A stretch of DNA of 64,000 nucleotides, taken from assembly GCA_019636235.1 (NCBI GenBank), contig JAHBXW010000016.1:1-64000 (forward strand), read 5' to 3'. This document shows positions 1 through 64,000 of the stretch, piece by piece. A program made the position numbers and the translations under genes. The notes under the pieces are model-generated. The model was not told the DNA's origin, made no database searches, and saw only the letters and a list, made by a program, of their open reading frames with translations. The DNA comes from Planctomyces sp. GTDB taxonomy: Bacteria > Planctomycetota > Planctomycetia > Planctomycetales > Planctomycetaceae. How positions within the stretch are numbered: the first letter of the stretch is position 1; every line of letters begins with the position of its first letter.

Positions 1-1951
1 GATCGCGATTCGGCATTTCCGGAGCTTGATTATAAGTGTATTCGTCCCCATGAACCCCGATCAGCGACTTTCGAATCTGGATCGCTGCAAGGTACTCGTC
101 GAGTGCCTCGACGCTTCGTCCCATGTCCTCAAACAGCGCGCCCAGCCGATCCTTCTCCCACGCCAAGTTGATCCGCAGCCCGTAGGTCCATTGAGCCGCG
201 TTTGAAGTCTGTGCGGAATTCAGTTGCGACAGCAGCCTCTCGAACCCCTCGATGGCCTGGCGACGCGCCGTCTCCGATTCTACATTATTGTGCCCACGAA
301 GAGATGTCGCCAGCCCACCATAGGCACGCGAGAGTCGAAATCGCACATAGAACTGATTTGGATTCGATTCGAGGTCCGACTGCATTCGTGCAATTGCCTG
401 CCTGAAATACGTCTCCGCGGATCGACGGTATTCTGGTCCCGCGTCGAGGGCCGCGGACGCCGCTCCAAACTGCAGGCGGACAATGTCAAGTGACTCGTCG
501 CTATTCTGCGTTGTGTCGATCGAGGCGCTGAGCAACAGAGCTGCTTCAAACGCAACCAGTGCCTCTCGTGAATTGTTTAACAGAGTGTTGATAGTTGCCA
601 GTCTTGAATATGCACGGGCTGCCTCCTGTTTCAGGGCATCGTCATTCGGGGTCTCTGCCAGAAACTCTTGGTATAGCTTTAGTGCATCCTCCAGAATTGC
701 CTTGCGAATCGGGGCTGTGCCGGGAAGCTCGCCCAGTCGTTGTTCTCCAACGTGCATGAGCATCCTGTCAACCGCTTCCATTGCACGGTTGTAGTTCTTC
801 TCGCGGCGCCTTCGGTGCTCCTCGGATGAAGCCAGGTTTTTACGCGCCTCGTTGCGGGCAATTGTCGTCTTGCGAAGCTGCCAGAGCACGCTTCCGAAGC
901 CGATGGTCGTGACCAGGAGCACCAGGAGTATCAGCCCCGCCACGACTGGCTGACGACGACACCACCTCGTGGCACGCCCGAGACGACCGACCGGCCGCGC
1001 AACGATCGGCTGATTGCCGAGGAATCGATTGAGGTCCGCTCCCAACGCCTGTGCAGTCGGATATCTCCGACCTGGCTCCTTCTCCAGGCACTTCAGGCAG
1101 ATCGTTTCCAGGTCGCGCGGTATTGTTGCGTTCAGTCTTCGAGGCTGCGGCGGATCGTCCTTCAGGATCTGTACAACCAACATTCGAGAATTGCCGCGGA
1201 ACGGCAGTTCGCGCGTCAGTAGCTGGTATAGAACTACGCCAAGGGAGTAGACGTCGCTGCGGCTGTCGGCATTGTGGCCATCGCCTCGAGCCTGCTCGGG
1301 CGACATATAGGCCGGCGTGCCGATCACACGGCCCTCCATGGTCATTGTGATTTCCCCGACTTCGCGCTTCGCTAGCCCGAAGTCCATCAGGTGAGGGTCG
1401 CCATTGACATCGAGCAGAATGTTCGACGGTTTGACGTCCCGGTGCACGACGCCAGCGCCGTGCGCATGGTGCAGCGCAACGGCAAGCTTTACGCACAAAG
1501 CCGCGGCTTCCCTGGCGGTCAGGCGCTGGCATTCAAGGTAGTGGGCTAGCGTCGCACCCTGAATGAAGTCGCTGACGATGTAGATTTGCCCATCTTCTCG
1601 CCCAACTTCGTGAACGCTCACGATCGCAGGATGCCTCAATTGGGCAGCTGCACGGGCCTCACGAAAGAACTGCTCCGATTCAGCCGCGCTCAGTTGGTCC
1701 TTTCGAGGCATCTTGAGCGCCACGGTACGGTCCAGCTTCGTGTCCTTCGCCTTCCATACTCGCCCGTATGCGCCAATTCCGACCTGCTCGATAAGCTCGA
1801 AATGGCCGATGGTTTGACCGACTGCGCCGCAGCTGATTGTCGCCGATTCAGCGAGGCTGAAGCCGCTACCGCACGAGGGACACAGAATTTCTGCCCATTC
1901 GGCGTCGATAAACTCGATGGGACTATGGCAGTGCGGACACCTGACAAGCAT
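1..1951 (-). CDS. Serine/threonine protein kinase with zinc ribbon, TM helix and TPR region (3' end beyond window)
   Basis: Reading the minus strand from the ATG at 1951 gives an uninterrupted frame of 650 codons to the window edge, so the C-terminus is missing. Residues 5-27 form a zinc ribbon (CPHC...CPSC). The kinase domain spans about 50-310: glycine loop GIGAYGRVWKA, catalytic lysine K80 in VALK, HRDVKPSN at 170-177, DFGLAK at 190-195 and TPAYMSPEQ. A membrane helix lies at about 337-357 (PVVAGLILLVLLVTTIGFG). The rest is helical, with TPR-like stretches. All catalytic residues are present, so it should be an active Hanks-type kinase with a cytoplasmic kinase domain and an exported sensor region. 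This kinase layout is very common in planctomycetes. A purine-rich AAAAAAGGTGG lies upstream of the chosen ATG. Its substrate cannot be told from the sequence. Confidence 0.93.
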   Translation of the reverse strand, partial: MLVRCPHCHSPIEFIDAEWAEILCPSCGSGFSLAESATISCGAVGQTIGHFELIEQVGIGAYGRVWKAKDTKLDRTVALKMPRKDQLSAAESEQFFREARAAAQLRHPAIVSVHEVGREDGQIYIVSDFIQGATLAHYLECQRLTAREAAALCVKLAVALHHAHGAGVVHRDVKPSNILLDVNGDPHLMDFGLAKREVGEITMTMEGRVIGTPAYMSPEQARGDGHNADSRSDVYSLGVVLYQLLTRELPFRGNSRMLVVQILKDDPPQPRRLNATIPRDLETICLKCLEKEPGRRYPTAQALGADLNRFLGNQPIVARPVGRLGRATRWCRRQPVVAGLILLVLLVTTIGFGSVLWQLRKTTIARNEARKNLASSEEHRRRREKNYNRAMEAVDRMLMHVGEQRLGELPGTAPIRKAILEDALKLYQEFLAETPNDDALKQEAARAYSRLATINTLLNNSREALVAFEAALLLSASIDTTQNSDESLDIVRLQFGAASAALDAGPEYRRSAETYFRQAIARMQSDLESNPNQFYVRFRLSRAYGGLATSLRGHNNVESETARRQAIEGFERLLSQLNSAQTSNAAQWTYGLRINLAWEKDRLGALFEDMGRSVEALDEYLAAIQIRKSLIGVHGDEYTYNQAPEMPNRD

Positions 1952-2402
1952 GTGCGCCACCTTTTTTCCCAACACTTGCCCAAGCGAGGCTGTGTGTTTC
2001 GTCTCCAGAGTACGTGCCTGCCTTCAATTTCCGCAAGAGAGCGACGGGCTTGTTGCGGTATCCGCTGCTCGATGCGGCCCTCGCTATGACGACTCGGAAA
2101 CGTCCGGCGGATGTCTCGCCCGGGTTGCTGCTGGAGGTCGAAGCGTCATTGCAGAATTGGCGCGCCGACTGATGGGATTGGCCGCTGCACGGTTGCGGAA
2201 CAGGGGCCCCGTCGCCGGATCGCGCTTGGCAGTACGAACCTTCATCGTCGTCCTGCTCGAATGGTCTGAATCGAGTTGGTGGTTCCCGTTTCTCTGCGAA
2301 CCGACGCCGCCAGCCGCGGGTCCGATGACCACCACTCGCCCGGCGACATCACAGGGCGACTCCCAATTCCCAACAGGACCAGAGCGGAACAGGGCCACGG
2401 AC
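1952..2402. other. Intergenic stretch, no gene seen
   Basis: About 450 bases separate the kinase start from the next gene, which is divergently oriented. Open frames here are shadows or lack protein-like composition. It presumably holds the two divergent promoters, but I see no convincing -35/-10 or -24/-12 pair. Confidence 0.5.
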
Positions 2403-3200
2403 ATGGACACCCATTTCATCGCGCGGCAGTTTGAACAGATCGGAGCGCGGGCCCGCATCCGCGCCGGACTCGGACGGAACGCGCCCTCTGGACTCGCCGT
2501 CGACATCCGTCGCGACGACTGCGGAGAGTTCTTCGACATCGAGCTGGGCGCCACGCCGCCCAGGGAACTGGCGGTGCTCGACGTCCAGCCGCGCCTCCGG
2601 CACCTGCTGCTGATGTCGCGCGACGACGCCGGCAAGCACAAGTTTCTGTGCGGCCACGATGAGCGCCACTGGTTTGTGGCGGCCGTGCCCGAGCGGTTGA
2701 ACGCGTCGACGGTCCGCACGGCGTTCGATGCGCTGCGTCCGGCCGGCGTGCATCAGGAACTCAGCCGCCGCGGCGTTCGGCGGAAGGACTGGAACCGGCG
2801 CCGGAACGACGCGTTCCTCCGCCAGGGGGAGTGGTTCTTTGTGCCCCAGCCCGACCTGTCCTTCCCCGACCTGTTGATCCTTCGCAACGAGCCGCTGCGC
2901 CGCGGTCGCGGCAAGCCGCACCTGTGCGAACAGCTCGTGCGATCGGGCGGCGAGGTCGTGTATGTCAGCCCCCAGCATCCCAACGGAATCCGGGAGGCGC
3001 AGCATCGGAAGCTGATGTCGCGGCGTCCGGAGTTGCGGCATCTCCACTGGGTGGTTCAGCGGCGGAATCCGGATGTGTTCGTCCGCGGACGGGTGCGGCA
3101 CGCCGACCACAAGACGATCGTCCTGGACGGCTGGCATCGCGTGCTGATGAACACGGAAACGCAGGCGATCGCCATGCGACACGTGGCGTTCATCGATTGA
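2403..3200 (+). CDS. Conserved hypothetical protein, 265 aa, soluble
   Basis: I do not recognise a named domain. The frame is open further upstream (to 1917), but those codons lie in the divergent promoter region, so the ATG at 2403 is chosen (MDTHFIARQFEQIGARARIR). The protein is rich in Arg, His and Trp, with no signal peptide or membrane helix. Notable stretches are KHKFLCGHDERHWFVAAVP near 80-98, RRRNDAFLRQGEWFFVPQ near 134-150 and DHKTIVLDGWHRVLMNT near 239-255. Clusters of His, Asp and Arg suggest a nucleic-acid-related or metal-dependent role, but this is only inference. I have a general impression of similar proteins in other planctomycete genomes, with no assigned function. It stands alone, divergent from the kinase and convergent with holB. 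Confidence 0.75.
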   Translation: MDTHFIARQFEQIGARARIRAGLGRNAPSGLAVDIRRDDCGEFFDIELGATPPRELAVLDVQPRLRHLLLMSRDDAGKHKFLCGHDERHWFVAAVPERLNASTVRTAFDALRPAGVHQELSRRGVRRKDWNRRRNDAFLRQGEWFFVPQPDLSFPDLLILRNEPLRRGRGKPHLCEQLVRSGGEVVYVSPQHPNGIREAQHRKLMSRRPELRHLHWVVQRRNPDVFVRGRVRHADHKTIVLDGWHRVLMNTETQAIAMRHVAFID

Positions 3201-3338
3201 CGCCGGGCATGAAGAGCACGCGCCATTTGATGGGTGCACTCCATCCGAACTCGGTTGCGAACTCTCGTGGCGGGCGGGCGCCGCGAGATTCGCATCATGG
3301 CGCGGGTCGCAGGATCACTAAGCGACCCCTTCGACAAC

Positions 3339-4349
3339 TCACGAAAACGCCGTCGCGCCTGTTCGGCCGACCCGCGCCAAATCGTCGAACAATCCCGCCA
3401 GGCACAACGACGCCGGCATCGACTGATGCAGGTGCCCGGCCGCATCGATGCAGCGGTTCAGGCCAGCCGCCGCGCGATCGCATGCGTCGTACGGGTCCGC
3501 GGCATCCGCCGCGAGAACTTCGCGGTAATGCTCGATCGCCATCTGAATCGCCCAGCCGGCGAATTCTCTCTGGGCGGCCGTATCGGCCCCCTGTTCGACG
3601 ATCTCCAGGACGGCCGTGTGCAACGCCCCGCCATCAAGGGCCGGCCGGGCCAGCCCCGAGCGAATCGTCGATCGCAATGCGGCCAGCGCCGGGTCGAGCA
3701 GCCGCCGCGCCGTATCGAGGCTGCCGCCGCTGAGCCGGGCGGCCGCCGCAGCCGCCGCGGGATCGAGCTGCGGATCGGCCTCGCGCAGCAGGGATTCGAC
3801 GAGCGGCAGGGGCAGCGGGGCGAACCACAGGGGCTGACAGCGCGACCGGATCGTCGGCAGGATCGGCTCGAGTTCGGGGGAGATGAGGATCAGGATCGAG
3901 CCTTCGGGGGGCTCTTCGAGCGTCTTCAACAGGGCGTTCGCGCTCTCCTCGTTCATCGTGTGGGCGTCGTCGATGATCGCCACGCGCCGGTCGGCCGACA
4001 TGGGCCGGAGCGTGATGTCGTGGCACAGACCCTCGCGGCCGCGCTTGTCCTTCGCCCCGGCAATGAGGTCGATCGGCAGTTCGCGCTTCCCCTCGGGGCA
4101 GCCGATCTCGAACAGGTCAGGATGCGAGCCCGCCTGCACCTGGCGGCAGGCGGGGCATTCGCCGCAGGGTTCCAGCTCTTCGCCCGACCGGGGGCAGAAC
4201 AGCGCCTGGGCCAGCGTCCGGGCGACCTGCCGCTTGCCGATCCCCGCCGGGCCCAGGAACAAATAGCCATGCGCCAGCCGGCCCCGCGCCGCCGCGCGGC
4301 GGAGCATGTCGATCGCCGTGGACTGTCCTTGAATCTCCCGCCAGTGCAT
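3339..4349 (-). CDS. holB: DNA polymerase III subunit delta' (clamp loader)
   Basis: The 336-aa AAA+ protein starts MHWREIQGQ at 4349; the frame is open further upstream but the family begins here. Walker A is GPAGIGKRQVA (about 33-43). The zinc-binding insert has the four-cysteine pattern CPRS...CGECPACR followed by GSHPD, as in delta'/gamma subunits. VAIIDDAH is the Walker B region, followed by NALLKTLEEPP and the sensor/arginine-finger motif IRSRCQ. The C-terminal collar domain (about 215-336) is alanine- and leucine-rich. The protein loads the beta clamp at the replication fork. E. coli delta' lacks a functional ATP site; here Walker A looks intact, as in DnaX-like proteins, but length and the EEPPEGS context favour HolB. 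It is divergent from rph, with a 114-base shared promoter region. Confidence 0.9.
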   Translation of the reverse strand: MHWREIQGQSTAIDMLRRAAARGRLAHGYLFLGPAGIGKRQVARTLAQALFCPRSGEELEPCGECPACRQVQAGSHPDLFEIGCPEGKRELPIDLIAGAKDKRGREGLCHDITLRPMSADRRVAIIDDAHTMNEESANALLKTLEEPPEGSILILISPELEPILPTIRSRCQPLWFAPLPLPLVESLLREADPQLDPAAAAAAARLSGGSLDTARRLLDPALAALRSTIRSGLARPALDGGALHTAVLEIVEQGADTAAQREFAGWAIQMAIEHYREVLAADAADPYDACDRAAAGLNRCIDAAGHLHQSMPASLCLAGLFDDLARVGRTGATAFS

Positions 4350-4463
4350 CTCGAAAGACCGCCTGCCTTGCTGAGTTGGGACGTGTGACGAGAATACGGC
4401 CCCGCGGCGTCCGGCAAAACCTGCCGGAGTCGGCCGGGCTTCCCGAATAATCCTGAGGCTCCC

Positions 4464-5207
4464 ATGCGACACGACGGCCGCCGCCCCGAAGACCTGCGAC
4501 CGATCTCCATCGAACGCCCGTTCACTTCGGCCGCCGCCGGCAGCGTCCTCGTCCGGGCCGGACGCACGACCATCCTGTGCACGGCCAGTGTCGAGGAAAG
4601 CGTCCCCCCGTGGAAGCTGCGCGAGGATCCCCCCAGCGGCTGGGTCACCGCGGAGTACAGCATGCTGCCGGGGAGCACGGCGCCCCGCAAGCCCCGGGAC
4701 CGGTCCGGCAAAGTGGACGGCCGATCGACCGAGATTCAGCGGCTGATCGGCCGCAGCCTGCGCGCCGCGGTAGACTTGCGGGCGCTCGGACCCCGCACAA
4801 TCACCGTGGATTGCGACGTTCTCCTGGCCGACGGCGGCACGCGGACCCTGTGCATCACGGGCGGCTTTGTGGCCCTCTGCGACGCCGTCCACGCGCTGGC
4901 TCCGCTGGGCGTCGATCCCGCGCTCGTGCTGACGAACAGTGTGGCGGCGATCAGCGTGGGCATCGTCAACGGGCAGCCCGTGCTGGACCTGGACTACGTC
5001 GAGGATTCGCGCGCGGACGTCGACATGAATCTGGTGATGACGGGAGACGGGCGGTTCGTGGAGATCCAGGGATCGGCGGAACGGAACGCGTTCACCCCCG
5101 CGGAACTTACGAGCCAGATGGCGCTGGGCGAGGCGGGTCTCCGGCAGCTTTCGCAGTGGCAGCGGTCGGTGCTGGGGGCGAAATGGCCTCTGGACATCAA
5201 TTCCTGA
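4464..5207 (+). CDS. rph: Ribonuclease PH
   Basis: The 247-aa protein has the usual RNase PH length and an almost textbook sequence. It starts [17 protein letters not shown], with [19 protein letters not shown] at 31-49, and includes [40 protein letters not shown], and near the C-terminus VEIQGSAE. It removes nucleotides from the 3' end of tRNA precursors phosphorolytically, releasing nucleoside diphosphates. GAGG lies five bases before the ATG. It is transcribed divergently from holB. The common neighbours rdgB and hemW are not adjacent here. The 3' end is followed by a GC-rich inverted repeat (near 5230-5255) without a T-run, so termination there is uncertain. Confidence 0.96.
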
Positions 5208-5380
5208 GATTTGCTAAAGACCGAGCCCCATCCCGGCCGGGATCCTTCCGGCCTCGTGATCCCATCCCTGTTCCCGCCTTTCCGGCGTCAGCCGCGCGGC
5301 TTGTCCGCAGGCCCGCCTTCCGTCGGACTGACGTCCGCACGTCCTGATTCCCGCACTTCGCATTTCCCAAGGAGTGGGCC

Positions 5381-6490
5381 ATGCGCATCGCATCGCCGAA
5401 CACGTTGTTCGCCCGGATCTGCCTGACGGCCGCGATCGGCCTGGCTGCCGTCATCCCCGCCCGGGCAGCGTCCAAGATCGAGGCCGTTGAAGGCAAGCGC
5501 TATCAACTGACGCGCGAGCATGGCCCTTGGATGATCATGGTGGCCACGTTCCACACCAGCGCGGCCGACGGCCAGACGGTCGAAGGCAAGTCGCCCGAGA
5601 ACGCGGCCGCCGACCTCGTCCTGGAACTCCGCAAGCGGAATCTGCCGGCCTACGTGCACAAGATCACTGCGGGCTCGGAGATGGTCCGGACGGTCGACCG
5701 GACCGGACGCGACGACGTCCGCAAGAATCTGCGGATGGTCACTTCCTGGGGCGTCATCGCCGGCAACTATCCGTCGCTCGACGATCCGCTGGCGCAGAAG
5801 ACTCTCGCCTACGTCAAGCAGTTGAAGCCGCGCTGCCTGGACCAGGAGTCGGGAGTCGTGTGGTATGCCAAGGCGGGCGAGGGTCCGCTGCGGAACGCGT
5901 TCCTGACGACCAACCCGCTGTTGTCCGAGGAGGAGATCAAGGCCCGGCAGGGCATCGACCCCCTGCTGATCCGGCTGAACTCGGACGACAATTATTCGCT
6001 GCTGGAGAACAAAGGGCAGTACACGCTGCAGGTCGCGATGTTCACCGGACGGAAGGTGCTGGCGAACACGCTGGCTTCGCAGCGGACGTCGATCGGCGTC
6101 GAGGACGGGCAGGCAAGCCCGCTGGACCTGGCGGCCCAGGAGGCCCGTGACCTGACGCTGGCGCTGCGCGAATTCCGGAAGATCGAAGCCTACGTCTGGC
6201 ACGATCACTTTCAGTCGATCGTGACGGTCGGGTCGTTCTCGGGGCCGGATGACCCCAAGCTCCGCGAGGCCTACGAGCTGTTCCGCGCGAAGGAGAAGTT
6301 TGTCCAGAAGTCGGGCCAGATCGAAGAAGTTCCCGAGACGTTCTACCCGCCCAGCCGGACTGGCAACGGCGTGCAGATGTGGGCGTTCATGCCGCAGCCC
6401 GTGGTGATGCCCGTCCCGAAGATGCGTGCGCGGGTCGCGTCCGCGGCTGGCAAGACGCCCTTCATCAAGTCCCCGGCCCGCGCCCGCTGA
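5381..6490 (+). CDS. Secreted conserved protein with two SPOR-like segments
   Basis: The 369-aa protein has a clear Sec signal peptide (MRIASPNTLFARICLTAAIGL, cleavage after ARA at about residue 29) and a strong AAGGAG ribosome site seven bases before the ATG. Two similar segments stand out: GPWMIMVATFHTSAADG...LVLELRKRNLPAYVHK at about 46-98 and GQYTLQVAMFTG...LTLALREFRKIEAYVWHDHFQSIVTVGSFSG at about 211-290. The pattern of a beta strand, an A...L...LR helix, then a strand ending in V.VGSF resembles SPOR-type peptidoglycan-binding folds. This assignment is inference from pattern only. It is probably periplasmic. Its 3' end overlaps the convergent GNAT gene by 26 bases. Confidence 0.8.
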   Translation: MRIASPNTLFARICLTAAIGLAAVIPARAASKIEAVEGKRYQLTREHGPWMIMVATFHTSAADGQTVEGKSPENAAADLVLELRKRNLPAYVHKITAGSEMVRTVDRTGRDDVRKNLRMVTSWGVIAGNYPSLDDPLAQKTLAYVKQLKPRCLDQESGVVWYAKAGEGPLRNAFLTTNPLLSEEEIKARQGIDPLLIRLNSDDNYSLLENKGQYTLQVAMFTGRKVLANTLASQRTSIGVEDGQASPLDLAAQEARDLTLALREFRKIEAYVWHDHFQSIVTVGSFSGPDDPKLREAYELFRAKEKFVQKSGQIEEVPETFYPPSRTGNGVQMWAFMPQPVVMPVPKMRARVASAAGKTPFIKSPARAR

Positions 6491-7127
6491 GCCGTTCGGC
6501 GCCCGCGTCGGAGTCGGTCGCCCCGGCCCCCGAGGCGCCGGCAGTGGGCACGTTTCGCCACACGGACTCCAGCACCTCGTAATGGGCGGCGCGCAGTCCC
6601 AGCGATGCGTACACCGCCTTCGCGCGGGCATTCGCGTGCTCGACGTACAGCCGCAGGCCGGCGACGTCGGGATCGTTCCGGGCCAGGGCCTGCAGGTGGT
6701 CGAACAGCGCGCGGAATACGCCGCGGCCTCTGAACGGCTCATCGACGAAGACGCTCTGGATCCACCACAGATCTCCGTTGCGCCAGTCGCTCCACTCGCG
6801 AGTGTGCATCAACTGGCCGACGACCAGGCCACTGTGCTCGGCGACGAAGTACCGGCCCTTCGCCGGATCGGCCAGCGCCGTCCGAACGCCCGCCAGCACG
6901 GTCTCCGGCTCGAGGCGCAGCCCCTCCGTCTCCCACGCCAGCAGCGCGTTGAACCGCGCGATGACGTCCGCATCGCCAGCCAGTGCGGGGCGGATCTGGA
7001 TCTCTGACGACACAGGACGGACTCGCGCAGCGCCGGGGGGACAGGCCCCAGCGAAAGGGGCCGCCGGGCCACCATACCAGCGTCGCGCGAGACCGTCACC
7101 CGTTCCAGACGAGTCCGCAATCGGCAC
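6465..7127 (-). CDS. GNAT-family N-acetyltransferase
   Basis: The acetyl-CoA-binding motif A is plain: VDEPFRGRGVFRALFDHLQ near 130-148, followed by LRLYVEHANARAKAVYASLGL, the usual GNAT motif B. The conserved domain begins at IQIRPALAGDADVI, residue 43 of the 220-aa frame. The listed start is the GTG at 7127, directly abutting the TGA of the upstream lipoprotein gene, which would allow translational coupling. A GTG at 7013 giving 182 aa would fit the family better, and neither has a good ribosome site. The substrate is unknown; the nearest relatives by look are small-molecule or peptide acetyltransferases. The C-terminus (GASGAGATDSDAGAERL) is a disordered tail that overlaps the convergent secreted-protein gene. 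Confidence 0.85.
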   Translation of the reverse strand: MPIADSSGTGDGLARRWYGGPAAPFAGACPPGAARVRPVSSEIQIRPALAGDADVIARFNALLAWETEGLRLEPETVLAGVRTALADPAKGRYFVAEHSGLVVGQLMHTREWSDWRNGDLWWIQSVFVDEPFRGRGVFRALFDHLQALARNDPDVAGLRLYVEHANARAKAVYASLGLRAAHYEVLESVWRNVPTAGASGAGATDSDAGAERLSGRGPGT

Positions 7128-7415
7128 TCAGGGCTCGACGGCCGGTTCCACCACCGTGCTCTCCTCGGCCCGCCGCACGTCAATCGTCGGCACATCGATC
7201 GTGCGTTCCTCAGTTCGCACATCAATGTCGGTTGGAACGTCAATCGTGCGCTCTTCCATGCGGACATCGACATCCGGCGCGTTGACGTCCATATCCGGCA
7301 TGCGGCCGCCCCGCACATCGACCTCCGGAAGCTGCCCCGGATCCCTGACATCGACGTCACAGGCCGACAGCAGCCCGGCGAGGGCGGCGCAGCCGAACAC
7401 CATCCAGATCTTCAT
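7128..7415 (-). CDS. Small lipoprotein with repeated acidic IDVR/VDVR motifs
   Basis: From the ATG at 7415 (AGGA six bases upstream) the product is 95 aa. Residues 1-19 form a lipoprotein signal, MKIWMVFGCAALAGLLSAC, with lipobox LSAC. The mature part is low-complexity: DVDVRD, EVDVRG, DMDVNAPDVDVR, then ERTIDVPTDIDVRTE and ERTIDVPTIDVRRAE. An 11-residue unit built on ERTIDVP-IDVR is thus nearly duplicated. Alternating Asp/Val suggests exposed beta strands or simple-sequence expansion. No enzymatic motif is present. It lies directly upstream of the GNAT gene on the same strand, and divergent from the PAP2 gene. Confidence 0.75.
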   Translation of the reverse strand: MKIWMVFGCAALAGLLSACDVDVRDPGQLPEVDVRGGRMPDMDVNAPDVDVRMEERTIDVPTDIDVRTEERTIDVPTIDVRRAEESTVVEPAVEP

Positions 7416-7555
7416 GGGAGTCCTCATCTGAGAGTTCAGGTTCGCCGCAGGGCCTCCCTGACCGGGAGCGCCGCGGCGTGAGGAATTCCAGTTCAGCAAC
7501 GCGCGTGCCGCGCCGATCTCTCGGCTGGTACGCGGGTTGCCTGAAGCGGGCCGTC

Positions 7556-8326
7556 ATGTTCATGCGCCGCTTCCCGCCGCCGCTATTGCGCCTGTTGCGT
7601 GGATGGGAGCCGCGCGCGCTGGCCGCCCTGCTGCTGCTTGCAATAGGGGCCTGGGTGTCGGTGAAGATCGCAGGCGAAGTGCTTGAAGGCGACACCTTCA
7701 GCTTCGACCGGCTGTTGCTGGAGCTGCTGCGATCGGGAACGGACCCGGGCGCGCTCCGCGGTCCGGGCTGGCTGGCGGACGTGGTGCGCGATGCGACGGC
7801 TCTCGGATCGGTGCTGGTGCTGACGATCGCCGCGGGGACGGCGGTGATCTTTTTGTGGCTGCAGCGGCAGCGCAGCACGGCGATCTTCCTGGCGACGTCC
7901 GTCGTGACGGGGATGCTGGCCAGCGCGGCGCTCAAGGAGTTCTTCGATCGGCCGCGGCCGACGATCGTGCCACACCTGGCGACCGTCGCGAGCAGCAGCT
8001 TCCCCAGCGGACATGCGATGATGTCGGCCGTCGTTTACCTCACGTTGGGCAGTCTGTTGATGTCGGTGGTCGCCGAACGCCGGTTGAAGCTGTTCATTCT
8101 GGCGGCGGCGATCGGTGTGACGGTGCTGGTTGGCGTCAGCCGCGTGCTGCTGGGCGTGCATTATCCCAGCGACGTGCTGGCGGGCTGGGCGTTTGGTCTG
8201 TCATGGGCGGAGGCGTGCTGGCTGGGGAACGCGTGGCGTCGTCGTCGCGCGGGGCTGGCGACGGCTGCTGCTCCGGCCCGCCAACCCGTGGGCGGAGCCA
8301 TTGACCCGGCTGGACGTCCGTCGTGA
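7556..8326 (+). CDS. PAP2-family membrane phosphatase
   Basis: All three PAP2 signature motifs are present: KEFFDRPRP (K-x6-RP), SFPSGHA and SRVLLGVHYPSD (SR-x5-H-x3-D). Five to six hydrophobic helices surround them, as in undecaprenyl-diphosphate or phosphatidic-acid/phosphatidylglycerophosphate phosphatases. The active site would face the periplasm. I use the ATG at 7556 (MFMRRFPPPLL, 256 aa); the frame remains open to a possible ATG at 7478 that would add 26 polar residues. The specific substrate cannot be told. It is divergent from the lipoprotein gene. The C-terminal tail after about residue 225 is Arg/Ala/Pro-rich and probably cytoplasmic. Confidence 0.9.
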   Translation: MFMRRFPPPLLRLLRGWEPRALAALLLLAIGAWVSVKIAGEVLEGDTFSFDRLLLELLRSGTDPGALRGPGWLADVVRDATALGSVLVLTIAAGTAVIFLWLQRQRSTAIFLATSVVTGMLASAALKEFFDRPRPTIVPHLATVASSSFPSGHAMMSAVVYLTLGSLLMSVVAERRLKLFILAAAIGVTVLVGVSRVLLGVHYPSDVLAGWAFGLSWAEACWLGNAWRRRRAGLATAAAPARQPVGGAIDPAGRPS

Positions 8327-8698
8327 ACGCCGCCCGGTGGTGCGCGGGCTGACAGGCTGGAGCACAACCGACCAGTTGACCCGGACGCGATTCGCCCCGC
8401 GGCCGTTCCGAGGGGGGCGGCATCGGCGATGATTGGAACAGCGGGACGGGAAACCATCCCCGGCTGCATTTCGTTGCGGCATCGCCAGCACGGCTGGCAG
8501 TGTCCGGTTTTCGCGGGATTTGAACGGCGTCAGGCGGCGGCGCGGACTGAGGGATTCCGGGGAACGCGGGCGCGCGGCATATCGGTTGCTCGCCGCGGCA
8601 GAGGGACTGGACGTTCAGCGGGAGGGAGTGGTTGCTTTCGCTCCGCGGCGCAGGAATCGCGCGAGGATGCCCGAGACTTTCTGCCTGGAGAAACGAGA
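8327..8698 (+). other. Intergenic stretch, no gene seen
   Basis: Some 370 bases between the PAP2 gene and the PDZ gene. The frames here are open only because of high GC. It should contain the promoter of the PDZ gene, but I cannot point to one. Confidence 0.45.
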
Positions 8699-9661
8699 AT
8701 GCTGCACTTCGCACCCCGCATGTGGTCGATGGCCGCCGTCCTGAGCGCCGGCTTCGCCTTCGCACAGGATCAGAATCAGGACCGAACGCCCGAGCCGCCG
8801 CCGGCGCCTGCCGCCGAGTCGACGCGCGAGGCCGTGCCCGCGCCCCCCGCCGCCGGGGATCGCACCCAAACCCCGCGAACCGACGCGGCCCCCGGCGAGC
8901 CGCTCTCGCCCCCGCCCGCCCCGCGCGATGAAACGCGTCCGCTCGATCAGCCGGCTGCGAACCGGATCGAAAACGAATACGACGACGCACGCGACGCCGA
9001 CCGCGATCAGCTCCGCGACGCCGACCGCGATCAGCTCCGCGACGAACAGCGTCTGGATACGACGCAGCGCGAGACGGAACGCCGGACGTTCGACGATCGC
9101 CCGAATCATGGCCGGCAGGGTCTGGGCGTGTGGTTCGGCCAGGGCATGACCGTCAGCCGCGTCGTCCCGAACGGGCCCGCCGCCCGCATCGGACTGCAGC
9201 CGGGGGACCAGCTGGTCTCCATCAACGGCCAGCAGTTCGCGGACGTGAACCTGATGGTCACGGAGTTCGGCCGCATCCCGCGCGACCAGGACATCGAGGT
9301 CGTGTTCATCCGGGATGGCCAGGAACACGTCGAGTCGACACGCCTCGCCGGCTGGGATGAGCTGTATCCGAACTACATGGCAGCTGGTTCCGGCCAGTAT
9401 GGGGCCCAGCCGTATATGGCGATGCGTCCGGTCGGACCGGACGGCGGTTACATCGAGGGGGGCTTCGTCGAGGGCGCTCCGTGCTGCGCTCCCGTGGCGA
9501 CCTGCTGCGAAGCGCAGCCGTTCGTCGGGGGCGGGTATGGGCATCAGGTCGCCTTCGCCCACGGTTACGGCGGCGGGTTTGATCCGTGCTGCGACGACGG
9601 CTGGGATCGGGCGAGCCGCCGGGCGCAGCGTCGGGCGGCGCGTCGCGGCTGCTGCTGGTAA
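8699..9661 (+). CDS. Secreted PDZ-domain protein
   Basis: The ATG at 8699 is preceded by GGAGAAA and opens a signal peptide (MLHFAPRMWSMAAVLSAGFA, cleavage near FAFA-QD). A long Pro/Arg/Asp-rich linker follows, containing a near-perfect tandem of DADRDQLR (about residues 99-114). The PDZ domain lies at about 138-220: GLGVWFGQGMTVSRVVPNGP, ARIGLQPGDQLVSINGQQF. No protease catalytic domain is attached, so this is not a DegP-type enzyme but an extracytoplasmic adaptor or anchor. The C-terminal 95 residues are Gly/Cys/Tyr-rich (GAPCCAPVATCCEA, DPCCDDGW), ending in an Arg-rich tail. The cysteine pairs suggest disulfides or metal binding (inference). Transcription ends at the terminator near 9745-9785. 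Confidence 0.88.
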   Translation: MLHFAPRMWSMAAVLSAGFAFAQDQNQDRTPEPPPAPAAESTREAVPAPPAAGDRTQTPRTDAAPGEPLSPPPAPRDETRPLDQPAANRIENEYDDARDADRDQLRDADRDQLRDEQRLDTTQRETERRTFDDRPNHGRQGLGVWFGQGMTVSRVVPNGPAARIGLQPGDQLVSINGQQFADVNLMVTEFGRIPRDQDIEVVFIRDGQEHVESTRLAGWDELYPNYMAAGSGQYGAQPYMAMRPVGPDGGYIEGGFVEGAPCCAPVATCCEAQPFVGGGYGHQVAFAHGYGGGFDPCCDDGWDRASRRAQRRAARRGCCW

Positions 9662-9744
9662 TGACGTCGCGTGAGGACCGCGCGCGCGACGCCTGATCGT
9701 CTTTCATCGGGCATCGGTGCGGTTCGGAAGTGACGCTGACGATA

Positions 9745-9785
9745 GAGCCGGATTGCTTCCTTGCGGGGCGATCCGGCTCCTTTTT
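9745..9785 (+). terminator. Rho-independent terminator after the PDZ gene
   Basis: A perfect 9-bp stem, GAGCCGGAT (9745-9753) with ATCCGGCTC (9771-9779), encloses a 17-base loop and is followed by CTTTTT. It lies about 85 bases past the PDZ stop codon. Confidence 0.9.
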
Positions 9786-10089
9786 ATGGACGGCGGGCCT
9801 CGCGGCCCCCAGCGACCGGACGCCCGACAGAACGCTGATGGATCAACGGCCAGCCCGCTCGATCAGAGAAAGGGGAGCCACGGAGGAGGACGGCGCCTTC
9901 ATAGCGACAGGGACGATCCGGCGACAACCGCGATCCGAGTGCAACATGATTTCCAACCATGAGTTACGAAGTTCCTTCGGGGGGCGTCGACGACGCCGAA
10001 TCGTGATTGGCGCAGCACTTGCGAATCCCCGGGCATCTACCGCCCGCCACACGCGGGCGCCACGCAGGGACCCACAGGGAGAGCGGAAG
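9786..10089 (+). other. Promoter-bearing intergenic region of the small membrane-protein operon
   Basis: The 300 bases between the terminator and the CsbD-like gene are less GC-rich than the genes around them. An open frame runs through it but lacks protein-like composition. I expect the operon promoter here; no specific element could be fixed. Confidence 0.4.
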
Positions 10090-10512
10090 ATGATCACGCG
10101 TCAGGAACTCGAAGGACATTGGAACACCGTCAAGGGGCGCATCCAGGAAAAGTGGGGGCAGCTCACCGACGACGATTTGCAGCAGGTCAAGGGCGATGCG
10201 ACCCAGCTGGTGGGCGTCATCCAGACGAAAACTGGCGAGACGCGTCGCGCGATCGAAAGCTTTCTCGATGAGGCCGTAACGAGCGGCCAGGGCATGATGA
10301 ACGAAGCGGTCGATACGGCCCGTCAGTACGCCGACCAGGCGTCGCAGGCCGCCCGCCGCGGCTACGAGCAGGTCTCGGCCGGGCTGGCCTCGGGCATGGA
10401 ACAGACGCAGACCATGGTCCGCCGCAATCCGATGGAATCGATCGGCGTGGCGTTCGGCGCCGGCCTCATCGCCGGCGTCATCACGGGTCTGGTGCTGAAG
10501 TCGTCCCGCTGA
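10090..10512 (+). CDS. CsbD-like / DUF883-like stress protein with C-terminal membrane anchor
   Basis: The 140-aa product starts MITRQELEGHWNTVKGRIQEKWGQLTDDDL, the classic CsbD pattern (W..vKG.ikekwGkLTdddl..v.G). CsbD is a general-stress protein of unknown biochemistry. After about residue 50 the sequence becomes an amphipathic helix (AIESFLDEAVTSGQGMMNEAVDTARQYADQA), then RRNPMESIGVAFGAGLIAGVITGLVLK, the membrane anchor typical of the ElaB/YqjD (DUF883) family. It is thus a CsbD-DUF883 composite. It leads an operon of similar small membrane proteins. GGGAGAGCGGAAG just before the ATG is a plausible ribosome site. Confidence 0.87.
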   Translation: MITRQELEGHWNTVKGRIQEKWGQLTDDDLQQVKGDATQLVGVIQTKTGETRRAIESFLDEAVTSGQGMMNEAVDTARQYADQASQAARRGYEQVSAGLASGMEQTQTMVRRNPMESIGVAFGAGLIAGVITGLVLKSSR

Positions 10513-10610
10513 GGGCGACGGTCAGACCCCGCCGTCCGGCGGGGCGCTGGCGCCGCATTCGCCGCCTGCCGGCTTCCTTTCACGATCCTGTCATTTCTCG
10601 GAGCGGAATC

Positions 10611-10901
10611 ATGGCCGCACACAGCAATCGCGTTCAGGGACACTGGACCGAAGAAAGCGAATCGGGCTCGATGTTCGGCCAGTGCGCCGAAGTCGCCCAG
10701 CAGACAATCGAGGACTATCCCCTGGGCGTGACGCTGGGCGCGTTCGCCGCGGGCCTGGGCCTGGGGGCGATGATCGGGGCAGCACTCGCGCAGCCCATCG
10801 CCCAGCGCCGCCAGGCGTCGGCGGAGCACATTGGCCGCCGCATCCTGGATTCGATTTCCGATCTGCTGCCGGCCAGCGTCCAGCGGCAGTTGCACTTCTG
10901 A
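10611..10901 (+). CDS. Small glycine-zipper membrane protein
   Basis: The 96-aa product has a polar N-terminal 35 residues, then DYPLGVTLGAFAAGLGLGAMIGAALAQPI, a glycine-rich helix of the zipper type found in DUF883-like anchors, and an amphipathic tail (RRILDSISDLLPASVQRQL). A GGAGCGGAATC sequence lies before the ATG. It is the second gene of the stress-type operon, about 100 bases after the CsbD-like gene. No named family can be assigned; I infer a membrane-associated envelope-stress role from neighbours. Confidence 0.75.
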   Translation: MAAHSNRVQGHWTEESESGSMFGQCAEVAQQTIEDYPLGVTLGAFAAGLGLGAMIGAALAQPIAQRRQASAEHIGRRILDSISDLLPASVQRQLHF

Positions 10902-10971
10902 TTGACCTCGACGCGCGCCGTGACGAGTTCGCCGCAAGCGGCCGCGATTGTCCTTTCCGCGGAGCCGGATC

Positions 10972-11424
10972 ATGGAACCCACTCCCCACCGACCGGGGGG
11001 CGCAGACCTCAGTGCCGACGAACTCTGCGGCCTGATGAACGTCGTTCGCCGCCGGATGGCGTGCGAGGCCGCGGGCGTCGCCCGTGGCGCGCGTCAGCTG
11101 ACCGACTGGCGTTACTACTTCCGATCGTTCCCCGGCCCGATCCTGGCGGGGGCGGCGTTCCTCGGCTTTCTGGCCGTCCCCCGGCGGCTGGAGATCATGT
11201 CGCCGGACGTGGCGACGCTCGAGGAACTGGCGAAGAAGAACCGGCTGGTCGTCGAGACGAAGCCTGCGTCGGCCGCCAAGCCCGGCTTCCTGGACTCGAT
11301 GGTCACCATGGCCGGCAACGTGCTGCTCCGGGCCGGGCTTGCGTACGCGCGGCAGCAGGCCGGACGGCTCTTTGGCAATCAGGCCGCCGAAGCGGCGTCC
11401 CCCCTGCAGGAGTCCTCACCATGA
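10972..11424 (+). CDS. Hypothetical membrane protein of the stress operon, 150 aa
   Basis: I do not recognise the family. The ATG at 10972 follows GGAG with seven-base spacing; a further in-frame start at 10948 is less likely. The protein has an N-terminal soluble helix with LMNVVRRRMACEAAGVARGAR, a short hydrophobic segment SFPGPILAGAAFLGFLAVP (about 54-72) that may be a membrane helix, a linker, and a second semi-hydrophobic helix FLDSMVTMAGNVLLRAGLAYARQQ. The stop codon overlaps the next start (ATGA). This places it firmly in the operon and suggests coupled translation with the next small anchor protein. Confidence 0.72.
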   Translation: MEPTPHRPGGADLSADELCGLMNVVRRRMACEAAGVARGARQLTDWRYYFRSFPGPILAGAAFLGFLAVPRRLEIMSPDVATLEELAKKNRLVVETKPASAAKPGFLDSMVTMAGNVLLRAGLAYARQQAGRLFGNQAAEAASPLQESSP

Positions 11425-11612
11425 TTCTGGGCAACGACCCGTCGCTGTACACGGCCTATGGCGGAGGACGGCTGGGAGCGGAACCGCCTCCCGCGCCGTC
11501 GAAACCGCTGGCCTCCCGCGCGGAAGAGTGGGTGGAAACCCATCCGACCATTTGCGTGGCCGCCGCCCTCATGCTCGGAGTGACCCTGGGATGGCTCATC
11601 AAGAGACGATGA
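11421..11612 (+). CDS. 63-aa DUF883-type membrane-anchor protein
   Basis: The product starts MILGNDPSLYTAYGGGRLG and ends in RAEEWVETHPTICVAAALMLGVTLGWLIKRR. The last 30 residues are the C-tail anchor pattern of the ElaB/YqjD family: acidic helix, HP, hydrophobic helix with GxxxGW, and a terminal KRR. Its ATG overlaps the previous stop (ATGA), and AGGAG lies nine bases upstream. The ElaB relatives are linked to ribosome association or stress at the inner membrane in enterobacteria; a similar role here is inference. Confidence 0.75.
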   Translation: MILGNDPSLYTAYGGGRLGAEPPPAPSKPLASRAEEWVETHPTICVAAALMLGVTLGWLIKRR

Positions 11613-12070
11613 ACGGCGCCGACGCCAGCGCGCGACGATTCGGACGCAACCTCAGCGGCTTCGCACACGATGTGGCGACGCTGGCGGAGCTGCAGTTCCG
11701 GCTGCTGGCCGTGGACCTCCGGGACGCGAAGAAGGCGGCGGGCCTGGCGGTCATGTTGATGGCGGCCGGCCTCGTGCTCGCCTTCGGGATGATTCCCATC
11801 CTGCTGGCGGCTCTGGCGTACGTGCTGGTGGACTTCGCCGGGTGGCCGCTGTCGGCCGCCTTCGGCGTGGTGGCGCTGGGCGCGGTCGTGTTGGCGGCCG
11901 GGATGGCGTTCGTGGGCTGGAAGCGGCTGACCCGCGGCACGGCGACATTGAACCGCTCGCGCAGAGAACTCAAAGAGACGTTCCACTGGATCAAGGAATC
12001 ATTGCGCCCGGGCGATGAACTGTCGCCCGCCAACTCGGATCGATACGCCGCAAGCCCGCCGCGCTGGTGA
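11609..12070 (+). CDS. Phage-holin-like / YqjE-family membrane protein
   Basis: The product (153 aa) starts MNGADASARRFGRNLSGFAHDVATLAELQ at an ATG that overlaps the preceding TGA (ATGA). An alternative ATG at 11591 exists. Two hydrophobic helices, GLAVMLMAAGLVLAFGMIPI and SAAFGVVALGAVVLAAGMAF, lie after a helix rich in LAELQFRLLAVDLRDAKKAA. This is the layout of the Phage_holin_3_6 (YqjE) family: cytoplasmic helix, two TMs, then a helical tail (LNRSRRELKETFHWIKESL). YqjD-YqjE-like pairs are found together in many Proteobacteria, which fits the DUF883-like neighbour just upstream. Confidence 0.82.
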   Translation: MNGADASARRFGRNLSGFAHDVATLAELQFRLLAVDLRDAKKAAGLAVMLMAAGLVLAFGMIPILLAALAYVLVDFAGWPLSAAFGVVALGAVVLAAGMAFVGWKRLTRGTATLNRSRRELKETFHWIKESLRPGDELSPANSDRYAASPPRW

Positions 12071-12135
12071 GCCCGCGGATCGCCGAGAATTCAAACTTTC
12101 TCAACCCGTTCCGGAAACTCAGGACACCCAAGGAC

Positions 12136-12321
12136 ATGAATACGCAGACCGGATCGACCCGCAGCAGTGCGCAGGTCCGACGCCCCGGCGAACCGGCCGT
12201 GCAGCCGTCGCAGGACCTGTTGTGCTACCTCAAGGAATACGCGCGGCAGAAGCCCGATGTCGCGGCGATGTGGTGCTTCGGCATCGGATTCGTGCTCGGG
12301 TGGAAGCTGAAGCCCTGGTAG
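12136..12321 (+). CDS. 61-aa membrane-anchor protein
   Basis: The product starts MNTQTGSTRSSAQVRRPGEP and ends DLLCYLKEYARQKPDVAAMWCFGIGFVLGWKLKPW. The C-terminal half repeats the pattern seen in the 63-aa protein two genes upstream: an amphipathic helix, a KPDV turn and a GxxxGWK-type helix at the extreme C-terminus. The frame is also open to a GTG at 12067 that overlaps the preceding stop, so a longer 84-aa form with coupled translation is possible. No known family name is assigned. Confidence 0.68.
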   Translation: MNTQTGSTRSSAQVRRPGEPAVQPSQDLLCYLKEYARQKPDVAAMWCFGIGFVLGWKLKPW

Positions 12322-12486
12322 AATGCGGACAGCGGCCGACCGTCGCCCGTCGACGGTGGACCAGCCGCGCCACAGGGGCGCTCCCGTTCGTCTCCAGCCA
12401 ATGACGATCGGTCGCGCCCCTGTCGGCGTCTGGCGACCATCAACAATTCACGGAAACGACCCGGCGTTGTTCCCTGCGGGGCCGAC

Positions 12487-13470
12487 ATGGCGTGGAGCTG
12501 GCTGAAGCGCAGCGGCGTGGTCCTGTGGCGGACCTACACCCGCTGGCAGAACGACGACGGCCCGCTGATGTCGGCGGCCGTCGCCTATTACCTCAGCCTG
12601 TCGCTGTTCCCCGCGCTGCTGCTGCTGATCACCGGGATCGGGCTGTTCTTCCGATACACGCTGCAGGGCCAGGATGCCGAGCAGCAGGTGCTGGCCTTTG
12701 TCGCGGAGCAAGGTTCGCCGGCGCTCGAGCGGCAGGTGCGGGCGATGCTGGGGCAGATCCAGGATCGCACGGAGGTGGGGGGCTCGCTGGGAATCGTGGG
12801 GGTGTTGATCGGCGCCCTGGCGGGATTCACCCAGATGGAGCGGGCGTTCGACCACATGTGGGACGTGCACGCGACCCGCGACAAGGGAATGCTCGCGACA
12901 GTCCGCCATATCCTGATTGAACGCGGCGTGGCGTTTCTGATGCTGCTGGGCGTCGGCTTGCTGGTGGTGATCGTCTTGATCGCCGGCCTGGTGATCACCG
13001 GACTGGAGCATTACGTCCGGGATAATCTTGGCGTGCCGGCGTTCCCCAGCCCGCTGTTGCGCCTGTTGGTGACGATGTTCATCAATACGGCGCTGTTCGC
13101 GATCCTGTACCGCTACCTGACGCCGCCCAGGGTGCACTGGCGGCACGCGATCCGCGGGGGCCTGCTGGCGGCCGCCGCCTGGGAACTGGGCCGGACGATT
13201 CTGGCGTCCTGGGTCATCGGCTCGCGCTACACCAGCGCGTACGGGATCGTGGGATCGTTCCTGGCGGTGATGCTGTGGTGTTATTACGCGGTGGCCGTGA
13301 TCTTTCTGGGGGGCGAATACCTGAAGGAGATCGTGGGGGACGATCATCCGCATGATGTGGTCGAGCCGCCGGCCCCCACGGGCGACGTCGATTTGCCCGT
13401 TGCGGAAGAACCGCGGGACATTCTGCACCACGACGACGAGCCGGAAGGTCCGCCGCCGGCGCCTGGATGA
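12487..13470 (+). CDS. YihY/virulence factor BrkB family inner-membrane protein
   Basis: The 327-aa protein has the family landmarks in order: DDGPLMSAAVAYYLSLSLFPALLLLITGIGLFF at about 24-55, GFTQMERAFDHMWDV, LLLVLG-type hydrophobic helices at about 140-175 and 190-215, then the signature GGLLAAAAWELGRTILASWV and SAYGIVGSFLAVMLWCYYAVAVIFLGGEYLKE. Six helices are expected. The family was long misannotated as RNase BN; it is an uncharacterised transporter-like group. A Pro/Asp/His-rich acidic tail (DDHPHDVVEPPAPTGDVDLP) is cytoplasmic. It closes the 10090-13470 gene run, about 165 bases after the small anchor gene. Confidence 0.92.
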   Translation: MAWSWLKRSGVVLWRTYTRWQNDDGPLMSAAVAYYLSLSLFPALLLLITGIGLFFRYTLQGQDAEQQVLAFVAEQGSPALERQVRAMLGQIQDRTEVGGSLGIVGVLIGALAGFTQMERAFDHMWDVHATRDKGMLATVRHILIERGVAFLMLLGVGLLVVIVLIAGLVITGLEHYVRDNLGVPAFPSPLLRLLVTMFINTALFAILYRYLTPPRVHWRHAIRGGLLAAAAWELGRTILASWVIGSRYTSAYGIVGSFLAVMLWCYYAVAVIFLGGEYLKEIVGDDHPHDVVEPPAPTGDVDLPVAEEPRDILHHDDEPEGPPPAPG

Positions 13471-13626
13471 GCGGGGGACGAGACAGAAATCGCCGGAGCG
13501 GAATGGCGTCGGCAGGCCTGCGTCGCGGCAGCGATTCGGACTCTCACGCCGCAAGAACTCTCACACCGGGACGGAGCGCTCCTTCGCTCGCCCGGCGGAT
13601 TCCTCAACAGCGACTCTTGCTGGTGC

Positions 13627-13680
13627 GATCGAACTCGATCAGACGACCTGCAGGATCGAACTCGATCAGGCGACCTGCAG
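13627..13680. repeat. 27-bp tandem duplication spanning the BON gene stop codon
   Basis: Two 27-base units, 13627-13653 and 13654-13680, differ at a single base. Both contain the palindromic GATCGA-type core and CTGCAG. The second unit carries the last codons and the TGA of the BON gene, and the first repeats them downstream in the same frame, giving LQVA-stop and LQVV-stop. Confidence 0.92.
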
Positions 13681-13959
13681 CTCGTTGCGCACGCCCTCGA
13701 TGCCGTCGAGCTGCCCGATGATGTGCTGGGCCATCTGCTTCATGAAGAAGCTGCGGACTTGGCCGCGGAGAGTGACGGTGCGTCCCTGGACGTCGAACGC
13801 GAGCGACTTGAGGGCACGGTAGGGCGCCGATTCCAGTTGCTGGCGGACGGCTCGCGACAGCGGGCAGACGGGCGTCCTGCGTTCGAGACGCGGGGCCGGC
13901 CCGGAATGAGAAGTGGTGTGAAACGATCGCGAAGCTGAGGCAGCGCTCTCTTGAATCAT
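13666..13959 (-). CDS. BON-domain protein
   Basis: From the ATG at 13959 (MIQESAASASRSFHTT) the product is 97 aa. Residues about 37-97 match a BON domain: VRQQLESAPYRALKSLAFDVQ, GRTVTLRGQVRSFFMKQMAQ, IIGQLDGIEGVRNELQV, with the conserved G in LRG and the final V..V.N.L.V strand. BON domains bind phospholipid or envelope components and are found in OsmY-like stress proteins. No signal peptide is visible; the N-terminal 35 residues are Ser/Thr/Arg-rich. A longer frame (to 14346) exists but its extension lacks protein character. The gene is convergent with the YihY gene. Its stop codon lies inside a 27-bp tandem duplication. Confidence 0.85.
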   Translation of the reverse strand: MIQESAASASRSFHTTSHSGPAPRLERRTPVCPLSRAVRQQLESAPYRALKSLAFDVQGRTVTLRGQVRSFFMKQMAQHIIGQLDGIEGVRNELQVA

Positions 13960-14653
13960 AAATCCTGACAGTCCTGACCTGAGTCCGTTTGGCGGCCGGG
14001 GTCGTATGTGGGGTTGCGGGGTCTGCGTAAGAGTTCGGGTGAGAACAAGGCGGCCCGTCGAAGGATGGGCACCCCGAAGAGGGCAACCGCTGGGCGGCTC
14101 GCAGGGGCTGATCGGGAACGGCTGTTCTCGTCCGCCGGGAGTGGGCAAATCGCGCGCCCTGACTTCCGATCGTTCAGATTCGGGAAACTGCAGGGCTCGT
14201 TGCCGTTCGTCGACGCAGGCGGGAATTGTCGCGGGGCTCGGCGATTGCCGCGCGTTTCTGGCCGAACTGGACCGCGTGATCCCCCGAAAAACGTCACGTC
14301 GGCTTGTCATCCGGATTCTGTTCGCCGCACGCCGGCTGCGCGACAAACTTACAACTCCTGCGCGATCCGCGATCGCGCCGGTTGTCCCGAACCTATGCCC
14401 TTGGTGTCACACTCGGGCGACACAGACCTGTGACCCTGAGGGAACGGTCATGTAGCGATCCGCAACGCCGCCTGTCTGATTGGCGACCAACCTGGCTGGA
14501 ATCCGGACACTCGTGCGGTCAAGGCCAATTCTGATCGATTGGCGGCCAGGCGCCGGGCAGCGGATTGCAAAGAATTGTCCAGCATTCACTTCGGCAATTT
14601 CTGCCGGTACCTGACAGTGTCAGGATTCGTAGTTGGCGAATGTCTTGAACGAT
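13960..14653. other. Long intergenic region upstream of csrA, no gene seen
   Basis: Some 700 bases between the BON gene start and the csrA promoter. From about 14300 on, the sequence is visibly richer in A and T than the neighbouring genes. Short open frames on both strands have no recognisable content. It may carry a small RNA or distal enhancer sites for the sigma-54-type promoter, but nothing can be fixed. Confidence 0.45.
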
Positions 14654-14669
14654 TGGCATGCTTACTGCA
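14654..14669 (+). promoter_or_regulatory. Candidate sigma-54 (RpoN) promoter of csrA
   Basis: TGGCATGCTTACTGCA matches the -24/-12 consensus TGGCACG-N4-TTGCW at most positions, with GG and GC separated by exactly 10 bases. The start point would be near 14680, leaving a leader of about 54 bases before the csrA ATG. No -35/-10 pair as good was seen. Confidence 0.6.
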
Positions 14670-14686
14670 CGTTGAACGGTCGATGT

Positions 14687-14701
14687 GAGGATCTTTTCCT
14701 C
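14687..14701 (+). promoter_or_regulatory. Leader hairpin with GGA motif, possible CsrA self-binding site
   Basis: GAGGATCTTTTCCTC forms a perfect 5-bp stem with a 5-base loop. With CAGGGA at 14702-14707 and AAGGA in the ribosome site at 14722-14726, three GGA motifs lie within 40 bases before the csrA start. That is the usual arrangement for CsrA autoregulation. GGA in known sites usually lies in the loop, whereas here it lies in the stem of this hairpin. Confidence 0.45.
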
Positions 14702-14733
14702 CAGGGAAGGCGAATCGTCGCAAGGAGTGACAG

Positions 14734-14949
14734 ATGCTTGTTCTGACGCGGAAAATTGGCGAAGAGATCATTATCGGCGGGTGCATTCGCGTGAAGGTCG
14801 CTGACATCCGGGGCAGCCGGGTGCGCATCGCGATCGACGCTCCGCGCGAACTGTCCGTGCAGCGGCAGGAAATCGCGATCGAACTGCAGTCGCAGACGCA
14901 GCCGGCGCGTCGGCCGGTCGAGCGGGAACTGGAAGCCATCCCGGTTTGA
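14734..14949 (+). CDS. csrA: Carbon storage regulator CsrA (copy 1)
   Basis: The 71-aa product starts MLVLTRKIGEEIIIGGCIRV, the diagnostic CsrA N-terminus, followed by VKVADIRGSRVRIAIDAPRELSVQRQEI. The RNA-binding residues L4, R6 and the R44-like arginine (in the ApReLsVqR stretch) are in place. CsrA binds GGA motifs in mRNA leaders and alters translation and stability. The Arg-rich tail (RRPVERELEAIPV) is normal. AAGGAG lies eight bases before the ATG. A sigma-54-type promoter lies upstream and a strong terminator downstream, so it is a single-gene unit. A paralogue lies at 52318-52539. Confidence 0.95.
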   Translation: MLVLTRKIGEEIIIGGCIRVKVADIRGSRVRIAIDAPRELSVQRQEIAIELQSQTQPARRPVERELEAIPV

Positions 14950-15029
14950 TTCGCGGAGCCACTGCGGCCGCTTCGGTGGCCAGCGCGAGGCGTTCAGCAT
15001 AGTAGCTGAACCGTCCGTCAGACTCGTTC

Positions 15030-15067
15030 AACGCCCAGGGCATCTCGGCCGACGCTGGGCGTTTTTT
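15030..15067 (+). terminator. Rho-independent terminator of csrA
   Basis: AACGCCCAG (15030-15038) pairs perfectly with CTGGGCGTT (15055-15063), with a 16-base loop, and TTTTTT follows at 15062-15067. Confidence 0.92.
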
Positions 15068-15137
15068 CTTGCGCTGACTTCAGCGAGCGCACTGCGAGAC
15101 GGGACAATCCTCTCGATCCCGACGCCCTCGATGCTGA

Positions 15138-16073
15138 TCAGCCCGCGGCCGCGCCCTGCGGGGGAATCGGCGGCACGCCGCGCACGACCCGCAGCGCCGC
15201 CGGCAGCACGCTGACGCTGAAGTCGCCGGGTTCCAGTGCATCGCCGTCAGCCGTCATCGGGATCTCCGGGAAGGCCCGGACATCAATCCGGCGGCATTGG
15301 CGGCAGACGACCAGTTCATTCGCCCGGAAGTCGGTGAACACGTAGTCCAGCGTCAGAGTCGCCAGGTCGAGCGCGGTGCCCTCGCGGATCGCCAGCAAAT
15401 CCAGTCGGCCGTCGTCGAGCCGCGCTTCCGGCGAAACCTCCAGCCCGCCGCCGGATGTCCGACCATTGGCGAAGAACAAATTCAACGCGGCGATCCGTTC
15501 CGGCGGGCCCCCGTCGATCGACAGGTCGATTTCGAACACGTCGAGTTCCTGCAGCAGGTCGACGGCGCCGCGCATGTAACACAGCGGCCCCCACCGGGCC
15601 TTCATATCATCCGTGACGATGTCGGTGTACTTGCCCGTGTTTCCGGCCGTCAGCATGTTGGCGACGATCCGGCGTCCCCCCGCGCGCTTCAGTTCCAGCA
15701 CGTCCATCGGCGCCGCCGCGCCCCGCAGGCAGACCTCCAGCGCCGCTTCGGGCTCCAGCGGCATGTCCAGCGAACGGGCAAGGTCGTTGCCGGTTCCCAG
15801 CGGCAGGACGGCGAGTTCCACGCGAGCCCGCGCCTCGGAATCGGCTTCCGCCAGCGCCGCCACCACGGCCGATACCGAACCATCCCCGCCGGCGGCGATG
15901 ATCCGCTCCGCACCTCCCGCGACGGCATCATGCACGGCCCGCCGGGCGGCATCGCGGTCGGTGGTCTCCAAAACTTCGAGTTCCGGATGAGCGTCCAGTT
16001 GGCTGCGCAGCTCCGGCGACGAGCGGGCGGCGCGGGCCGCGGGGTTCCAGATGAGAACGGCGGAAATGGGCAC
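15138..16073 (-). CDS. Diacylglycerol-kinase-family lipid kinase
   Basis: The 311-aa protein begins MPISAVLIWNPAARAARSSP, carries GGDGS in IIAAGGDGSVSAV at about 58-70 and GTGND in VLPLGTGNDLARSL at about 89-102, and later FFANGRTSGGGLEVSPEARLDDGRLDLL. These are the nucleotide-binding and catalytic motifs of the YegS/DgkB/sphingosine-kinase superfamily. The exact substrate could be diacylglycerol or another lipid. It would act on the cytoplasmic face of the membrane. No helix is present. It lies on the same strand as the PLP enzyme gene at 16257-17375, with 183 bases between them. Confidence 0.9.
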   Translation of the reverse strand: MPISAVLIWNPAARAARSSPELRSQLDAHPELEVLETTDRDAARRAVHDAVAGGAERIIAAGGDGSVSAVVAALAEADSEARARVELAVLPLGTGNDLARSLDMPLEPEAALEVCLRGAAAPMDVLELKRAGGRRIVANMLTAGNTGKYTDIVTDDMKARWGPLCYMRGAVDLLQELDVFEIDLSIDGGPPERIAALNLFFANGRTSGGGLEVSPEARLDDGRLDLLAIREGTALDLATLTLDYVFTDFRANELVVCRQCRRIDVRAFPEIPMTADGDALEPGDFSVSVLPAALRVVRGVPPIPPQGAAAG

Positions 16074-16256
16074 ACCTCATGACCGGACGCGAAGCGCTCC
16101 CGCGGTCGCCGCCGACGTGGCGACTGCTGGGGCGAGCTGCCGAAAGTGCAACCTACATGCCGCAGCCCACGGCCATTTTTTTGGAGACCAGCCAGTCGCG
16201 CGGTCCGCCGGATGCCCGATCCGACGAACACTTCCGCCGGACCAGCTGGTCGGGAT

Positions 16257-17375
16257 TCAGACCGTCAGCCGGCGATCGCGGGCCGCGACCTCCCAGCGGT
16301 CGACGAGATCGCCGTGCGCAATCACGTACGCCTCCCGGTACAGCGCCGAGCAGGGGCAGACGTGCCGCGGGATCGCCAGCAGCCAGTCCCCCGGCTGGAA
16401 GCGTTCGGCGTCGGGCGTCTCGACGACCATGTGCTCTTCGTTGTGGAGCACGATCGTCGCGTCGGGGAGCTGTGGAAACACGGCGCGCTGATCCATCGGC
16501 GGGTCGGCGGCAATTGCTTTGGAGCCGAGGTCGAGCGTGATCCGGTTCGGCGTCGGGCGGCTGACGACGCGGGTCAGCAACAGCGCGGCCGGCGTGAACA
16601 TGTCCAGGTCGGGGAACTTTTCGCCGTAGCTGGCGTCATGGAACGTGCACGTTCCAGGGCAGAGTTCGATCCACGGCTCGTCGCGGGCGGCGTAGACGGG
16701 GAACGTCGGCGTGCCGCCGCAGAGGACGCGGGGGACGGGGCAGCCGCCGCGTTCGAGTTCGTCGCGCAGGGCGGCGGCGGGGGCGAACGCCTTCGCGACG
16801 GCGGCCTTGCGGCTGTCGAGGTCCGATTCGACGAAATGGCCGTCGTACAAGTGGAATCCCGCGGGGGAGATTCCGGGCGTGTCGCAGATTCGCCGGTAGA
16901 AATCGGCGGCTTCGGGACCGGGGGGCAGGCCGGTGCGGTTCCGGCCCGGATTGACGTCCATCAGGACGCCGACGGTGACGGCCGCGCTGCGGGCGGCCGC
17001 GCTGAGCTGGGCCAGCGGCCAGGGGTGGTCGGCCGTGACGGCCATTTCGACATCGGGAAACCGTTGCCGAAAGGCGATGACGCGGCCGATGTTCGGACCG
17101 ACCGGGTTGTAGGCGAGGACGATGTCCGTGGCTCCGGACAGGGCCAGCATTTCGGCCTCGGCGATCGTCGCCGCCTTGTGGCGGGTGATGCCCAGTTCAA
17201 GCATCCGCCGCGCGATCGCCGGCATCTTGTGTGTTTTGCAGTGCGGCCGCAGCCGGTCGGGCGAACCGGCCAGTCGCAGCATCGCCTCCAGGTTCCGCTC
17301 GAGGATCGGCTGAAACACGATCAGCGCGGGAGACAGGAGGTCGTCGGGGCGGGTGAGGTGATATTCCGTCGACAT
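16257..17375 (-). CDS. Fold-type III PLP enzyme, D-threonine aldolase / D-serine dehydratase-like
   Basis: The product (372 aa from ATG 17375, MSTEYHLTRPDDLLSPALIV) has the alanine-racemase-like barrel of the DSD1 family. The PLP lysine is in RPHCKTHKMP (about 43-52). CGGTPTFPVY is the phosphate-binding region. The metal-site-like segment IPRHVCPCSALY near the C-terminus matches the H-x-C pattern of Mn/Zn-dependent D-threonine aldolases and D-serine dehydratases. The family acts on D-amino acids with a beta-hydroxyl. Substrate and reaction cannot be told apart from sequence alone. A second member lies at 44024-45148, sharing the pattern but only distantly similar by eye. Confidence 0.85.
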   Translation of the reverse strand: MSTEYHLTRPDDLLSPALIVFQPILERNLEAMLRLAGSPDRLRPHCKTHKMPAIARRMLELGITRHKAATIAEAEMLALSGATDIVLAYNPVGPNIGRVIAFRQRFPDVEMAVTADHPWPLAQLSAAARSAAVTVGVLMDVNPGRNRTGLPPGPEAADFYRRICDTPGISPAGFHLYDGHFVESDLDSRKAAVAKAFAPAAALRDELERGGCPVPRVLCGGTPTFPVYAARDEPWIELCPGTCTFHDASYGEKFPDLDMFTPAALLLTRVVSRPTPNRITLDLGSKAIAADPPMDQRAVFPQLPDATIVLHNEEHMVVETPDAERFQPGDWLLAIPRHVCPCSALYREAYVIAHGDLVDRWEVAARDRRLTV

Positions 17376-17496
17376 GTCGGGTTGCGGGATCGGGGCGCTC
17401 ACTGTCCTGAGGGCTCGTACTCTACAATTCGGGGACCTGTTTCACACGACTGCCTTCCGGCGCCGGGAAATTGCGGCGCCGCGGGAACATGGCCGG

Positions 17497-19806
17497 ATGT
17501 CGAGCTGGATCGCCCAACACTTTCTGAATTCGGCCCTGTTCTGGCCAGCGGTGACGCTGCTTTCGGCGCCGATCATCATCCATCTCATCAACCGCCTGCG
17601 CTTTCGCCGGGTGCGGTTCGCGGCGATGGAGTTCCTGCTGGCCAGCGAACAGCGGAACCGTCGCCGAATTCTGCTGGAACATCTGCTGCTGCTGCTGGCC
17701 CGGGTGGCGATCGTCGCGCTGATCGGACTGCTGGTGGCGCGATTCGTCGCTGATCCGCGGCAGCTGTCGCTGTTCCAGGGGGCGAAGGCGCATCATGTCG
17801 TGCTGCTCGACGACAGCGGATCGATGCGCGACCGGCTGGGCGAACGAATGGTGTTCGACGCGGCGCGGGAAGTCGTCAGCAAGCTCGCGGCGGAGGGGGC
17901 CCAGCGTCCCGACACCCAGGTGCTGACGCTGCTGCGAATGTCACGGCCGGAAGAGACTGTGGGCAGCGTCAGCGAGCGAAGCATTGATGACGCGCTGGTC
18001 GCCGAGCTGACGACCCGGCTGGAGGATCTGGACTGCACCTATGGCACGGTGGACGTCGCGGGAGCGCTGGACGCGGTGCGGCTGCGGCTGGCGGATGACG
18101 CTTCGTCGGTGCGGCACCTGCATGTCGTGTCGGACTTTCGCAAGGGGGACTGGTACGACAACAAGTCGGCGGCGGCGGCGATCCGGGCGATCGCCGAACT
18201 GGACACGACGATCAACCTCGTCCGCACGGCCCCGGCCGCGAACGCGAACCTGGGGGTCGTCGGGCTGATTGGGGACGTTTCGGCCGCGGCGGCGGGCGTC
18301 CCGGTGACGATGACGGCCGCGGTCCGGAACTTCGGCGACCGCGAGGCGGAGAACGTGCGGCTGGCGGTGCAGGTCAACGGCCGGCCATTGCCGGCGAATC
18401 TGCTGTTCGAGCGGATTCCGGCGGGGGAGGAGATCCGGGAGTCGTTCGAGGTCGTGTTCGAGACGTCGGGGTCGCACCGCGTGTCGGTGACGCTGGAGAC
18501 GGATGCGCTGGAGGCGGACAACGTGCGGCGGCTGGCGGTCGAGGTGCCGGAGGACAATCCGGTGCTGATCATCGACGGTTCGCCGGGGGCGGACCAGGGA
18601 CGTTACATCGCGGACGCGCTGGCGGCGGACAAGAGCATTACCGGATACGCGACGACGGTGGCGACGGCCGATTACCTTCGGCGGCATCCGCTGGACGTGT
18701 TTCAGGCGATCTACCTGGTGAATTTGCCGGAGCTGCCGGAGGACACGGTGGACAGCCTGGAGAAATATGTCTTCGCGGGGGGCGGTCTGGCCTGGTTTCT
18801 GGGGGACGTCGTGCGTCCGTCGTTTTACAACGACCGGCTGTACCGGGAGGGCGCGGGACTGTTTCCGACGCGTCTGGCCAATGCGCCGGCCGTTCTCCCG
18901 CGGCTGGAGGACGCGACGACGCCGGACATTGTCGCGGGGGACAACGCGCTGTTCCGGGTCCTGTCCGGCGCGGACAATCCGTTCATCGACGAAGTGTTTG
19001 TGAACGTCTTTTATCCGGTCGATGAGGAGGCGTTCGCAAAAGATACGTCGCGGCCCGACGGCGTGTCGGTCCTGGCCCGGCTGCGGAACCGCGCTCCGCT
19101 GATGGTCCAGCATCGTTTCGGGGCGGGGCGAATCATCACGTCATTGACGGCCGCGGGACCGGCGCTGACTCCCGAGGGGCGGGCCTGGACGAACTGGGCG
19201 AACGGCCCCGGAGCGCCGAGCTTCGCGGTCATGCAGCTCGAACTTGCGAAGTCGATCGCGCGGCGCGGCCGGAACGCTCCGGAGCGGCAGGTCGGCGAAC
19301 CGATCGTCCTCACGCTGGACCGCACGCAGCAGCGCGAAACGGTCGAGATCGTCGGACCGGACGATGAAGTCGCACAGTTGACGGCGACCGAGGGAACGCC
19401 GGCGGAAGGCGCGTCGGAAGAGGTCGTGCCGCTCCGCGCGGAGTATGCCCAGACGCAGCAGCCGGGGTACTACACGGTGACGACGTTCAGCCAGTCGCAG
19501 CAGCCGCAGCAACAGGTGCTGGCCTACAACGTGCCGGTCGAGGAGAGCGCGCTGGGGATCGCGGAGGATGCGGAGATTCGCCGGGGGATTGGCGAGGGCG
19601 TGGAGGTGACCATTCAGCCGGCCGGCTCATTCGAGTGGATCCGATCGGAGTCGCCGGGGCGGGAGCTGCGGATGGCGCTCCTGGGGGCGCTGGCGGCGTT
19701 CCTGATGCTCGAGCAGTTGATGTCGTACCGGTTGAGCTATCACGGGACGGGGGATTCCAGCGTGGTGCGGGGCCGGCGCGGGGCGGGACCGCGGCGGGCG
19801 GCGTGA
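17497..19806 (+). CDS. BatA-like aerotolerance N-terminal / VWA membrane protein
   Basis: The 769-aa product starts MSSWIAQHFLNSALFWPAVTLLSAPIIIHLINRLRFRRVRF, the characteristic BatA N-terminal domain with two helices (about 10-35 and 58-80). A VWA domain follows with the DxSxS metal site in VVLLDDSGSMRDR (about 104-116) and TLLRMSRPEE-type strands. A long extracytoplasmic Ig-like/GATase-like middle part and a C-terminal helix ELRMALLGALAAFLMLEQLM complete it. Such proteins usually work with a MoxR ATPase and a DUF58 protein in assembling or inserting partner proteins; neither partner is present in this window. It heads a three-gene set with the next two membrane proteins. Confidence 0.88.
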   Translation: MSSWIAQHFLNSALFWPAVTLLSAPIIIHLINRLRFRRVRFAAMEFLLASEQRNRRRILLEHLLLLLARVAIVALIGLLVARFVADPRQLSLFQGAKAHHVVLLDDSGSMRDRLGERMVFDAAREVVSKLAAEGAQRPDTQVLTLLRMSRPEETVGSVSERSIDDALVAELTTRLEDLDCTYGTVDVAGALDAVRLRLADDASSVRHLHVVSDFRKGDWYDNKSAAAAIRAIAELDTTINLVRTAPAANANLGVVGLIGDVSAAAAGVPVTMTAAVRNFGDREAENVRLAVQVNGRPLPANLLFERIPAGEEIRESFEVVFETSGSHRVSVTLETDALEADNVRRLAVEVPEDNPVLIIDGSPGADQGRYIADALAADKSITGYATTVATADYLRRHPLDVFQAIYLVNLPELPEDTVDSLEKYVFAGGGLAWFLGDVVRPSFYNDRLYREGAGLFPTRLANAPAVLPRLEDATTPDIVAGDNALFRVLSGADNPFIDEVFVNVFYPVDEEAFAKDTSRPDGVSVLARLRNRAPLMVQHRFGAGRIITSLTAAGPALTPEGRAWTNWANGPGAPSFAVMQLELAKSIARRGRNAPERQVGEPIVLTLDRTQQRETVEIVGPDDEVAQLTATEGTPAEGASEEVVPLRAEYAQTQQPGYYTVTTFSQSQQPQQQVLAYNVPVEESALGIAEDAEIRRGIGEGVEVTIQPAGSFEWIRSESPGRELRMALLGALAAFLMLEQLMSYRLSYHGTGDSSVVRGRRGAGPRRAA

Positions 19807-19854
19807 CGCGGACAGGAACCGGAACGGCGACAACAGAAGGAATGGCGGTTGTTC

Positions 19855-22233
19855 ATGATCGTGCTGGCACAGGCGGATTCGTCGTCCGCAACCTCGACGA
19901 GCTGGGAATTCGACTGGCCGTACACGGCGGGCGAATGGAGCCTTGTCGCGGCGCTGGCGATCGTGGCGCTGATGGGGATCTGGCTGTACCGCAAGGACAC
20001 CGTGTCGCTTCCCCGCCCCTGGACCTACGTGCTGACCGCACTGCGGCTGGTGGTGCTCGCGGGCCTCGCCCTGATTCTGCTGAATCCCCATACGCGGACC
20101 CAGACGACGGGCTTTCGGCCTTCGCAGGTGGCGGTGCTGATCGACACGTCGACGTCGATGCAGCAGCCCGCGACGGATGTCGCCGCCGGCACTCCGGCGC
20201 AGACCCGCGCGGAAGCGGTGCGGGAGGTGCTGGCGGGGAGTCCGCTGATCGAGGAACTGCGGCGGACGCATGTCGTGGACGTGTACACGTTCGACAGCGA
20301 TCTCAGTCCGCAGGCGGGACGACTGCCGCGGCTGTCCGATTCAGAGGGCGAATCATCGCCGATGGTCGACTGGTCGGCGCTGGTCGAGCCGCGGGGGTCG
20401 ATGACCCGGCTGGCCGATTCGGTCGACAAGCTGCTGGTCGAGTCCCGATCGCGGACGCTGTCGGGCGTCGTCGTGTTTTCGGATGGGGCGTCCAACGCGG
20501 GGCGGGACGTGCGGACGGCGAACGATCGGGCTCGTGCGGAGGGGGTGCGGCTGTTCGCGGTGGGCGTCGGGGGTGTGGAACTGCCGGTGAACGTCGCGGT
20601 GGAACGGGTGATTTCGCCATCCGACGTGCAGAAGGGGGATTCGTTCGAGATCACGGCGCTGGTTTCCGGCACGAACAGCGGCGGCCGGACCGCGACGGTC
20701 GAACTGCTGGAACAGGGTCCGAACGACGCGGAGGCGGCAGTCGTCGAAACGGCGGACGTTCCGCTGGGCGATGACGGACTTCCCGCCGAGGCGCGATTCG
20801 AGCGGCAGCCAACGGCCGGCGGCGCATACGAGTACACCGTCCGGGCTCGCGTGCCGGGGCTGCTCGAGACTCGTGACGACGACAACGAGCAAAGTCGCAG
20901 CGTCAACGTCTTCGATCGGCCGCTGAAAGTGCTGCTGATCTCCAGCGGGCCGATGCGGGAGTACATCTACAGCCGCAACGTGCTGCACCGGAACCGGGGC
21001 ATCGAGATCGATCTGTGGCTGCAGACGGGCGAACCGGGGATCAGCCAGGACGCGTCGCAGCTGCTGTTCAAGTTTCCGGAGTCGCGGGAGGAGCTGTTTC
21101 GCTACGACGTGCTGCTGGCGTTCGACACGGACTGGACGAAGGTGACGGACGAGCAGCAGCGTTGGATCGAGGAGTGGGTGTCGACGGAGGGGGGCGGGGT
21201 GCTGTTTGTGGCGGGAGATGTGCACACGCCGCTGTTCGCGGCGGCGACGGAGACGGCGGGACCGATCCGGACGCTGTACCCGGTGGTGCTGGACGAAGTG
21301 GGGCATTGGATCGCCGGACGGGACAAGGCGACGACGGCGCATCCGCTGCAGTTCACCGAGGAGGGGCGGGCGGCGGAGTTTCTGCAGATCGGCGAACCGG
21401 GTTCGCCGCCGGGGGAGGCCTGGCAGGACTTTCCGGGCGTGTTCCGGTGTTATCCGACGCGAGCCCGCAAAGGGGGCGCGACGGTGTACGCCGAGTTCGG
21501 CGATCCGCTGTCGCGCGGCCGCGACGGCCTGCCGGTGCTGCTGGCGGGGCAGCGCTATGGTCAGGGCGCCGCGCTGTATCTGGGGAGTCCGGAGCTGTGG
21601 CGGCTGCGCGGCGAAAGCGAATCGTATTACGAACGGCTGTGGACGAAGCTGACGCGGAAAGTCGCCGAAGGGCGATCGAAGCGGGGCGTCCAGCGGGGGC
21701 TGGTGATCCTGGAGGGGCGGGAGTTTGAGCTGGGGCAGACCGTCCCGATCCGCGTGCGGGCGGTGAACGCGCAGTTCGAGAAGTTAAGCGCGGACAGCGT
21801 GCGGATCGAGGTCTTCGATCCGCGGGGCCGCCCGCTGATCCCATCGCCGGTGCTGCAACGGGACCGGAACCGGGAGACGGAGTACTCGGGGCAATTCCGC
21901 GTGGGTTTGCCGGGCCGGTATCGGATCGAGTTCGAGGTTCCGGATTCCAACGAGAAGGCGGCAACGGAGATCGTGGTCACCGTGCCGCAGCGGGAGTTCG
22001 CTTCGCTGCAGCAGGATGTCGCGTCGCTGCAGACGCTGGTCGACGGGACGGGGGGACGGTACCTGCCGTTGGCGCGGTCCGGCGAACTGGCGGCGTTGCT
22101 GCCGGACTCCGGCCAGGAGTTTCTGATCGATCAGCGGATCAAGGAGTTGTGGGACCGGGACTGGATGCTGTGGATGCTGGTGGGGCTGTTGTCGCTGGAG
22201 TGGCTGCTTCGCAAACTGCTGAAGCTGGCGTGA
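19855..22233 (+). CDS. VWA-domain / glutamine-amidotransferase-like membrane protein
   Basis: The product (792 aa from ATG 19855) begins MIVLAQADSSSATSTSWEFDW, with helices at about 28-45 and 57-78 (YVLTALRLVVLAGLALILL). A VWA domain follows with DTSTSM in VAVLIDTSTSMQQ (about 95-107) and TDRARAEGV-like strands. From about 360 on, LKVLLISSGPMREYIYSRN and GVLFVAGDVHTPLFAAA resemble the class-I-GATase-like fold found after VWA domains in planctomycete proteins, without a visible catalytic Cys. The C-terminus DRDWMLWMLVGLLSLEWLLRKLLKLA is a membrane helix. It follows the BatA-like gene after 48 bases and is probably co-transcribed. Confidence 0.85.
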   Translation: MIVLAQADSSSATSTSWEFDWPYTAGEWSLVAALAIVALMGIWLYRKDTVSLPRPWTYVLTALRLVVLAGLALILLNPHTRTQTTGFRPSQVAVLIDTSTSMQQPATDVAAGTPAQTRAEAVREVLAGSPLIEELRRTHVVDVYTFDSDLSPQAGRLPRLSDSEGESSPMVDWSALVEPRGSMTRLADSVDKLLVESRSRTLSGVVVFSDGASNAGRDVRTANDRARAEGVRLFAVGVGGVELPVNVAVERVISPSDVQKGDSFEITALVSGTNSGGRTATVELLEQGPNDAEAAVVETADVPLGDDGLPAEARFERQPTAGGAYEYTVRARVPGLLETRDDDNEQSRSVNVFDRPLKVLLISSGPMREYIYSRNVLHRNRGIEIDLWLQTGEPGISQDASQLLFKFPESREELFRYDVLLAFDTDWTKVTDEQQRWIEEWVSTEGGGVLFVAGDVHTPLFAAATETAGPIRTLYPVVLDEVGHWIAGRDKATTAHPLQFTEEGRAAEFLQIGEPGSPPGEAWQDFPGVFRCYPTRARKGGATVYAEFGDPLSRGRDGLPVLLAGQRYGQGAALYLGSPELWRLRGESESYYERLWTKLTRKVAEGRSKRGVQRGLVILEGREFELGQTVPIRVRAVNAQFEKLSADSVRIEVFDPRGRPLIPSPVLQRDRNRETEYSGQFRVGLPGRYRIEFEVPDSNEKAATEIVVTVPQREFASLQQDVASLQTLVDGTGGRYLPLARSGELAALLPDSGQEFLIDQRIKELWDRDWMLWMLVGLLSLEWLLRKLLKLA

Positions 22234-22316
22234 TGGCGGCGCAGGCGGGCGTCCGGGGCCGTATCCGGGCGCGGGCGGGCGGAATAGGATGACGACGACA
22301 CTGATGGCGATTCGAT

Positions 22317-24791
22317 ATGACTGAAGGACCCGACGCACCGCGTCAGCTTCACGAGGCGCTCCGGCAACTGCGACGCCAGGTGCGCAGGTACGTGCTGCTG
22401 GAGGGTCTGGCGATTGTGATCGTCGTTTTGGGCCTGGGGTTCTGGATCAGTTACGGCCTGGACGAACTGTATTTTCAGTACCGGCGGCTGGAGCTGCCGC
22501 GCTGGCTGCGGCTGGGCTTCACGACGCTGTTGATCGCGGCCGGGGCGATGGCCTTTCTGATCTGGGTCGTGGGTCGGCTGTGGCATCGGTTCGGCCGGCG
22601 GCTGTTGGCGCTGGTTGTCGAGCGGCGGTTTCCCCAACTGGGAGACCGGCTGATCTCCGCGATCGAACTGGAAAACTCCCCGCAGACGACGGCGACGCCG
22701 CTGGCCCGCGTGATGTGGGAACGGACGGCGCGGGAAGCGGCGACGACGCTGCAGCGGCTGGACCTCAAGCAGGTGTTCGATCCGCGACCGCTGCAGCGTT
22801 CGCTGGCCGTGGCGGGGGTCATGCTGGCGTCGCTGGCGGGCCTGGGGGTGGCGAACGCGGCGGGGGTCGAGCGCTGGGTGCAGGCGTTTCTGCTGGGCCG
22901 GGATGATTACTGGGAACCGTTCCGCAAAAGCGCGATGACCGTGCGGGTGATCGCCGAGCCGGGGGGCCGGATCCGCGAGTTCGACGGACGGGGCGTGTAT
23001 CTCCACCCCCGCGGGTCGGACCTGACGATCGAAGCCGAATCGGCCGAGGGGCGGCCCGCGCCGGATCGCGCGAGCCTCAGCTTTCGCAGCTTCGGCGCCG
23101 GCGGCGCCGCGCGGGGGGCGACGCCGATGAGCCGCCGAGGAGAACGCGTGTTCCGGCAGACGCTGACCCGCGTGATCGATGAACATCACCTGTGGGTCAC
23201 CGCCGGGGATTTCGTGAACCGCGAGCCGCTGCGCGTGCTGATCGTTGATCCGCCGCGCGTCGACCGGCTTCAATTGCTGTGCGATTACCCTTCGTACACG
23301 GGCCTCGACTCGATCGAGGACCGGCCGGTGGTCGTGCAGTCGCTGCAGGTGTCGATTCCCATGGAGACGAAGTTCCTGCTCGAGGGGCGGGCGAACAAGC
23401 CGCTGTCGAGCGTGCTGATTCGCAGCGAGATGTTCGAACTGCGGTTTTCAGCTCCGGATTCGAGGTCCGGATCCCAGGGATCGGCAGGGGAACCGCCCGC
23501 GCTGATTCTTCGCGAGTCGCCGACGGCGGCTCCGCGGGCCGTGCGTCTGGCCGCGGGAGAGTCGTGGTTCGCCGACGACCGCATGTCGTTCCGCGTGCCG
23601 TTCCGCATCGCCGCCGCGGGGACGGAGCAGTTGCTGGCGCTTGCGGACGGCGCCGAACCGCCCCTGCCGCTGCCGCCAGTGGCCCCGTTGAGCATCCAGC
23701 TCGAGGACGCGGACGGCATCGTCAGCAGCGATCCGGCGATGGCGACGCTGTCCGGGATTCCCGACCTGGCGCCGGTTGTCGACGTCCGCCTGACGGGAGT
23801 CAGCAATGTCGTGACGCGGCTCGCCGAAATTCCCATCCGCGGGCGGATCACCGACGACTACGGCGTAGCGCGCGCGGAGTTCGGATTCGAGGTCCTGCCG
23901 GACAACACGGCCGCCGCCTCGAATTCGCCCCCCGAACCCGTTGAACAGCGGACGCGCCCTTTGGGACTGGCGCCGCAGGGACAGAAAGACTTCGCCCTGG
24001 GCGGGCAATCCGGTTTGGAACGCTTCGCCCTGCGGCCCCTGGAGCTGAGCGACGGCCAGCGGCTGCAGTTGTCGGTATACGCCGAGGACGGCGACACGAT
24101 CAACGGGCCGAACCGGTCGCGCGGAGAGATGTTCACGCTGCGGATCGTGCCGGCGGAGGAGCTGTTGGCGCGGCTGTACGAAAAGGAGATCAATCTGCGG
24201 CAGCGGTTTGAACAGATCATGGAGGAGACGCGGCGGCTGCGGCAGGATCTCGCCGAGCATCGCGGCCGGACCGACGAATGGAACCAGCTTCGTCAGTCCG
24301 AGCCAGAGGGCGAGCCGACGCGACAGGCCTTCAATTCGATCGACGCCTGCGCCCGCCGCAGCCTGCATCAGATTCGCACGAACCACACGGAGGCTCGGGC
24401 GATCGAGGCCGCGTTCGGCGAGATCCGCGCCGAGATGGTCAACAACCGCGTCGACACGCCGACGCTGCTGGAGCGCATCGACATCGGCATCGTCGCTCCG
24501 CTGAAGACCATCAACGAATCCGACTACCCCGGCATCGATTCGGTGCTGGGCCTGTTCGTGCTGACGATGGAGCGTCGGGACGACCCGGCGCGGCAGATCG
24601 ATGACGCGCTCGAGTCCGTCGATCGCCTGCTGGCACGGATGGAACAGGTGCTGTCGGAAATGCGCAGCCGCGGCAACATCAACGAAATGATCCAGCAGCT
24701 GCAGACGATCATCGAGCAGCAGCAGCGGCTGCGGGACGCGACGGAGCAGCGGAAACTGGATGAGTTGTTCGAGGGCCTTGGGATCCCGTGA
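22317..24791 (+). CDS. Large membrane-anchored coiled-coil protein of the VWA cluster
   Basis: No enzyme motif is recognised. The 824-aa protein has an N-terminal amphipathic segment, then two helices (YVLLEGLAIVIVVLGLGFWISYG about 25-47 and FTTLLIAAGAMAFLIWVV about 63-81), a third near 160-180, a long extracytoplasmic region with repeated beta-rich segments (GRGVYLHPRGSDLTIEAE; IPIRGRITDDYGVARAEFGFEVLP), and a C-terminal coiled coil of about 200 residues (LYEKEINLRQRFEQIMEETR, DALESVDRLLARMEQVLSEMR, IQQLQTIIEQQQRLRDATEQ). The architecture resembles DUF4175-type planctomycete proteins found next to BatA/VWA genes. It probably forms an envelope complex with the two upstream proteins (inference). 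Confidence 0.8.
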   Translation: MTEGPDAPRQLHEALRQLRRQVRRYVLLEGLAIVIVVLGLGFWISYGLDELYFQYRRLELPRWLRLGFTTLLIAAGAMAFLIWVVGRLWHRFGRRLLALVVERRFPQLGDRLISAIELENSPQTTATPLARVMWERTAREAATTLQRLDLKQVFDPRPLQRSLAVAGVMLASLAGLGVANAAGVERWVQAFLLGRDDYWEPFRKSAMTVRVIAEPGGRIREFDGRGVYLHPRGSDLTIEAESAEGRPAPDRASLSFRSFGAGGAARGATPMSRRGERVFRQTLTRVIDEHHLWVTAGDFVNREPLRVLIVDPPRVDRLQLLCDYPSYTGLDSIEDRPVVVQSLQVSIPMETKFLLEGRANKPLSSVLIRSEMFELRFSAPDSRSGSQGSAGEPPALILRESPTAAPRAVRLAAGESWFADDRMSFRVPFRIAAAGTEQLLALADGAEPPLPLPPVAPLSIQLEDADGIVSSDPAMATLSGIPDLAPVVDVRLTGVSNVVTRLAEIPIRGRITDDYGVARAEFGFEVLPDNTAAASNSPPEPVEQRTRPLGLAPQGQKDFALGGQSGLERFALRPLELSDGQRLQLSVYAEDGDTINGPNRSRGEMFTLRIVPAEELLARLYEKEINLRQRFEQIMEETRRLRQDLAEHRGRTDEWNQLRQSEPEGEPTRQAFNSIDACARRSLHQIRTNHTEARAIEAAFGEIRAEMVNNRVDTPTLLERIDIGIVAPLKTINESDYPGIDSVLGLFVLTMERRDDPARQIDDALESVDRLLARMEQVLSEMRSRGNINEMIQQLQTIIEQQQRLRDATEQRKLDELFEGLGIP

Positions 24792-27163
24792 CCGCGCCGG
24801 CCGACCTCAACGACGGACCGTCGCGGGGACAGGCAGCCGTCCTGCTGGTCGCGGCGATCTGGCTGGCGGCGTTTTCGATCTATTTCTACCGCCAGCCGCT
24901 GCCGAACAATTCGACGGCCGACCGGCCGCTGACGCGCGTCGACGTCTGGCAGGCGGCGCCCGATCTGTTGCTCGACTGCGTCGTCGCCGAGACGGAACGC
25001 GGCCAACCCGCGCCGGGCTGGCGGAACTTTCCCCAGCGGTTCGAAGCGCTGGGAACGGCGCTGTTCGTCCTGGCGGGCGGCTTCAGCCTGGGGAGCCTGC
25101 TGCTGCGGGGGCTGGGGCTGCGGGAGATGCTTCGGGAGGATCGGGCCGGGCGGTGGGCGGCGGGCGGCCTGCTGGGACTGTCCGCATGGTCGCTGGCGAC
25201 TTTGGGTTTGGGGCTGGCGGGCGTGTTGCGGCGGGACGTGTTCGTCGCGCTCCTGGGAGGGCTGATCGTCGTCGCCATCGGGCTGAAGATTGCGGACCGC
25301 TCGCCGCCCAACCCGATTCCACTGTGGCGGCGGCGGTTTCTGACAGGCGATCCGTTCGGGACACTCAGTGTGCTGATCGTCGCGCCGTTCCTCCTGGCGA
25401 TGCTGCTCGGCGCGCTGCTGCCTCCGACAGACTTCGACGTGAAGGCCTATCACCTCGTGGGGCCCAAGGAGTGGCATCAGGCCGGCCGAATCACGTTTCT
25501 GCCGCATAACGTCTACACCAGCTTCCCGTTTCTGACGGAGATGCTGTGCCTGGCCTCGATGGTCGTGCACGGCGACTGGCATCGCGGGGGAATCGCTGGT
25601 CAGGCCGTGCTGGCTGCGTTCGCGCCGCTGACGGCCGGGATCCTGTTCAGCATCGGACGACGGCTGTTCTCGGAGCGAGCCGGCTGGCTGGCGGTCGTCG
25701 TGTATCTGACGACTCCCTGGGTCTGCCGGATTTCGGTGATCGCCTACGTCGAGGGGGCGTTGGCGGCGTATCTCGCGGCGTCGCTGTGGTCGTGGCTGCT
25801 GCTGCGGGAGCCGGGTCCGTCCGCGTCGGCCCTGCCGGGCGATGAGCGCGTCGCGCTCAGGCGTGAGCGAATGCTGGTCTGGCTCTGCGGCGCGTTCGCG
25901 GGCAGCGCGATGGCCTGCAAGTACCCGGGGCTGCTGTCGGCGGTCCTTCCATTTGGTTTGGCGATTGCGTTCGCTCCGGGACGTCGCGCGGGGCAGCGGG
26001 CGACCACTTCGGCCGTGCGGCGCGTGATGATCTATACAATGGGCGTCGCGGCGGCCTGCGGTCCCTGGCTGCTGAAGAACGTGTGGCAGACGGGCAACCC
26101 GGTCTATCCGCTGTTGTGGAGCGTGTTCGGCGGCCGAGGATTCGATGCGGAGCTGGCAGCCAAATTCAGCGCCGGGCATCGTCTGCCGATCGATGTCCTG
26201 TCCTCGCCAGCGCGGTGGCTGCCGGACCTGTGGGCGCATCTGCGCGATGTGGCGATCGGCAGCGACTGGCAGAGCGCGCTCATCGCGGGGCTCGCGCCGG
26301 CGTCGCTGACGGTCTTCGTGGGCTGGTCCCGTCGGGGCGAGTCCGCGTCAGCGGTGGTTGATGCGGCGCGTCGGCGGACGGTCGCCGCGCTGTGGCTGTA
26401 CGCGGCGTGGCTGTTCCTGAGCTGGTGGGGTTTGACGCACCGGATCGACCGCTTCTGGGTGCCGATGCTGCCGGTGCTGGCGCTCCTCGCCGGGATCGGC
26501 GCGGCGGAGTTGCTGGGACAGGGGCGGGGCGTGCTCGCGCGGGCGCTTCAAGCCGCCGCGGGCGCGGCGATCGCCGGATCGCTGATCTACAACCTGGCGT
26601 TCGACGTCAGTCCGCTGTGCGGGTTCAACGGCTACCTGTTGGATGAAAAGGCGGCGCGGGCAATCGCCGAGCCGGCGAGCATCCGGCTGTTGAACGACGC
26701 GCTTCCCGAAGACTCCAAGACGCTGCTGGTCGGCGAAGCCCAGGTGTTCGATGTGCGGCGGCCGGTGATCTACCACACTGTCTTCAACGAGAACCTGTTC
26801 GAGGCCTGGTTCGCCGCCCCGCCCGACAGCGATGGAATCCGTCGGCTGAAGCCCGCCGAGGAACTGCGGCGCGTCCTCGATGAGCAGGGGGTGACGCACG
26901 TGTTCGTCAACTGGCTGGAAGTGCTGCGGTACCGCACGACGTACGGCTATTCCGACTTCGTGACGCCGGAGCACGTGCAGGGGCTGGTCGATGCGGGCGT
27001 GCTCGCGCGGGTACCGCTGCCCGTCGCATCAACGGGGCAGGACGTCAGCGGGCTGGATTCGGCGAAGCGGGACGATCTGCAGACCTGGGGTCGAGCGCTC
27101 GTTGTGCCGAACGGCGACCGGCCGTGGTTTCCGGCGTACGAGCTGTTCGAAGTTCGTCGCTGA
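24788..27163 (+). CDS. GT-C-type membrane glycosyltransferase (PMT/ArnT-like)
   Basis: The 791-aa protein starts at a GTG that overlaps the preceding TGA (GTGA), indicating coupling with the coiled-coil gene. About 11-13 hydrophobic helices occur. The first large loop carries LLPPTDFDVKAYHLVGPKEW (about 213-232), which is the usual GT-C loop-1 pattern of an acidic pair followed by YHL. Later motifs are ITFLPHNVYTSFPFLTEMLC and ACKYPGLLSAVLPF. A soluble C-terminal domain of about 170 residues lacks helices. GT-C enzymes transfer sugars from lipid-linked donors on the periplasmic side. The acceptor is unknown, though the link to the VWA cluster suggests an envelope glycan or glycoprotein. Confidence 0.82.
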   Translation: MTAPADLNDGPSRGQAAVLLVAAIWLAAFSIYFYRQPLPNNSTADRPLTRVDVWQAAPDLLLDCVVAETERGQPAPGWRNFPQRFEALGTALFVLAGGFSLGSLLLRGLGLREMLREDRAGRWAAGGLLGLSAWSLATLGLGLAGVLRRDVFVALLGGLIVVAIGLKIADRSPPNPIPLWRRRFLTGDPFGTLSVLIVAPFLLAMLLGALLPPTDFDVKAYHLVGPKEWHQAGRITFLPHNVYTSFPFLTEMLCLASMVVHGDWHRGGIAGQAVLAAFAPLTAGILFSIGRRLFSERAGWLAVVVYLTTPWVCRISVIAYVEGALAAYLAASLWSWLLLREPGPSASALPGDERVALRRERMLVWLCGAFAGSAMACKYPGLLSAVLPFGLAIAFAPGRRAGQRATTSAVRRVMIYTMGVAAACGPWLLKNVWQTGNPVYPLLWSVFGGRGFDAELAAKFSAGHRLPIDVLSSPARWLPDLWAHLRDVAIGSDWQSALIAGLAPASLTVFVGWSRRGESASAVVDAARRRTVAALWLYAAWLFLSWWGLTHRIDRFWVPMLPVLALLAGIGAAELLGQGRGVLARALQAAAGAAIAGSLIYNLAFDVSPLCGFNGYLLDEKAARAIAEPASIRLLNDALPEDSKTLLVGEAQVFDVRRPVIYHTVFNENLFEAWFAAPPDSDGIRRLKPAEELRRVLDEQGVTHVFVNWLEVLRYRTTYGYSDFVTPEHVQGLVDAGVLARVPLPVASTGQDVSGLDSAKRDDLQTWGRALVVPNGDRPWFPAYELFEVRR

Positions 27164-27321
27164 GGGCGATCCCACGGGCTGGGCGGCCCCAGCGGATGGC
27201 CTCGGTTCGTGGCCCGCCCCGAAGGGGCAGCGCCACCCATGCCCTGACCACTCACAGCAGTTGGTCATTGCGAATTGAAATGTCCAAGTTGAAAAGTGCG
27301 AACGGGGACGCCGGCATACGG

Positions 27322-27350
27322 CACGAGCCGGAAGCGTCAGCGACGGCCGT
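27322..27350 (+). repeat. Dispersed 29-bp repeat (CACGAGCCGGAAGCG type)
   Basis: The 29 bases here (CACGAGCCGGAAGCGTCAGC followed by GACGGCCGT) recur with one mismatch at 57948-57976, 30 kb away. Both copies are intergenic and lie near the larger C-A-B repeats. Confidence 0.85.
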
Positions 27351-27494
27351 TCATTGGCGGAACAAGGCAATCAGCAACGACACAACCGGAAACAGCACGA
27401 CCGGCATCAACACCAGCAGAATCAACAGGCAAACGTCAAAGGGCGATGGGCCGAGGATGACCCAGCGCCGCCCACATTTTCTCGGACTCGCCAT
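27351..27494 (-). CDS. Possible 47-aa single-pass membrane peptide
   Basis: A short frame from ATG 27494 (MASPRKCGRRWVILGPSPFD) ends in a strong hydrophobic stretch VCLLILLVLMPVVLFPVVSLLIAL and FRQ. A GGGGG stretch lies about six bases upstream of the ATG. The protein-like tail supports translation, but the length is small and the region repeat-rich, so it may be chance. It lies just downstream of the DUF4272 gene on the same strand. Confidence 0.35.
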   Translation of the reverse strand: MASPRKCGRRWVILGPSPFDVCLLILLVLMPVVLFPVVSLLIALFRQ

Positions 27495-27603
27495 GCCGCG
27501 TGCCCCCTGTACTCGCAAGTGAGCCACATGATCTTCCATCCTGGAGAAACCTGCTGGGCAAGAGCCCTCCCGATCGACAGTCCGAGCGACTCGTGGGACG
27601 AAA

Positions 27604-28230
27604 TCAGGTGTCAAGAGAAATATCCTCCCAGGGCTCGTCCGTCAGCAGCCATTCCAGCGCTCGTCGTCTCTCGACGATCACATACGGATCCACGGCCCCG
27701 GGCGACTTCTCGCCGCGGTACTGCGAGTCTCGAATGCCCCAGTGCAGGCAGTACGCAAGATCACATGCCGACACCACCTGCGACGCAGGCCGCATTTCGC
27801 CGCGGCCGCGAAACGGCTGGCTGCTCCGACCGCCTTTCAAATCAGGCAATCGCAACACAAAATCAGCGTCGCAGGGTTTCGCAAAGTCGAGGCCGGGCAC
27901 GCACTGGATGCTCCACGCCAAGGCCCACATGGCTTCGACTTGCAACAGGAACGGCAACGACTGGCCGATCCGCGAGTTCAGGTACTGGCGTTCCGCACTC
28001 GTTGACAAGTCAGTTTTTCGCTCCCGATCGAGCCACGCTACCGCCGTTGGATGGTCAATTCCGGAGGCGCACGCCGCAGCACATTCCATCGCCAGCAGGC
28101 GATCAACGACATCGTCGCTGGTGCGCACGACAGGCGAGGCATCAAGCAAAGGCAAGGCCGGGTTCACCGGAAAGCCGAGTGCCTTCGCAAACGTCAAAGA
28201 CTCGAAGCGAATCGCGACAGGATCGATCAA
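27604..28230 (-). CDS. DUF4272-domain protein
   Basis: The 208-aa product starts at a TTG at 28230 with GGGAG seven bases upstream; no ATG fits. The middle matches the DUF4272 pattern: RLLAMECAAACASGIDHPTA, SAERQYLNSRIGQSLPFLLQ, then VEAMWALAWSIQCVPGLDF. DUF4272 proteins have unknown function. Base composition looks somewhat less GC-rich than in flanking genes, and the gene sits in a repeat-rich gap, so it could be a later acquisition (inference). It has no operon partner. Confidence 0.72.
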   Translation of the reverse strand: MIDPVAIRFESLTFAKALGFPVNPALPLLDASPVVRTSDDVVDRLLAMECAAACASGIDHPTAVAWLDRERKTDLSTSAERQYLNSRIGQSLPFLLQVEAMWALAWSIQCVPGLDFAKPCDADFVLRLPDLKGGRSSQPFRGRGEMRPASQVVSACDLAYCLHWGIRDSQYRGEKSPGAVDPYVIVERRRALEWLLTDEPWEDISLDT

Positions 28231-28510
28231 CGCAGGACTCCCAGGCCAGGAGAAGAATCGTTCTGCTGCGACTGATCGCCATGCTTCCGAACGAACAGCT
28301 GACGATCAACCTTGCATTCTCGCGAGGCGGCTGAATCTCGTAAACATCACGACCACCGGAGGCGGCGCGCCGCCGCAGGGCGCGGTCGAGACGAGCCCGG
28401 CGGGCGAGACAGTGACTCACCAGATCCGCAGGCCGGGCCTTGGCCGGGCGAGCCGTCGATGACCCACCGGAAAACGCCGTCCACCGGGGGCCGACGTCCC
28501 CCGCTCGCCC
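28231..28510. other. Gap between DUF4272 gene and first C-A-B repeat
   Basis: About 280 bases with no supported gene. From about 28440 it contains a D-type repeat stretch (GATGACCCACCGGAAAA and following) that recurs at 60031. Confidence 0.6.
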
Positions 28511-28551
28511 TTTCCAATTTGCACTTTGGAATTGCCGTTTTGCAATTTGCA
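28511..28551 (+). repeat. A-element (TTTCCAATTTGCAC... type), copy 1
   Basis: An AT-rich 41-base element of the form TTTCCAATTTGCACTTTG, then AATTGCCGTTTTGCAATTTG and CA. It is the first of seven copies in the window (others at 28788, 29000, 59614, 59834, 60083 and 60302). It follows a GACGTCCCCCGCTCGCC lead. Confidence 0.9.
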
Positions 28552-28649
28552 ATGACGGCCGGACAAGTCGGCCGTGGCGCCCGCGCCGGTGAGAATAAAT
28601 TGGTCAATGGTCATCGCGGATTGGTCAATTGTCATTGATTGACACGGGG

Positions 28650-28875
28650 CCCAGCCGACGGCTTAGCCGTCGGACGTGTCGGCCGTACGACGCGAACCGG
28701 CGTCCCCATTCGGCATCGCGATTCCGAGGGATGAACCCCTCGGCTCGCGTCCGGTCGACAACCGACCGTGACGTCCCCCGCTCGCCCTTTCCAATTTGCA
28801 CTTTGCAATTGCCGTTTTGCAATTTGCATTGACGGCCGGAAATCCGGTGGGTCTCGTGCCTCGACCACACCCTAC
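28650..28875 (+). repeat. Complete C-A-B repeat unit, copy 1
   Basis: C part: hairpin CCGACGGC-TTA-GCCGTCGG, then the conserved GTACGACGCGAACCGGCGTC stretch, the hairpin CCGAGGG-ATGAA-CCCCTCGG, and CGGTCG...CGACCG. A part: 28788-28828. B part: GGTGGGTCTCGTGCCTCGAC, CACACCCTAC, ending at 28875. The flank before C (GGTCAATGGTCATCGCGGAT...) is the same as the sequence interrupted by the IS near 58168. Confidence 0.9.
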
Positions 28876-28902
28876 ATCGACTTGACGCCGCGCGAAGCGG
28901 TA

Positions 28903-29087
28903 GGGTGGCGTCGAGCAGGCGAGTCCGGAGGGCGAGCCGCGATGACCCACCATGCGAGCCGCGCGGTCGCCACCGGGGACTGACGTCCCCCGCTCGCCCT
29001 TTCCAATTTGCACTTTGCAATTGCCGTTTTGCAATTTGCATTGACGGCCGGACATCCGGTGGGTCTCGTGCCTCGACCACACCCTAC
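28903..29087 (+). repeat. D-A-B repeat unit
   Basis: GTAGGGTGGCGTCGAGC and the following D stretch (to about 28985) precede an A element at 29000-29040 and a B element ending at 29087. D looks like a partly inverted relative of B (CACACCCTAC versus GTAGGGTGG). Confidence 0.85.
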
Positions 29088-29412
29088 GACCCTCCCCGGG
29101 GCCTCCCTCGCTGCGCTCGGTCCAGCCGCGCCCCCACCAGCTGCGGCCACACTCCCGGCCGGCCTCGGCCACACGCCAATCCGGCCTCTTGGCTCAGGCG
29201 CCGAAATCGGTCAATTCCCGGCCGAATCGACCAAACGTCCGGGTCGCGACGGCGCCCGCTCGCAGCCCCCAACGATCAACGCCGGTTGATGCTTGTCCAG
29301 GCCGCCACCCGCAGGTAGAGTCAAGGTTGCCGCGCCGATGGCCCGGCCCCCGCCTCGATCCTCACGCCTGCCGCCGGGTCCCCCGCGACTCCGTCCCGAA
29401 TGAGGTTGCTGA
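29088..29412 (+). other. Intergenic stretch before the cytochrome/WD40 gene
   Basis: No gene is seen. The first 50 bases (CCTCCCCGGGGCCTCCCTCG) resemble the sequence at 59926-59950, so this is a repeat edge. The remainder should include the promoter of the large gene. Confidence 0.5.
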
Positions 29413-32400
29413 ATGTCACTTCGCTCGCTTGCGTTGACGCTGACCGCAGTTTCGCTGCTGGCCGTCGCGCCTGCTCTCCGGGCTGACGACGCCGAAGCCC
29501 CCGCGGGCGCCGCCGTCAGCTATTACCGGCAGATCCGCCCCATCTTGCAGGCCCACTGCCAGGGCTGCCATCAGCCCGCCAAGCCCAGCGGCGATTTCGT
29601 CATGACGTCCGCCGACCGCCTCTACAAAGGCGGGGAAAGCGGCTCGACGGCGATCGTCCCCGGCAAGCCCGACGAAAGCCACCTCCTCGCAGAGATCACG
29701 CCCGTCGACGGCGCGGCCAGCATGCCCCAGGGCAAGCCGCCTCTCGCGGACGCCGAAATCCAGCTCATCCGTCAATGGATCTCCGAAGGGGCCGTCGACG
29801 ACACGCCCGCCAACGCGCATCAGCGGTACGACAGCGAACATCCCCCGGTCTACACCCGGCTGCCGGTCGTCACGTCGCTCGATTACTCTCCGGATGGGAC
29901 GCTGCTGGCCATCGCCGGCTTCCATGAAGTCCTGCTGCACCATGCGGACGGCAGCGGTCTGGCGGGTCGGCTGATCGGCGTGTCGGAGCGGATTGAATCG
30001 GTGCGGTTCTCGCCGGACGGGACTCGGCTGGCGGTCGCGGGGGGACTCCCCGGGCGGCTGGGCGAGCTGCAGATCTGGAATGTGGCGGACCGGTCGCTGG
30101 AGCTGTCGATTCCGGTGACGTTCGACACGGTGTACGGGGCGAGCTGGTCGCCGGACGGGACGAAAGTCGCCGTCGGCTGCGCGGACAACACGGTTCGCGC
30201 GTTTGATCTGTCCACCGCCGAGCAGGTGTTCTTCAACGGGGCCCATGATGACTGGGCCGTCGACACGGTGTTCGGCGTCGATGGCAAGCACCTCGTCTCC
30301 GTCGGCCGCGACATGACGGCCAAGCTGTACGAAACCGACACTCAGCGGTTCGTGGACAACATCACGTCGATCACCCCCGGAGCGCTCAAGGGGGGCCTGC
30401 AGGCCGTCGCGCGGCACCCTGAGCGGAACAACGTCCTGCTCGGCAGCTCGGACGGCGTGCCGCGGATCTACCGGCTGGAGCGCGTGACGACGCGCGTCAT
30501 CGGCGATGACGCCAACCTGATCCGCAAGTTCCCGGCGATCCCCGGCCGCATCTTCAGCGTCGATTTCGCCCCCGGCGGCAAGACCGTCGCCGTCGCCAGC
30601 GCGCTCGACGGCCGCGGCTGGGTGTACACCTACGCCACCGACGACGACGACTCGATGTCCGACGAGATCAAGGGCATCGTGCAGAAGGTGGTCGGCACGC
30701 AGTCGGCGGAAGAGCTGCAGAAGCTCGAAGAATATGTGACGCGGGGCGTCGCCCTGCTGACGAAGACAGAATTCCAGACTCCCGCCTACGCGCTCTCGTA
30801 CAGCCCCGACGGGCAGACGATCGCCGTTTCGGGCGGGGACGGCATTCTGCGGCGCATCGAAGCGTCCAGCGGCCAGGTCGTCGGCGAGTTCCCGGTCGCC
30901 GAGGTCTCCCCGGCGTCCGAGGCGCCTCCCGTGGCCCAGCAGCTGGCCGCCCTGGCCGAGCCGCCGTTGTCCGAGGAACAACTCCCCTCCGGATCGCAGG
31001 TCGTGCGGCTCGTGGCGGAACCGGCGACGGTCGAGCTGACGGGTCCCAATTCCTATGCCCAGTTGCTGATTTCCGCGGAACTCGACAGCGGCGACCGCGT
31101 CGACGCCACGCGGCTGGTCGAGTTCGATCTGGCCGGCGCGCCGGTCGCGGCCGTCAGCCGCAGCGGACTCGTGACGCCCCGGTCCGGCGGAGGCGGGACG
31201 CTCCGCGTGTCGCTGCAGGGACAGACGCTGGATGTCCCGGTCGTCGTCGATGGCGGCGACGAAACCGGTCCCGTCAGCTTCATTGAAGACGTCAACCCGG
31301 TGCTGTCGAAAGTCGGCTGCAATCAGGGCACCTGCCATGGCTCGAAGGAAGGCAAGAACGGCTTCAAGCTGTCGCTGCGCGGTTATGACGCGCTGTTCGA
31401 CATCCGCTCGTTCACCGATGATCATGCATCGCGGCGGGTCAACACGGCTTCGCCGGACGACAGCCTGATGCTGCTCAAGGCGACGGGGGCGGCGGCGCAC
31501 GTCGGCGGCCGGCTGTTCAAGCCGGAGGATCCGTACTACGCGATCATCCGGGAGTGGATCGCGCAGGGCGCGCGGCTCGATCTCAGCGACGCCAAGCCCT
31601 CGTCGATCGAGGTCTATCCGCAGAATCCGGTCGTCCAGTTGCTGGGCGCGCGGCAGCAGGTCCGCGTCGTGGCGAATTACCCGGACGGGCGGAAGCGGGA
31701 CGTCACCCGCGAGGCCTTCATCGAAAGCGGCAACGCCGATGTCGCGGTGTCGACGTCGACCGGCCTGATCACCGTGCTGCGCCGCGGCGAGGCCGCGATT
31801 CTCGCCCGCTACGAGGGCGCCTACGCGGCGACGACCGTCACCGCGATGGGGGACCGCACCGGGTTCGCCTGGCAGGACCAGCCCGCTTGGAGCGAGGTCG
31901 ATCGGCTCGTCGCCGCCAAGTGGCAGCGATTGAAGATTCAGCCGTCGGAGCTGTGCAACGACTACGAGTTCATCCGCCGCGTGACGCTGGACCTGACCGG
32001 CCTGCCCCCCTCAGCCGACGAGGTGCGGGCCTTCGTCAGCGATCCCCGCGAGACGCGGATCAAGCGGAACGAACTTGTCGACCGGCTCGTCGGCAACGAT
32101 CAGTACGTCGAGTACTGGACGAACAAGTGGGCCGACCTGCTGCAGGTGAACGGCAAGTTCCTGGCCCGCGAAGGGGCCACGGCGTTCCGCGGCTGGATCC
32201 GCAACGAGATCGCCAACAACACGCCGTACGATGAATTCGCTTACAAGATCCTGACCGCCTCCGGTTCCAACCGGGAGAATCCGGCCGCGTCGTATTACAA
32301 GGTGCTCCGCGATCCCGATCTGATCATGGAGAACACGACGCACCTGTTCCTGGCGGTGCGGTTCAACTGCAACAAGTGTCACGATCACCCGTTCGAGCGT

Positions 32401-34536
32401 TGGACGCAGGACCAGTACTACGAAACGACGGCCTACTTCGCCCGCGTCGGGCTGGACCGCGATCCGGAAAGCGGCGACCGCAACATCGGCGGCACGGCCG
32501 TCGAGGGCGCCAAACCGCTGTATGAAGTCGTCGTCGACCGCCCGCAGGGGGAGACGGTCCATCTCCGCACCTCGGAAGTCGCGGCCCCGGAGTTCCCCTA
32601 CGAAGCCCACTATCGCGCCGGACCGGAAGCGACCCGCCGCGAGGAACTGGCCCGCTGGATCACCTCGACCGACAATCAGTACTTCGCGAAGAGTTACGTC
32701 AACCGCATCTGGGGCTACCTGCTGGGGGTCGGCCTGATCGAGCCGCTGGACGACATCCGCGCGGGCAACCCGCCGACGAATCCGGAACTGCTGGACTGGC
32801 TGACGCAGGACTTCGTGGCGCACGGGTTCGACGTGCGGCACCTGGTGCGGACGATCTGCAAATCGCGGACGTACCAGTTGTCGGTGGCGACGAACGCCTG
32901 GAATGAGGACGACGCGCAGAACTTCTCGCACGCCGTGGCCCGGCGGCTGCCGGCCGAGGTCCTGTTCGACGCCCTGCACGCCGTCACCGGCTCGCAGTCG
33001 AAGATTCCCGGAGTGGCGCCCGGAACCCGCGCCGCCGCCCTCCCCGATTCCGAGATCAGCACGCAGGACGGCTTCCTGGCGAACCTGGGACGCCCCGCCC
33101 GCGAGAGCGCCTGCGAATGCGAACGCGGCAACGACCTGCAGCTCGGGCCAATCATGGCCCTCATGAGCGGACCGACGGTGGGGGATGCCCTGTCCAACCC
33201 GGAGAACGCCATTGCCCGCCTCGTCAATGAAATCCCCGAAGACCCGCGGCTGATCGACGAGCTCAGCATGCGGATCCTCAACCGTCCGGCGACGGCGGAA
33301 GAAGTCAACGCTGCGATCGCCGCCATGCAGGCGCTCGAATCGGAACACCAGGCGCTGGAAACAGAACTCGCGCGGTACGAGCAGGAGTTCGCTCCGGTGC
33401 TGGCGGAGCGCGAGGCGCTGCGTCAGGCGTCGATCGATGCCGCGCGGCAGACGCTGGACGCCTATGCCGAGGAGATTCGCCCCCGCGAGGAAGCCGCTGA
33501 GGCGGAACGGCAGGCGAAGATCGACGCCGCACAGGCCGACCTCGCCGCCTACGAGGCGCAGCTTCCGGAACTCGTCAACGCCTATCTGACGACCATCGCC
33601 ACCCGCCAGACCGGCTGGACGCCGCTGGCCATCGATGTCGAGAAGTCGCGGAACACGACCGGCCCCGGCCGCCGCGGGCGGTTCGAAGTCCAGGACGACA
33701 AGTCGGTGTACGTCAACGGCGCCAGCAATCGCAAAGGCGAATATGTGCTCGTCTCCGAGACCGATCTGACGGGCATCACCGGCTTCAAGCTGGAAGCCCT
33801 GACGGACAGCCGGCTCCCCGGCAACGGACCGGGCCGCGCGCCCAACGGCAACTTCGTCATCACCGAGTTCGAGGTCTTCGTCGCCCCCAGAGATCGGCCG
33901 GATGAAAAGCAGAAGCTCGACCTGCACAACGGCAAGGCCACCTACACCCAGCCCGGCTTTGACATCGCCCAGGCTATCGACGGCCAGAAAGTCGAGAACG
34001 GCAACGGCTGGGCCATCCACGACCAGATGGGCAAGAGCCATGCGGCGCTGTTTGAATGTCAGGCTCCGGCCGGCCACGAAGGGGGCTCGATCCTGACGAT
34101 CCACATCGACCAGCGGTATGCCGACAACCTCCACACGCTGGGCCGGTTCCGGCTGTCCGTGAGCACGTCCGCGGCGCCGCTGGACTTCGGGACGTCGGCG
34201 GAGCTGCTGGCCGTCGCCGGAACAGCGCCCGAGGAACGCTCGCCCGAGCAGGTGCAGCTGGGGACCGACGCCTTCAAGGCCCAGGACGAGGCGTTCAAGG
34301 CGAAGACCGCGGCCGTCGCCGAAGCGCAGAAACCCCGGCCCGAGGATCCGCGGCTCATCGAGCTGCGGGCGGCTCTCGCTGCAGCGGAACTTCCGCTGCC
34401 GATGGACCCGCAGCTCGCGCGGCTCAAGCGAGCCGTCGAATTGAGCGGCGTGCAGAAGGCCTCGAGCCGGTTGACGGTCGCCCAGGACTACGCCTGGGCC
34501 CTGATCAACAGCCCGGCCTTCCTGTTCAACCGGTGA
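29413..34536 (+). CDS. Giant secreted c-type cytochrome-like / WD40 / DUF1549-DUF1553 protein
   Basis: The 1707-aa protein opens with a signal peptide (MSLRSLALTLTAVSLLAVAP, cleavage near ALRA). A planctomycete cytochrome C domain carries CQGCH at 49-53. WD40-like repeats follow at about 150-500 (SLDYSPDGTLLAIAG, SVRFSPDGTRLAVAG, GASWSPDGTKVAVGC, SYSPDGQTIAVSGG). Two Ig-like BIG2-type segments, a CNQGTCHG motif at 636-643, the DUF1549 domain with CNKCHDH at 986-992, and DUF1553 from about 1080 (YVNRIWGYLLGVGLIEPLDD) come next. About 1297-1395 is a coiled coil (Ala/Glu/Arg-rich), then a beta-rich C-terminal domain. These families are hallmark planctomycete proteins of unknown function, perhaps in polymer breakdown. 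The usual DUF1501 partner gene does not follow. GAGG precedes the ATG. Confidence 0.92.
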   Translation: MSLRSLALTLTAVSLLAVAPALRADDAEAPAGAAVSYYRQIRPILQAHCQGCHQPAKPSGDFVMTSADRLYKGGESGSTAIVPGKPDESHLLAEITPVDGAASMPQGKPPLADAEIQLIRQWISEGAVDDTPANAHQRYDSEHPPVYTRLPVVTSLDYSPDGTLLAIAGFHEVLLHHADGSGLAGRLIGVSERIESVRFSPDGTRLAVAGGLPGRLGELQIWNVADRSLELSIPVTFDTVYGASWSPDGTKVAVGCADNTVRAFDLSTAEQVFFNGAHDDWAVDTVFGVDGKHLVSVGRDMTAKLYETDTQRFVDNITSITPGALKGGLQAVARHPERNNVLLGSSDGVPRIYRLERVTTRVIGDDANLIRKFPAIPGRIFSVDFAPGGKTVAVASALDGRGWVYTYATDDDDSMSDEIKGIVQKVVGTQSAEELQKLEEYVTRGVALLTKTEFQTPAYALSYSPDGQTIAVSGGDGILRRIEASSGQVVGEFPVAEVSPASEAPPVAQQLAALAEPPLSEEQLPSGSQVVRLVAEPATVELTGPNSYAQLLISAELDSGDRVDATRLVEFDLAGAPVAAVSRSGLVTPRSGGGGTLRVSLQGQTLDVPVVVDGGDETGPVSFIEDVNPVLSKVGCNQGTCHGSKEGKNGFKLSLRGYDALFDIRSFTDDHASRRVNTASPDDSLMLLKATGAAAHVGGRLFKPEDPYYAIIREWIAQGARLDLSDAKPSSIEVYPQNPVVQLLGARQQVRVVANYPDGRKRDVTREAFIESGNADVAVSTSTGLITVLRRGEAAILARYEGAYAATTVTAMGDRTGFAWQDQPAWSEVDRLVAAKWQRLKIQPSELCNDYEFIRRVTLDLTGLPPSADEVRAFVSDPRETRIKRNELVDRLVGNDQYVEYWTNKWADLLQVNGKFLAREGATAFRGWIRNEIANNTPYDEFAYKILTASGSNRENPAASYYKVLRDPDLIMENTTHLFLAVRFNCNKCHDHPFERWTQDQYYETTAYFARVGLDRDPESGDRNIGGTAVEGAKPLYEVVVDRPQGETVHLRTSEVAAPEFPYEAHYRAGPEATRREELARWITSTDNQYFAKSYVNRIWGYLLGVGLIEPLDDIRAGNPPTNPELLDWLTQDFVAHGFDVRHLVRTICKSRTYQLSVATNAWNEDDAQNFSHAVARRLPAEVLFDALHAVTGSQSKIPGVAPGTRAAALPDSEISTQDGFLANLGRPARESACECERGNDLQLGPIMALMSGPTVGDALSNPENAIARLVNEIPEDPRLIDELSMRILNRPATAEEVNAAIAAMQALESEHQALETELARYEQEFAPVLAEREALRQASIDAARQTLDAYAEEIRPREEAAEAERQAKIDAAQADLAAYEAQLPELVNAYLTTIATRQTGWTPLAIDVEKSRNTTGPGRRGRFEVQDDKSVYVNGASNRKGEYVLVSETDLTGITGFKLEALTDSRLPGNGPGRAPNGNFVITEFEVFVAPRDRPDEKQKLDLHNGKATYTQPGFDIAQAIDGQKVENGNGWAIHDQMGKSHAALFECQAPAGHEGGSILTIHIDQRYADNLHTLGRFRLSVSTSAAPLDFGTSAELLAVAGTAPEERSPEQVQLGTDAFKAQDEAFKAKTAAVAEAQKPRPEDPRLIELRAALAAAELPLPMDPQLARLKRAVELSGVQKASSRLTVAQDYAWALINSPAFLFNR

Positions 34537-34668
34537 CGGCTGGAATCAGCCATTGAACGGGAACGTCGATGGCGCCATGCGCTAAGCGCCGCTGGCAAGA
34601 ACCGGACGCCCTTGGCGTCGGGAGCTCGCGGTCTTCGCGCGTGGTTCGCAGGCTCGCGCCCGGGCGCG

Positions 34669-34803
34669 TCACTCGCCGTAATAGCGCGAGATGAACCAGG
34701 CGATCGTCACGATCGACAGCGCCATGATGCCGAAGTCCGTGGCATCCGCCTGCTGCCAGCGGTCCAGCAGTGACGCCACTCGGAAACTCACTGCGACCAC
34801 CAT
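34669..34803 (-). CDS. Small single-pass membrane protein, 44 aa
   Basis: The product MVVAVSFRVASLLDRWQQAD...GIMALSIVTIAWFISRYYGE has a soluble N-half and one hydrophobic C-terminal helix. AAGGTG lies about six bases before the ATG at 34803; a longer 61-aa frame exists. The short length is a caution, but the helix ending in ISRYYGE and the ribosome site favour a real gene. No family is recognised. Confidence 0.5.
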   Translation of the reverse strand: MVVAVSFRVASLLDRWQQADATDFGIMALSIVTIAWFISRYYGE

Positions 34804-35084
34804 CGCCGCACCTTGTCGTTGATCTGCCCCGTCGCGGGCGCATCGCCCCTGCACTTCGCCCGATTTGCAAGAAGCGTAGCCCGGAATTGGGAGGCGCGAG
34901 GGGAATTCATCGCAAGGTCGTAGCAGATGAAACGGATTTCACCCGTCCGCGACGGACTTCCCGCGTAGCCATGGGCGTCCCACTACGCATGTCCCGCCTG
35001 CTTGACCGCCACCGGCGCCGATTGCAGCAAATGCTCCGGTCATGACGTCCGAAACGTCAGCGGCCCCGCCGCGCCTAAAGCCGC
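34804..35084. other. Intergenic stretch, no gene seen
   Basis: About 280 bases between the small membrane protein gene and the 3' end of the zinc-ribbon membrane protein gene; nothing supported. Confidence 0.45.
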
Positions 35085-36311
35085 TCACCGCCCCGACGCC
35101 CAGGCCAGCCGTCCCAGCAACCGGGCATGCATCAGGACCAGCGCCGCCGCTGTCGGACCCGCCACGAGCAGGCCCGCCGTCAATGACTGTTCCATCAGCC
35201 ACGACAGGCCCAAGCCGACGACTCCGGCCAACGCCCCGGAAATCGCCCAGAAGCCCAGCCATGCCCCCGGCCGGAAGAACAGGCTCCCCAGCACGCCCGG
35301 CGAATAAAAGTTCCACGAGCCCCCCCGTTCCAGCGCCGACACCACGACCACCGGAAACAGCAGCACGGCCGTCACGCCGAACGTCGCGGCATACGCGCCC
35401 CCCGCCAACCGGACCAGCCACGCCACGCCATGCGACAGCATCAACGTGATCGCCAGCAGGTACTGCACGTACGTCAGTTGGAGCACCCATTCCCGCCAGT
35501 TCTGATCCCCCCAACTGATGATCGTCCGGCATCCGTTCGCCGTGTCGATCAGAATCGTCAGCCAGACGGCCGCCGCGTACGACAGCGTCCAGATCGCCAC
35601 CCAGATCATCGGCAGCGCAAAGAACGCCAGAGCCATCCCCATGGCGCCGCTCGCCTGCTCGAACAGATGCAGCGTGAGCAACCCGATCACGCACAGGGCC
35701 GTCAGACCCAGGGTCAGGCCCAGCCAGCGCGACCGGACCTCGCGCTGCCAGGGAATGCTGAACGTGTCGGACAGGTACAGCCGTTTGGGAGGTTCAGGAT
35801 CGGGGTCGCGGCGGATGCTGGACTGCGCCTGCAGGAACCATTGCGAATATTCGCGGGGCCGGCGGGCCGACGTCGGGCGCAGGGGCACGGCCTCGACGAC
35901 CTCCGCCTTCCGACGGGGTTGCGATTGAGCGGCAGCGGCGCGGGCCTCGGTGCGGGAGGGAATGCGGACCGGTTCGAGACAGTCGGGACAGGACATCTGC
36001 CCCGCGTCCTTTTCGGGCGTGGCGTGGATCCGAGCGCGGCAGATCGGGCAGACGACGAGAACGACGTCGGCCGCCTTGCGCAGGCGTTCCGCGCCCGCCC
36101 GGGTCGCGGAATCGGCGAGCGCGTAACCCTCGACGTCGGGAAGGCGGACCGGCGGCGAGGGCGGCGTCTCGGAAGCTGCCGGCACGGCCACCGAGGTCTG
36201 GCAGACAGGACACTTGACGCGGCGGGGCCGCTCGTCCTGGCGCTCGTCGAGCCGGGACTGGCAGACGCGGCAGACGACCGTCACGTACCGGACCGGCGAG
36301 GAATCGCTCAT
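35085..36311 (-). CDS. Double zinc-ribbon multi-pass membrane protein
   Basis: The 408-aa protein starts MSDSSPVRYVTVVCRVCQSR. It carries two CxxC-CxxC ribbons in the N-terminal 120 residues: CRVC...CPVC at about 14-37 and CPIC...CPDC at about 88-111, of the kind planctomycetes attach to many membrane and signalling proteins. After a linker (about 120-190) six hydrophobic helices follow (TLGLTALCVIGLLTLHLF, GMALAFFALPMIWVAIWTLSYAAAVWLTIL, QYLLAITLMLSHGVAWLVRL, and later ones). This looks like a membrane protein of unknown transport or assembly function with cytoplasmic zinc ribbons. It is divergent from the alpha/beta-hydrolase-like gene. Confidence 0.8.
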   Translation of the reverse strand: MSDSSPVRYVTVVCRVCQSRLDERQDERPRRVKCPVCQTSVAVPAASETPPSPPVRLPDVEGYALADSATRAGAERLRKAADVVLVVCPICRARIHATPEKDAGQMSCPDCLEPVRIPSRTEARAAAAQSQPRRKAEVVEAVPLRPTSARRPREYSQWFLQAQSSIRRDPDPEPPKRLYLSDTFSIPWQREVRSRWLGLTLGLTALCVIGLLTLHLFEQASGAMGMALAFFALPMIWVAIWTLSYAAAVWLTILIDTANGCRTIISWGDQNWREWVLQLTYVQYLLAITLMLSHGVAWLVRLAGGAYAATFGVTAVLLFPVVVVSALERGGSWNFYSPGVLGSLFFRPGAWLGFWAISGALAGVVGLGLSWLMEQSLTAGLLVAGPTAAALVLMHARLLGRLAWASGR

Positions 36312-36577
36312 CGCGTCGGGGGACAGCGGAAGGGGGAGTCGGGCAGTCGGGGGACTGGGGGTATCTATACCACGTTTACGTGCGGCCCGAGGAAAACGTG
36401 GAAGGATTTGCGGTCTGGAAGTTGGAGAGTCGCCGGATGGGGGCCGCGCGGCGCGATCGGGAATTGATTCACCCGCCGAACGCCCGTAGATTGACAGGCA
36501 AGGCTGAAGCGGCGTTCTCGTCGCCGCGGGTTCGCTGTCGTGAATGTCCTTCGAACCGAGAAGCGAGCAGGTTGCCC

Positions 36578-37552
36578 ATGAAACTCTTCCCTCGCCCCGG
36601 AACCCGGACGCGTTGCCTGTTGGGCCTGCTGGCCGGGCTGGCCGTCGTGGGCGCCGGTCTGAATCCAGCCGCCGCCCAGGACGACGCCACGCCCCGCCTG
36701 GACTCGGTCCGCACGGCCGACGGCCATGCGATCCAGTACACCTACTATCCGGCGATCGGCTCCCAGAATCCCGCCGGCCTGCAGAACGCGCCCGTCGTGG
36801 TGCTGCTGCACGGAGATGACCAGGGCCGCGTCCTGTGGGACAACGGCTCGGTGCTCCGCGGCACGAACATCACCTTCCCGGTGATGCTGCAGAACAACGG
36901 CTACGCGGTGTTCACGGTGGATCTCCGCAAGCACGGGGAAAGCCGCCTGGGGGGCGAGCAGGTCAATATCCGCCCCCAGGACTGGGAGGCGATGGCCGCG
37001 ATCGACCTCGTTGCCATCAAGCAGAAAATCTTTGAAGAGCATCAGGCGCAGCAGCTCAATATGAACAAGCTGGCGATCGTCGCCGTTGGCCCGACCGCGC
37101 CGGTCGCCGCGGCCTTCGCCGTCAACGACTGGCAGTTGCCCCCCTACGACGACGCTCCCGTCGTGCAGAACAAAACCCCCCGCGGCCAGGACGTGCGGGC
37201 GCTGGTGATGGTCTCGCCCGACAGCGGAGCCGGCCGTCTGTCCACCGCGAGGACGATCACGTTCCTCCGCGGCCCACAACTGGGCGTCGCGATGCTGGTC
37301 CTCGTCGGGGCGCAGGACCCTCAGGACAAGGGGCAGGCCACCAAGGTGTACGATCTGATGGCCGCCGGCCAGCGACGCAACGACCCGCAGCGAGTCTATA
37401 TGCTCACGCCCAACCTCAAGGACCGCGGGCTGGGGCTGTTCGGCAAGCTGACCGACCAGGTCGAGGAGCCGACCCTCAACTTCCTGAATCGGCACGTCAA
37501 GGAGTACGACAGCCCGTGGCGCGATCGGCGGAACAAGGTCACGGGCAGGTAA
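36578..37552 (+). CDS. Secreted alpha/beta-hydrolase-fold protein, nucleophile apparently lost
   Basis: The 324-aa protein starts MKLFPRPGTRTRCLLGLLAG with a signal peptide ending near AAAQ. The fold is recognisable: APVVVLLHGDDQGRVLW (oxyanion HG), YAVFTVDLRKHGESRLGG (the DxRxHGxS strand), then LAIVAVGPTAPVAAAFA where a GxSxG nucleophile elbow should be. The serine is replaced (VGPTAP), so a standard catalytic triad is absent. The late strand VLVGAQDPQDKG may still hold the Asp. It is probably a non-catalytic or altered member. It is followed after 3 bases by the GT2 gene and likely shares its transcript. Confidence 0.78.
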   Translation: MKLFPRPGTRTRCLLGLLAGLAVVGAGLNPAAAQDDATPRLDSVRTADGHAIQYTYYPAIGSQNPAGLQNAPVVVLLHGDDQGRVLWDNGSVLRGTNITFPVMLQNNGYAVFTVDLRKHGESRLGGEQVNIRPQDWEAMAAIDLVAIKQKIFEEHQAQQLNMNKLAIVAVGPTAPVAAAFAVNDWQLPPYDDAPVVQNKTPRGQDVRALVMVSPDSGAGRLSTARTITFLRGPQLGVAMLVLVGAQDPQDKGQATKVYDLMAAGQRRNDPQRVYMLTPNLKDRGLGLFGKLTDQVEEPTLNFLNRHVKEYDSPWRDRRNKVTGR

Positions 37553-37555
37553 TTC

Positions 37556-38287
37556 GTGGCCGACGCAACTGAAGAGTCCTCCGCGTCCCGCGTGCTGGTC
37601 TCGCTGTGCACCTACAACGAACGCGGAAACGTCGTCTCGCTGATCCCGGAGATCCTGCGGCTGCTGCCGGACGCGAACATCGTCGTCATTGACGACAATT
37701 CCCCCGACGGCACGGGCCAGGCCGTCGAGGAACTGCGGGCGTCCGACCCCCGCGTGCATCTCGTCAGCCGGCCCGGCAAGCTGGGGCTGGGGACGGCGAC
37801 AATCGCCGCCTTCCGGTTCGCCATTGCCGGCGGTTACGACTTTCTGCTGAATCTGGATGCGGACTTCTCGCACCCCCCGCGGCACATTCCGGAACTGCTC
37901 CGGGCGGCAGCGGACGCGGACGTCGTCATCGGCTCGCGCTACGTCCCGGGAGGGGCGACGCCTGGCTGGAGCTGGCGTCGGCGGTTCATGAGCTGGTGCA
38001 TCAACACCTATTCGCGGCTGATGCTGGGGCTGCGGCTGAGGGATTTGAGCGGGGCGTTCCGGTGCTACCGCGTCTCGCGGCTGCGGCAACTGGATCTCGA
38101 CCGGATCCGGGCCCGGGGCTATGCGGTTCAGGAGGAGATTCTGTACCGCTGCAAACGGATCGGTTGCACGTTCGTGGAGACGCCGATCACTTTTGAGGAG
38201 CGGCGTTACGGCACGACGAAGATCAACGCCCGCGAAGCGGCAGCGGCGCTGTGGACGCTGGCCCGTCTGCCGTGGGAGCGCGGCTGA
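37556..38287 (+). CDS. Glycosyltransferase family 2, polyprenol-phosphate mannosyltransferase-like
   Basis: The 243-aa protein starts at a GTG three bases after the previous TAA. The GT2 features are LVSLCTYNERGNVVSLIPEI, IVVIDDNSPDGTGQAVEEL (nucleotide site), and LLNLDADFSHPPRHIPELL with the DxD-like D-A-D. GSRYVPGGATPGW and RDLSGAFRCYR are typical of the dolichyl-phosphate mannose synthase group (DPM1-like). It lacks C-terminal membrane helices, as in soluble DPM1-type enzymes. It would transfer a hexose from GDP/UDP to a polyprenyl phosphate, feeding GT-C transferases such as the one at 24788-27163. Confidence 0.9.
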   Translation: MADATEESSASRVLVSLCTYNERGNVVSLIPEILRLLPDANIVVIDDNSPDGTGQAVEELRASDPRVHLVSRPGKLGLGTATIAAFRFAIAGGYDFLLNLDADFSHPPRHIPELLRAAADADVVIGSRYVPGGATPGWSWRRRFMSWCINTYSRLMLGLRLRDLSGAFRCYRVSRLRQLDLDRIRARGYAVQEEILYRCKRIGCTFVETPITFEERRYGTTKINAREAAAALWTLARLPWERG

Positions 38288-38441
38288 TCCGGGGCCGGCG
38301 CGTGCCGCTTCCGAACCTCGGGAATTCCCGATTGCCCGCCTCGGCGCCCCGTATGATATCATCGGAAATTCCGGGGCGGCGACGCTCAGCGCACGCCCCG
38401 CGAACGCGAGAGAACCGCACGACCGGCAGGGAAGGACTGGA

Positions 38442-40052
<1,611 letters not shown>

Positions 40053-40195
40053 CGATTTCCGTCGCTGCCGCCCCGCCCCGTTCCCGCCCCCCTGCCCCGC
40101 CTCCTCCGCCGGCCTCCCCCCGCGTTCTTGATTCCCGAACACGTCCGTGGTGCAATCTGATTCTGCCCGAGGCGCTCTCCTCCGAGACGACTGAC

Positions 40196-40933
40196 GTGAC
40201 CAAACCCAAACTTGAGAGTTCTCAACGGGCCGCCCGCGCGGCCAAACGCCGGTTTGCTGGCTTTCCGGCGATGAAGCAGTTGAGTTCGCAGACGTATCGC
40301 GACCGCATTCGCTCACTGTATGACGGCCCCGCCGGCTCGGTGCTGGCGCTGGCCAGCCTCGTGTCGCTGCACATGCCGCTGGTGGGTCGCATGTTCAAGG
40401 CCCGCAAGCCCGACGTCTCGCAGGTGCGGTCGGTGCTGGACATCGGCTCGGGCGCCGGGCAGATCCTCGGCCATCTGGTCAAGTTCGTGCCGGCCGACGC
40501 CGTCATCGTCGGCTGCGACCTGTCGCATCAGATGCTGTGCCGCGCCCGGAAACGGCTCCGCAGCCCCCGCCCGCTGTATATCGCGGCCGACATGACGCAT
40601 CTCCCGTTCGCCGAGGCGGCTTTCGACCTCGTGACGTGCGGCTACGTGCTGGAGCATCTGCAGGACCCCATGCCGGGCCTGCGCGAGTTTCACCGCGTCC
40701 TCAAGCCGGGCGGCAAGCTGTTCCTCCTGGCGACGGAGGACACCGTCCCCGGCCTGCTCACCAGCCGCACCTGGAAGTGCCGCACTTACAGCCGCGCTGA
40801 ACTGGAAGCGGCCTGCGTCGAAGCCGGGCTCCCCTGGCGCACCCAGTTGTGGCTGACCCCCGTCCACCGGTTCTTCAAACTCGGCGGCATCCTGTTCGAA
40901 GCCGAGAAACGCGCTGCCGCCGCCGTCAACTGA
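40196..40933 (+). CDS. SAM-dependent class I methyltransferase
   Basis: The product is 245 aa from the GTG at 40196, or 220 aa from the ATG at 40271 (MKQLSSQTYRDRI). Motif I is VLDIGSGAGQILG, motif II has VIVGCDLSHQM, motif III ADMTHLPFAEAAFDLV, and post-III CGYVLEHLQDPMPGL with FHRVLKPGGKLFLLA. This is the UbiE/COQ5-like type-11 methyltransferase pattern. The substrate is probably a lipid or quinone-like small molecule. It lies directly upstream of an EboE-like gene, and methyltransferases are typical of ebo neighbourhoods, but the other ebo genes are absent here. Confidence 0.87.
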   Translation: MTKPKLESSQRAARAAKRRFAGFPAMKQLSSQTYRDRIRSLYDGPAGSVLALASLVSLHMPLVGRMFKARKPDVSQVRSVLDIGSGAGQILGHLVKFVPADAVIVGCDLSHQMLCRARKRLRSPRPLYIAADMTHLPFAEAAFDLVTCGYVLEHLQDPMPGLREFHRVLKPGGKLFLLATEDTVPGLLTSRTWKCRTYSRAELEAACVEAGLPWRTQLWLTPVHRFFKLGGILFEAEKRAAAAVN

Positions 40934-41028
40934 CGCGCCGCGATCCGCCCTCCCGGCCGCGCCTCGCGCCGTCCGACGTCCGCCTTCCAATCTCCCGCGG
41001 CTTCAGCCCGCCGGCCGTGTTTCCCCTC

Positions 41029-42219
41029 ATGTCGCTCAGCACGCTTCCGCTCAGCTATTGCACGAACGTCCATCCCGCTCGAACGCTGGACGACGTCCTG
41101 AACGGGCTGCGGGACTACACGGGGGCGATTCGTGACGCGGCCGGACAGCCCGTCGCCGCGGGCCTCTGGTTGGCGCGATCGGTCGTCGAGGAGTGCGTCA
41201 CATCGTCCGCGTCGCAGGGCTCGCGTCCCGGGCAGCGCGTCGAGGAACTCCGTCGACAGCTCGCCGAGCTGGAGTTGACGTGTTACACGCTGAACGCCTT
41301 CCCCTACGGCGATTTCCACGAGGAGCGCGTCAAGGATCAGGTGTATGTCCCCGACTGGTCGACGCCGGAGCGAGCCGACTACACGACCGACTGCGCCGCG
41401 ATTCTTGCCGCGCTGCTGCCCGACGGCTGCGACGGCAGCCTGTCCACATTGCCGTTGGGCTTCAAGGGGCATCCGCACGACGCCGAGTTCGAGGGCCGCT
41501 GCATCGACACCCTGTTGGGCGTCGCTGACGCTCTGGACAGCCTGCATGATGAAACCGGCCGCTGCGTGCGGCTGGCGATCGAGCCGGAGCCGTTCTGCCT
41601 GCTGGAGACGACGAGCGAAACACTGGCGTTCTTCCGAAAGCTGTACGATCGGGCCGAGCAGGCGGGCCAGGGGGACGTTGTGCGCCGGCATCTGGGCGTC
41701 TGCTTCGACGTCTGCCACCAGGCGGTCGAGTTCGAGGACGTCGCGGAGTCGATTCGCCGGCTGACGTCGACAGGCATTCGGATCAACAAGCTGCACATCA
41801 CCTGTGCGCTGCACCTGGCGACGCCGGCGGAGGCCGCGCTGCGCGAGGAGCTGGCCGCCTTCGTGGAACCGCGGTACCTGCACCAGACGCTGGCGCGGAC
41901 CCGGCAGGGGATCGTGGTGCGTCGGGTCGATCTGGATCGCGACCTGTGCAAGGCGCCTCCCGCGGCGTTCCGGGACGCGGCCGCGTGGCGAATCCATTTT
42001 CATGTTCCGGTGCATCGCGAGCACATCGGCGGACTGGGGACGACGCAGGCCGACCTGAAGGCCGCGCTGGCCGCCGTCGCGGCGCTCGACTATGCGCCGC
42101 ACCTGGAAGTGGAGACCTACACCTGGGGCGTGCTTCCCGGGGAGCGTCCGAAGTCGCTGGTGGAGGGCATCGCCGCGGAGATGCGGGCCGTCCACGGCTG
42201 GCTGGCGGAACTTCGCTGA
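41029..42219 (+). CDS. EboE-like metabolite-traffic TIM-barrel protein
   Basis: The 396-aa product starts MSLSTLPLSYCTNVHPARTLDDVLNGLRD. The CTN.H opening, CYTLNAFPYGDFHEERVKDQVY, LPLGFKG, RLAIEPEPFCLLET and LGVCFDVCHQAVEFED, INKLHIT and WRIHFHVPVHREHIG match the EboE family, a TIM-barrel xylose-isomerase-like group. EboE belongs to an operon proposed to move or modify isoprenoid-related precursors to the periplasm. The assignment rests on the pattern, not on a search. Met/His/Asp/Glu residues lie where the barrel's metal site would be. It follows the methyltransferase gene after 95 bases. Confidence 0.65.
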   Translation: MSLSTLPLSYCTNVHPARTLDDVLNGLRDYTGAIRDAAGQPVAAGLWLARSVVEECVTSSASQGSRPGQRVEELRRQLAELELTCYTLNAFPYGDFHEERVKDQVYVPDWSTPERADYTTDCAAILAALLPDGCDGSLSTLPLGFKGHPHDAEFEGRCIDTLLGVADALDSLHDETGRCVRLAIEPEPFCLLETTSETLAFFRKLYDRAEQAGQGDVVRRHLGVCFDVCHQAVEFEDVAESIRRLTSTGIRINKLHITCALHLATPAEAALREELAAFVEPRYLHQTLARTRQGIVVRRVDLDRDLCKAPPAAFRDAAAWRIHFHVPVHREHIGGLGTTQADLKAALAAVAALDYAPHLEVETYTWGVLPGERPKSLVEGIAAEMRAVHGWLAELR

Positions 42220-42315
42220 TCCCGGTTCAAATCGCGGCCGCGCCGTTCGGCGCTTTGAGAATCGATGCGTCCGGGCCCACGACGCCGGAGCGCCGACATG
42301 GCCTCCCGCAGATGC

Positions 42316-43359
42316 TCAGCGCGCGGCCGGATCGTCCAGGCTGGCCGACCGTTCCGGCGGAATCTCATCCGGCGGGATGAACTGATACTTGCCGCCGCTC
42401 TGCTCGGCGATCGCCTTCAGCAGCGGCTCGCCGCGATTGTCTCCGAAGCCGATCGTGTGGATCGTCACATTCCCCGTGTTGGCGTCGGAGACGTCCCGGA
42501 CGACCGTTCGGCGGAAGTCTCCGTCGGTCAGGAAGTAAATGATGTCGGGCTTCAGGCGCACCGCCATCTGCAGCGCCTGAGACGGCTCGGTGTCGCCATC
42601 GGCCCGGGCCTGCGCCATCCAGTTGAGATACTTCGCCTTCGACGCCTCGCTCGCGTTCACCAACTGCGATGACGGCATCGGAAACGGGCGATGGTTGAAG
42701 AACAGAATGTAGAACTTCTGCTCCGGGGCCAGGCCGCTGATCGACTTCAACAGCTCCAGCTTGACCCGCCCCATTCGGGTCTTCGCGGGCCCCGGGTGCG
42801 GATGGTTCATGCTTCGCGAGCAGTCGACGACGTACACGATCGAGTCGCCGGGCTCGCTGAGCCCGAAGAAGCCGCCGGATCCCTCGCCGTCGCCGCCCCC
42901 CTCGCCGCCGCCCGTGCCCAGGGAAGCCAGCCGCATCGCCAGCGCGTCCACTGGAGTCGCCAGTCCCTGTGCCGGGACATAAGGCACAACCGAAGCCGCA
43001 TCGGCCAGCAGCGCTTCGGGGACGGCGTCCGTCGAACCCGCCGCGGCGCCGGCCGGCGGCACGGTCAGCGCGTCCGACTCCTGGCCCCCCGGCGAATCGA
43101 GACGGATCGGCAACGGCTGCGAATCGGCCTGCGACGTCCCGTCCCAAACCGTGTTGAACACCAGCCCTTCGTCCGGGCGCGCGCGGGGCGTACCCGCAAC
43201 CAGCGCCAGGCACATCAACAGCGTGCCATGCAGCACGCTGGTCAGCGCGACGGCGGCGGTGCGGGAGGTGACCCGCTCGGCGATCTGCGGGCGCCACCCC
43301 ATGGCGACGGCCAGCCTCCGGAAAGCGTTGCTGTGTTTTGAGTTCCCGATCAGTTTCAT
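42316..43359 (-). CDS. VWA-domain membrane protein
   Basis: The 347-aa product starts MKLIGNSKHSNAFRRLAV. It has one N-terminal helix (AVALTSVLHGTLLMCLALVAG at about 35-55) anchoring it in the membrane, a low-complexity Gly-rich linker (GTGGGEGGGDGEGSGG), and a VWA domain with the metal site DCSRSM in IVYVVDCSRSMNH (about 176-188), then IIYFLTDGDFRR and VTIHTIGFGDN. Planctomycete proteins of this type are common. Partner unknown. It is convergent with the EboE-like gene and divergent from the DCC gene. Confidence 0.88.
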   Translation of the reverse strand: MKLIGNSKHSNAFRRLAVAMGWRPQIAERVTSRTAAVALTSVLHGTLLMCLALVAGTPRARPDEGLVFNTVWDGTSQADSQPLPIRLDSPGGQESDALTVPPAGAAAGSTDAVPEALLADAASVVPYVPAQGLATPVDALAMRLASLGTGGGEGGGDGEGSGGFFGLSEPGDSIVYVVDCSRSMNHPHPGPAKTRMGRVKLELLKSISGLAPEQKFYILFFNHRPFPMPSSQLVNASEASKAKYLNWMAQARADGDTEPSQALQMAVRLKPDIIYFLTDGDFRRTVVRDVSDANTGNVTIHTIGFGDNRGEPLLKAIAEQSGGKYQFIPPDEIPPERSASLDDPAAR

Positions 43360-43563
43360 CGGCGGGTCGCGGGCGTTTCAATCGGAATCCTCTTCCCCGA
43401 CCGGGGAATCGGAACAAAGATGCGGGCAGCCTCCGGTTGATTCGCTGAGGTCGACTGCGGTTTCCTCCCTGACGGGCCGGCTCCCCAGGCCGCCGCACGA
43501 ACCTCAACCCCAGACCTCCACGCACCTTAACGCCGGGCGACCCGCTCCCGGCCGTACGCCGAA

Positions 43564-44010
43564 ATGAATGCCCCCTCATCTCCGACAATCGCCGCCGCTC
43601 CCGGCGCCCCGCCCGACGACGCCCCAATCGTCTTCTTCGACGGCGTCTGCGGCCTCTGCAACCGGACCGTGGATTTCATCCTCTCGCACGACCGGCGGCA
43701 GCGCATTCGCGTCGCCCCGCTGCAGGGCGAAACCGCTTCCCGGGAACTCGATTCGTCCGACACCGCGCAGCTCGGCTCCGTCGTCTTGAAGACCTCCCGG
43801 GGAACCTATCGCCGGTCCTCGGCAGCCGTCAGAATCCTGACGGAACTCGGGGGCGTCTGGCGCGTCCTGGGAGGGCTGCTGTGGCTCGTCCCGAAGCCGC
43901 TGCGGGACGTCGGCTACGAGGCGGTGGCCCGGAACCGGTATCGCCTGTTCGGCCGCAAGGAGTCCTGCCGTTTGCCGACGCCCGAGGAAGCGGGACGGCT
44001 GCTGCCCTGA
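43564..44010 (+). CDS. DCC-family (DUF393) thiol-disulfide oxidoreductase-like protein
   Basis: The 148-aa product carries the defining DGVCGLCN motif in IVFFDGVCGLCNRTVDFIL (about 22-40), followed by RIRVAPLQGE and the arginine-rich C-terminal region YEAVARNRYRLFGRKESCRLP. The CxxC lies at the start of a thioredoxin-like helix. The family is small, often of unknown partner. It lies 13 bases upstream of the fold-type III PLP enzyme and probably shares its transcript. Confidence 0.9.
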   Translation: MNAPSSPTIAAAPGAPPDDAPIVFFDGVCGLCNRTVDFILSHDRRQRIRVAPLQGETASRELDSSDTAQLGSVVLKTSRGTYRRSSAAVRILTELGGVWRVLGGLLWLVPKPLRDVGYEAVARNRYRLFGRKESCRLPTPEEAGRLLP

Positions 44011-44023
44011 CCGTTCCAGGAGA

Positions 44024-45148
44024 ATGTCGATGCTGGCGCATCTCATCGGCCGTCACAAACGCGAACTCGACACGCCTGCGCTGTGCATTGATCTGGACCG
44101 CATGCGGTCGAACATCGACGCGATGGCGTCGTTTCTGAAGCAGCGGGGCAAGCAGTGGCGGCCGCATGCCAAGTGCCACAAGACGCCCGTCATCGCTCAT
44201 CGGCAGATTCAGGCGGGGGCGATCGGCGTGACGGCCGCCAAGGTCTCCGAGGCTGAGGTCTTCATCGACGCCGGCATCCCCGACGTCCTGGTGGCCAACA
44301 TGGTCGTCGGCGAGCCGAAACTCGAGCGGCTGGCCGCCCTGACGCGGCGCGGCGATCCGATTGTCGCCATCGACCATTTCGTGCAGGCCGAGGCGCTCGA
44401 TGACGTCTGCCGCCGTCGCGGCACGCGCTGCCGGGTGCTGCTTGAGTTGAACATCGGGCTGAACCGCGTCGGCATCCGTCCCGGCGTCGATGCGTGGGAG
44501 CTGGCGCGCGGCGTCGCCCGGCTCAAGCACATCACGCTGGCGGGCATCATGGGCTACGAGGGACATCTGCTGACGATCCCGGACCCCGAAGAAAAGCGGG
44601 CGAAGATCGCCGCGGCGATGGCGCTGCTGGTCGAGAACCGGGACGCGCTGGAGCGCGAGGGCATCCCGATTGGCATTGTCAGCGCCGGGGGAACCGGGTC
44701 GTACCAGGACGCCGCCGACTGCCCGGGCATCACCGAACTGCAGGCGGGAGGCGGCACGTTCGCCGATCCGTTCTATGTCGACCGCTGCGGCGTCCGCGGA
44801 CTCGAACCAGCGCTGGCGCTGATCGCCACAGTCGTCAGCCGCACGAAGCGGGAGCGGGCCGTTCTGGATTGCGGGCGGAAGTCGCTGCACCCGGACATTC
44901 ATCCGCCGACGATCGCCGGCTGTGTGAATGGCCGGCCGCTGCCGGACGCCGCCATCACGCAGTTCAGCGCCGAGCACACGACGCTGGAGCTCGGGCCGCA
45001 GTCGCAGGACCTGCGGATCGGCGACAAAGTCGAGCTGATCCCCGGCTACAGCGATCACACGACGCCGCTGCACCCGGTGTTTTACGGCCTTCGCAACGGA
45101 GTTGTGGATGCGGTCTGGCCGATCGCCGCCCGCGGCTGCATTCACTGA
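44024..45148 (+). CDS. DSD1-family fold-type III PLP enzyme (second copy)
   Basis: The 374-aa product starts MSMLAHLIGRHKRELDTPAL at an ATG with AGGAGA upstream. The PLP lysine is in WRPHAKCHKTPVIA (about 46-59). The barrel includes LLELNIGLNRVGIRPG, GIMGYEGHLLTIP, and SAGGTGSYQDAADCPGITEL (phosphate-binding). Metal-site-like PGYSDHTTPLH lies near the C-terminus. These features place it with D-threonine aldolases and D-serine dehydratase-like enzymes. The exact substrate is uncertain. It follows the DCC gene and overlaps the convergent DUF1499 gene end at 45142. Confidence 0.87.
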   Translation: MSMLAHLIGRHKRELDTPALCIDLDRMRSNIDAMASFLKQRGKQWRPHAKCHKTPVIAHRQIQAGAIGVTAAKVSEAEVFIDAGIPDVLVANMVVGEPKLERLAALTRRGDPIVAIDHFVQAEALDDVCRRRGTRCRVLLELNIGLNRVGIRPGVDAWELARGVARLKHITLAGIMGYEGHLLTIPDPEEKRAKIAAAMALLVENRDALEREGIPIGIVSAGGTGSYQDAADCPGITELQAGGGTFADPFYVDRCGVRGLEPALALIATVVSRTKRERAVLDCGRKSLHPDIHPPTIAGCVNGRPLPDAAITQFSAEHTTLELGPQSQDLRIGDKVELIPGYSDHTTPLHPVFYGLRNGVVDAVWPIAARGCIH

Positions 45149-45654
45149 GGCGCGGCGGCCTCGAAGCGTCGGCGCAGCTCGTCGACCCGCTTGCGGTTCG
45201 CCCCCAGGTCCGAGTAGCCGATCCGCGACGCCGACCGCACCTGGATCAACTGACGGTTCGGGACCAGCAGGAACTCGACGTCGTCGACGAACCGCAGAAC
45301 GGGCGTCGAACATTCCGCATGCAGATAGGTCTCCGTCCGCGTGACGACCTTCGTCCGGGGATACGCCTGCAGGACGGCCGCCAGCCGTTCCCAGGCCTCT
45401 GCGGGCGTCCCCTGGAAGTTCAAGGGCGCGATCGCATGCACCGGGTCGCTGATGGCGGCGCCCTTCCCCGAGCAGACGCAGTTGGGCGACGCGGGACAGG
45501 GCTTGAGCTGGCCGTTCTGCAGACCCGCGACGGATTTCGACCAGGACAGAAACGAAAGCATGTACGGGCAGAGGATCAGGGTCGCGACGATCAGCCACAG
45601 GTCGCGCCGCCAGCGGCGACGGGCCGCGTCGGAGGGAGGGGGCGCGGAGTTCAA
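45142..45654 (-). CDS. DUF1499-family membrane-anchored protein
   Basis: The 170-aa product reads LNSAPPPSDAARRRWRRDLW and begins at a TTG overlapping the rsmD stop as TTGA, so coupling is likely and no better start exists. One hydrophobic segment (LIVATLILCPYMLSFLSW, about 20-37) is followed by LKPCPASPNCVCS, the family's cysteine motif, and the strands typical of DUF1499 (RFVDDVEFLLVPNRQLIQVRSASRIGYSDLGANRKRVDELRRRF). The function is unknown. The last 7 bases overlap the convergent PLP-enzyme gene. Confidence 0.85.
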   Translation of the reverse strand: MNSAPPPSDAARRRWRRDLWLIVATLILCPYMLSFLSWSKSVAGLQNGQLKPCPASPNCVCSGKGAAISDPVHAIAPLNFQGTPAEAWERLAAVLQAYPRTKVVTRTETYLHAECSTPVLRFVDDVEFLLVPNRQLIQVRSASRIGYSDLGANRKRVDELRRRFEAAAPQ

Positions 45655-46283
45655 GGCAGGTCGTTCGACGGCGAGGGGGATTCGTCCGGGCCTTCCTCCC
45701 GGTCCGCGGAGCGCTTGCGGCAGACGTCGATTGTCATGTTCGACATCGTCAGCGTCCACTCGCTGGCCCACGGCGGCGGCAGTTCGTAGACCGAATGTTC
45801 CGGCGTTCGCAGAATCAGCCACGCGTCCGGCGACGTCACGTCCGGCTTCGCCAGCCGCTCCAGCGACCGGTACAGCGGCGTTCCGGGATGCAGGTCCTCG
45901 ATCATCTGATACGGCGGATCGAAGAACGCCAGATCGAACGGGACGAACGAATCCACGTTCCGCGGCCGGAATGAACTCCGCAGCGCGTCCGTCGCCCAGC
46001 ACAGCGTCTCCCCCTGGACCTTCAGGGTTTCGACGTTCTTCCGCAGCAGCTCCTGCGCTTTGCGATCGCTTTCGATGAACACCACGCTCCGCGCGCCGCG
46101 GCTGAGGGCCTCGAACCCCAGCGTGCCCGTGCCCGAGTAGATGTCGGCGATGCGCGCATCGGGAAGCCACGCCTCGATCCGCGCGAACAGCGACTCCTTC
46201 ACCCGGTCGGTGATCGGCCGCGTCACAAGTCCCGGATTGGCCAGCAGCACCCGATGCCGAAATCGCCCCGCGATGATCCGCAT
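45651..46283 (-). CDS. rsmD: 16S rRNA (guanine-966 N2)-methyltransferase
   Basis: The 210-aa product starts MRIIAGRFRHRVL, the RsmD opening (MRIIaGk.kGr.L), with TRPITDRVKESLFARIEAWL, motif I DIYSGTGTLGFEALSRGA, and the catalytic FDPPY in FDLAFFDPPYQMIE (about 117-130). It methylates G966 in 16S rRNA during small-subunit assembly. The usual neighbour coaD is not here. The start overlaps the FHA gene stop by one base, and the stop overlaps the DUF1499 start. Confidence 0.95.
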   Translation of the reverse strand: MRIIAGRFRHRVLLANPGLVTRPITDRVKESLFARIEAWLPDARIADIYSGTGTLGFEALSRGARSVVFIESDRKAQELLRKNVETLKVQGETLCWATDALRSSFRPRNVDSFVPFDLAFFDPPYQMIEDLHPGTPLYRSLERLAKPDVTSPDAWLILRTPEHSVYELPPPWASEWTLTMSNMTIDVCRKRSADREEGPDESPSPSNDLP

Positions 46284-46870
46284 TACTCCGCCGTTCCCCC
46301 ATCCGCGGGGGGATTCAGGGATTCCAGATGCAGCCGGATGATCTCCCGGGCCTCTTCCGCGATGCTGCGATAAACCCGCTTCGCCGGGGCCGCTTTCGGC
46401 GCGGGAGTCGGCGCGACGGCCGGAATGACGGCCGAATCCTCGCCGTGAATCGTGGTGTCGGACGTGCTGACGGCGCCATTGTCGACCGACAGCATCGAGG
46501 CGATGTCGTCGTCCGAAAGTCCCGCGGCCGCGCGTTCGTCCGAGCCCCTGAGGAACGTCGCCGGTTTGGGAGTCGCGACCGCTTCCCCTTCGAGCTGAAA
46601 CGACATCGGGCCCACCGTCAGCGAGCCCCCCGGGGGCAGCACCGTCTCGCCGGTGATCGGCACGCCATTCACGTACGTGCCGTTGCGGCTGTTGAGATCG
46701 GCCACCCGGACCTCGGAGGCCGTCACGGTCAGCGTGCAGTGCTGGCGGCTGACTTCCGACGAGGCGATCTTGATCCGGGACGAGTCATCCCGCCCGATGA
46801 TCACTTCGCCGTAGGGCAGTTTGACCCTGCGGCCGGAGTGTTTGCCGGACTGGACGATGAGCGTGTACAT
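46283..46870 (-). CDS. FHA-domain protein
   Basis: The 195-aa product starts MYTLIVQSGKHSGRRVKLPYGEVIIGRDD. The FHA core is clear: IGRDDSSRIKI, SSEVSRQHCTLTV and LNSRNGTYVNG (about 22-70), with the phosphothreonine-binding Arg, Ser-R-x-H and N-G-T motifs intact. The C-terminal half is Pro/Ala-rich and disordered with a terminal helix. FHA domains bind phosphothreonine peptides, which fits Ser/Thr kinase signalling by enzymes such as the one at 1-1951. It lies between the response regulator (12 bases upstream) and rsmD. Confidence 0.92.
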   Translation of the reverse strand: MYTLIVQSGKHSGRRVKLPYGEVIIGRDDSSRIKIASSEVSRQHCTLTVTASEVRVADLNSRNGTYVNGVPITGETVLPPGGSLTVGPMSFQLEGEAVATPKPATFLRGSDERAAAGLSDDDIASMLSVDNGAVSTSDTTIHGEDSAVIPAVAPTPAPKAAPAKRVYRSIAEEAREIIRLHLESLNPPADGGTAE

Positions 46871-46881
46871 GCGCGGACGAT

Positions 46882-47451
46882 TCAAATTCGGGGAACAATC
46901 ACGGACGTGCCGCACCGGGGACAGTTCAGCGTCTTGCCCCGATGCGAGCCGCTGGCCTTGAGCTTTTTCCCGCACTCGCCGCACAGGAACCGCACCTTCT
47001 CGCCGGTCGATTCCGGCTCGTCGATTCCGTGCGAGTTCCGCCAGACGCGCTCCGCGGCGTCGAGCACCACGCGGACCAGATCGTCCGGATCGTAGGGCTT
47101 CGACACATACGCGTCGGCGCCCACCCGCGTCGCCAGGTCCCGCGCGTCGTCCCGGTCGATGGCCGTCAGCATGATGATCGGGACATTGCGGTTCTCCCGC
47201 TTCATCCGCTCGCAGACCTCGAACCCCGATACGTCGTTGGGCAGGATCACGTCCAGCAGCACCGCGTCCGGCAGACGCATCGTGAAGGACGAGTGCGCCT
47301 GACCCGCATCCCGCGCGATCTCCGCCGTCATCTTCTTCGTGGCCAGGAACTCCTTAAGGAATTCGGCCTCATCGGGGTCGTCTTCGACGACCAGAACGCG
47401 ATGCACAATCAGGTCTGTCGCCGTGCGCTCGGTCACAGAGTTTCTGACCAA
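46882..47451 (-). CDS. Response regulator with C-terminal zinc ribbon
   Basis: The receiver domain is complete: HRVLVVEDDPDEAEFLKEFL with the acidic pair, DAVLLDVILP with the phosphorylated Asp in LLDV, IIMLTAID with the switch Thr, and ADAYVSKPYDPDDL with the conserved Lys (about residues 17-140). In place of a DNA-binding domain, the last 45 residues hold a zinc ribbon: FLCGECGKKLKAS and NCPRCGTSVIV. The listed start is a TTG at 47451. GTG codons at 47436 and 47406 are alternatives; the last would begin two residues before the receiver core. It precedes the FHA gene on the same strand. Confidence 0.85.
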   Translation of the reverse strand: MVRNSVTERTATDLIVHRVLVVEDDPDEAEFLKEFLATKKMTAEIARDAGQAHSSFTMRLPDAVLLDVILPNDVSGFEVCERMKRENRNVPIIMLTAIDRDDARDLATRVGADAYVSKPYDPDDLVRVVLDAAERVWRNSHGIDEPESTGEKVRFLCGECGKKLKASGSHRGKTLNCPRCGTSVIVPRI

Positions 47452-47642
47452 CCGGTTTCTTCAGGATCGGGAGCGGCCGCTTGCCGCGCGTGCGGTTCGG
47501 TCCGTCCGGGTCGCGTGCCAACCACGCGGTTCCATGCTATCAGTTGCCGTGGACATTGCCCAATGTCGTTTCGAGACGACTTTTTCGGCCGCGCGCCTCC
47601 CGATCCGCCGCCCCCCTTCGCGTTCCGCCTTCGATCCGTCCC

Positions 47643-48596
47643 ATGCCGCCCGCCACGACTGTCGCCACCGGCGCCCGGCTGCACTTCGGCCCGCTCGCTT
47701 GGAAGCCGGAGTCCGGCCCCGATTTCGGCGGCTGGGGCGTGATGATCGACAGGCCCCGCTGCGTCGTCCGGATCACGCGCGAGACCGGCACGGCCCCCGC
47801 GAACGCCTCACCGTCAGGCCGCGCGGTACAGCTCCTGGCGCGCTGGCTGCGCGAGCGCCCTCAGAGCGACCGACTGGCCGTGGAGGTCCTCGAATCGCTT
47901 CCCGATCACCGGGGGTTGGGATCGGGCACGCAGCTCGCGCTGGCGATTGGAGCCGCGGCCGGGCTGTCGCTCGATGCCCGGATGCCTCGGCTGTCGGACC
48001 TGGCGCGCGTCCTCGAGCGGGGCGCGCGATCGGCCGTCGGGGTCTATGGCTTTGAACAGGGGGGCCTGATCGTCGATGCGGGCAAGCGGCCGGGCGAGTC
48101 GCTGGGGCGGCTTGCCGCGCGTCGCCCCGTGCCCCGGACATGGCGGTTCGTGCTGGCCTGGCCCGCGGGGACTCAGGGGCTCGCGGGGGATGCGGAGGCG
48201 TCCGCGTTTCGGACGCTGCCGCCATTTCCGCAGGCGTTGACCGACCGGTTGTCGCGGCTGTTGCTCTGCGACGTGCTGCCGGCCGTCGACCACGGCGACT
48301 TCGACGGGTTCGCGGGCGGGCTGGGCGAATACGGCGAGCGTGTGGGCCGGGCCTTCGAGTCGCTGCAGGGGGGAGTCGTGCACGCCGCGTCCCTGCCGGT
48401 CTGGAACGCGGTCCGGCGCCGCGGAGTCGCTGGCGTCGCGCAGACCTCGTGGGGCCCGACGCTGGCGATCGTCCAGCCGGACGCCGCAGCGGCCGAAACC
48501 TTGTGCGCCGACCTGCGGGACGAATTTCGCGATTCCGTGGAACTGCTGGTCAGCCAGCCCCTCAATCAGGGCGCAGCCATCGTAGGAACGGAGTAG
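47643..48596 (+). CDS. GHMP-superfamily protein, beta-ribofuranosylaminobenzene 5'-phosphate synthase-like
   Basis: The 317-aa product starts MPPATTVATGARLHFGPLAW. LPDHRGLGSGTQLALAIGAA (about 83-102) is the GHMP-type phosphate-binding loop with LGSGTQ, as in beta-RFAP synthase. SAVGVYGFEQGGLIVDAG and GGVVHAASLPVWN follow. Beta-RFAP synthase builds the pterin cofactor tetrahydromethanopterin, used by planctomycetes for formaldehyde oxidation. The family fit is good, but the true reaction can differ among GHMP proteins. No other C1 gene is adjacent, as usual for scattered H4MPT genes. No helper ribosome site. Confidence 0.75.
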   Translation: MPPATTVATGARLHFGPLAWKPESGPDFGGWGVMIDRPRCVVRITRETGTAPANASPSGRAVQLLARWLRERPQSDRLAVEVLESLPDHRGLGSGTQLALAIGAAAGLSLDARMPRLSDLARVLERGARSAVGVYGFEQGGLIVDAGKRPGESLGRLAARRPVPRTWRFVLAWPAGTQGLAGDAEASAFRTLPPFPQALTDRLSRLLLCDVLPAVDHGDFDGFAGGLGEYGERVGRAFESLQGGVVHAASLPVWNAVRRRGVAGVAQTSWGPTLAIVQPDAAAAETLCADLRDEFRDSVELLVSQPLNQGAAIVGTE

Positions 48597-48663
48597 CATT
48601 CGGCCGCGAGCCACGTGCGCGGCCTGCGCCACGGGGACTTCCCCACGGAAGCGGAGCGGGACC

Positions 48664-49710
48664 ATGCCGACCTTCCCCTTTCCCCCGCCTCGCCCTCCCG
48701 GCGACTGGCAGATCTCCGCGGCCGCGTTCCACACGGTGCTTTTGCTCCTGGGCATTGGCAGCGTCGCCGCCGTCTTTCTTCGCAGCTACCGGCCGGCGCG
48801 CGCGTTCGACCTGCTGGCGTGGATTGGGTTCGGCGGACTGACGTTTCCCGTTGCCGACTTGTCGTACCGGATCGAAGGCTCCCGGACGGTCGCTCTGGGC
48901 ATCATCACTTTCCTGCTGATGGTCTCGCTGGCGGGATTTGTCGTGACGGCGCTGCGGCTGCATTTCGGAGACGCTCGCCCCCGGCTGGGTCTGGCGGCGA
49001 TCTGCCTGCTGAGCTTCACCGGCTTGAGCCTGCTGTTCATGCCGATCGTGCCTGAGGCCCGCGAGCCAGCGCGCCGCACGGTCTGCAAACACAATCTGCA
49101 TCAGTTGGGCTTCGCGCTGCATGTCTACGCCGATGTGTTCGGCGGCCTGCCCGCGCCCGTCATCACGGACGACGGCCCGCCGCGGTCGTGGCGCGTCGAA
49201 GTCCTGCCCTTTGCCGACGGCGGCGCGCTTCGAGATCAATACGACGACTCGCTTCCCTGGGACGCCCTCGAAAATCTGGAACTCGCGAGCAGGACCGCTC
49301 CGGTTTTCGTCTGCCCCAGCAATCGCAACCCCAAAGACGACCAGGGGCGGCGCTATGCCGACTTCCTGGCCGTGACCGGCGCGGGGTCGGTCTTCGACAA
49401 TCCGATCCGTCTCTCGTTCCCCAACGTCCCCGACGGCGCGTCCCACACGATCCTGTTGATCGAAAGCAGCGGCCAGCAGGTCGTGTGGACCGAACCGCGC
49501 GATGCGGACATCGGCGTCCTGCCGATCGAGGTGAACGCGGACGGGCCGCGCCCCGGCGCTTCCAACGGCATCGCGTCGTCGTATCATACCGGCGGATTCC
49601 ATGCGACGATGGCGGACGGCTCGGTCAAGCTCATCTCTGACACGATCGACAGAAACGTGCTCCGCGCCCTACTGACGGCCAACGGCGGCGAACCGCTGCC
49701 GGAGTTCTGA
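48664..49710 (+). CDS. DUF1559 protein with N-terminal multi-helix membrane region (twin 1)
   Basis: The 348-aa product starts MPTFPFPPPRPPGDWQISAA, with GGAGCGGGACC before the ATG. Instead of the usual prepilin N-terminus there are four hydrophobic helices in residues 20-122. HNLHQLGFALHVYADVFGG, PPRSWRVEVLPF, FVCPSNRNPKDDQG and HTILLIESSGQQVVWTEPRD, then YHTGGFHATMADGSVKLIS, form the DUF1559 (SBP_bac_10) domain that normally follows a type IV pilin-like leader. The C-terminal domain is probably extracytoplasmic. It is the first of a tandem pair of equal length. Function unknown. Confidence 0.88.
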   Translation: MPTFPFPPPRPPGDWQISAAAFHTVLLLLGIGSVAAVFLRSYRPARAFDLLAWIGFGGLTFPVADLSYRIEGSRTVALGIITFLLMVSLAGFVVTALRLHFGDARPRLGLAAICLLSFTGLSLLFMPIVPEAREPARRTVCKHNLHQLGFALHVYADVFGGLPAPVITDDGPPRSWRVEVLPFADGGALRDQYDDSLPWDALENLELASRTAPVFVCPSNRNPKDDQGRRYADFLAVTGAGSVFDNPIRLSFPNVPDGASHTILLIESSGQQVVWTEPRDADIGVLPIEVNADGPRPGASNGIASSYHTGGFHATMADGSVKLISDTIDRNVLRALLTANGGEPLPEF

Positions 49711-49789
49711 CGCTGGCAGCGTCAATCCGGCTGACTTGCCGGCCGATCCGATCCGCGACGATGAATGGCGCTGGTTACGGAGACCTGTG

Positions 49790-50836
49790 ATGCTGGAATC
49801 GTTTCCCTTTCCGCCGCCCAATCCTGAAATCTGGCGAAACTCCCTGGCCGCGTTTCAGTTCATCCTTGCGGTCCTCGGCGTCGCATGCATCGCGGCGCTC
49901 ATCCGCCGGCTCTGGACGCCAGTGCGGAAACTCGACCTGCTAGCGTGGTTTGCAATCGGAGGCGTGTGCGTTGCGGCGAAGACGCTGGCGCATCGGGTCG
50001 ACGGAAACACGCACGACACGCTGAACTTCGTGTCATTCCTCCTGACTATCTCTGCTGTCGCGTTTGTCATGACGCTGCTGCGATTGTGCAGCGACGACGA
50101 CCATCCGCGGCTTCGGGTTGGAGTCGTTTGTCTGATCAGTGTGGCGGGGTGGAGCGTCATTCACCTGGAGGCGACTTCGAGTCGCATCCCGGCGGCGAGA
50201 ACTAACTGCAGAAACATGCAGCTCAACGTGGACTACGCGCTTCGCGACCATGCGAAGGCCTTCGGCGAACTGCCCCCCGCCGTGACACAGGACGGCGGCC
50301 CGCCGCGATCGTGGCGCGTCGAACTTCTGCCCTTCCTGGAAAGCGGCAAGCTGAGGGAGCGCTATGTCGACTCCCTGTCGTGGGACGCTCCAGCCAACCT
50401 CGAATTCGCCCAACGGGACATGCAGGTCTTTTTCTGTCCCAACAATCGCAACCCCAAAGACGACCAGGGACGGCGCTTCGCCGACTACCTCGCCGTCACC
50501 GGTACGGGATCGGTATTCGACGACGCGATCCGACCCATATTTGCTCGCGTCCCCGACGGTTCGTCGAACACGATCCTGCTGATCGAAAGCAGCGGCCAGC
50601 AGGTCGTGTGGACGGAACCGCGCGACGCGGACATCGGCGTCCTGCCGATCGAAGTGAACGCGAACGGGCCGCGCCCCGGCGCTTCCAACGGCATCGCGTC
50701 GTCGTATCACGGCCACGGATTCAACGCGATGTTCGCGGGGGGGAACGCCAGGTATCTCAGCTCGCAGATCGATCGCGACGTTCTCCTCGCTCTGCTGACA
50801 GCCAACGGCGGAGAATCCGTGCCGCCAGACTTTTGA
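49790..50836 (+). CDS. DUF1559 protein with N-terminal multi-helix membrane region (twin 2)
   Basis: The 348-aa product starts MLESFPFPPPNPEIWRNSLAAFQFILAVL, from an ATG 79 bases after the twin-1 stop. It has the same layout: four helices in the N-terminal third, then NMQLNVDYALRDHAKAFGEL, PPRSWRVELLPF, FFCPNNRNPKDDQG, NTILLIESSGQQVVWTEPRD, and YHGHGFNAMFAGGNARYLS. Domain identity with twin 1 is high in the C-terminal half and much lower in the membrane part. As in twin 1, the usual prepilin N-terminus is replaced by the multi-helix region. Function unknown. Confidence 0.87.
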   Translation: MLESFPFPPPNPEIWRNSLAAFQFILAVLGVACIAALIRRLWTPVRKLDLLAWFAIGGVCVAAKTLAHRVDGNTHDTLNFVSFLLTISAVAFVMTLLRLCSDDDHPRLRVGVVCLISVAGWSVIHLEATSSRIPAARTNCRNMQLNVDYALRDHAKAFGELPPAVTQDGGPPRSWRVELLPFLESGKLRERYVDSLSWDAPANLEFAQRDMQVFFCPNNRNPKDDQGRRFADYLAVTGTGSVFDDAIRPIFARVPDGSSNTILLIESSGQQVVWTEPRDADIGVLPIEVNANGPRPGASNGIASSYHGHGFNAMFAGGNARYLSSQIDRDVLLALLTANGGESVPPDF

Positions 50837-50873
50837 CCGCATCCGCGGGGGCCGAATGAGACGCCGGCGCGCC

Positions 50874-52163
50874 TCAGGCGGCAATCCGCCCGGCGGGTTC
50901 CGCGGGCGGCACAACGGGCCCGACCACCGGCGCGACCGTCGCCGCGGACGTCCCGCGACCGTCCAGCAAGCGGCCAATCCACGTCTTCCGCACAAACGCC
51001 GCGTAAGTCGCCAGCGACAGCCAGACCGCGATTCCCAACGTCGCCGCGAACTTCGCCGCCGGCGGCGCGGACACTGGCAGGAGCGCCAACTGGCACAGCC
51101 CCGCCAGCGGATGATGCACCAGGTACATCCAGAACGACGCTTCCGCGACGAACCGCACGCCCCGCGGCGGCTGCGGCGCCGTTTTCGTCAGCGCCAGTGA
51201 GAACACCCCGGTCGCTGCCAGGGCCGCGACCAGGCAGTAGCCGCACGTCAGCGCCAGGAGCGGCCCGCCTTCAAACGCAGTCTCAGTGTGCCGCCGAATT
51301 GCCGCCAGCAGGCAGGGAAACGCGACCGCCGCCAGCGCCAGCCGCAGCCGACCCTCGCCCCCGCCGTTATCCGCGGCGCCCGCCGCCGTCGACCAGCCCC
51401 AACCCGCCGCGAACCACAGCCCGTAAAACAGCACCGCGACGGGACCGGGGAACCAGCCCTGCCGGAACCCGATCAGAAACTGCGGATCCGCCGCCAGGAC
51501 GATTCCGCTGCCGACTCCCAGGGCTGCCAGCCCGGCGCGGCTGTGAGGCGCGGAAACGAGCCGCCCCAGCGCCGGAGCCAGCCGCGTGCCGCCGGGCGTC
51601 TCCCGCATCAGCGTCTGCAACCACCACGCGCCGAGGCTCAACGCCCACAGGCATTGCAGGTACCAGAGGTGCGCCACGCCCCACAGATGGCCCTTCAACG
51701 GACCATTCAATTTCAAACTGAGAATCTTCTGAAACGGAATCCGCCCCTCGGTGAACCAGCCGACCAGCCAGATGTACAGGTCCGCGGGAAGGACCAGCAC
51801 GAACGCCAGTCCCAACGGCAGCAACAGACGCCGGGAGCGATGCTGGAGAAAGGCCACGCCCGGCCGGCGGCGCCAGAGGCCCGCGGCGAGGAAGCCCCCC
51901 ATCAGGAAGAACGTCGGCATGACGGCGACATTGGCGAACCAGCACAGCGCGTCGACCGACGCGCTGCCCGCGCCATAACGCACGCACCATTCCAGCCCCG
52001 GCAGGGGATGCGTCATGTAGGGCATGCCGGCGTGCAGGGCGACAACGCCCAGGGCCGCGGCCGCTCTCAGCCAGTCCAGTCCCGCCGCGCGGGGGGACGC
52101 AGCGTCGGGGTTCGAGGTCGAGCCCGATTGCTCGAATCGGAGAATCGATGGAGCCGCGGACAT
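50874..52163 (-). CDS. Acyltransferase-3 (OpgC/NolL-like) membrane protein
   Basis: The 429-aa product from the ATG at 52163 (MSAAPSILRFEQSG) has the acyltransferase-3 opening GLDWLRAAAALGVVALHAGMPYM with the conserved His. About ten helices follow. Further features are PTFFLMGGFLAAG, RRLLLPLGLAFVLVLPADLYIW, GVAHLWYLQCLWALS, and SFWMYLVHHPLAGL near the C-terminus. These enzymes transfer acyl groups to exported carbohydrates or lipids. The substrate is unknown. A longer frame to a TTG at 52196 is possible. Confidence 0.9.
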   Translation of the reverse strand: MSAAPSILRFEQSGSTSNPDAASPRAAGLDWLRAAAALGVVALHAGMPYMTHPLPGLEWCVRYGAGSASVDALCWFANVAVMPTFFLMGGFLAAGLWRRRPGVAFLQHRSRRLLLPLGLAFVLVLPADLYIWLVGWFTEGRIPFQKILSLKLNGPLKGHLWGVAHLWYLQCLWALSLGAWWLQTLMRETPGGTRLAPALGRLVSAPHSRAGLAALGVGSGIVLAADPQFLIGFRQGWFPGPVAVLFYGLWFAAGWGWSTAAGAADNGGGEGRLRLALAAVAFPCLLAAIRRHTETAFEGGPLLALTCGYCLVAALAATGVFSLALTKTAPQPPRGVRFVAEASFWMYLVHHPLAGLCQLALLPVSAPPAAKFAATLGIAVWLSLATYAAFVRKTWIGRLLDGRGTSAATVAPVVGPVVPPAEPAGRIAA

Positions 52164-52317
52164 CCTGTCGCGCTCGGAGGGCGGAGTCGGGGACAAGCGC
52201 CCGGGACTCTAACGCCGAACCTCCGACGCGATGAGAGCAGTTTTCGCCTGGTCGTTTCGCCTGGTCGCGGGGAGCTCGATCGACGCGAACTCCCCCGGCT
52301 CGTCCGAGAGACGGCCG

Positions 52318-52539
52318 TTACGTGCCGGCCAGCTGCGGGATGCCGCTCGACGACTGCGATCGCGCTTCGCGCCGCAGCGTCGCCGGCGATTCCTCGACCG
52401 CCTCCGCACGCATCACGCGACGTTCACGCGGAGCGTCGATGCACAGCTTTACCCGGCCGCCTTGAATGCACGACACCGAGATGCGGATGTCGCCGTCAAT
52501 TACGATGGATTCGCCCATCTTGCGAGACAGCACAAGCAT
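52318..52539 (-). CDS. csrA: Carbon storage regulator CsrA (copy 2)
   Basis: The 73-aa product starts MLVLSRKMGESIVIDGDIRI, with VSCIQGGRVKLCIDAPRERRVMRAEAVE. Compared with copy 1, the RNA-contact residues (L4, R6, and the R in APRER) are kept, while V-D-G-D replaces the I-G-G-C turn. GGGAGGA lies a few bases before the ATG and itself contains a GGA that CsrA could bind. The C-terminal 25 residues are unrelated to copy 1. The two copies may respond to different inputs. Confidence 0.93.
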   Translation of the reverse strand: MLVLSRKMGESIVIDGDIRISVSCIQGGRVKLCIDAPRERRVMRAEAVEESPATLRREARSQSSSGIPQLAGT

Positions 52540-52851
52540 GGCATTCCTCCCTGATACCGTTGTTCAGATGACTTCCAATGTCGCAGTTGATTCGTACACG
52601 AACCGTTCAGCACGCCGGAAGCATATCCGGGACGGCTTCCGTCGCAATTGCTTTTTTCAAGGTGCAAGCGGAATGCCGAAGTGGTGAAAATTTAATGTCT
52701 TTCAACGAAAAGACTTGCGCGTTGTTTTTCGGAACCGGGAAACGTAAATTCCAATTCAGGCAATCCGTCTGTCCAGTCCGAATCATCGCCGGACGCCTCG
52801 GAACGACAGCCGGCTCCCGCTTCATTTCGCAGCAGGAATCTCCCAGGCGCG
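52540..52851. other. Divergent intergenic region between csrA copy 2 and thiE
   Basis: About 310 bases, noticeably A/T-rich between 52560 and 52780. Must hold two divergent promoters. I looked for a sigma-54 match like that at copy 1 and for a thiamine-pyrophosphate riboswitch (CTGAGA-type and ACC-type core); neither is present. Confidence 0.5.
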
Positions 52852-54393
52852 ATGTCCCTCTCCCCCTCCCGGACTGACCTTTCGCAGGCGGCGCGGCGCG
52901 TCCTGGAAGCCGCCGTGCAGCGCGGCCGTCAGCGCGGCGCACTCGCCGCCGTCGACATCCTCCATGAACTCTGGAGCGACGACAGCCGCGCCGCGGAACT
53001 GCTCCGCAGCACCGGTTACGACGACGAGGCGCTGTTCGACGACTTTCCCGCCGACCTGGCGTGTGAAGTGACGACGGAACAGGTAATCGTCGAGGCCGGC
53101 CGCATCGCCCGCGCCGTCGGACGGGGCGTTGAGATCGCCACGGAACACCTGCTGGCCGCCCTGGGAACGGTCGCCCCCGAGATCCGCGAACGACTGTCGG
53201 TGCGGGGGCTGGAGATCGACAGCATCCGGGCCGGCGAGCATCATCCCGGAGGCCCGCCGGCGGAACCGCTCGAGGCGGACGAACCAGTCCGGCTGTCGAC
53301 CCCGGCCGTCACCGAGGCGGCCCTGCAGGCCCGCATCCTGGACGCCGCCGCCAATCGCTGCCGCGAGGGGCTGCGCGTCGTCGAAGACTGCCTGCGGTTC
53401 GCGATCGCCGACCCGCAACTGACGGAAGAAGCGAAACATGTGCGGCACGGGCTGGCCGCTGCGCTGGCCGCGCTGGGCGCGGAACAGTGGATCGCGCTTC
53501 GCGACGCCGCCGGCGACATCGGGACCCACATCAAGACAGCCTCCGAACGTCGCCGGACGTCGCTGCAGGACGTGGCCCTCGCCAACTGCAAACGAGTCGA
53601 AGAGGCGCTCCGCACGCTGGAAGAGTTCGGCAAGCTCACCAGCCCCGCCGCGGCCGCGCAGATCGAATCGCTGCGTTACCGGTTCTACGCGATCGAGCGG
53701 GCGCTCCTCGCGCGGCAGTCGCGGCAACAGCGCATCGCCCGCGCGCGGCTGTATCTGCTGTTGACCGACCGCCTCTGCCCGCAGGGGCTGGGGCCAGTCG
53801 CCCGGGGGGCCATCGCCGGCGGCGTGGACGTCATTCAGCTCCGCGAGAAAGAGGTCGCCGATCGACGGCGGATGCGCCTCGCGCGGCTGGTCCGGGAATG
53901 GACCCGCGCGGCGGGCGTGCTGCTGATCATCAACGACCGCCCGGACATTGCGGCGCTCGTCGACGCCGACGGCGTGCACCTCGGGCAGGACGATATGGAC
54001 GTCGCCGAGGCCCGGCGGATCGTCGGCTCGCGGGCGCTCATTGGCGTCAGCACCCGGAACCTCGAACAGGCGCGCGAGGCTGTGCTGGCCGGCGCGGACT
54101 ATCTCGGCGTCGGCCCGGTGTTCCCCTCCGAGACGAAGTCATTCGCCGAATTCGCCGGGCTGGACTACGTCCGCGCAGCGTCCGGTTCGATCGCGCTGCC
54201 CTGGTTCGCAATCGGGGGCATCACCGGCGAGAATCTGCCGCAGGCGCTGGAGGCGGGGGCGCGCCGCATCGCCGTCAGCGCCGCCGTCTGCGCCGCAGGG
54301 GATCCCGCCGCGGCCACGGCCGGGCTGCGATCCGCCCTTGCCAGCCAGCCTTTGTCGGAAGAGCCTTCGCATGACGTCGCTGACCCATTTTGA
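52852..54393 (+). CDS. thiE: Clp_N-ThiD2-thiamine phosphate synthase fusion
   Basis: The 513-aa protein has three parts. Residues about 8-126 resemble a double Clp_N repeat: [20 protein letters not shown] and [27 protein letters not shown]. Residues about 160-290 are the ThiD2-type domain often fused ahead of Thi[59 protein letters not shown]. Residues about 295-500 are thiamine-phosphate synthase: [90 protein letters not shown]. ThiE couples the pyrimidine and thiazole moieties. The ThiD2-ThiE fusion is known; the Clp_N-like front part is unusual. moaC overlaps its end by 23 bases. Confidence 0.9.
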
Positions 54394-54862
54394 CGACTCG
54401 GGCGCCAGCCGGATGGTGGACGTCAGCCGCAAGGACGTCACCGAACGGGTCGCCCGGGCCGAGGGTTTCGTCGACCTCGCCCCCCAGACTCTGGACCTCA
54501 TCCAGAACCGGAAGCTCGCCAAGGGGGACGTCTGCGAAGTGGCTCGGCTGGCGGGCATCATGGCGGCCAAGCAGACGTCGTCCCTGATCCCGCTGTGCCA
54601 CATCCTGCCGCTGGATGGCGTGAAGATCGACATCGTTCCCGCGCCCCCCGGCCGACTCCGGATCGAAGCCGAGGTCCGCGTCGCCGCGCGGACGGGAGTT
54701 GAGATGGAGGCGCTGACCGCGGTCAGCGTCGCGGCGCTGACCGTGTACGACATGTGCAAGGCCGTCGACAGGGACATGTCGATCGGGCCGATCCGTCTGC
54801 TGGAAAAGTCCGGCGGCCGTTCGGGGCATTACATCCGCAAAGCGCCGTCCGCTCAGGATTGA
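54371..54862 (+). CDS. moaC: Cyclic pyranopterin monophosphate synthase MoaC
   Basis: The 163-aa product starts [28 protein letters not shown]. MoaC signatures are clear: [21 protein letters not shown] (about 63-83), [29 protein letters not shown], and [10 protein letters not shown] near the C-terminus. It acts in the first stage of molybdenum cofactor synthesis with MoaA. No MoaA gene lies near. The start lies inside the thiE gene (out of frame), so coupled translation is likely. Confidence 0.96.
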
Positions 54863-54926
54863 GACGCCCCGTTCCCGCCGCGCAGGAGTCGTCGACAGGC
54901 CCCGCGGCCCGGCCTACAACTGCCGC

Positions 54927-56306
54927 ATGACCCGCGTTCTGCTGTTCGATGATCCCTCGCTGATCCCGTTGCTGCCGGCGCTCGCGCCGCCCGATGGCGG
55001 CTGGCTGGCGGTCGTCGCGCCGCGCGAACATCACTCGCGGTGGGGGGAGGGGACGCGACTTCTGGAACCGGGTCTCGCCGCCGCATCGATCGCGGAGGCC
55101 GACGAAGTCGTCCTCGCGGGATCGCATCCGGACCTGCTGCAGCTCGCCCATGACGCCGCCGCCCGGGGACAGGCCGTCCAGGTCATCGCCGACATCCGCC
55201 ACACGGCCGACTGGGCCTACGCCCTGTATCCGCTGACGGAAGACTTCCCAGACCGGCTGACGCCCCGCTTTGCCCATCACGCGTCGCACGACGTCCGCCG
55301 GCTGCGGCAGCAGCTCGACCGCGGCCATTACGGACCGACCGCTCAGTTGCACTGCCAGTGCACGCTGCCGGCGGCGGAGTTCTCCAACGAGGCCATCGAC
55401 CGCCAGCTGTTCGATGATGCAGCACTCGCGCGGTTCCTGGGCGGCGACTATCGCCAATTGACGGCGCTCGGCATTCCCGGCGACGGCGACTGCCCCCGCT
55501 CGTTGACCGTCACATGGCAGGGCGACGGGCTCCCCCCGTTTGTCTGGACAGTCCAGCCGGGTCCGGAGTTCGGCTGGCGGCTGACGGTCCGCTCGGACCA
55601 GCGGCAGGCGTCGTTGTCGCAGTCGCGCGATCGCGCGTGGACGTTCGACTCGCCAGCCGGCGACGACCCTCTGGCCGACGATTCCCCCGCCCGCTGGTCG
55701 GATCTGCTGCGAACATTCGACGACGTCGCGGCCGCACGGCGGTCAATGCGTCGTCGCCGGACGATCGACCTGCAGGAGGAGGCGATCTCCGAACGGGCGC
55801 AGTTCAAATCGCTGATGTCGGCGGCGGGTTGCGGGCTGCTGGTCTTCACGCTGCTGGGCGTCGTCGGCCTGCTGGTCGGGGCCGCGGCCTTCGATCCTCG
55901 GGATTCGCTGCAACGTTCGAGCGAAGCGGCGGGTCAGGTGCTCGCCGCGGACGCGTTCTCCGGGACCTCGGCGGACCTCACGGAGGAGGGGCGGCTCGAG
56001 TTGGCGAACATCGCGCGGCGGATGCTGCGAACGACGACGCCCCTGCTCGTGGAGCAGCAGTCGCCGGCCGATCCGGACCTGGATGTCCGGCGGCGCGGCG
56101 CGGTTGCCCAGACGCTCGAGCAGGCGGGAATTGCCGGGGCCGCATCGCGCGTCGAGGTCCGGGAACTGCGGGGACGGTGGTTCGTGCGACTGGTGACGGT
56201 CGCCTGGGTGTTGCTGTTTCTCCCGCTCGGCGTGTTTCTTGCCGTTCAAGGGCTGATCGTCCTCGCGCGCTCGCCCCGAACGTCCGCCGCGCGGTCCGCC
56301 CCGTGA
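54927..56306 (+). CDS. Unknown two-part membrane protein, 459 aa
   Basis: I do not recognise the family. The N-terminal half (MTRVLLFDDPSLIPLLPALA, DEVVLAGSHPDLLQLAHDAA, VIADIRHTADWAYALYPLTE) has the strand-helix rhythm of an NAD- or SAM-type Rossmann fold, without a clear GxGxxG. About 285-310 is RRRRTIDLQEEAISERAQFK, then a helix AGCGLLVFTLLGVVGLLVGAAAF (about 297-320) and a second near the C-terminus, FVRLVTVAWVLLFLPLGVFLAVQGLIVL (about 418-446). It is probably anchored in the membrane. It lies 64 bases after moaC and may be co-transcribed. Confidence 0.7.
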   Translation: MTRVLLFDDPSLIPLLPALAPPDGGWLAVVAPREHHSRWGEGTRLLEPGLAAASIAEADEVVLAGSHPDLLQLAHDAAARGQAVQVIADIRHTADWAYALYPLTEDFPDRLTPRFAHHASHDVRRLRQQLDRGHYGPTAQLHCQCTLPAAEFSNEAIDRQLFDDAALARFLGGDYRQLTALGIPGDGDCPRSLTVTWQGDGLPPFVWTVQPGPEFGWRLTVRSDQRQASLSQSRDRAWTFDSPAGDDPLADDSPARWSDLLRTFDDVAAARRSMRRRRTIDLQEEAISERAQFKSLMSAAGCGLLVFTLLGVVGLLVGAAAFDPRDSLQRSSEAAGQVLAADAFSGTSADLTEEGRLELANIARRMLRTTTPLLVEQQSPADPDLDVRRRGAVAQTLEQAGIAGAASRVEVRELRGRWFVRLVTVAWVLLFLPLGVFLAVQGLIVLARSPRTSAARSAP

Positions 56307-56459
56307 ATTTGCATCCCGGCGCTGAACTCACGACAGTGGAGCCCCCGTCGCCGCTGTCCTTCATCCCGCCCCTTGTCCGGGCGCAGACGGATTTCCAACC
56401 GCCAACCTGCCCGATCCGCGACCAGCCATCGCGGACCGATCCTCCTCGGAGGGAGCTTC

Positions 56460-57872
56460 ATGGAATTGCCGCCCACTCTCGCCCAGCACATCGAGCAATC
56501 CTCTCAGCAACATCTGCTCCGCTACTGGGACGAACTCGACGAATCCGGCCGGCAGGTTCTCGTGGCCGAACTGGAACATATCGACTTCGCGCTCGTCGAG
56601 CGTCTGGCCGGGGCCACCGAAGTCGCCGGGTCGGTTGCGGACCGCGTCGCCCGCGCCCGCGCTCCGCAAAACCTGGTCACGCCGCCGACGGATGAGGAGT
56701 CCCGCAACGAGCAACGCCGCGCCGTGCAGGCCGGACAGGACCTGCTGCGCAGCGGCCGCGTCGGCGCTATTCTGGTCGCCGGCGGACAGGGCACGCGGCT
56801 GGGCTTCGACCGGCCCAAGGGCTTGTTTCCAATCGGGCCGCTTTCGAACAAAACCCTGTACCAGCTGTTCGCCGAGCAGCTTGTCGCCCGCGGACGCCAG
56901 TTCGGGCCGCCGATCCCCTACTTCATCATGACGAGCGGCGCGACGCACGCCGAAACGGTCGCCTTCTTCGAGGAGCACGACTTCTTCGGCCTGCTGCCCG
57001 AAAACGTGTATTTCTTCGAACAGGGCACGCTGCCCGCCCTCGAACTCGACAGCGGCCGCATGCTGCTCGATCAGAAGGGGCGCCTCAGCCTCAGCCCGGA
57101 CGGACATGGCGGGCTGGTCCGGGCCCTCGCCAGACATCGCCTGCTGGAGGAGATGACGCTCCGCGGCATCGACTACCTGTATTACCACCAGGTCGACAAC
57201 CCCTCCGCTCCGCATTGCGATCCCGCGTTTCTGGGCTGGCATGTGCTCCGGGGCGCCGACATTTCGACCAAGGTCGTCCGCAAAGTTTCTCCCGATGAAC
57301 GGATGGGCGTCGTGTGCGACGTCGACGGCGCCGCGCAGATCATCGAGTACAGCGATCTGACTCCCGAGCAGGCCCGCACGACGGACGCATCCGGCCAGCC
57401 CATCTTCTGGGCCGGCAACACCGCGATGCATGTCTTCAATCGCGAGTTTCTGGAGCGGCTTACCGAGACCAACGGCGAACTGCCATTCCACATCGCCCGC
57501 AAGGCCGTCCCGTATGTCGACGATTCCGGGCAGCGGATCGTCCCCTCGCAGCCGAACGCGCGGAAGTTCGAACAGTTCATCTTCGATGCGCTCCCCCTGG
57601 CCCGGAACGCGCTCGTGGTCGAGGTCGAACGCCGCGAGGAGTTCAATCCCGTCAAGAACCGGGACGGCGCCGATTCCCCCGCGACGGCCCGCCAGGCCCT
57701 GATCGACATTCACCGCCGCTGGCTCGAAGCGGCCGGGGCGGTCGTCGAGCGGGATGTGGTCGTCGAGATCAGCCCGCTGTTCGCGTTGGATGCGGAGGAA
57801 GTCGCCGCCCGCCTGCCGGCGGATTCGCGGTTCGCCGAGGACACGCACCTCGAGCCGCACCTGGGCACATGA
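56460..57872 (+). CDS. UDPGP-family nucleotidyltransferase (UDP-N-acetylhexosamine / UDP-glucose pyrophosphorylase-like)
   Basis: The 470-aa product starts MELPPTLAQHIEQSSQQHL, with GGAGGGAG before the ATG. The UDPGP signature is AILVAGGQGTRLGFDRPKGLFPIG (about 100-123). PYFIMTSGATHAETVAFFEEHDFFG, FFEQGTLPAL, SPDGHGGLVRAL, YHQVDNP and EYSDLTPEQA match the eukaryote-like UAP1/UAGPase type rather than GalU. It makes a UDP-sugar from UTP and a sugar 1-phosphate. Family members use glucose, N-acetylglucosamine or other sugars, and the sequence does not settle which. Confidence 0.9.
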   Translation: MELPPTLAQHIEQSSQQHLLRYWDELDESGRQVLVAELEHIDFALVERLAGATEVAGSVADRVARARAPQNLVTPPTDEESRNEQRRAVQAGQDLLRSGRVGAILVAGGQGTRLGFDRPKGLFPIGPLSNKTLYQLFAEQLVARGRQFGPPIPYFIMTSGATHAETVAFFEEHDFFGLLPENVYFFEQGTLPALELDSGRMLLDQKGRLSLSPDGHGGLVRALARHRLLEEMTLRGIDYLYYHQVDNPSAPHCDPAFLGWHVLRGADISTKVVRKVSPDERMGVVCDVDGAAQIIEYSDLTPEQARTTDASGQPIFWAGNTAMHVFNREFLERLTETNGELPFHIARKAVPYVDDSGQRIVPSQPNARKFEQFIFDALPLARNALVVEVERREEFNPVKNRDGADSPATARQALIDIHRRWLEAAGAVVERDVVVEISPLFALDAEEVAARLPADSRFAEDTHLEPHLGT

Positions 57873-58162
57873 AGTGCGGGATCATTGGTCTCATGGATTG
57901 ACGCCGGTCCCAGCCGACGGCTTCGCCGTCGGGCGCGGTTCGCGGCACACGAGCCGGATGCGTCAGCGACGGCCGTGTTCAGGGCCGTTGGGTGGCGTCG
58001 AGCCGGGCAAGCCCGCAGGGCGAGCCGGCGGCGACCCACCGATTCGCGCGCCTCGATCCGGAAGCGATAACGCCCGGCGATTGAGTTCCCGGGGCGCCCC
58101 GCGCAGAACGAAACACGGCCGGGCCGGTGAGAAAGGATTGGTCAATGGTCATCGCGGATTGG
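57873..58162 (+). repeat. Degenerate repeat cluster before the IS (partial C, 29-bp and D elements)
   Basis: Contains a partial C element with hairpin CCGACGGC-TTC-GCCGTCGG (57913-57931), the 29-bp repeat copy (57948-57976), and a D-like stretch GGGTGGCGTCGAGCCGGGC (57990-58008). It ends with the GGTCAATGGTCATCGCGGAT lead that the IS interrupts. No gene is seen. Confidence 0.8.
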
Positions 58163-58167
58163 TCAAT
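58163..58167. repeat. Target site duplication, left copy (TCAAT)
   Basis: TCAAT directly abuts the IS left end; the same five bases abut the right end at 59449-59453. Confidence 0.9.
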
Positions 58168-58185
58168 CAGTAGTTCTCAGTCCGT
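58168..58185 (+). repeat. IS left inverted repeat
   Basis: CAGTAGTTCTCAGTCCGT, pairing with CAGTAGTTCCAAGTCGGT read inward from the right end (three mismatches). Confidence 0.9.
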
Positions 58186-58189
58186 CTGT

Positions 58190-59356
58190 CTACGGCGTCT
58201 GAGTGGAAGGTGTTGAGCCGTCGTGGAATAAGGCGACAACCTGCCCGGCCAGCCAGTCGAGCATGCGCCGGAAGCGCAGCCGCCACAGCTCCAGCGTCCG
58301 GTCCACGCCCGACCCCGGGCTCAGGCGCGTCTCGTGAATCCACAGCCACAGATTCCGCAGCATCAGTCCGATCACGAAGAACAGGAGCCGGTGATGCGGA
58401 TCGCGCGTGCAGGTCATGATGCGGGCCTGCCGCTGCTGACGGTAGCTCGTCTCGATCCCGAACCGCTTCCGATACAACTGCCGAATCTCCTGCGCAGATC
58501 CGGACACCCGCCAGCTGCCAAACAGCAGCTTCTGCTGTTTCCGTTTCCCGTCCCTCCGGTTCTTGTGCGTGCGGTAGGCGAGGGACACGTCGATCGTCAC
58601 CGTCCGCTTGCCGTTCCTGAGCGTGTGGACATGCCACCCCGCCTTCTGACGGCGAATCCACCACAACCCGCGTCGCGGACCCTTCTTCTTCGGGGGACGC
58701 CCCCGGAACACGACGGGCATCAGGAACGGAGTCTGACGCGACTGGAGGTACTCCGTCACCGGGACGTTGAAGAACGCCCGATCCAGGAGAATCCGCTTGA
58801 TTTTCAGGCCTCGGGCGTCGATCCGGGCGAACAGCCGCTGGAGTCCCGTCACCAGCGACTCGTGACGCCGGACCCAGGTGGCCGCCAGCGTGTACCGCAT
58901 GCCGCGAGAGACGATGCAGGCGGTGGCGTAAGCGTGAAACCGGCTCGTCCCCTTGGTGGGCTTCCCGTAGTAGAGTTCGTTGGCCGAGCGTTCGGGCTGG
59001 CCGTAATAGGGGACCAGATGCCAGTCGATGGCGATGGTCCAGGCGGCGCGTTTCCAGCGACTGGGAAGCGGGCCGGCCAAGAGGCGGTCGAGCTGGTTCT
59101 CCAGAGCCTTGAGCGTCTTGGGCAGACCCCGGTCCAGCGCGTCGAAGACCGCCTGGCTGGAGGGAGCGTCGGAGAGGTCGCCAGAGGCGGCCCCCAGCGA
59201 CGATGTGCGGGCGGCGGCCCTGAGGATGATGTTCCAGACCACCAGGGCGGTGCACTTCCAGCCGGGCGCCTTGAGGGGCAGAGCTTCCAGGAGCCATTCG
59301 ATCGCCCATTGATGAACGTGGCCCGCAGAGATGGTATGACTCTTCCTTGAACGCAT
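58190..59356 (-). CDS. IS4/ISH3-like DDE transposase
   Basis: The 388-aa product starts MRSRKSHTISAGHVHQWAIE at 59356, behind a strong AAGGAGG site (an upstream ATG at 59386 is out-competed). DDE residues: D in TIAIDWHLVPYYGQ (about 116), D in IKRILLDRAFFN, and E in the YRKRFGIETSYRQQRQARI motif (Y-x6-E style). IMTCTRDPHHRLLFFVIGLM follows. The arrangement is typical of ISH3/IS4-type transposases that cut and paste the element. The frame is intact. Confidence 0.95.
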   Translation of the reverse strand: MRSRKSHTISAGHVHQWAIEWLLEALPLKAPGWKCTALVVWNIILRAAARTSSLGAASGDLSDAPSSQAVFDALDRGLPKTLKALENQLDRLLAGPLPSRWKRAAWTIAIDWHLVPYYGQPERSANELYYGKPTKGTSRFHAYATACIVSRGMRYTLAATWVRRHESLVTGLQRLFARIDARGLKIKRILLDRAFFNVPVTEYLQSRQTPFLMPVVFRGRPPKKKGPRRGLWWIRRQKAGWHVHTLRNGKRTVTIDVSLAYRTHKNRRDGKRKQQKLLFGSWRVSGSAQEIRQLYRKRFGIETSYRQQRQARIMTCTRDPHHRLLFFVIGLMLRNLWLWIHETRLSPGSGVDRTLELWRLRFRRMLDWLAGQVVALFHDGSTPSTQTP

Positions 59357-59430
59357 GGCTCCCTCCTTGGGATGTGTTCGTGACACAAACCAGCCTGAGG
59401 AAGAGCCTTGCGTTCTTCAACCTTCAAGTC

Positions 59431-59448
59431 ACCGACTTGGAACTACTG
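59431..59448 (-). repeat. IS right inverted repeat
   Basis: Read on the minus strand this is CAGTAGTTCCAAGTCGGT, matching the left end. Confidence 0.9.
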
Positions 59449-59453
59449 TCAAT
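59449..59453. repeat. Target site duplication, right copy (TCAAT)
   Basis: TCAAT adjoins the IS right end; see the left copy at 58163-58167. Confidence 0.9.
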
Positions 59454-59478
59454 GGTCATTGAATGACACGAGTCCCAG

Positions 59479-59702
59479 CCGACGGCTTTGCCGTCGGACG
59501 TGTCGGCCGTACGACGCGAACCGGCGTCCCCATTTGGCATCGAAATTCCCGAGGGGGTCAACCCCTCGGCTCGGGTCCGGTCGACAATCGACCGTGATGT
59601 TCCCCGCTCGCCCTTTCCAATTTGCACTTTGCAATTGCCGTTTTGCAATTTGCAAATGGCCGCCGGGCATGCGGTGGGTCTCGTGCCTCGACCACACCCT
59701 AC
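59479..59702 (+). repeat. C-A-B repeat unit, right cluster copy 1
   Basis: Hairpin CCGACGGC-TTT-GCCGTCGG at 59479-59497, second hairpin of CCGAGGGG...CCCCTCGG type, third CGGTCGA-CAA-TCGACCG near 59579-59595, A element 59614-59654, and B element ending at 59702. Confidence 0.9.
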
Positions 59703-59922
59703 GGCCCCTTGCCGTCGGACGTGTCGGCCGTACGACGCGAACCGGCGTCCCCATTTGGCATCGAGATTCCGAGGGGGTAAACCCCTCGGCTCGGGTCCGG
59801 TCGACAACTGACCGTGACGTCCCCCGCTCGTCCCTTCCAGCTTGCACTTTGCAATTGCCGTTTTGCACTTTGCAAATGCCCGCCGGACATGCGGTGGGTC
59901 TCGCGCCTCGACCACACCCTAC
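59703..59922 (+). repeat. C-A-B repeat unit, right cluster copy 2
   Basis: Begins with GCCGTCGGACGTGTCGGCCG, lacks the full first hairpin, keeps the second and third hairpins, A element 59834-59875 (CTTCCAGCTTGCAC variant), and B ending at 59922 with CTCGCGCC instead of CTCGTGCC. Confidence 0.9.
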
Positions 59923-59986
59923 GGCCCTCCCCGGGGCTTCCCTCGCTGCGCTCGGTCCAGCCTTGGCCACACACGCTGTCATCGGG

Positions 59987-60171
59987 CGTGTAGGGTGGCG
60001 TCGAGCCGGCGAGCCCGGAAGGCGAGCCGCGATGACCCACCGGAAAAAGCCGTCCACCGGGGACTGACGTCCTCCGCTCGCCTTTCCAATTTGCAATTTG
60101 CAATTGCCGTTTTGCACTTTGCAAATGCCAGCCGGACATGCGGTGGGTCTCGTGCCTCGACCACACCCTAC
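59987..60171 (+). repeat. D-A-B repeat unit, right cluster
   Basis: The D part (GTGTAGGGTGGCGTCGAGCC and on, about 59985-60070) resembles that at 28903, then A at 60083-60124 and B ending at 60171. Confidence 0.88.
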
Positions 60172-60390
60172 GGCCCTTTGCCGTCTGACGTGTCGGCCGT
60201 ACGACGCGAACCGGCGTCCCCATTTGGCATCGAAATTCCGAGGGGGTCAACCCCTCGGCTCGGGTCCGGTCGACAATCGACCGTGATGTTCCCCACTCGC
60301 GTTTCCAATTTGCAATTTGCAATTGCCGTTCTGCACTTTGCAAATGCCCGCCGGACATGCGGTGGGTCTCGTGCCTCGACCACACCCTAC
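60172..60390 (+). repeat. C-A-B repeat unit, right cluster copy 3
   Basis: Starts GGCCCTTTGCCGTCTGACGT, with the CCGAGGGG...CCCCTCGG hairpin near 60238-60258, the CGGTCGA-CAA-TCGACCG hairpin near 60269-60285, A element 60302-60343, and B ending at 60390. Confidence 0.9.
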
Positions 60391-60518
60391 GGCCCTACCC
60401 GCGGCTCACTGCGACTGTCGAATGGAGCGCTCTCTCGAACTTCTGACCTCGTCGACACAACCCGTCGGCGGCGGCAGAATGGAGCGGCGACACGAATTCT
60501 CACCCCGGAGCGCCGAAC

Positions 60519-61961
60519 ATGCGTGGCTTGTTGATCGTCCGATTGTGGCTGGCCGCAGGGCTGTGCATCTTCGCCATGCCGGCCTCCGCGCAGGATCGAG
60601 TGCTCCGGGCCGGCGCCATCGCGATCGACATCTCGCCCGTCGAACTGCCGGTGTCGATCAACGGCGGCATGACCGACCGCCAGGCCACGGGCATTCACGA
60701 CCCGCTGTACGCCCGCTGCCTGGTTCTCGACGATGGCACGACGACGCTGGCGCTGACGATCTGCGACAGTTGCATGATCCCCCGCGAGCTGTTCGACGCG
60801 GCGAAACGGGAGGCCGCCGCGCGGACAGGCATTCCCGCGGCGAACATGCTGATGTCGGCCACGCACACGCATGAGGCCGTCACCGTGGCGGGCGTTTTCC
60901 AAAGCGAGCCGGAACCGAAGTACGCGGAACTGCTGGTCGCCCGCATCGCCGACGCCGTGGAACTCGCCTGGCGGCAGCGCGAGCCGGCGCGGATCGCCTG
61001 GACGGTCGGGATCGACGGATCGCAGTTGTTCAACCGGCGCTGGTTCACGCAGCCCGGGCAGGTCAACGAGGATCCCTTCGGCGGGACGACCGACGTCGTC
61101 AGAATGAACCCGGGCTTCGCCAAAGAGGTTCTCAAGGAGCCAGCCGGCCCGATCGATCCGCAGGTGGGCGTGATCTCGGTCCAGTCCACGGCCGGCCGGC
61201 CGATCGCCGTGTGGGCGAACTACTCGCTGCACTACGTGGGGGATGTTCCCGGAACGCTGTTGTCGGGGGATTACTTCGGCGTGTTCGCGGAGCGGATCGC
61301 CTCGCGGATGAGTGCGACGTCGGTCGAGCCGGCGTTCGTGGGGATGATGTCCAACGCGACCAGCGGGAACATCAACAACGTCGACTTCGCGACCGGGCCG
61401 CGGCCGCCCCGCGCGCCGCTCGAGCAGTCCAGCGCCGTGGCGACAAGCGTCGCCGACGCCGTCTGGCGGGCTCTGCAGGGGGCCGCCTACCACACCTGGG
61501 TTCCGCTGGATGTCCGGCAAACGGAGATCGAGCTGGGCGTGCGGGCGCCGAGCGTCGCCGACGTCGAACGGGCGAAGTCGCTGCTCGCCAAGGCGGGCCC
61601 CGGCCAGTACACGAAGCTGCCGGAAATTTACGCCCGTGAGACGGTCCTGCTCGCCGAGTATCCCGCGACGGTCCCGGTCGTTCTGCAGGCGCTGCGGATC
61701 GGCGACGTCGCGCTCGTCAGTTCCCCCTGCGAAACGTTCGTGGAGACCGGACTGGCGATCAAGGAGGCCAGCCCCTTCCTGCCGACGTTCGTCGTCGAAC
61801 TGGCGAACGGCTACAACGGCTACCTGCCGACGCCCGAACATCACCGGCTGGGCGGTTACGAGACGTGGCGGGCGCGGTCGAGCTACCTCGCGGTCGATGC
61901 GGAGCCGATGCTGCGCGAGGCGCTGCTGGCGCTGCTGGAGGAACTGGCCGCGGCCCGCTGA
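60519..61961 (+). CDS. Secreted neutral/alkaline ceramidase N-terminal-domain-like protein
   Basis: The 480-aa product starts MRGLLIVRLWLAAGLCIFAM, a signal peptide cut near ASA-QD. GGAG lies before the ATG. MSATHTHEAVTVAG (about 112-125) is the ceramidase-like zinc motif, and VWANYSLHYVGDVPGTLLSGDYFGVFAERI (about 231-260) holds a second His/Asp set; NGYNGYLPTPEHHRLGGYE is near the end. Many planctomycete proteins with this fold are called ceramidase domain proteins without proof of a lipid substrate. It lies between the repeat cluster and the convergent dioxygenase gene. Confidence 0.85.
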   Translation: MRGLLIVRLWLAAGLCIFAMPASAQDRVLRAGAIAIDISPVELPVSINGGMTDRQATGIHDPLYARCLVLDDGTTTLALTICDSCMIPRELFDAAKREAAARTGIPAANMLMSATHTHEAVTVAGVFQSEPEPKYAELLVARIADAVELAWRQREPARIAWTVGIDGSQLFNRRWFTQPGQVNEDPFGGTTDVVRMNPGFAKEVLKEPAGPIDPQVGVISVQSTAGRPIAVWANYSLHYVGDVPGTLLSGDYFGVFAERIASRMSATSVEPAFVGMMSNATSGNINNVDFATGPRPPRAPLEQSSAVATSVADAVWRALQGAAYHTWVPLDVRQTEIELGVRAPSVADVERAKSLLAKAGPGQYTKLPEIYARETVLLAEYPATVPVVLQALRIGDVALVSSPCETFVETGLAIKEASPFLPTFVVELANGYNGYLPTPEHHRLGGYETWRARSSYLAVDAEPMLREALLALLEELAAAR

Positions 61962-61994
61962 CGCGCGCGGGGGCGCCGGACGTCGCGCTCGGGT

Positions 61995-62801
61995 TCAGCC
62001 CGTCGCGCCGGCCAGTTGCTGCTGCAGATCGTTCCACTGCCGCCGGGCGACGGCGAGGACGTCCTCATCCGGACGGACGGCCAGCGGTGAATAGTTCGGA
62101 TGCCGACCCGCCTTGTACGGATCGTTGCGGCGCGTGTTGTAGCAGCAGATCAGCGCCCAGCGGGGATCGTCGCTGTGGTTCTGATCGGAGCGGTGCAGCA
62201 GGTTCGCGTGGAACAAGACGGCGTCGCCGGGCTCGAGCTCGACGTGCACGAGTTCGTACCGCTGGCGGGCCGCTTCGACGCGCTCCAGGTCGGCGCCGGT
62301 CTGGTCCCCCGTGCGGCCGTGGTCGATGCGGCCCATCGCGTGCGAGCCGCGGAGCACCTGCAGGCAGCCGTTGGCCCGCGTGGCGCGGTCGATGGCGATC
62401 AGGCAACTCCCCATGTCGGGCAACAGGCAGCCATTGTGGTACCAGTAGCCGTAATCCTGATGCCACTCCCACGCGCCGCCGAAGCGCGGCTCCTTGAGGA
62501 TCAGCTTGTGGTGGTAGTGGTAAACCTCGCCGTCGAGAAAGGCCGACATCGCATCCACGACGCGACGGCTGGACGCGATTGTGCTGTACAGGTCGTCCCC
62601 GAGTTCGTTCCGGACGGCCAGGGTGACGACCGCCCCAGAGGAGTCCTGGCGTCCATAGGCCGATTCCGCGAGCCGCTTGTCGGCTCGGGCGATGCGGCCG
62701 AGAAGTTCAGCCTCCTCGGGGACGAGCAGGTTCCGGACGATGACGAAGCCGGCCTGCTGGAATCGGGCGATGTCCTCGGCGGTCGGTCGATCGTGCGGCA
62801 T
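61995..62801 (-). CDS. Phytanoyl-CoA dioxygenase family protein
   Basis: The 268-aa product from the ATG at 62801 ([20 protein letters not shown]) is a 2-oxoglutarate/Fe(II) oxygenase of the PhyH type. The metal triad residues are H and D in [18 protein letters not shown] (HxD at about residue 110-112) and H in [22 protein letters not shown] later R in the RWALICCYN segment would bind 2-oxoglutarate. Substrate unknown; the family hydroxylates many small molecules. It is transcribed in the same direction as the deoxyhypusine-synthase-like gene after a 156-base gap. Confidence 0.87.
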
Positions 62802-62957
62802 GCGGATCACGGCCCCGGGGCGGGGCGAAGATGAGAACGGGCTCGGCGTGTGCGACTGCAGCGTATCCGGCCCGGCCGTCCGGGTTCCATCGCTGGCTGG
62901 CCGATGGACATTGCGGGGGCGCCGTTCCCGGCACGCGCCGCGCGCGAACCCGGGACG

Positions 62958-63950
62958 TCACCAGCCGAGGATGTGCGCGAAAATCAGCGGCACGCAGATC
63001 GTCGCGTCCGACTCCACGATGAACTTCGGCGTGTCCGCGCCCAGCTTGCCCCAGGTGATCTTCTCATTCGGCACCGCCCCCGAATAACTGCCGTAGCTGG
63101 TCGTCGAATCGCTGATCTGGGCGAAGTAGCCCCACAGCGGAACCGAGTCCCGCTGCAGATCCTGGTGCAGCATCGGCACGACGCAGATCGGAAAGTCGCC
63201 GGCGATGCCGCCGCCGATCTGGAACATGCCCAGTGAGCTGGCCCGCGTCGTCTCGGTGTAGAACTCCGCCAGCCACGTCATGTACTCGATGCCCGTCCGC
63301 ACGGTGTGCACGTTCTTCACGTCCCCGCGGATCACGGCCGCCGCGTACATGTTGCCCAGCGTCGAATCCTCCCAGCCCGGCACGACCAGGGGCAGGTTCT
63401 TCTCCGCCGCGGCCAGCATCCACGAGTCCCGCGGATCGATCTGGTAATGCTCGGCGTACTTGCCGCTGAGCAGCACCTGGTAGAAGAACTCGTGCGGGAA
63501 GTGCCGCTGGCCGGCGCGGTCCGCGGCCGTCCAGACTTCCAGCATCGCCGTTTCCATGCGGCGCATGGCCTCGCCTTCGGGAATGCAGGTGTCGGTGACG
63601 CGGTTCAGGTGCCGTTCGAGGAGCGCCTGTTCGTCCGCCGTCGACAGGTGCCGGTAATGCGGGACGCGCTCGTAGAAGTCGTGGGCGACGAGGTTGAACA
63701 CGTCCTCCTCCAGGTTCGCGCCGGTGCAGGAGATGAGATGCACCTTGTCCTGGCGGATCATCTCGGCCAGCGACAGGCCAAGTTCGGCCGTGCTCATGGC
63801 GCCGGCAAGGCAGACCATCATGCGGCCGCCGGCGTCCAGGTGGGCGCGGTAGCCGTTGGCGGCGTCGACCAGCGCGGCCGCGTTGAAGTGGCGGAAGTGA
63901 TGCGTGAGGAATTCCGAAACCGGTCCAGTGGTCTGGCGGGGGCGGGACAT
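62958..63950 (-). CDS. Deoxyhypusine synthase family protein
   Basis: The 330-aa product starts MSRPRQTTGPVSEFLTHHFR. NAAALVDAANGYRAHLDAGGRMMVCLAGAMSTAELG and LISCTGANLEEDVFNL match the NAD-binding start of the family. EKITWGKLGADTPKFIVESDATI near the C-terminus holds the catalytic Lys of WGK. DHS normally modifies eIF5A with spermidine, and bacteria lack eIF5A, so these bacterial relatives must act on another acceptor or in polyamine metabolism. The usual DHS length is about 370, so it is slightly short. Function in this organism is therefore inferred only in part. Confidence 0.85.
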   Translation of the reverse strand: MSRPRQTTGPVSEFLTHHFRHFNAAALVDAANGYRAHLDAGGRMMVCLAGAMSTAELGLSLAEMIRQDKVHLISCTGANLEEDVFNLVAHDFYERVPHYRHLSTADEQALLERHLNRVTDTCIPEGEAMRRMETAMLEVWTAADRAGQRHFPHEFFYQVLLSGKYAEHYQIDPRDSWMLAAAEKNLPLVVPGWEDSTLGNMYAAAVIRGDVKNVHTVRTGIEYMTWLAEFYTETTRASSLGMFQIGGGIAGDFPICVVPMLHQDLQRDSVPLWGYFAQISDSTTSYGSYSGAVPNEKITWGKLGADTPKFIVESDATICVPLIFAHILGW

Positions 63951-64000
63951 GGGCGAGTTTCCTTTCGTCAGTCAGTCGTCGAGGGCCGTCCGGCCCGGGG

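Follow-up and report, generated by a model that had tools for sequence, protein, structure and literature searches.

An inverted GTAG-REP pair family with attached heptamer and hairpin modules in a Planctomyces genome, and its probable dispersal by a RAYT

The repeat at 28650-28875 raises the question of what kind of element it is and how its copies were spread. The original prediction described it as a C-A-B unit, in which up to three perfect hairpins (C) are followed by an A/T-rich element (A) and an element B, and likened the C hairpins to REP/BIME elements. Within the window, i.e. the whole 64-kb stretch of DNA analysed, the seven A and six B copies claimed were all located, in two clusters separated by approximately 30.6 kb, which agrees well with the distance of about 30 kb given previously. 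Copies of A, an A/T-rich heptamer array forming an imperfect palindrome, lie on the + strand at 28514..28552, 28791..28828, 29003..29040, 59617..59655, 59838..59875, 60086..60124 and 60305..60343. Those of B, an inverted REP on the - strand, are situated at 28842..28875, 29054..29087, 59669..59702, 59889..59922, 60138..60171 and 60357..60390. Searching the source genome (5.6 Mb, 45 contigs) with 28624-28875 as query returned 60 places at E<=0.001, far above chance, so that the further copies expected elsewhere do exist; A plus B as query returned 44. Three further modules, termed D, N and T, had been overlooked in the family as first described, where only A, B and C were seen. A separate direct repeat of 300 nt in the window (49302-49601 / 50425-50724, 86% identical) is apparently a coding, paralogous stretch.

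The key part of the element is B together with its partner D, rather than the C hairpins. Read on the - strand, B has the form GTAGGGTG-x-GGTC-loop-GACCCACC, that is, a GTAG tag and a bulged hairpin GGTG-T-GGTC...GACCCACC. D, which lies outside 28650-28875, is GTAGGGTGG-C-GTC...GACCCACC, with GTAG followed by the hairpin GGTGG-C-GTC...GACCCACC. Folding places a one-base bulge in both hairpins, each located directly behind GTAG, and the 13-mer GTAGGGTGGCGTC of D is found exactly in some B copies. B is thus an inverted REP and D its partner, at 28900..28951 (+) in the first cluster, where GTAG and the hairpin are accompanied by an inner hairpin, and at 57987..58039 (+) and 59990..60041 (+) in the second. 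The tag is present in most of the 37 aligned D copies, and most of the 28 full B copies end in CTAC, matching GTAG on the other strand; 38 B copies in total occur in the stretches fetched around copies. GTAGGGTGGNNTC occurs 39 times in the genome, compared with 1 occurrence for the reversed control. With a covariance model of D, 70 matches were obtained in the source genome and zero in the other congeneric one, and three further genera yielded weak matches only. The pairs of D are formed in 95.6% of cells, as opposed to 24-51% when the partner is slid, while covariation within the genome is weak, with two pairs changed on both sides, a value reached by 18 of 500 shuffles.

The arrangement of the modules was characterised in 376 kb of stretches, chosen because copies lie there. 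The order N-7-C1-8-T-8-D-45-A-13-B (numbers are spacings in nt) is kept, the distances varying little and the polarity being almost always the same, with GTAG as the outermost left sequence and CTAC as the outermost right; one or more modules are missing from many copies. A lies 45-52 nt behind D in 17 instances and 11-14 nt before B in 20, N and C1 are 7-8 nt apart in 13 of 15, and C2 precedes A by 43-45 nt in four. The two REPs of D-A-B are approximately 97-105 nt apart, below the 150-nt limit for inverted pairs. C2 occupies the slot of D before A, and C3 and D are followed by an identical linker, TGACGTCCCCCGCTCGCC. The C block accordingly serves as an alternative to D for the left half, and the unit itself is a pair of inverted REPs that enclose A. 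D-A-B is therefore a BIME/REPIN-type inverted REP pair whose spacer holds an A/T-rich heptamer hairpin, and complete units in the window are those beginning with D at 28900 and at 59990. On contig C12 (425.7-427.2 kb; L053 3674-5215), two D-A-B units lie 1295 nt apart on either side of a short gene, in what looks like a local duplication.

For the C hairpins, it can be observed that the stems exist, with more variation in their loops, as had been stated; their maintenance through compensation is not borne out. C1 (GCCGACGGC-TTA-GCCGTCGG) is located at 28654..28673, an exact match of the genome pattern, at 57913..57932, left of an insertion sequence in the second cluster, and at 59478..59497, all on the + strand. 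C2 is CCGAGGG-ATGAAC-CCCTCGG at 28724..28743 (+) and CCGAGGGG-loop-CCCCTCGG at 59549..59569 (+), with further copies at 59769..59789 (+) and 60238..60258 (+); C3 is CGGTCG-ACAAC-CGACCG at 28752..28768 (+). The stems quoted were accordingly too long for this copy, in which C2 measures only 7 bp and C3 is shorter; the longer C2 and C3 stems belong to other copies. Nor do all C parts carry an intact C1: of the four in the window, two (59712 and 60166) lack it or retain a truncated form. The exact C1 pattern occurs 26 times in the genome (control 0), and its conservation across 16 copies is 0.97 in stem columns and 0.54 in the loop. The three C hairpins and A fold better than shuffled sequences (C1 z -2.9, C2 z -2.2, C3 z -2.4, A z about -2). 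Among 13-16 copies of C1, C2 and C3, however, no compensatory change was found, the pairs being invariant, G-T or broken, and departures in the stems mostly break pairs or yield G-T. Because the stems are nearly invariant, compensation cannot be claimed, and the selection on structure proposed for C was not upheld by the alignment. No GTAG or CTAC tag was found beside C1, C2 or C3 as part of the module.

Regarding the mobility of the family, the RAYT search proposed earlier was successful. A RAYT gene at C4:57779-58231 matches NCBIfam model NF047646 (177.8 bits, 3.8e-52); the genome search with PF01797 had returned only a second, degenerate RAYT. It has an intact 192-codon frame, and its only PDB match is the E. 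coli TnpA-REP 4er8 (8.7e-35), in alignment with which it keeps the HUH (HxH) motif and Tyr115, the tyrosine in VDY. The gene is flanked by GTAGGGTGGGTCAAGCCTGCGCAGACCCACC...GGTGGGTCTCCTGCGTCGACCCACCCTAC REP doublets, one upstream and two downstream. These represent an unbulged subfamily, R, of the B family, sharing the stem and part of the loop of B; neither D nor B lies next to the gene. R also occurs as an 88-bp doublet, in five identical copies at unrelated sites, with unrelated flanks on both sides. Where R is paired with B, the two stand 15-18 or 44-47 nt apart. The loop CTCGTGCCTCGA is common to B and the right half of this doublet, the bulge base being the main difference between B and the right-hand REP. 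A link of the RAYT to D and B is suggested by this sequence shared with R, and the bulged subfamily may have been moved by the RAYT on C4 or by a lost relative of it. The second RAYT (C2:99450-99884; L081 2376-2990, -) is an unlikely mover, having no GTAG-hairpins beside the gene. Its 205-codon open frame has no ATG at the start and, by eye against 4er8, carries His at the catalytic Tyr position, and it is probably dead. In place of REPs it is flanked by 17-nt inverted arms GTGTGGCACG..., resembling the TIR-flanked Y1 transposases (TIRYT) of the literature.

The REPs flanking RAYT genes were further compared across ten genomes of the family, the source genome and nine others, in which the RAYT genes were read with their flanks. 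In the nine other genomes, GTAG-hairpins stand on both sides of the RAYT in inverted orientation. Their stems, among them GGTGGGT/ACCCACC, GGTGCGT/ACGCACC, GGTGAGT/GCTCACC, GGTCCGC/GCGGACC and GTCAGGC/GCCTGAC, differ in sequence while pairing is kept. One REP was taken from each genome and its stem compared at seven positions; 70 of 70 pairs were standard (G-T allowed), the shuffled mean being 58.3, and none of 20000 shuffles reached 70. It should be noted that the search accepted GTAG-hairpins only if their stem was perfect over 6 bp or more, so the agreement is partly inherent in the method; the differences between the stems of different genomes are not. Read from the sequences, compensatory change is real in the RAYT-flanking REPs and not in C. 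The REP anatomy, the RAYT flanked by REPs of the family and the covarying stems together indicate that the likeness to REP/BIME elements, which had been placed on the C hairpins, is right for B and D; it extends to A by association.

The remaining modules carry no GTAG tag, neither A, N, C nor T. A and N are arrays of 7-base units with significant periodicity at lag 7 (p ~0.001 for N), which is also significant in the A-type arrays of other genera. N is present in 32 copies in the fetched stretches, including one at 28599..28645 (+; ATTGGTC AATGGTC ATCGCGG ATTGGTC AATTGTC...) and one split by an insertion sequence into a left part at 58137..58167 (+) and a right part at 59449-59469, with 58168-59448 between. 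Arrays of the A type are found across many Planctomycetota, frequently paired in inverted orientation about a short spacer, and are multi-copy in genomes G036 and G016. A is palindromic in the source genome, G036 and G016, and palindromy fails as its common trait in G002, G007 and the Rubripirellula and Rhodopirellula examples; heptamer periodicity is therefore the trait common to these arrays. CAATTTG/TTTGCAA heptamer arrays were seen in Rubripirellula, Rhodopirellula and other Planctomycetota (L203-L282), and Rubripirellula obstinata has a multi-copy element with two CAATTTG-type arrays in inverted orientation. T (CACGAGCCGGAAGCGTCAGCGACGGCCGT) is found in the window as an isolated copy at 27322..27350 (+) and in the second cluster at 57948..57976 (+). 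Its palindrome GCCGGAAGCGTNAGCGACGG is multi-copy in G033 (16) and G055 (28), often as inverted pairs approximately 50-100 nt apart, and pairs in L322 (G055) and L324 (G033) have outer CGAGC/GCTCG. T resembles a further REP-like family, one that lacks GTAG. Multiple copies of C1 are also found in G016 (6). Each of A, N, C1 and T is best regarded as a repeat family of its own that has become part of a mosaic.

With respect to genomic context, 61 of 64 clusters are intergenic, and the neighbouring genes, called approximately with a simple codon-usage caller made for this analysis, are unidirectional for 22 clusters, convergent for 19, divergent for 6 and of undetermined orientation for 17. This distribution resembles that in reports on GTAG-REPs (PMC3733652), being extragenic, with divergent contexts rarest here. 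A scan of the first cluster for terminators and promoters gave nothing above shuffles. An ISH3-family insertion sequence at 58168-59448 (-), with its transposase at 58193-59386, ends CAGTAGTTC/GAACTACTG and a 5-base TCAAT duplication, was considered as a mover and rejected, since it is a TCAAT-flanked insertion inside an N module.

Taken together, the repeats are most probably bacterial interspersed mosaic elements (BIMEs) that have a GTAG-type REP family as their basis, its REP pairs being copied by a RAYT. Duplication of old intergenic DNA, spread in tandem or segmentally with gene conversion and with no transposition, would leave traces such as the 219-nt duplication 59612-59830 / 60081-60299 (94%), the order D-A-B-C2-A-B seen again at a contig end and the repeated D-A-B 1295 nt apart on C12. 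As the sole process it is quite unlikely, however, because copies have been located at over 60 intergenic places, unrelated to one another and spread across many contigs, and because the sequences flanking the identical 88-bp doublets are unrelated on either side. If the C-A-B unit were instead a structured RNA or 3' UTR element, serving as a terminator, mRNA stabiliser or small RNA and selected for its RNA fold, this would account for hairpins that fold better than shuffles, for C1 loops that vary with stems that do not, and for most clusters lying downstream of at least one gene. Against these stand the absence of compensatory change in C1, C2 and C3, degenerate copies that break the stems, the free loss of modules among copies and the Rfam search of the window, in which no match exceeded a family's gathering threshold. 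Furthermore, no T-run follows the stems, so the hairpins are not intrinsic terminators, and we regard the RNA reading as very unlikely. An origin of the repeats as MITEs mobilised by a DDE transposase, for instance that of the ISH3-family element, is extremely improbable: the transposase gene does lie inside the second cluster, yet the ends of the element were not seen bounding the repeats, the element interrupts N as an insertion into the repeat, and the REP units end in GTAG/CTAC hairpins.

Two further readings concern the heptamers. The A and N arrays might be primary, as protein-binding or slippage-grown 7-mers alongside which REPs merely settle. Their lag-7 periodicity and the occurrence of A-type arrays in other genera and in many Planctomycetota, often as inverted pairs, would suit this, whereas in the present genome A keeps a fixed register with the REPs that flank it (45 and 13 nt), complete units keep their polarity, and the analysis revealed neither a binder nor a mover of the arrays; we consider it unlikely. 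A likewise unlikely reading is that Planctomycetota carry a separate class of intergenic element, a five-unit A/T-rich heptamer array with a deviant centre, frequently in inverted pairs and spread by a route of its own. In the source genome this array would have been taken up, at a set distance, between the two REPs of a pair mobilised by the RAYT, the composite then moving as a unit.

For the preferred reading of BIMEs copied by a RAYT, the following process is proposed. The working unit would consist of D on the left (GTAG and bulged hairpin) and B on the right (hairpin and CTAC), separated by a fixed spacer with A. The TnpA-REP of the genome is predicted to recognise single-stranded GTAG-hairpins, cutting and rejoining next to them, and would thereby copy the REP pairs of this family into intergenic sites. 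Units once placed may expand to clusters through local duplication and recombination, and N, C1, T and C2/C3 would be joined to them in a set order, the C block taking the place of D in C-A-B. The A, N, C and T modules would then be passengers rather than parts that the RAYT needs; the RAYT does not explain their dispersal.

The family belongs to a known kind of bacterial repeat, of which it is a new example, unusual in the extra modules that it bears. Together with the RAYT it makes up a complete REP-RAYT system in Planctomycetaceae, a group whose GTAG-REPs are on record yet little studied. REP stems that covary between genera, while the RAYTs stay recognisable, are natural material for following co-change of RAYT and REP, and the heptamer modules in fixed register raise the question of whether a REP pair can carry foreign hairpin modules. 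The BIMEs of E. coli consist of REPs in alternating orientation with extra conserved motifs between them and grow into tandem arrays; the architecture is the same here and the motifs differ. The searched literature, itself incomplete, held no description of the composite or of planctomycete CAATTTG heptamer arrays. GTAG-REPs, their dimers with structured spacers and their association with RAYTs have already been described, Planctomycetes included (PMC3733652, PMC6006769, PMC8266576). In common with those families (PMC3733652) are the GTAG tag, a stem of 5-13 bp with a possible bulge, and inverted dimers with a conserved, sometimes structured spacer in intergenic sites between unidirectional or convergent genes; the present sequence family differs in that it was not found in the other genome of the genus, that its spacer holds an A/T-rich heptamer hairpin and that it has extra modules in fixed order. 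With the E. coli REPtron of group 2/subclass 2.2 (PMC8266576, PMC6006769) it shares the kept catalytic residues and REP doublets on both sides of the gene, and the D/B stem bulge is as in group 2 REPs, a group to which the system may belong; the RAYT-adjacent REPs here are unbulged, however, the bulged D and B lying elsewhere in the genome. TAACTGA heptamer arrays of Beggiatoaceae and cyanobacteria, intergenic 7-base units known from several phyla (PMC4679880), have other heptamers, whereas the arrays here comprise five units with a foldable deviant centre in fixed register with REPs. Finally, the REPINs of Pseudomonas fluorescens (PMC3116915) are likewise dispersed inverted REP doublets with a short spacer and some identical copies; in contrast, the present family numbers tens of copies and takes the form of both an 88-bp doublet and a longer mosaic.
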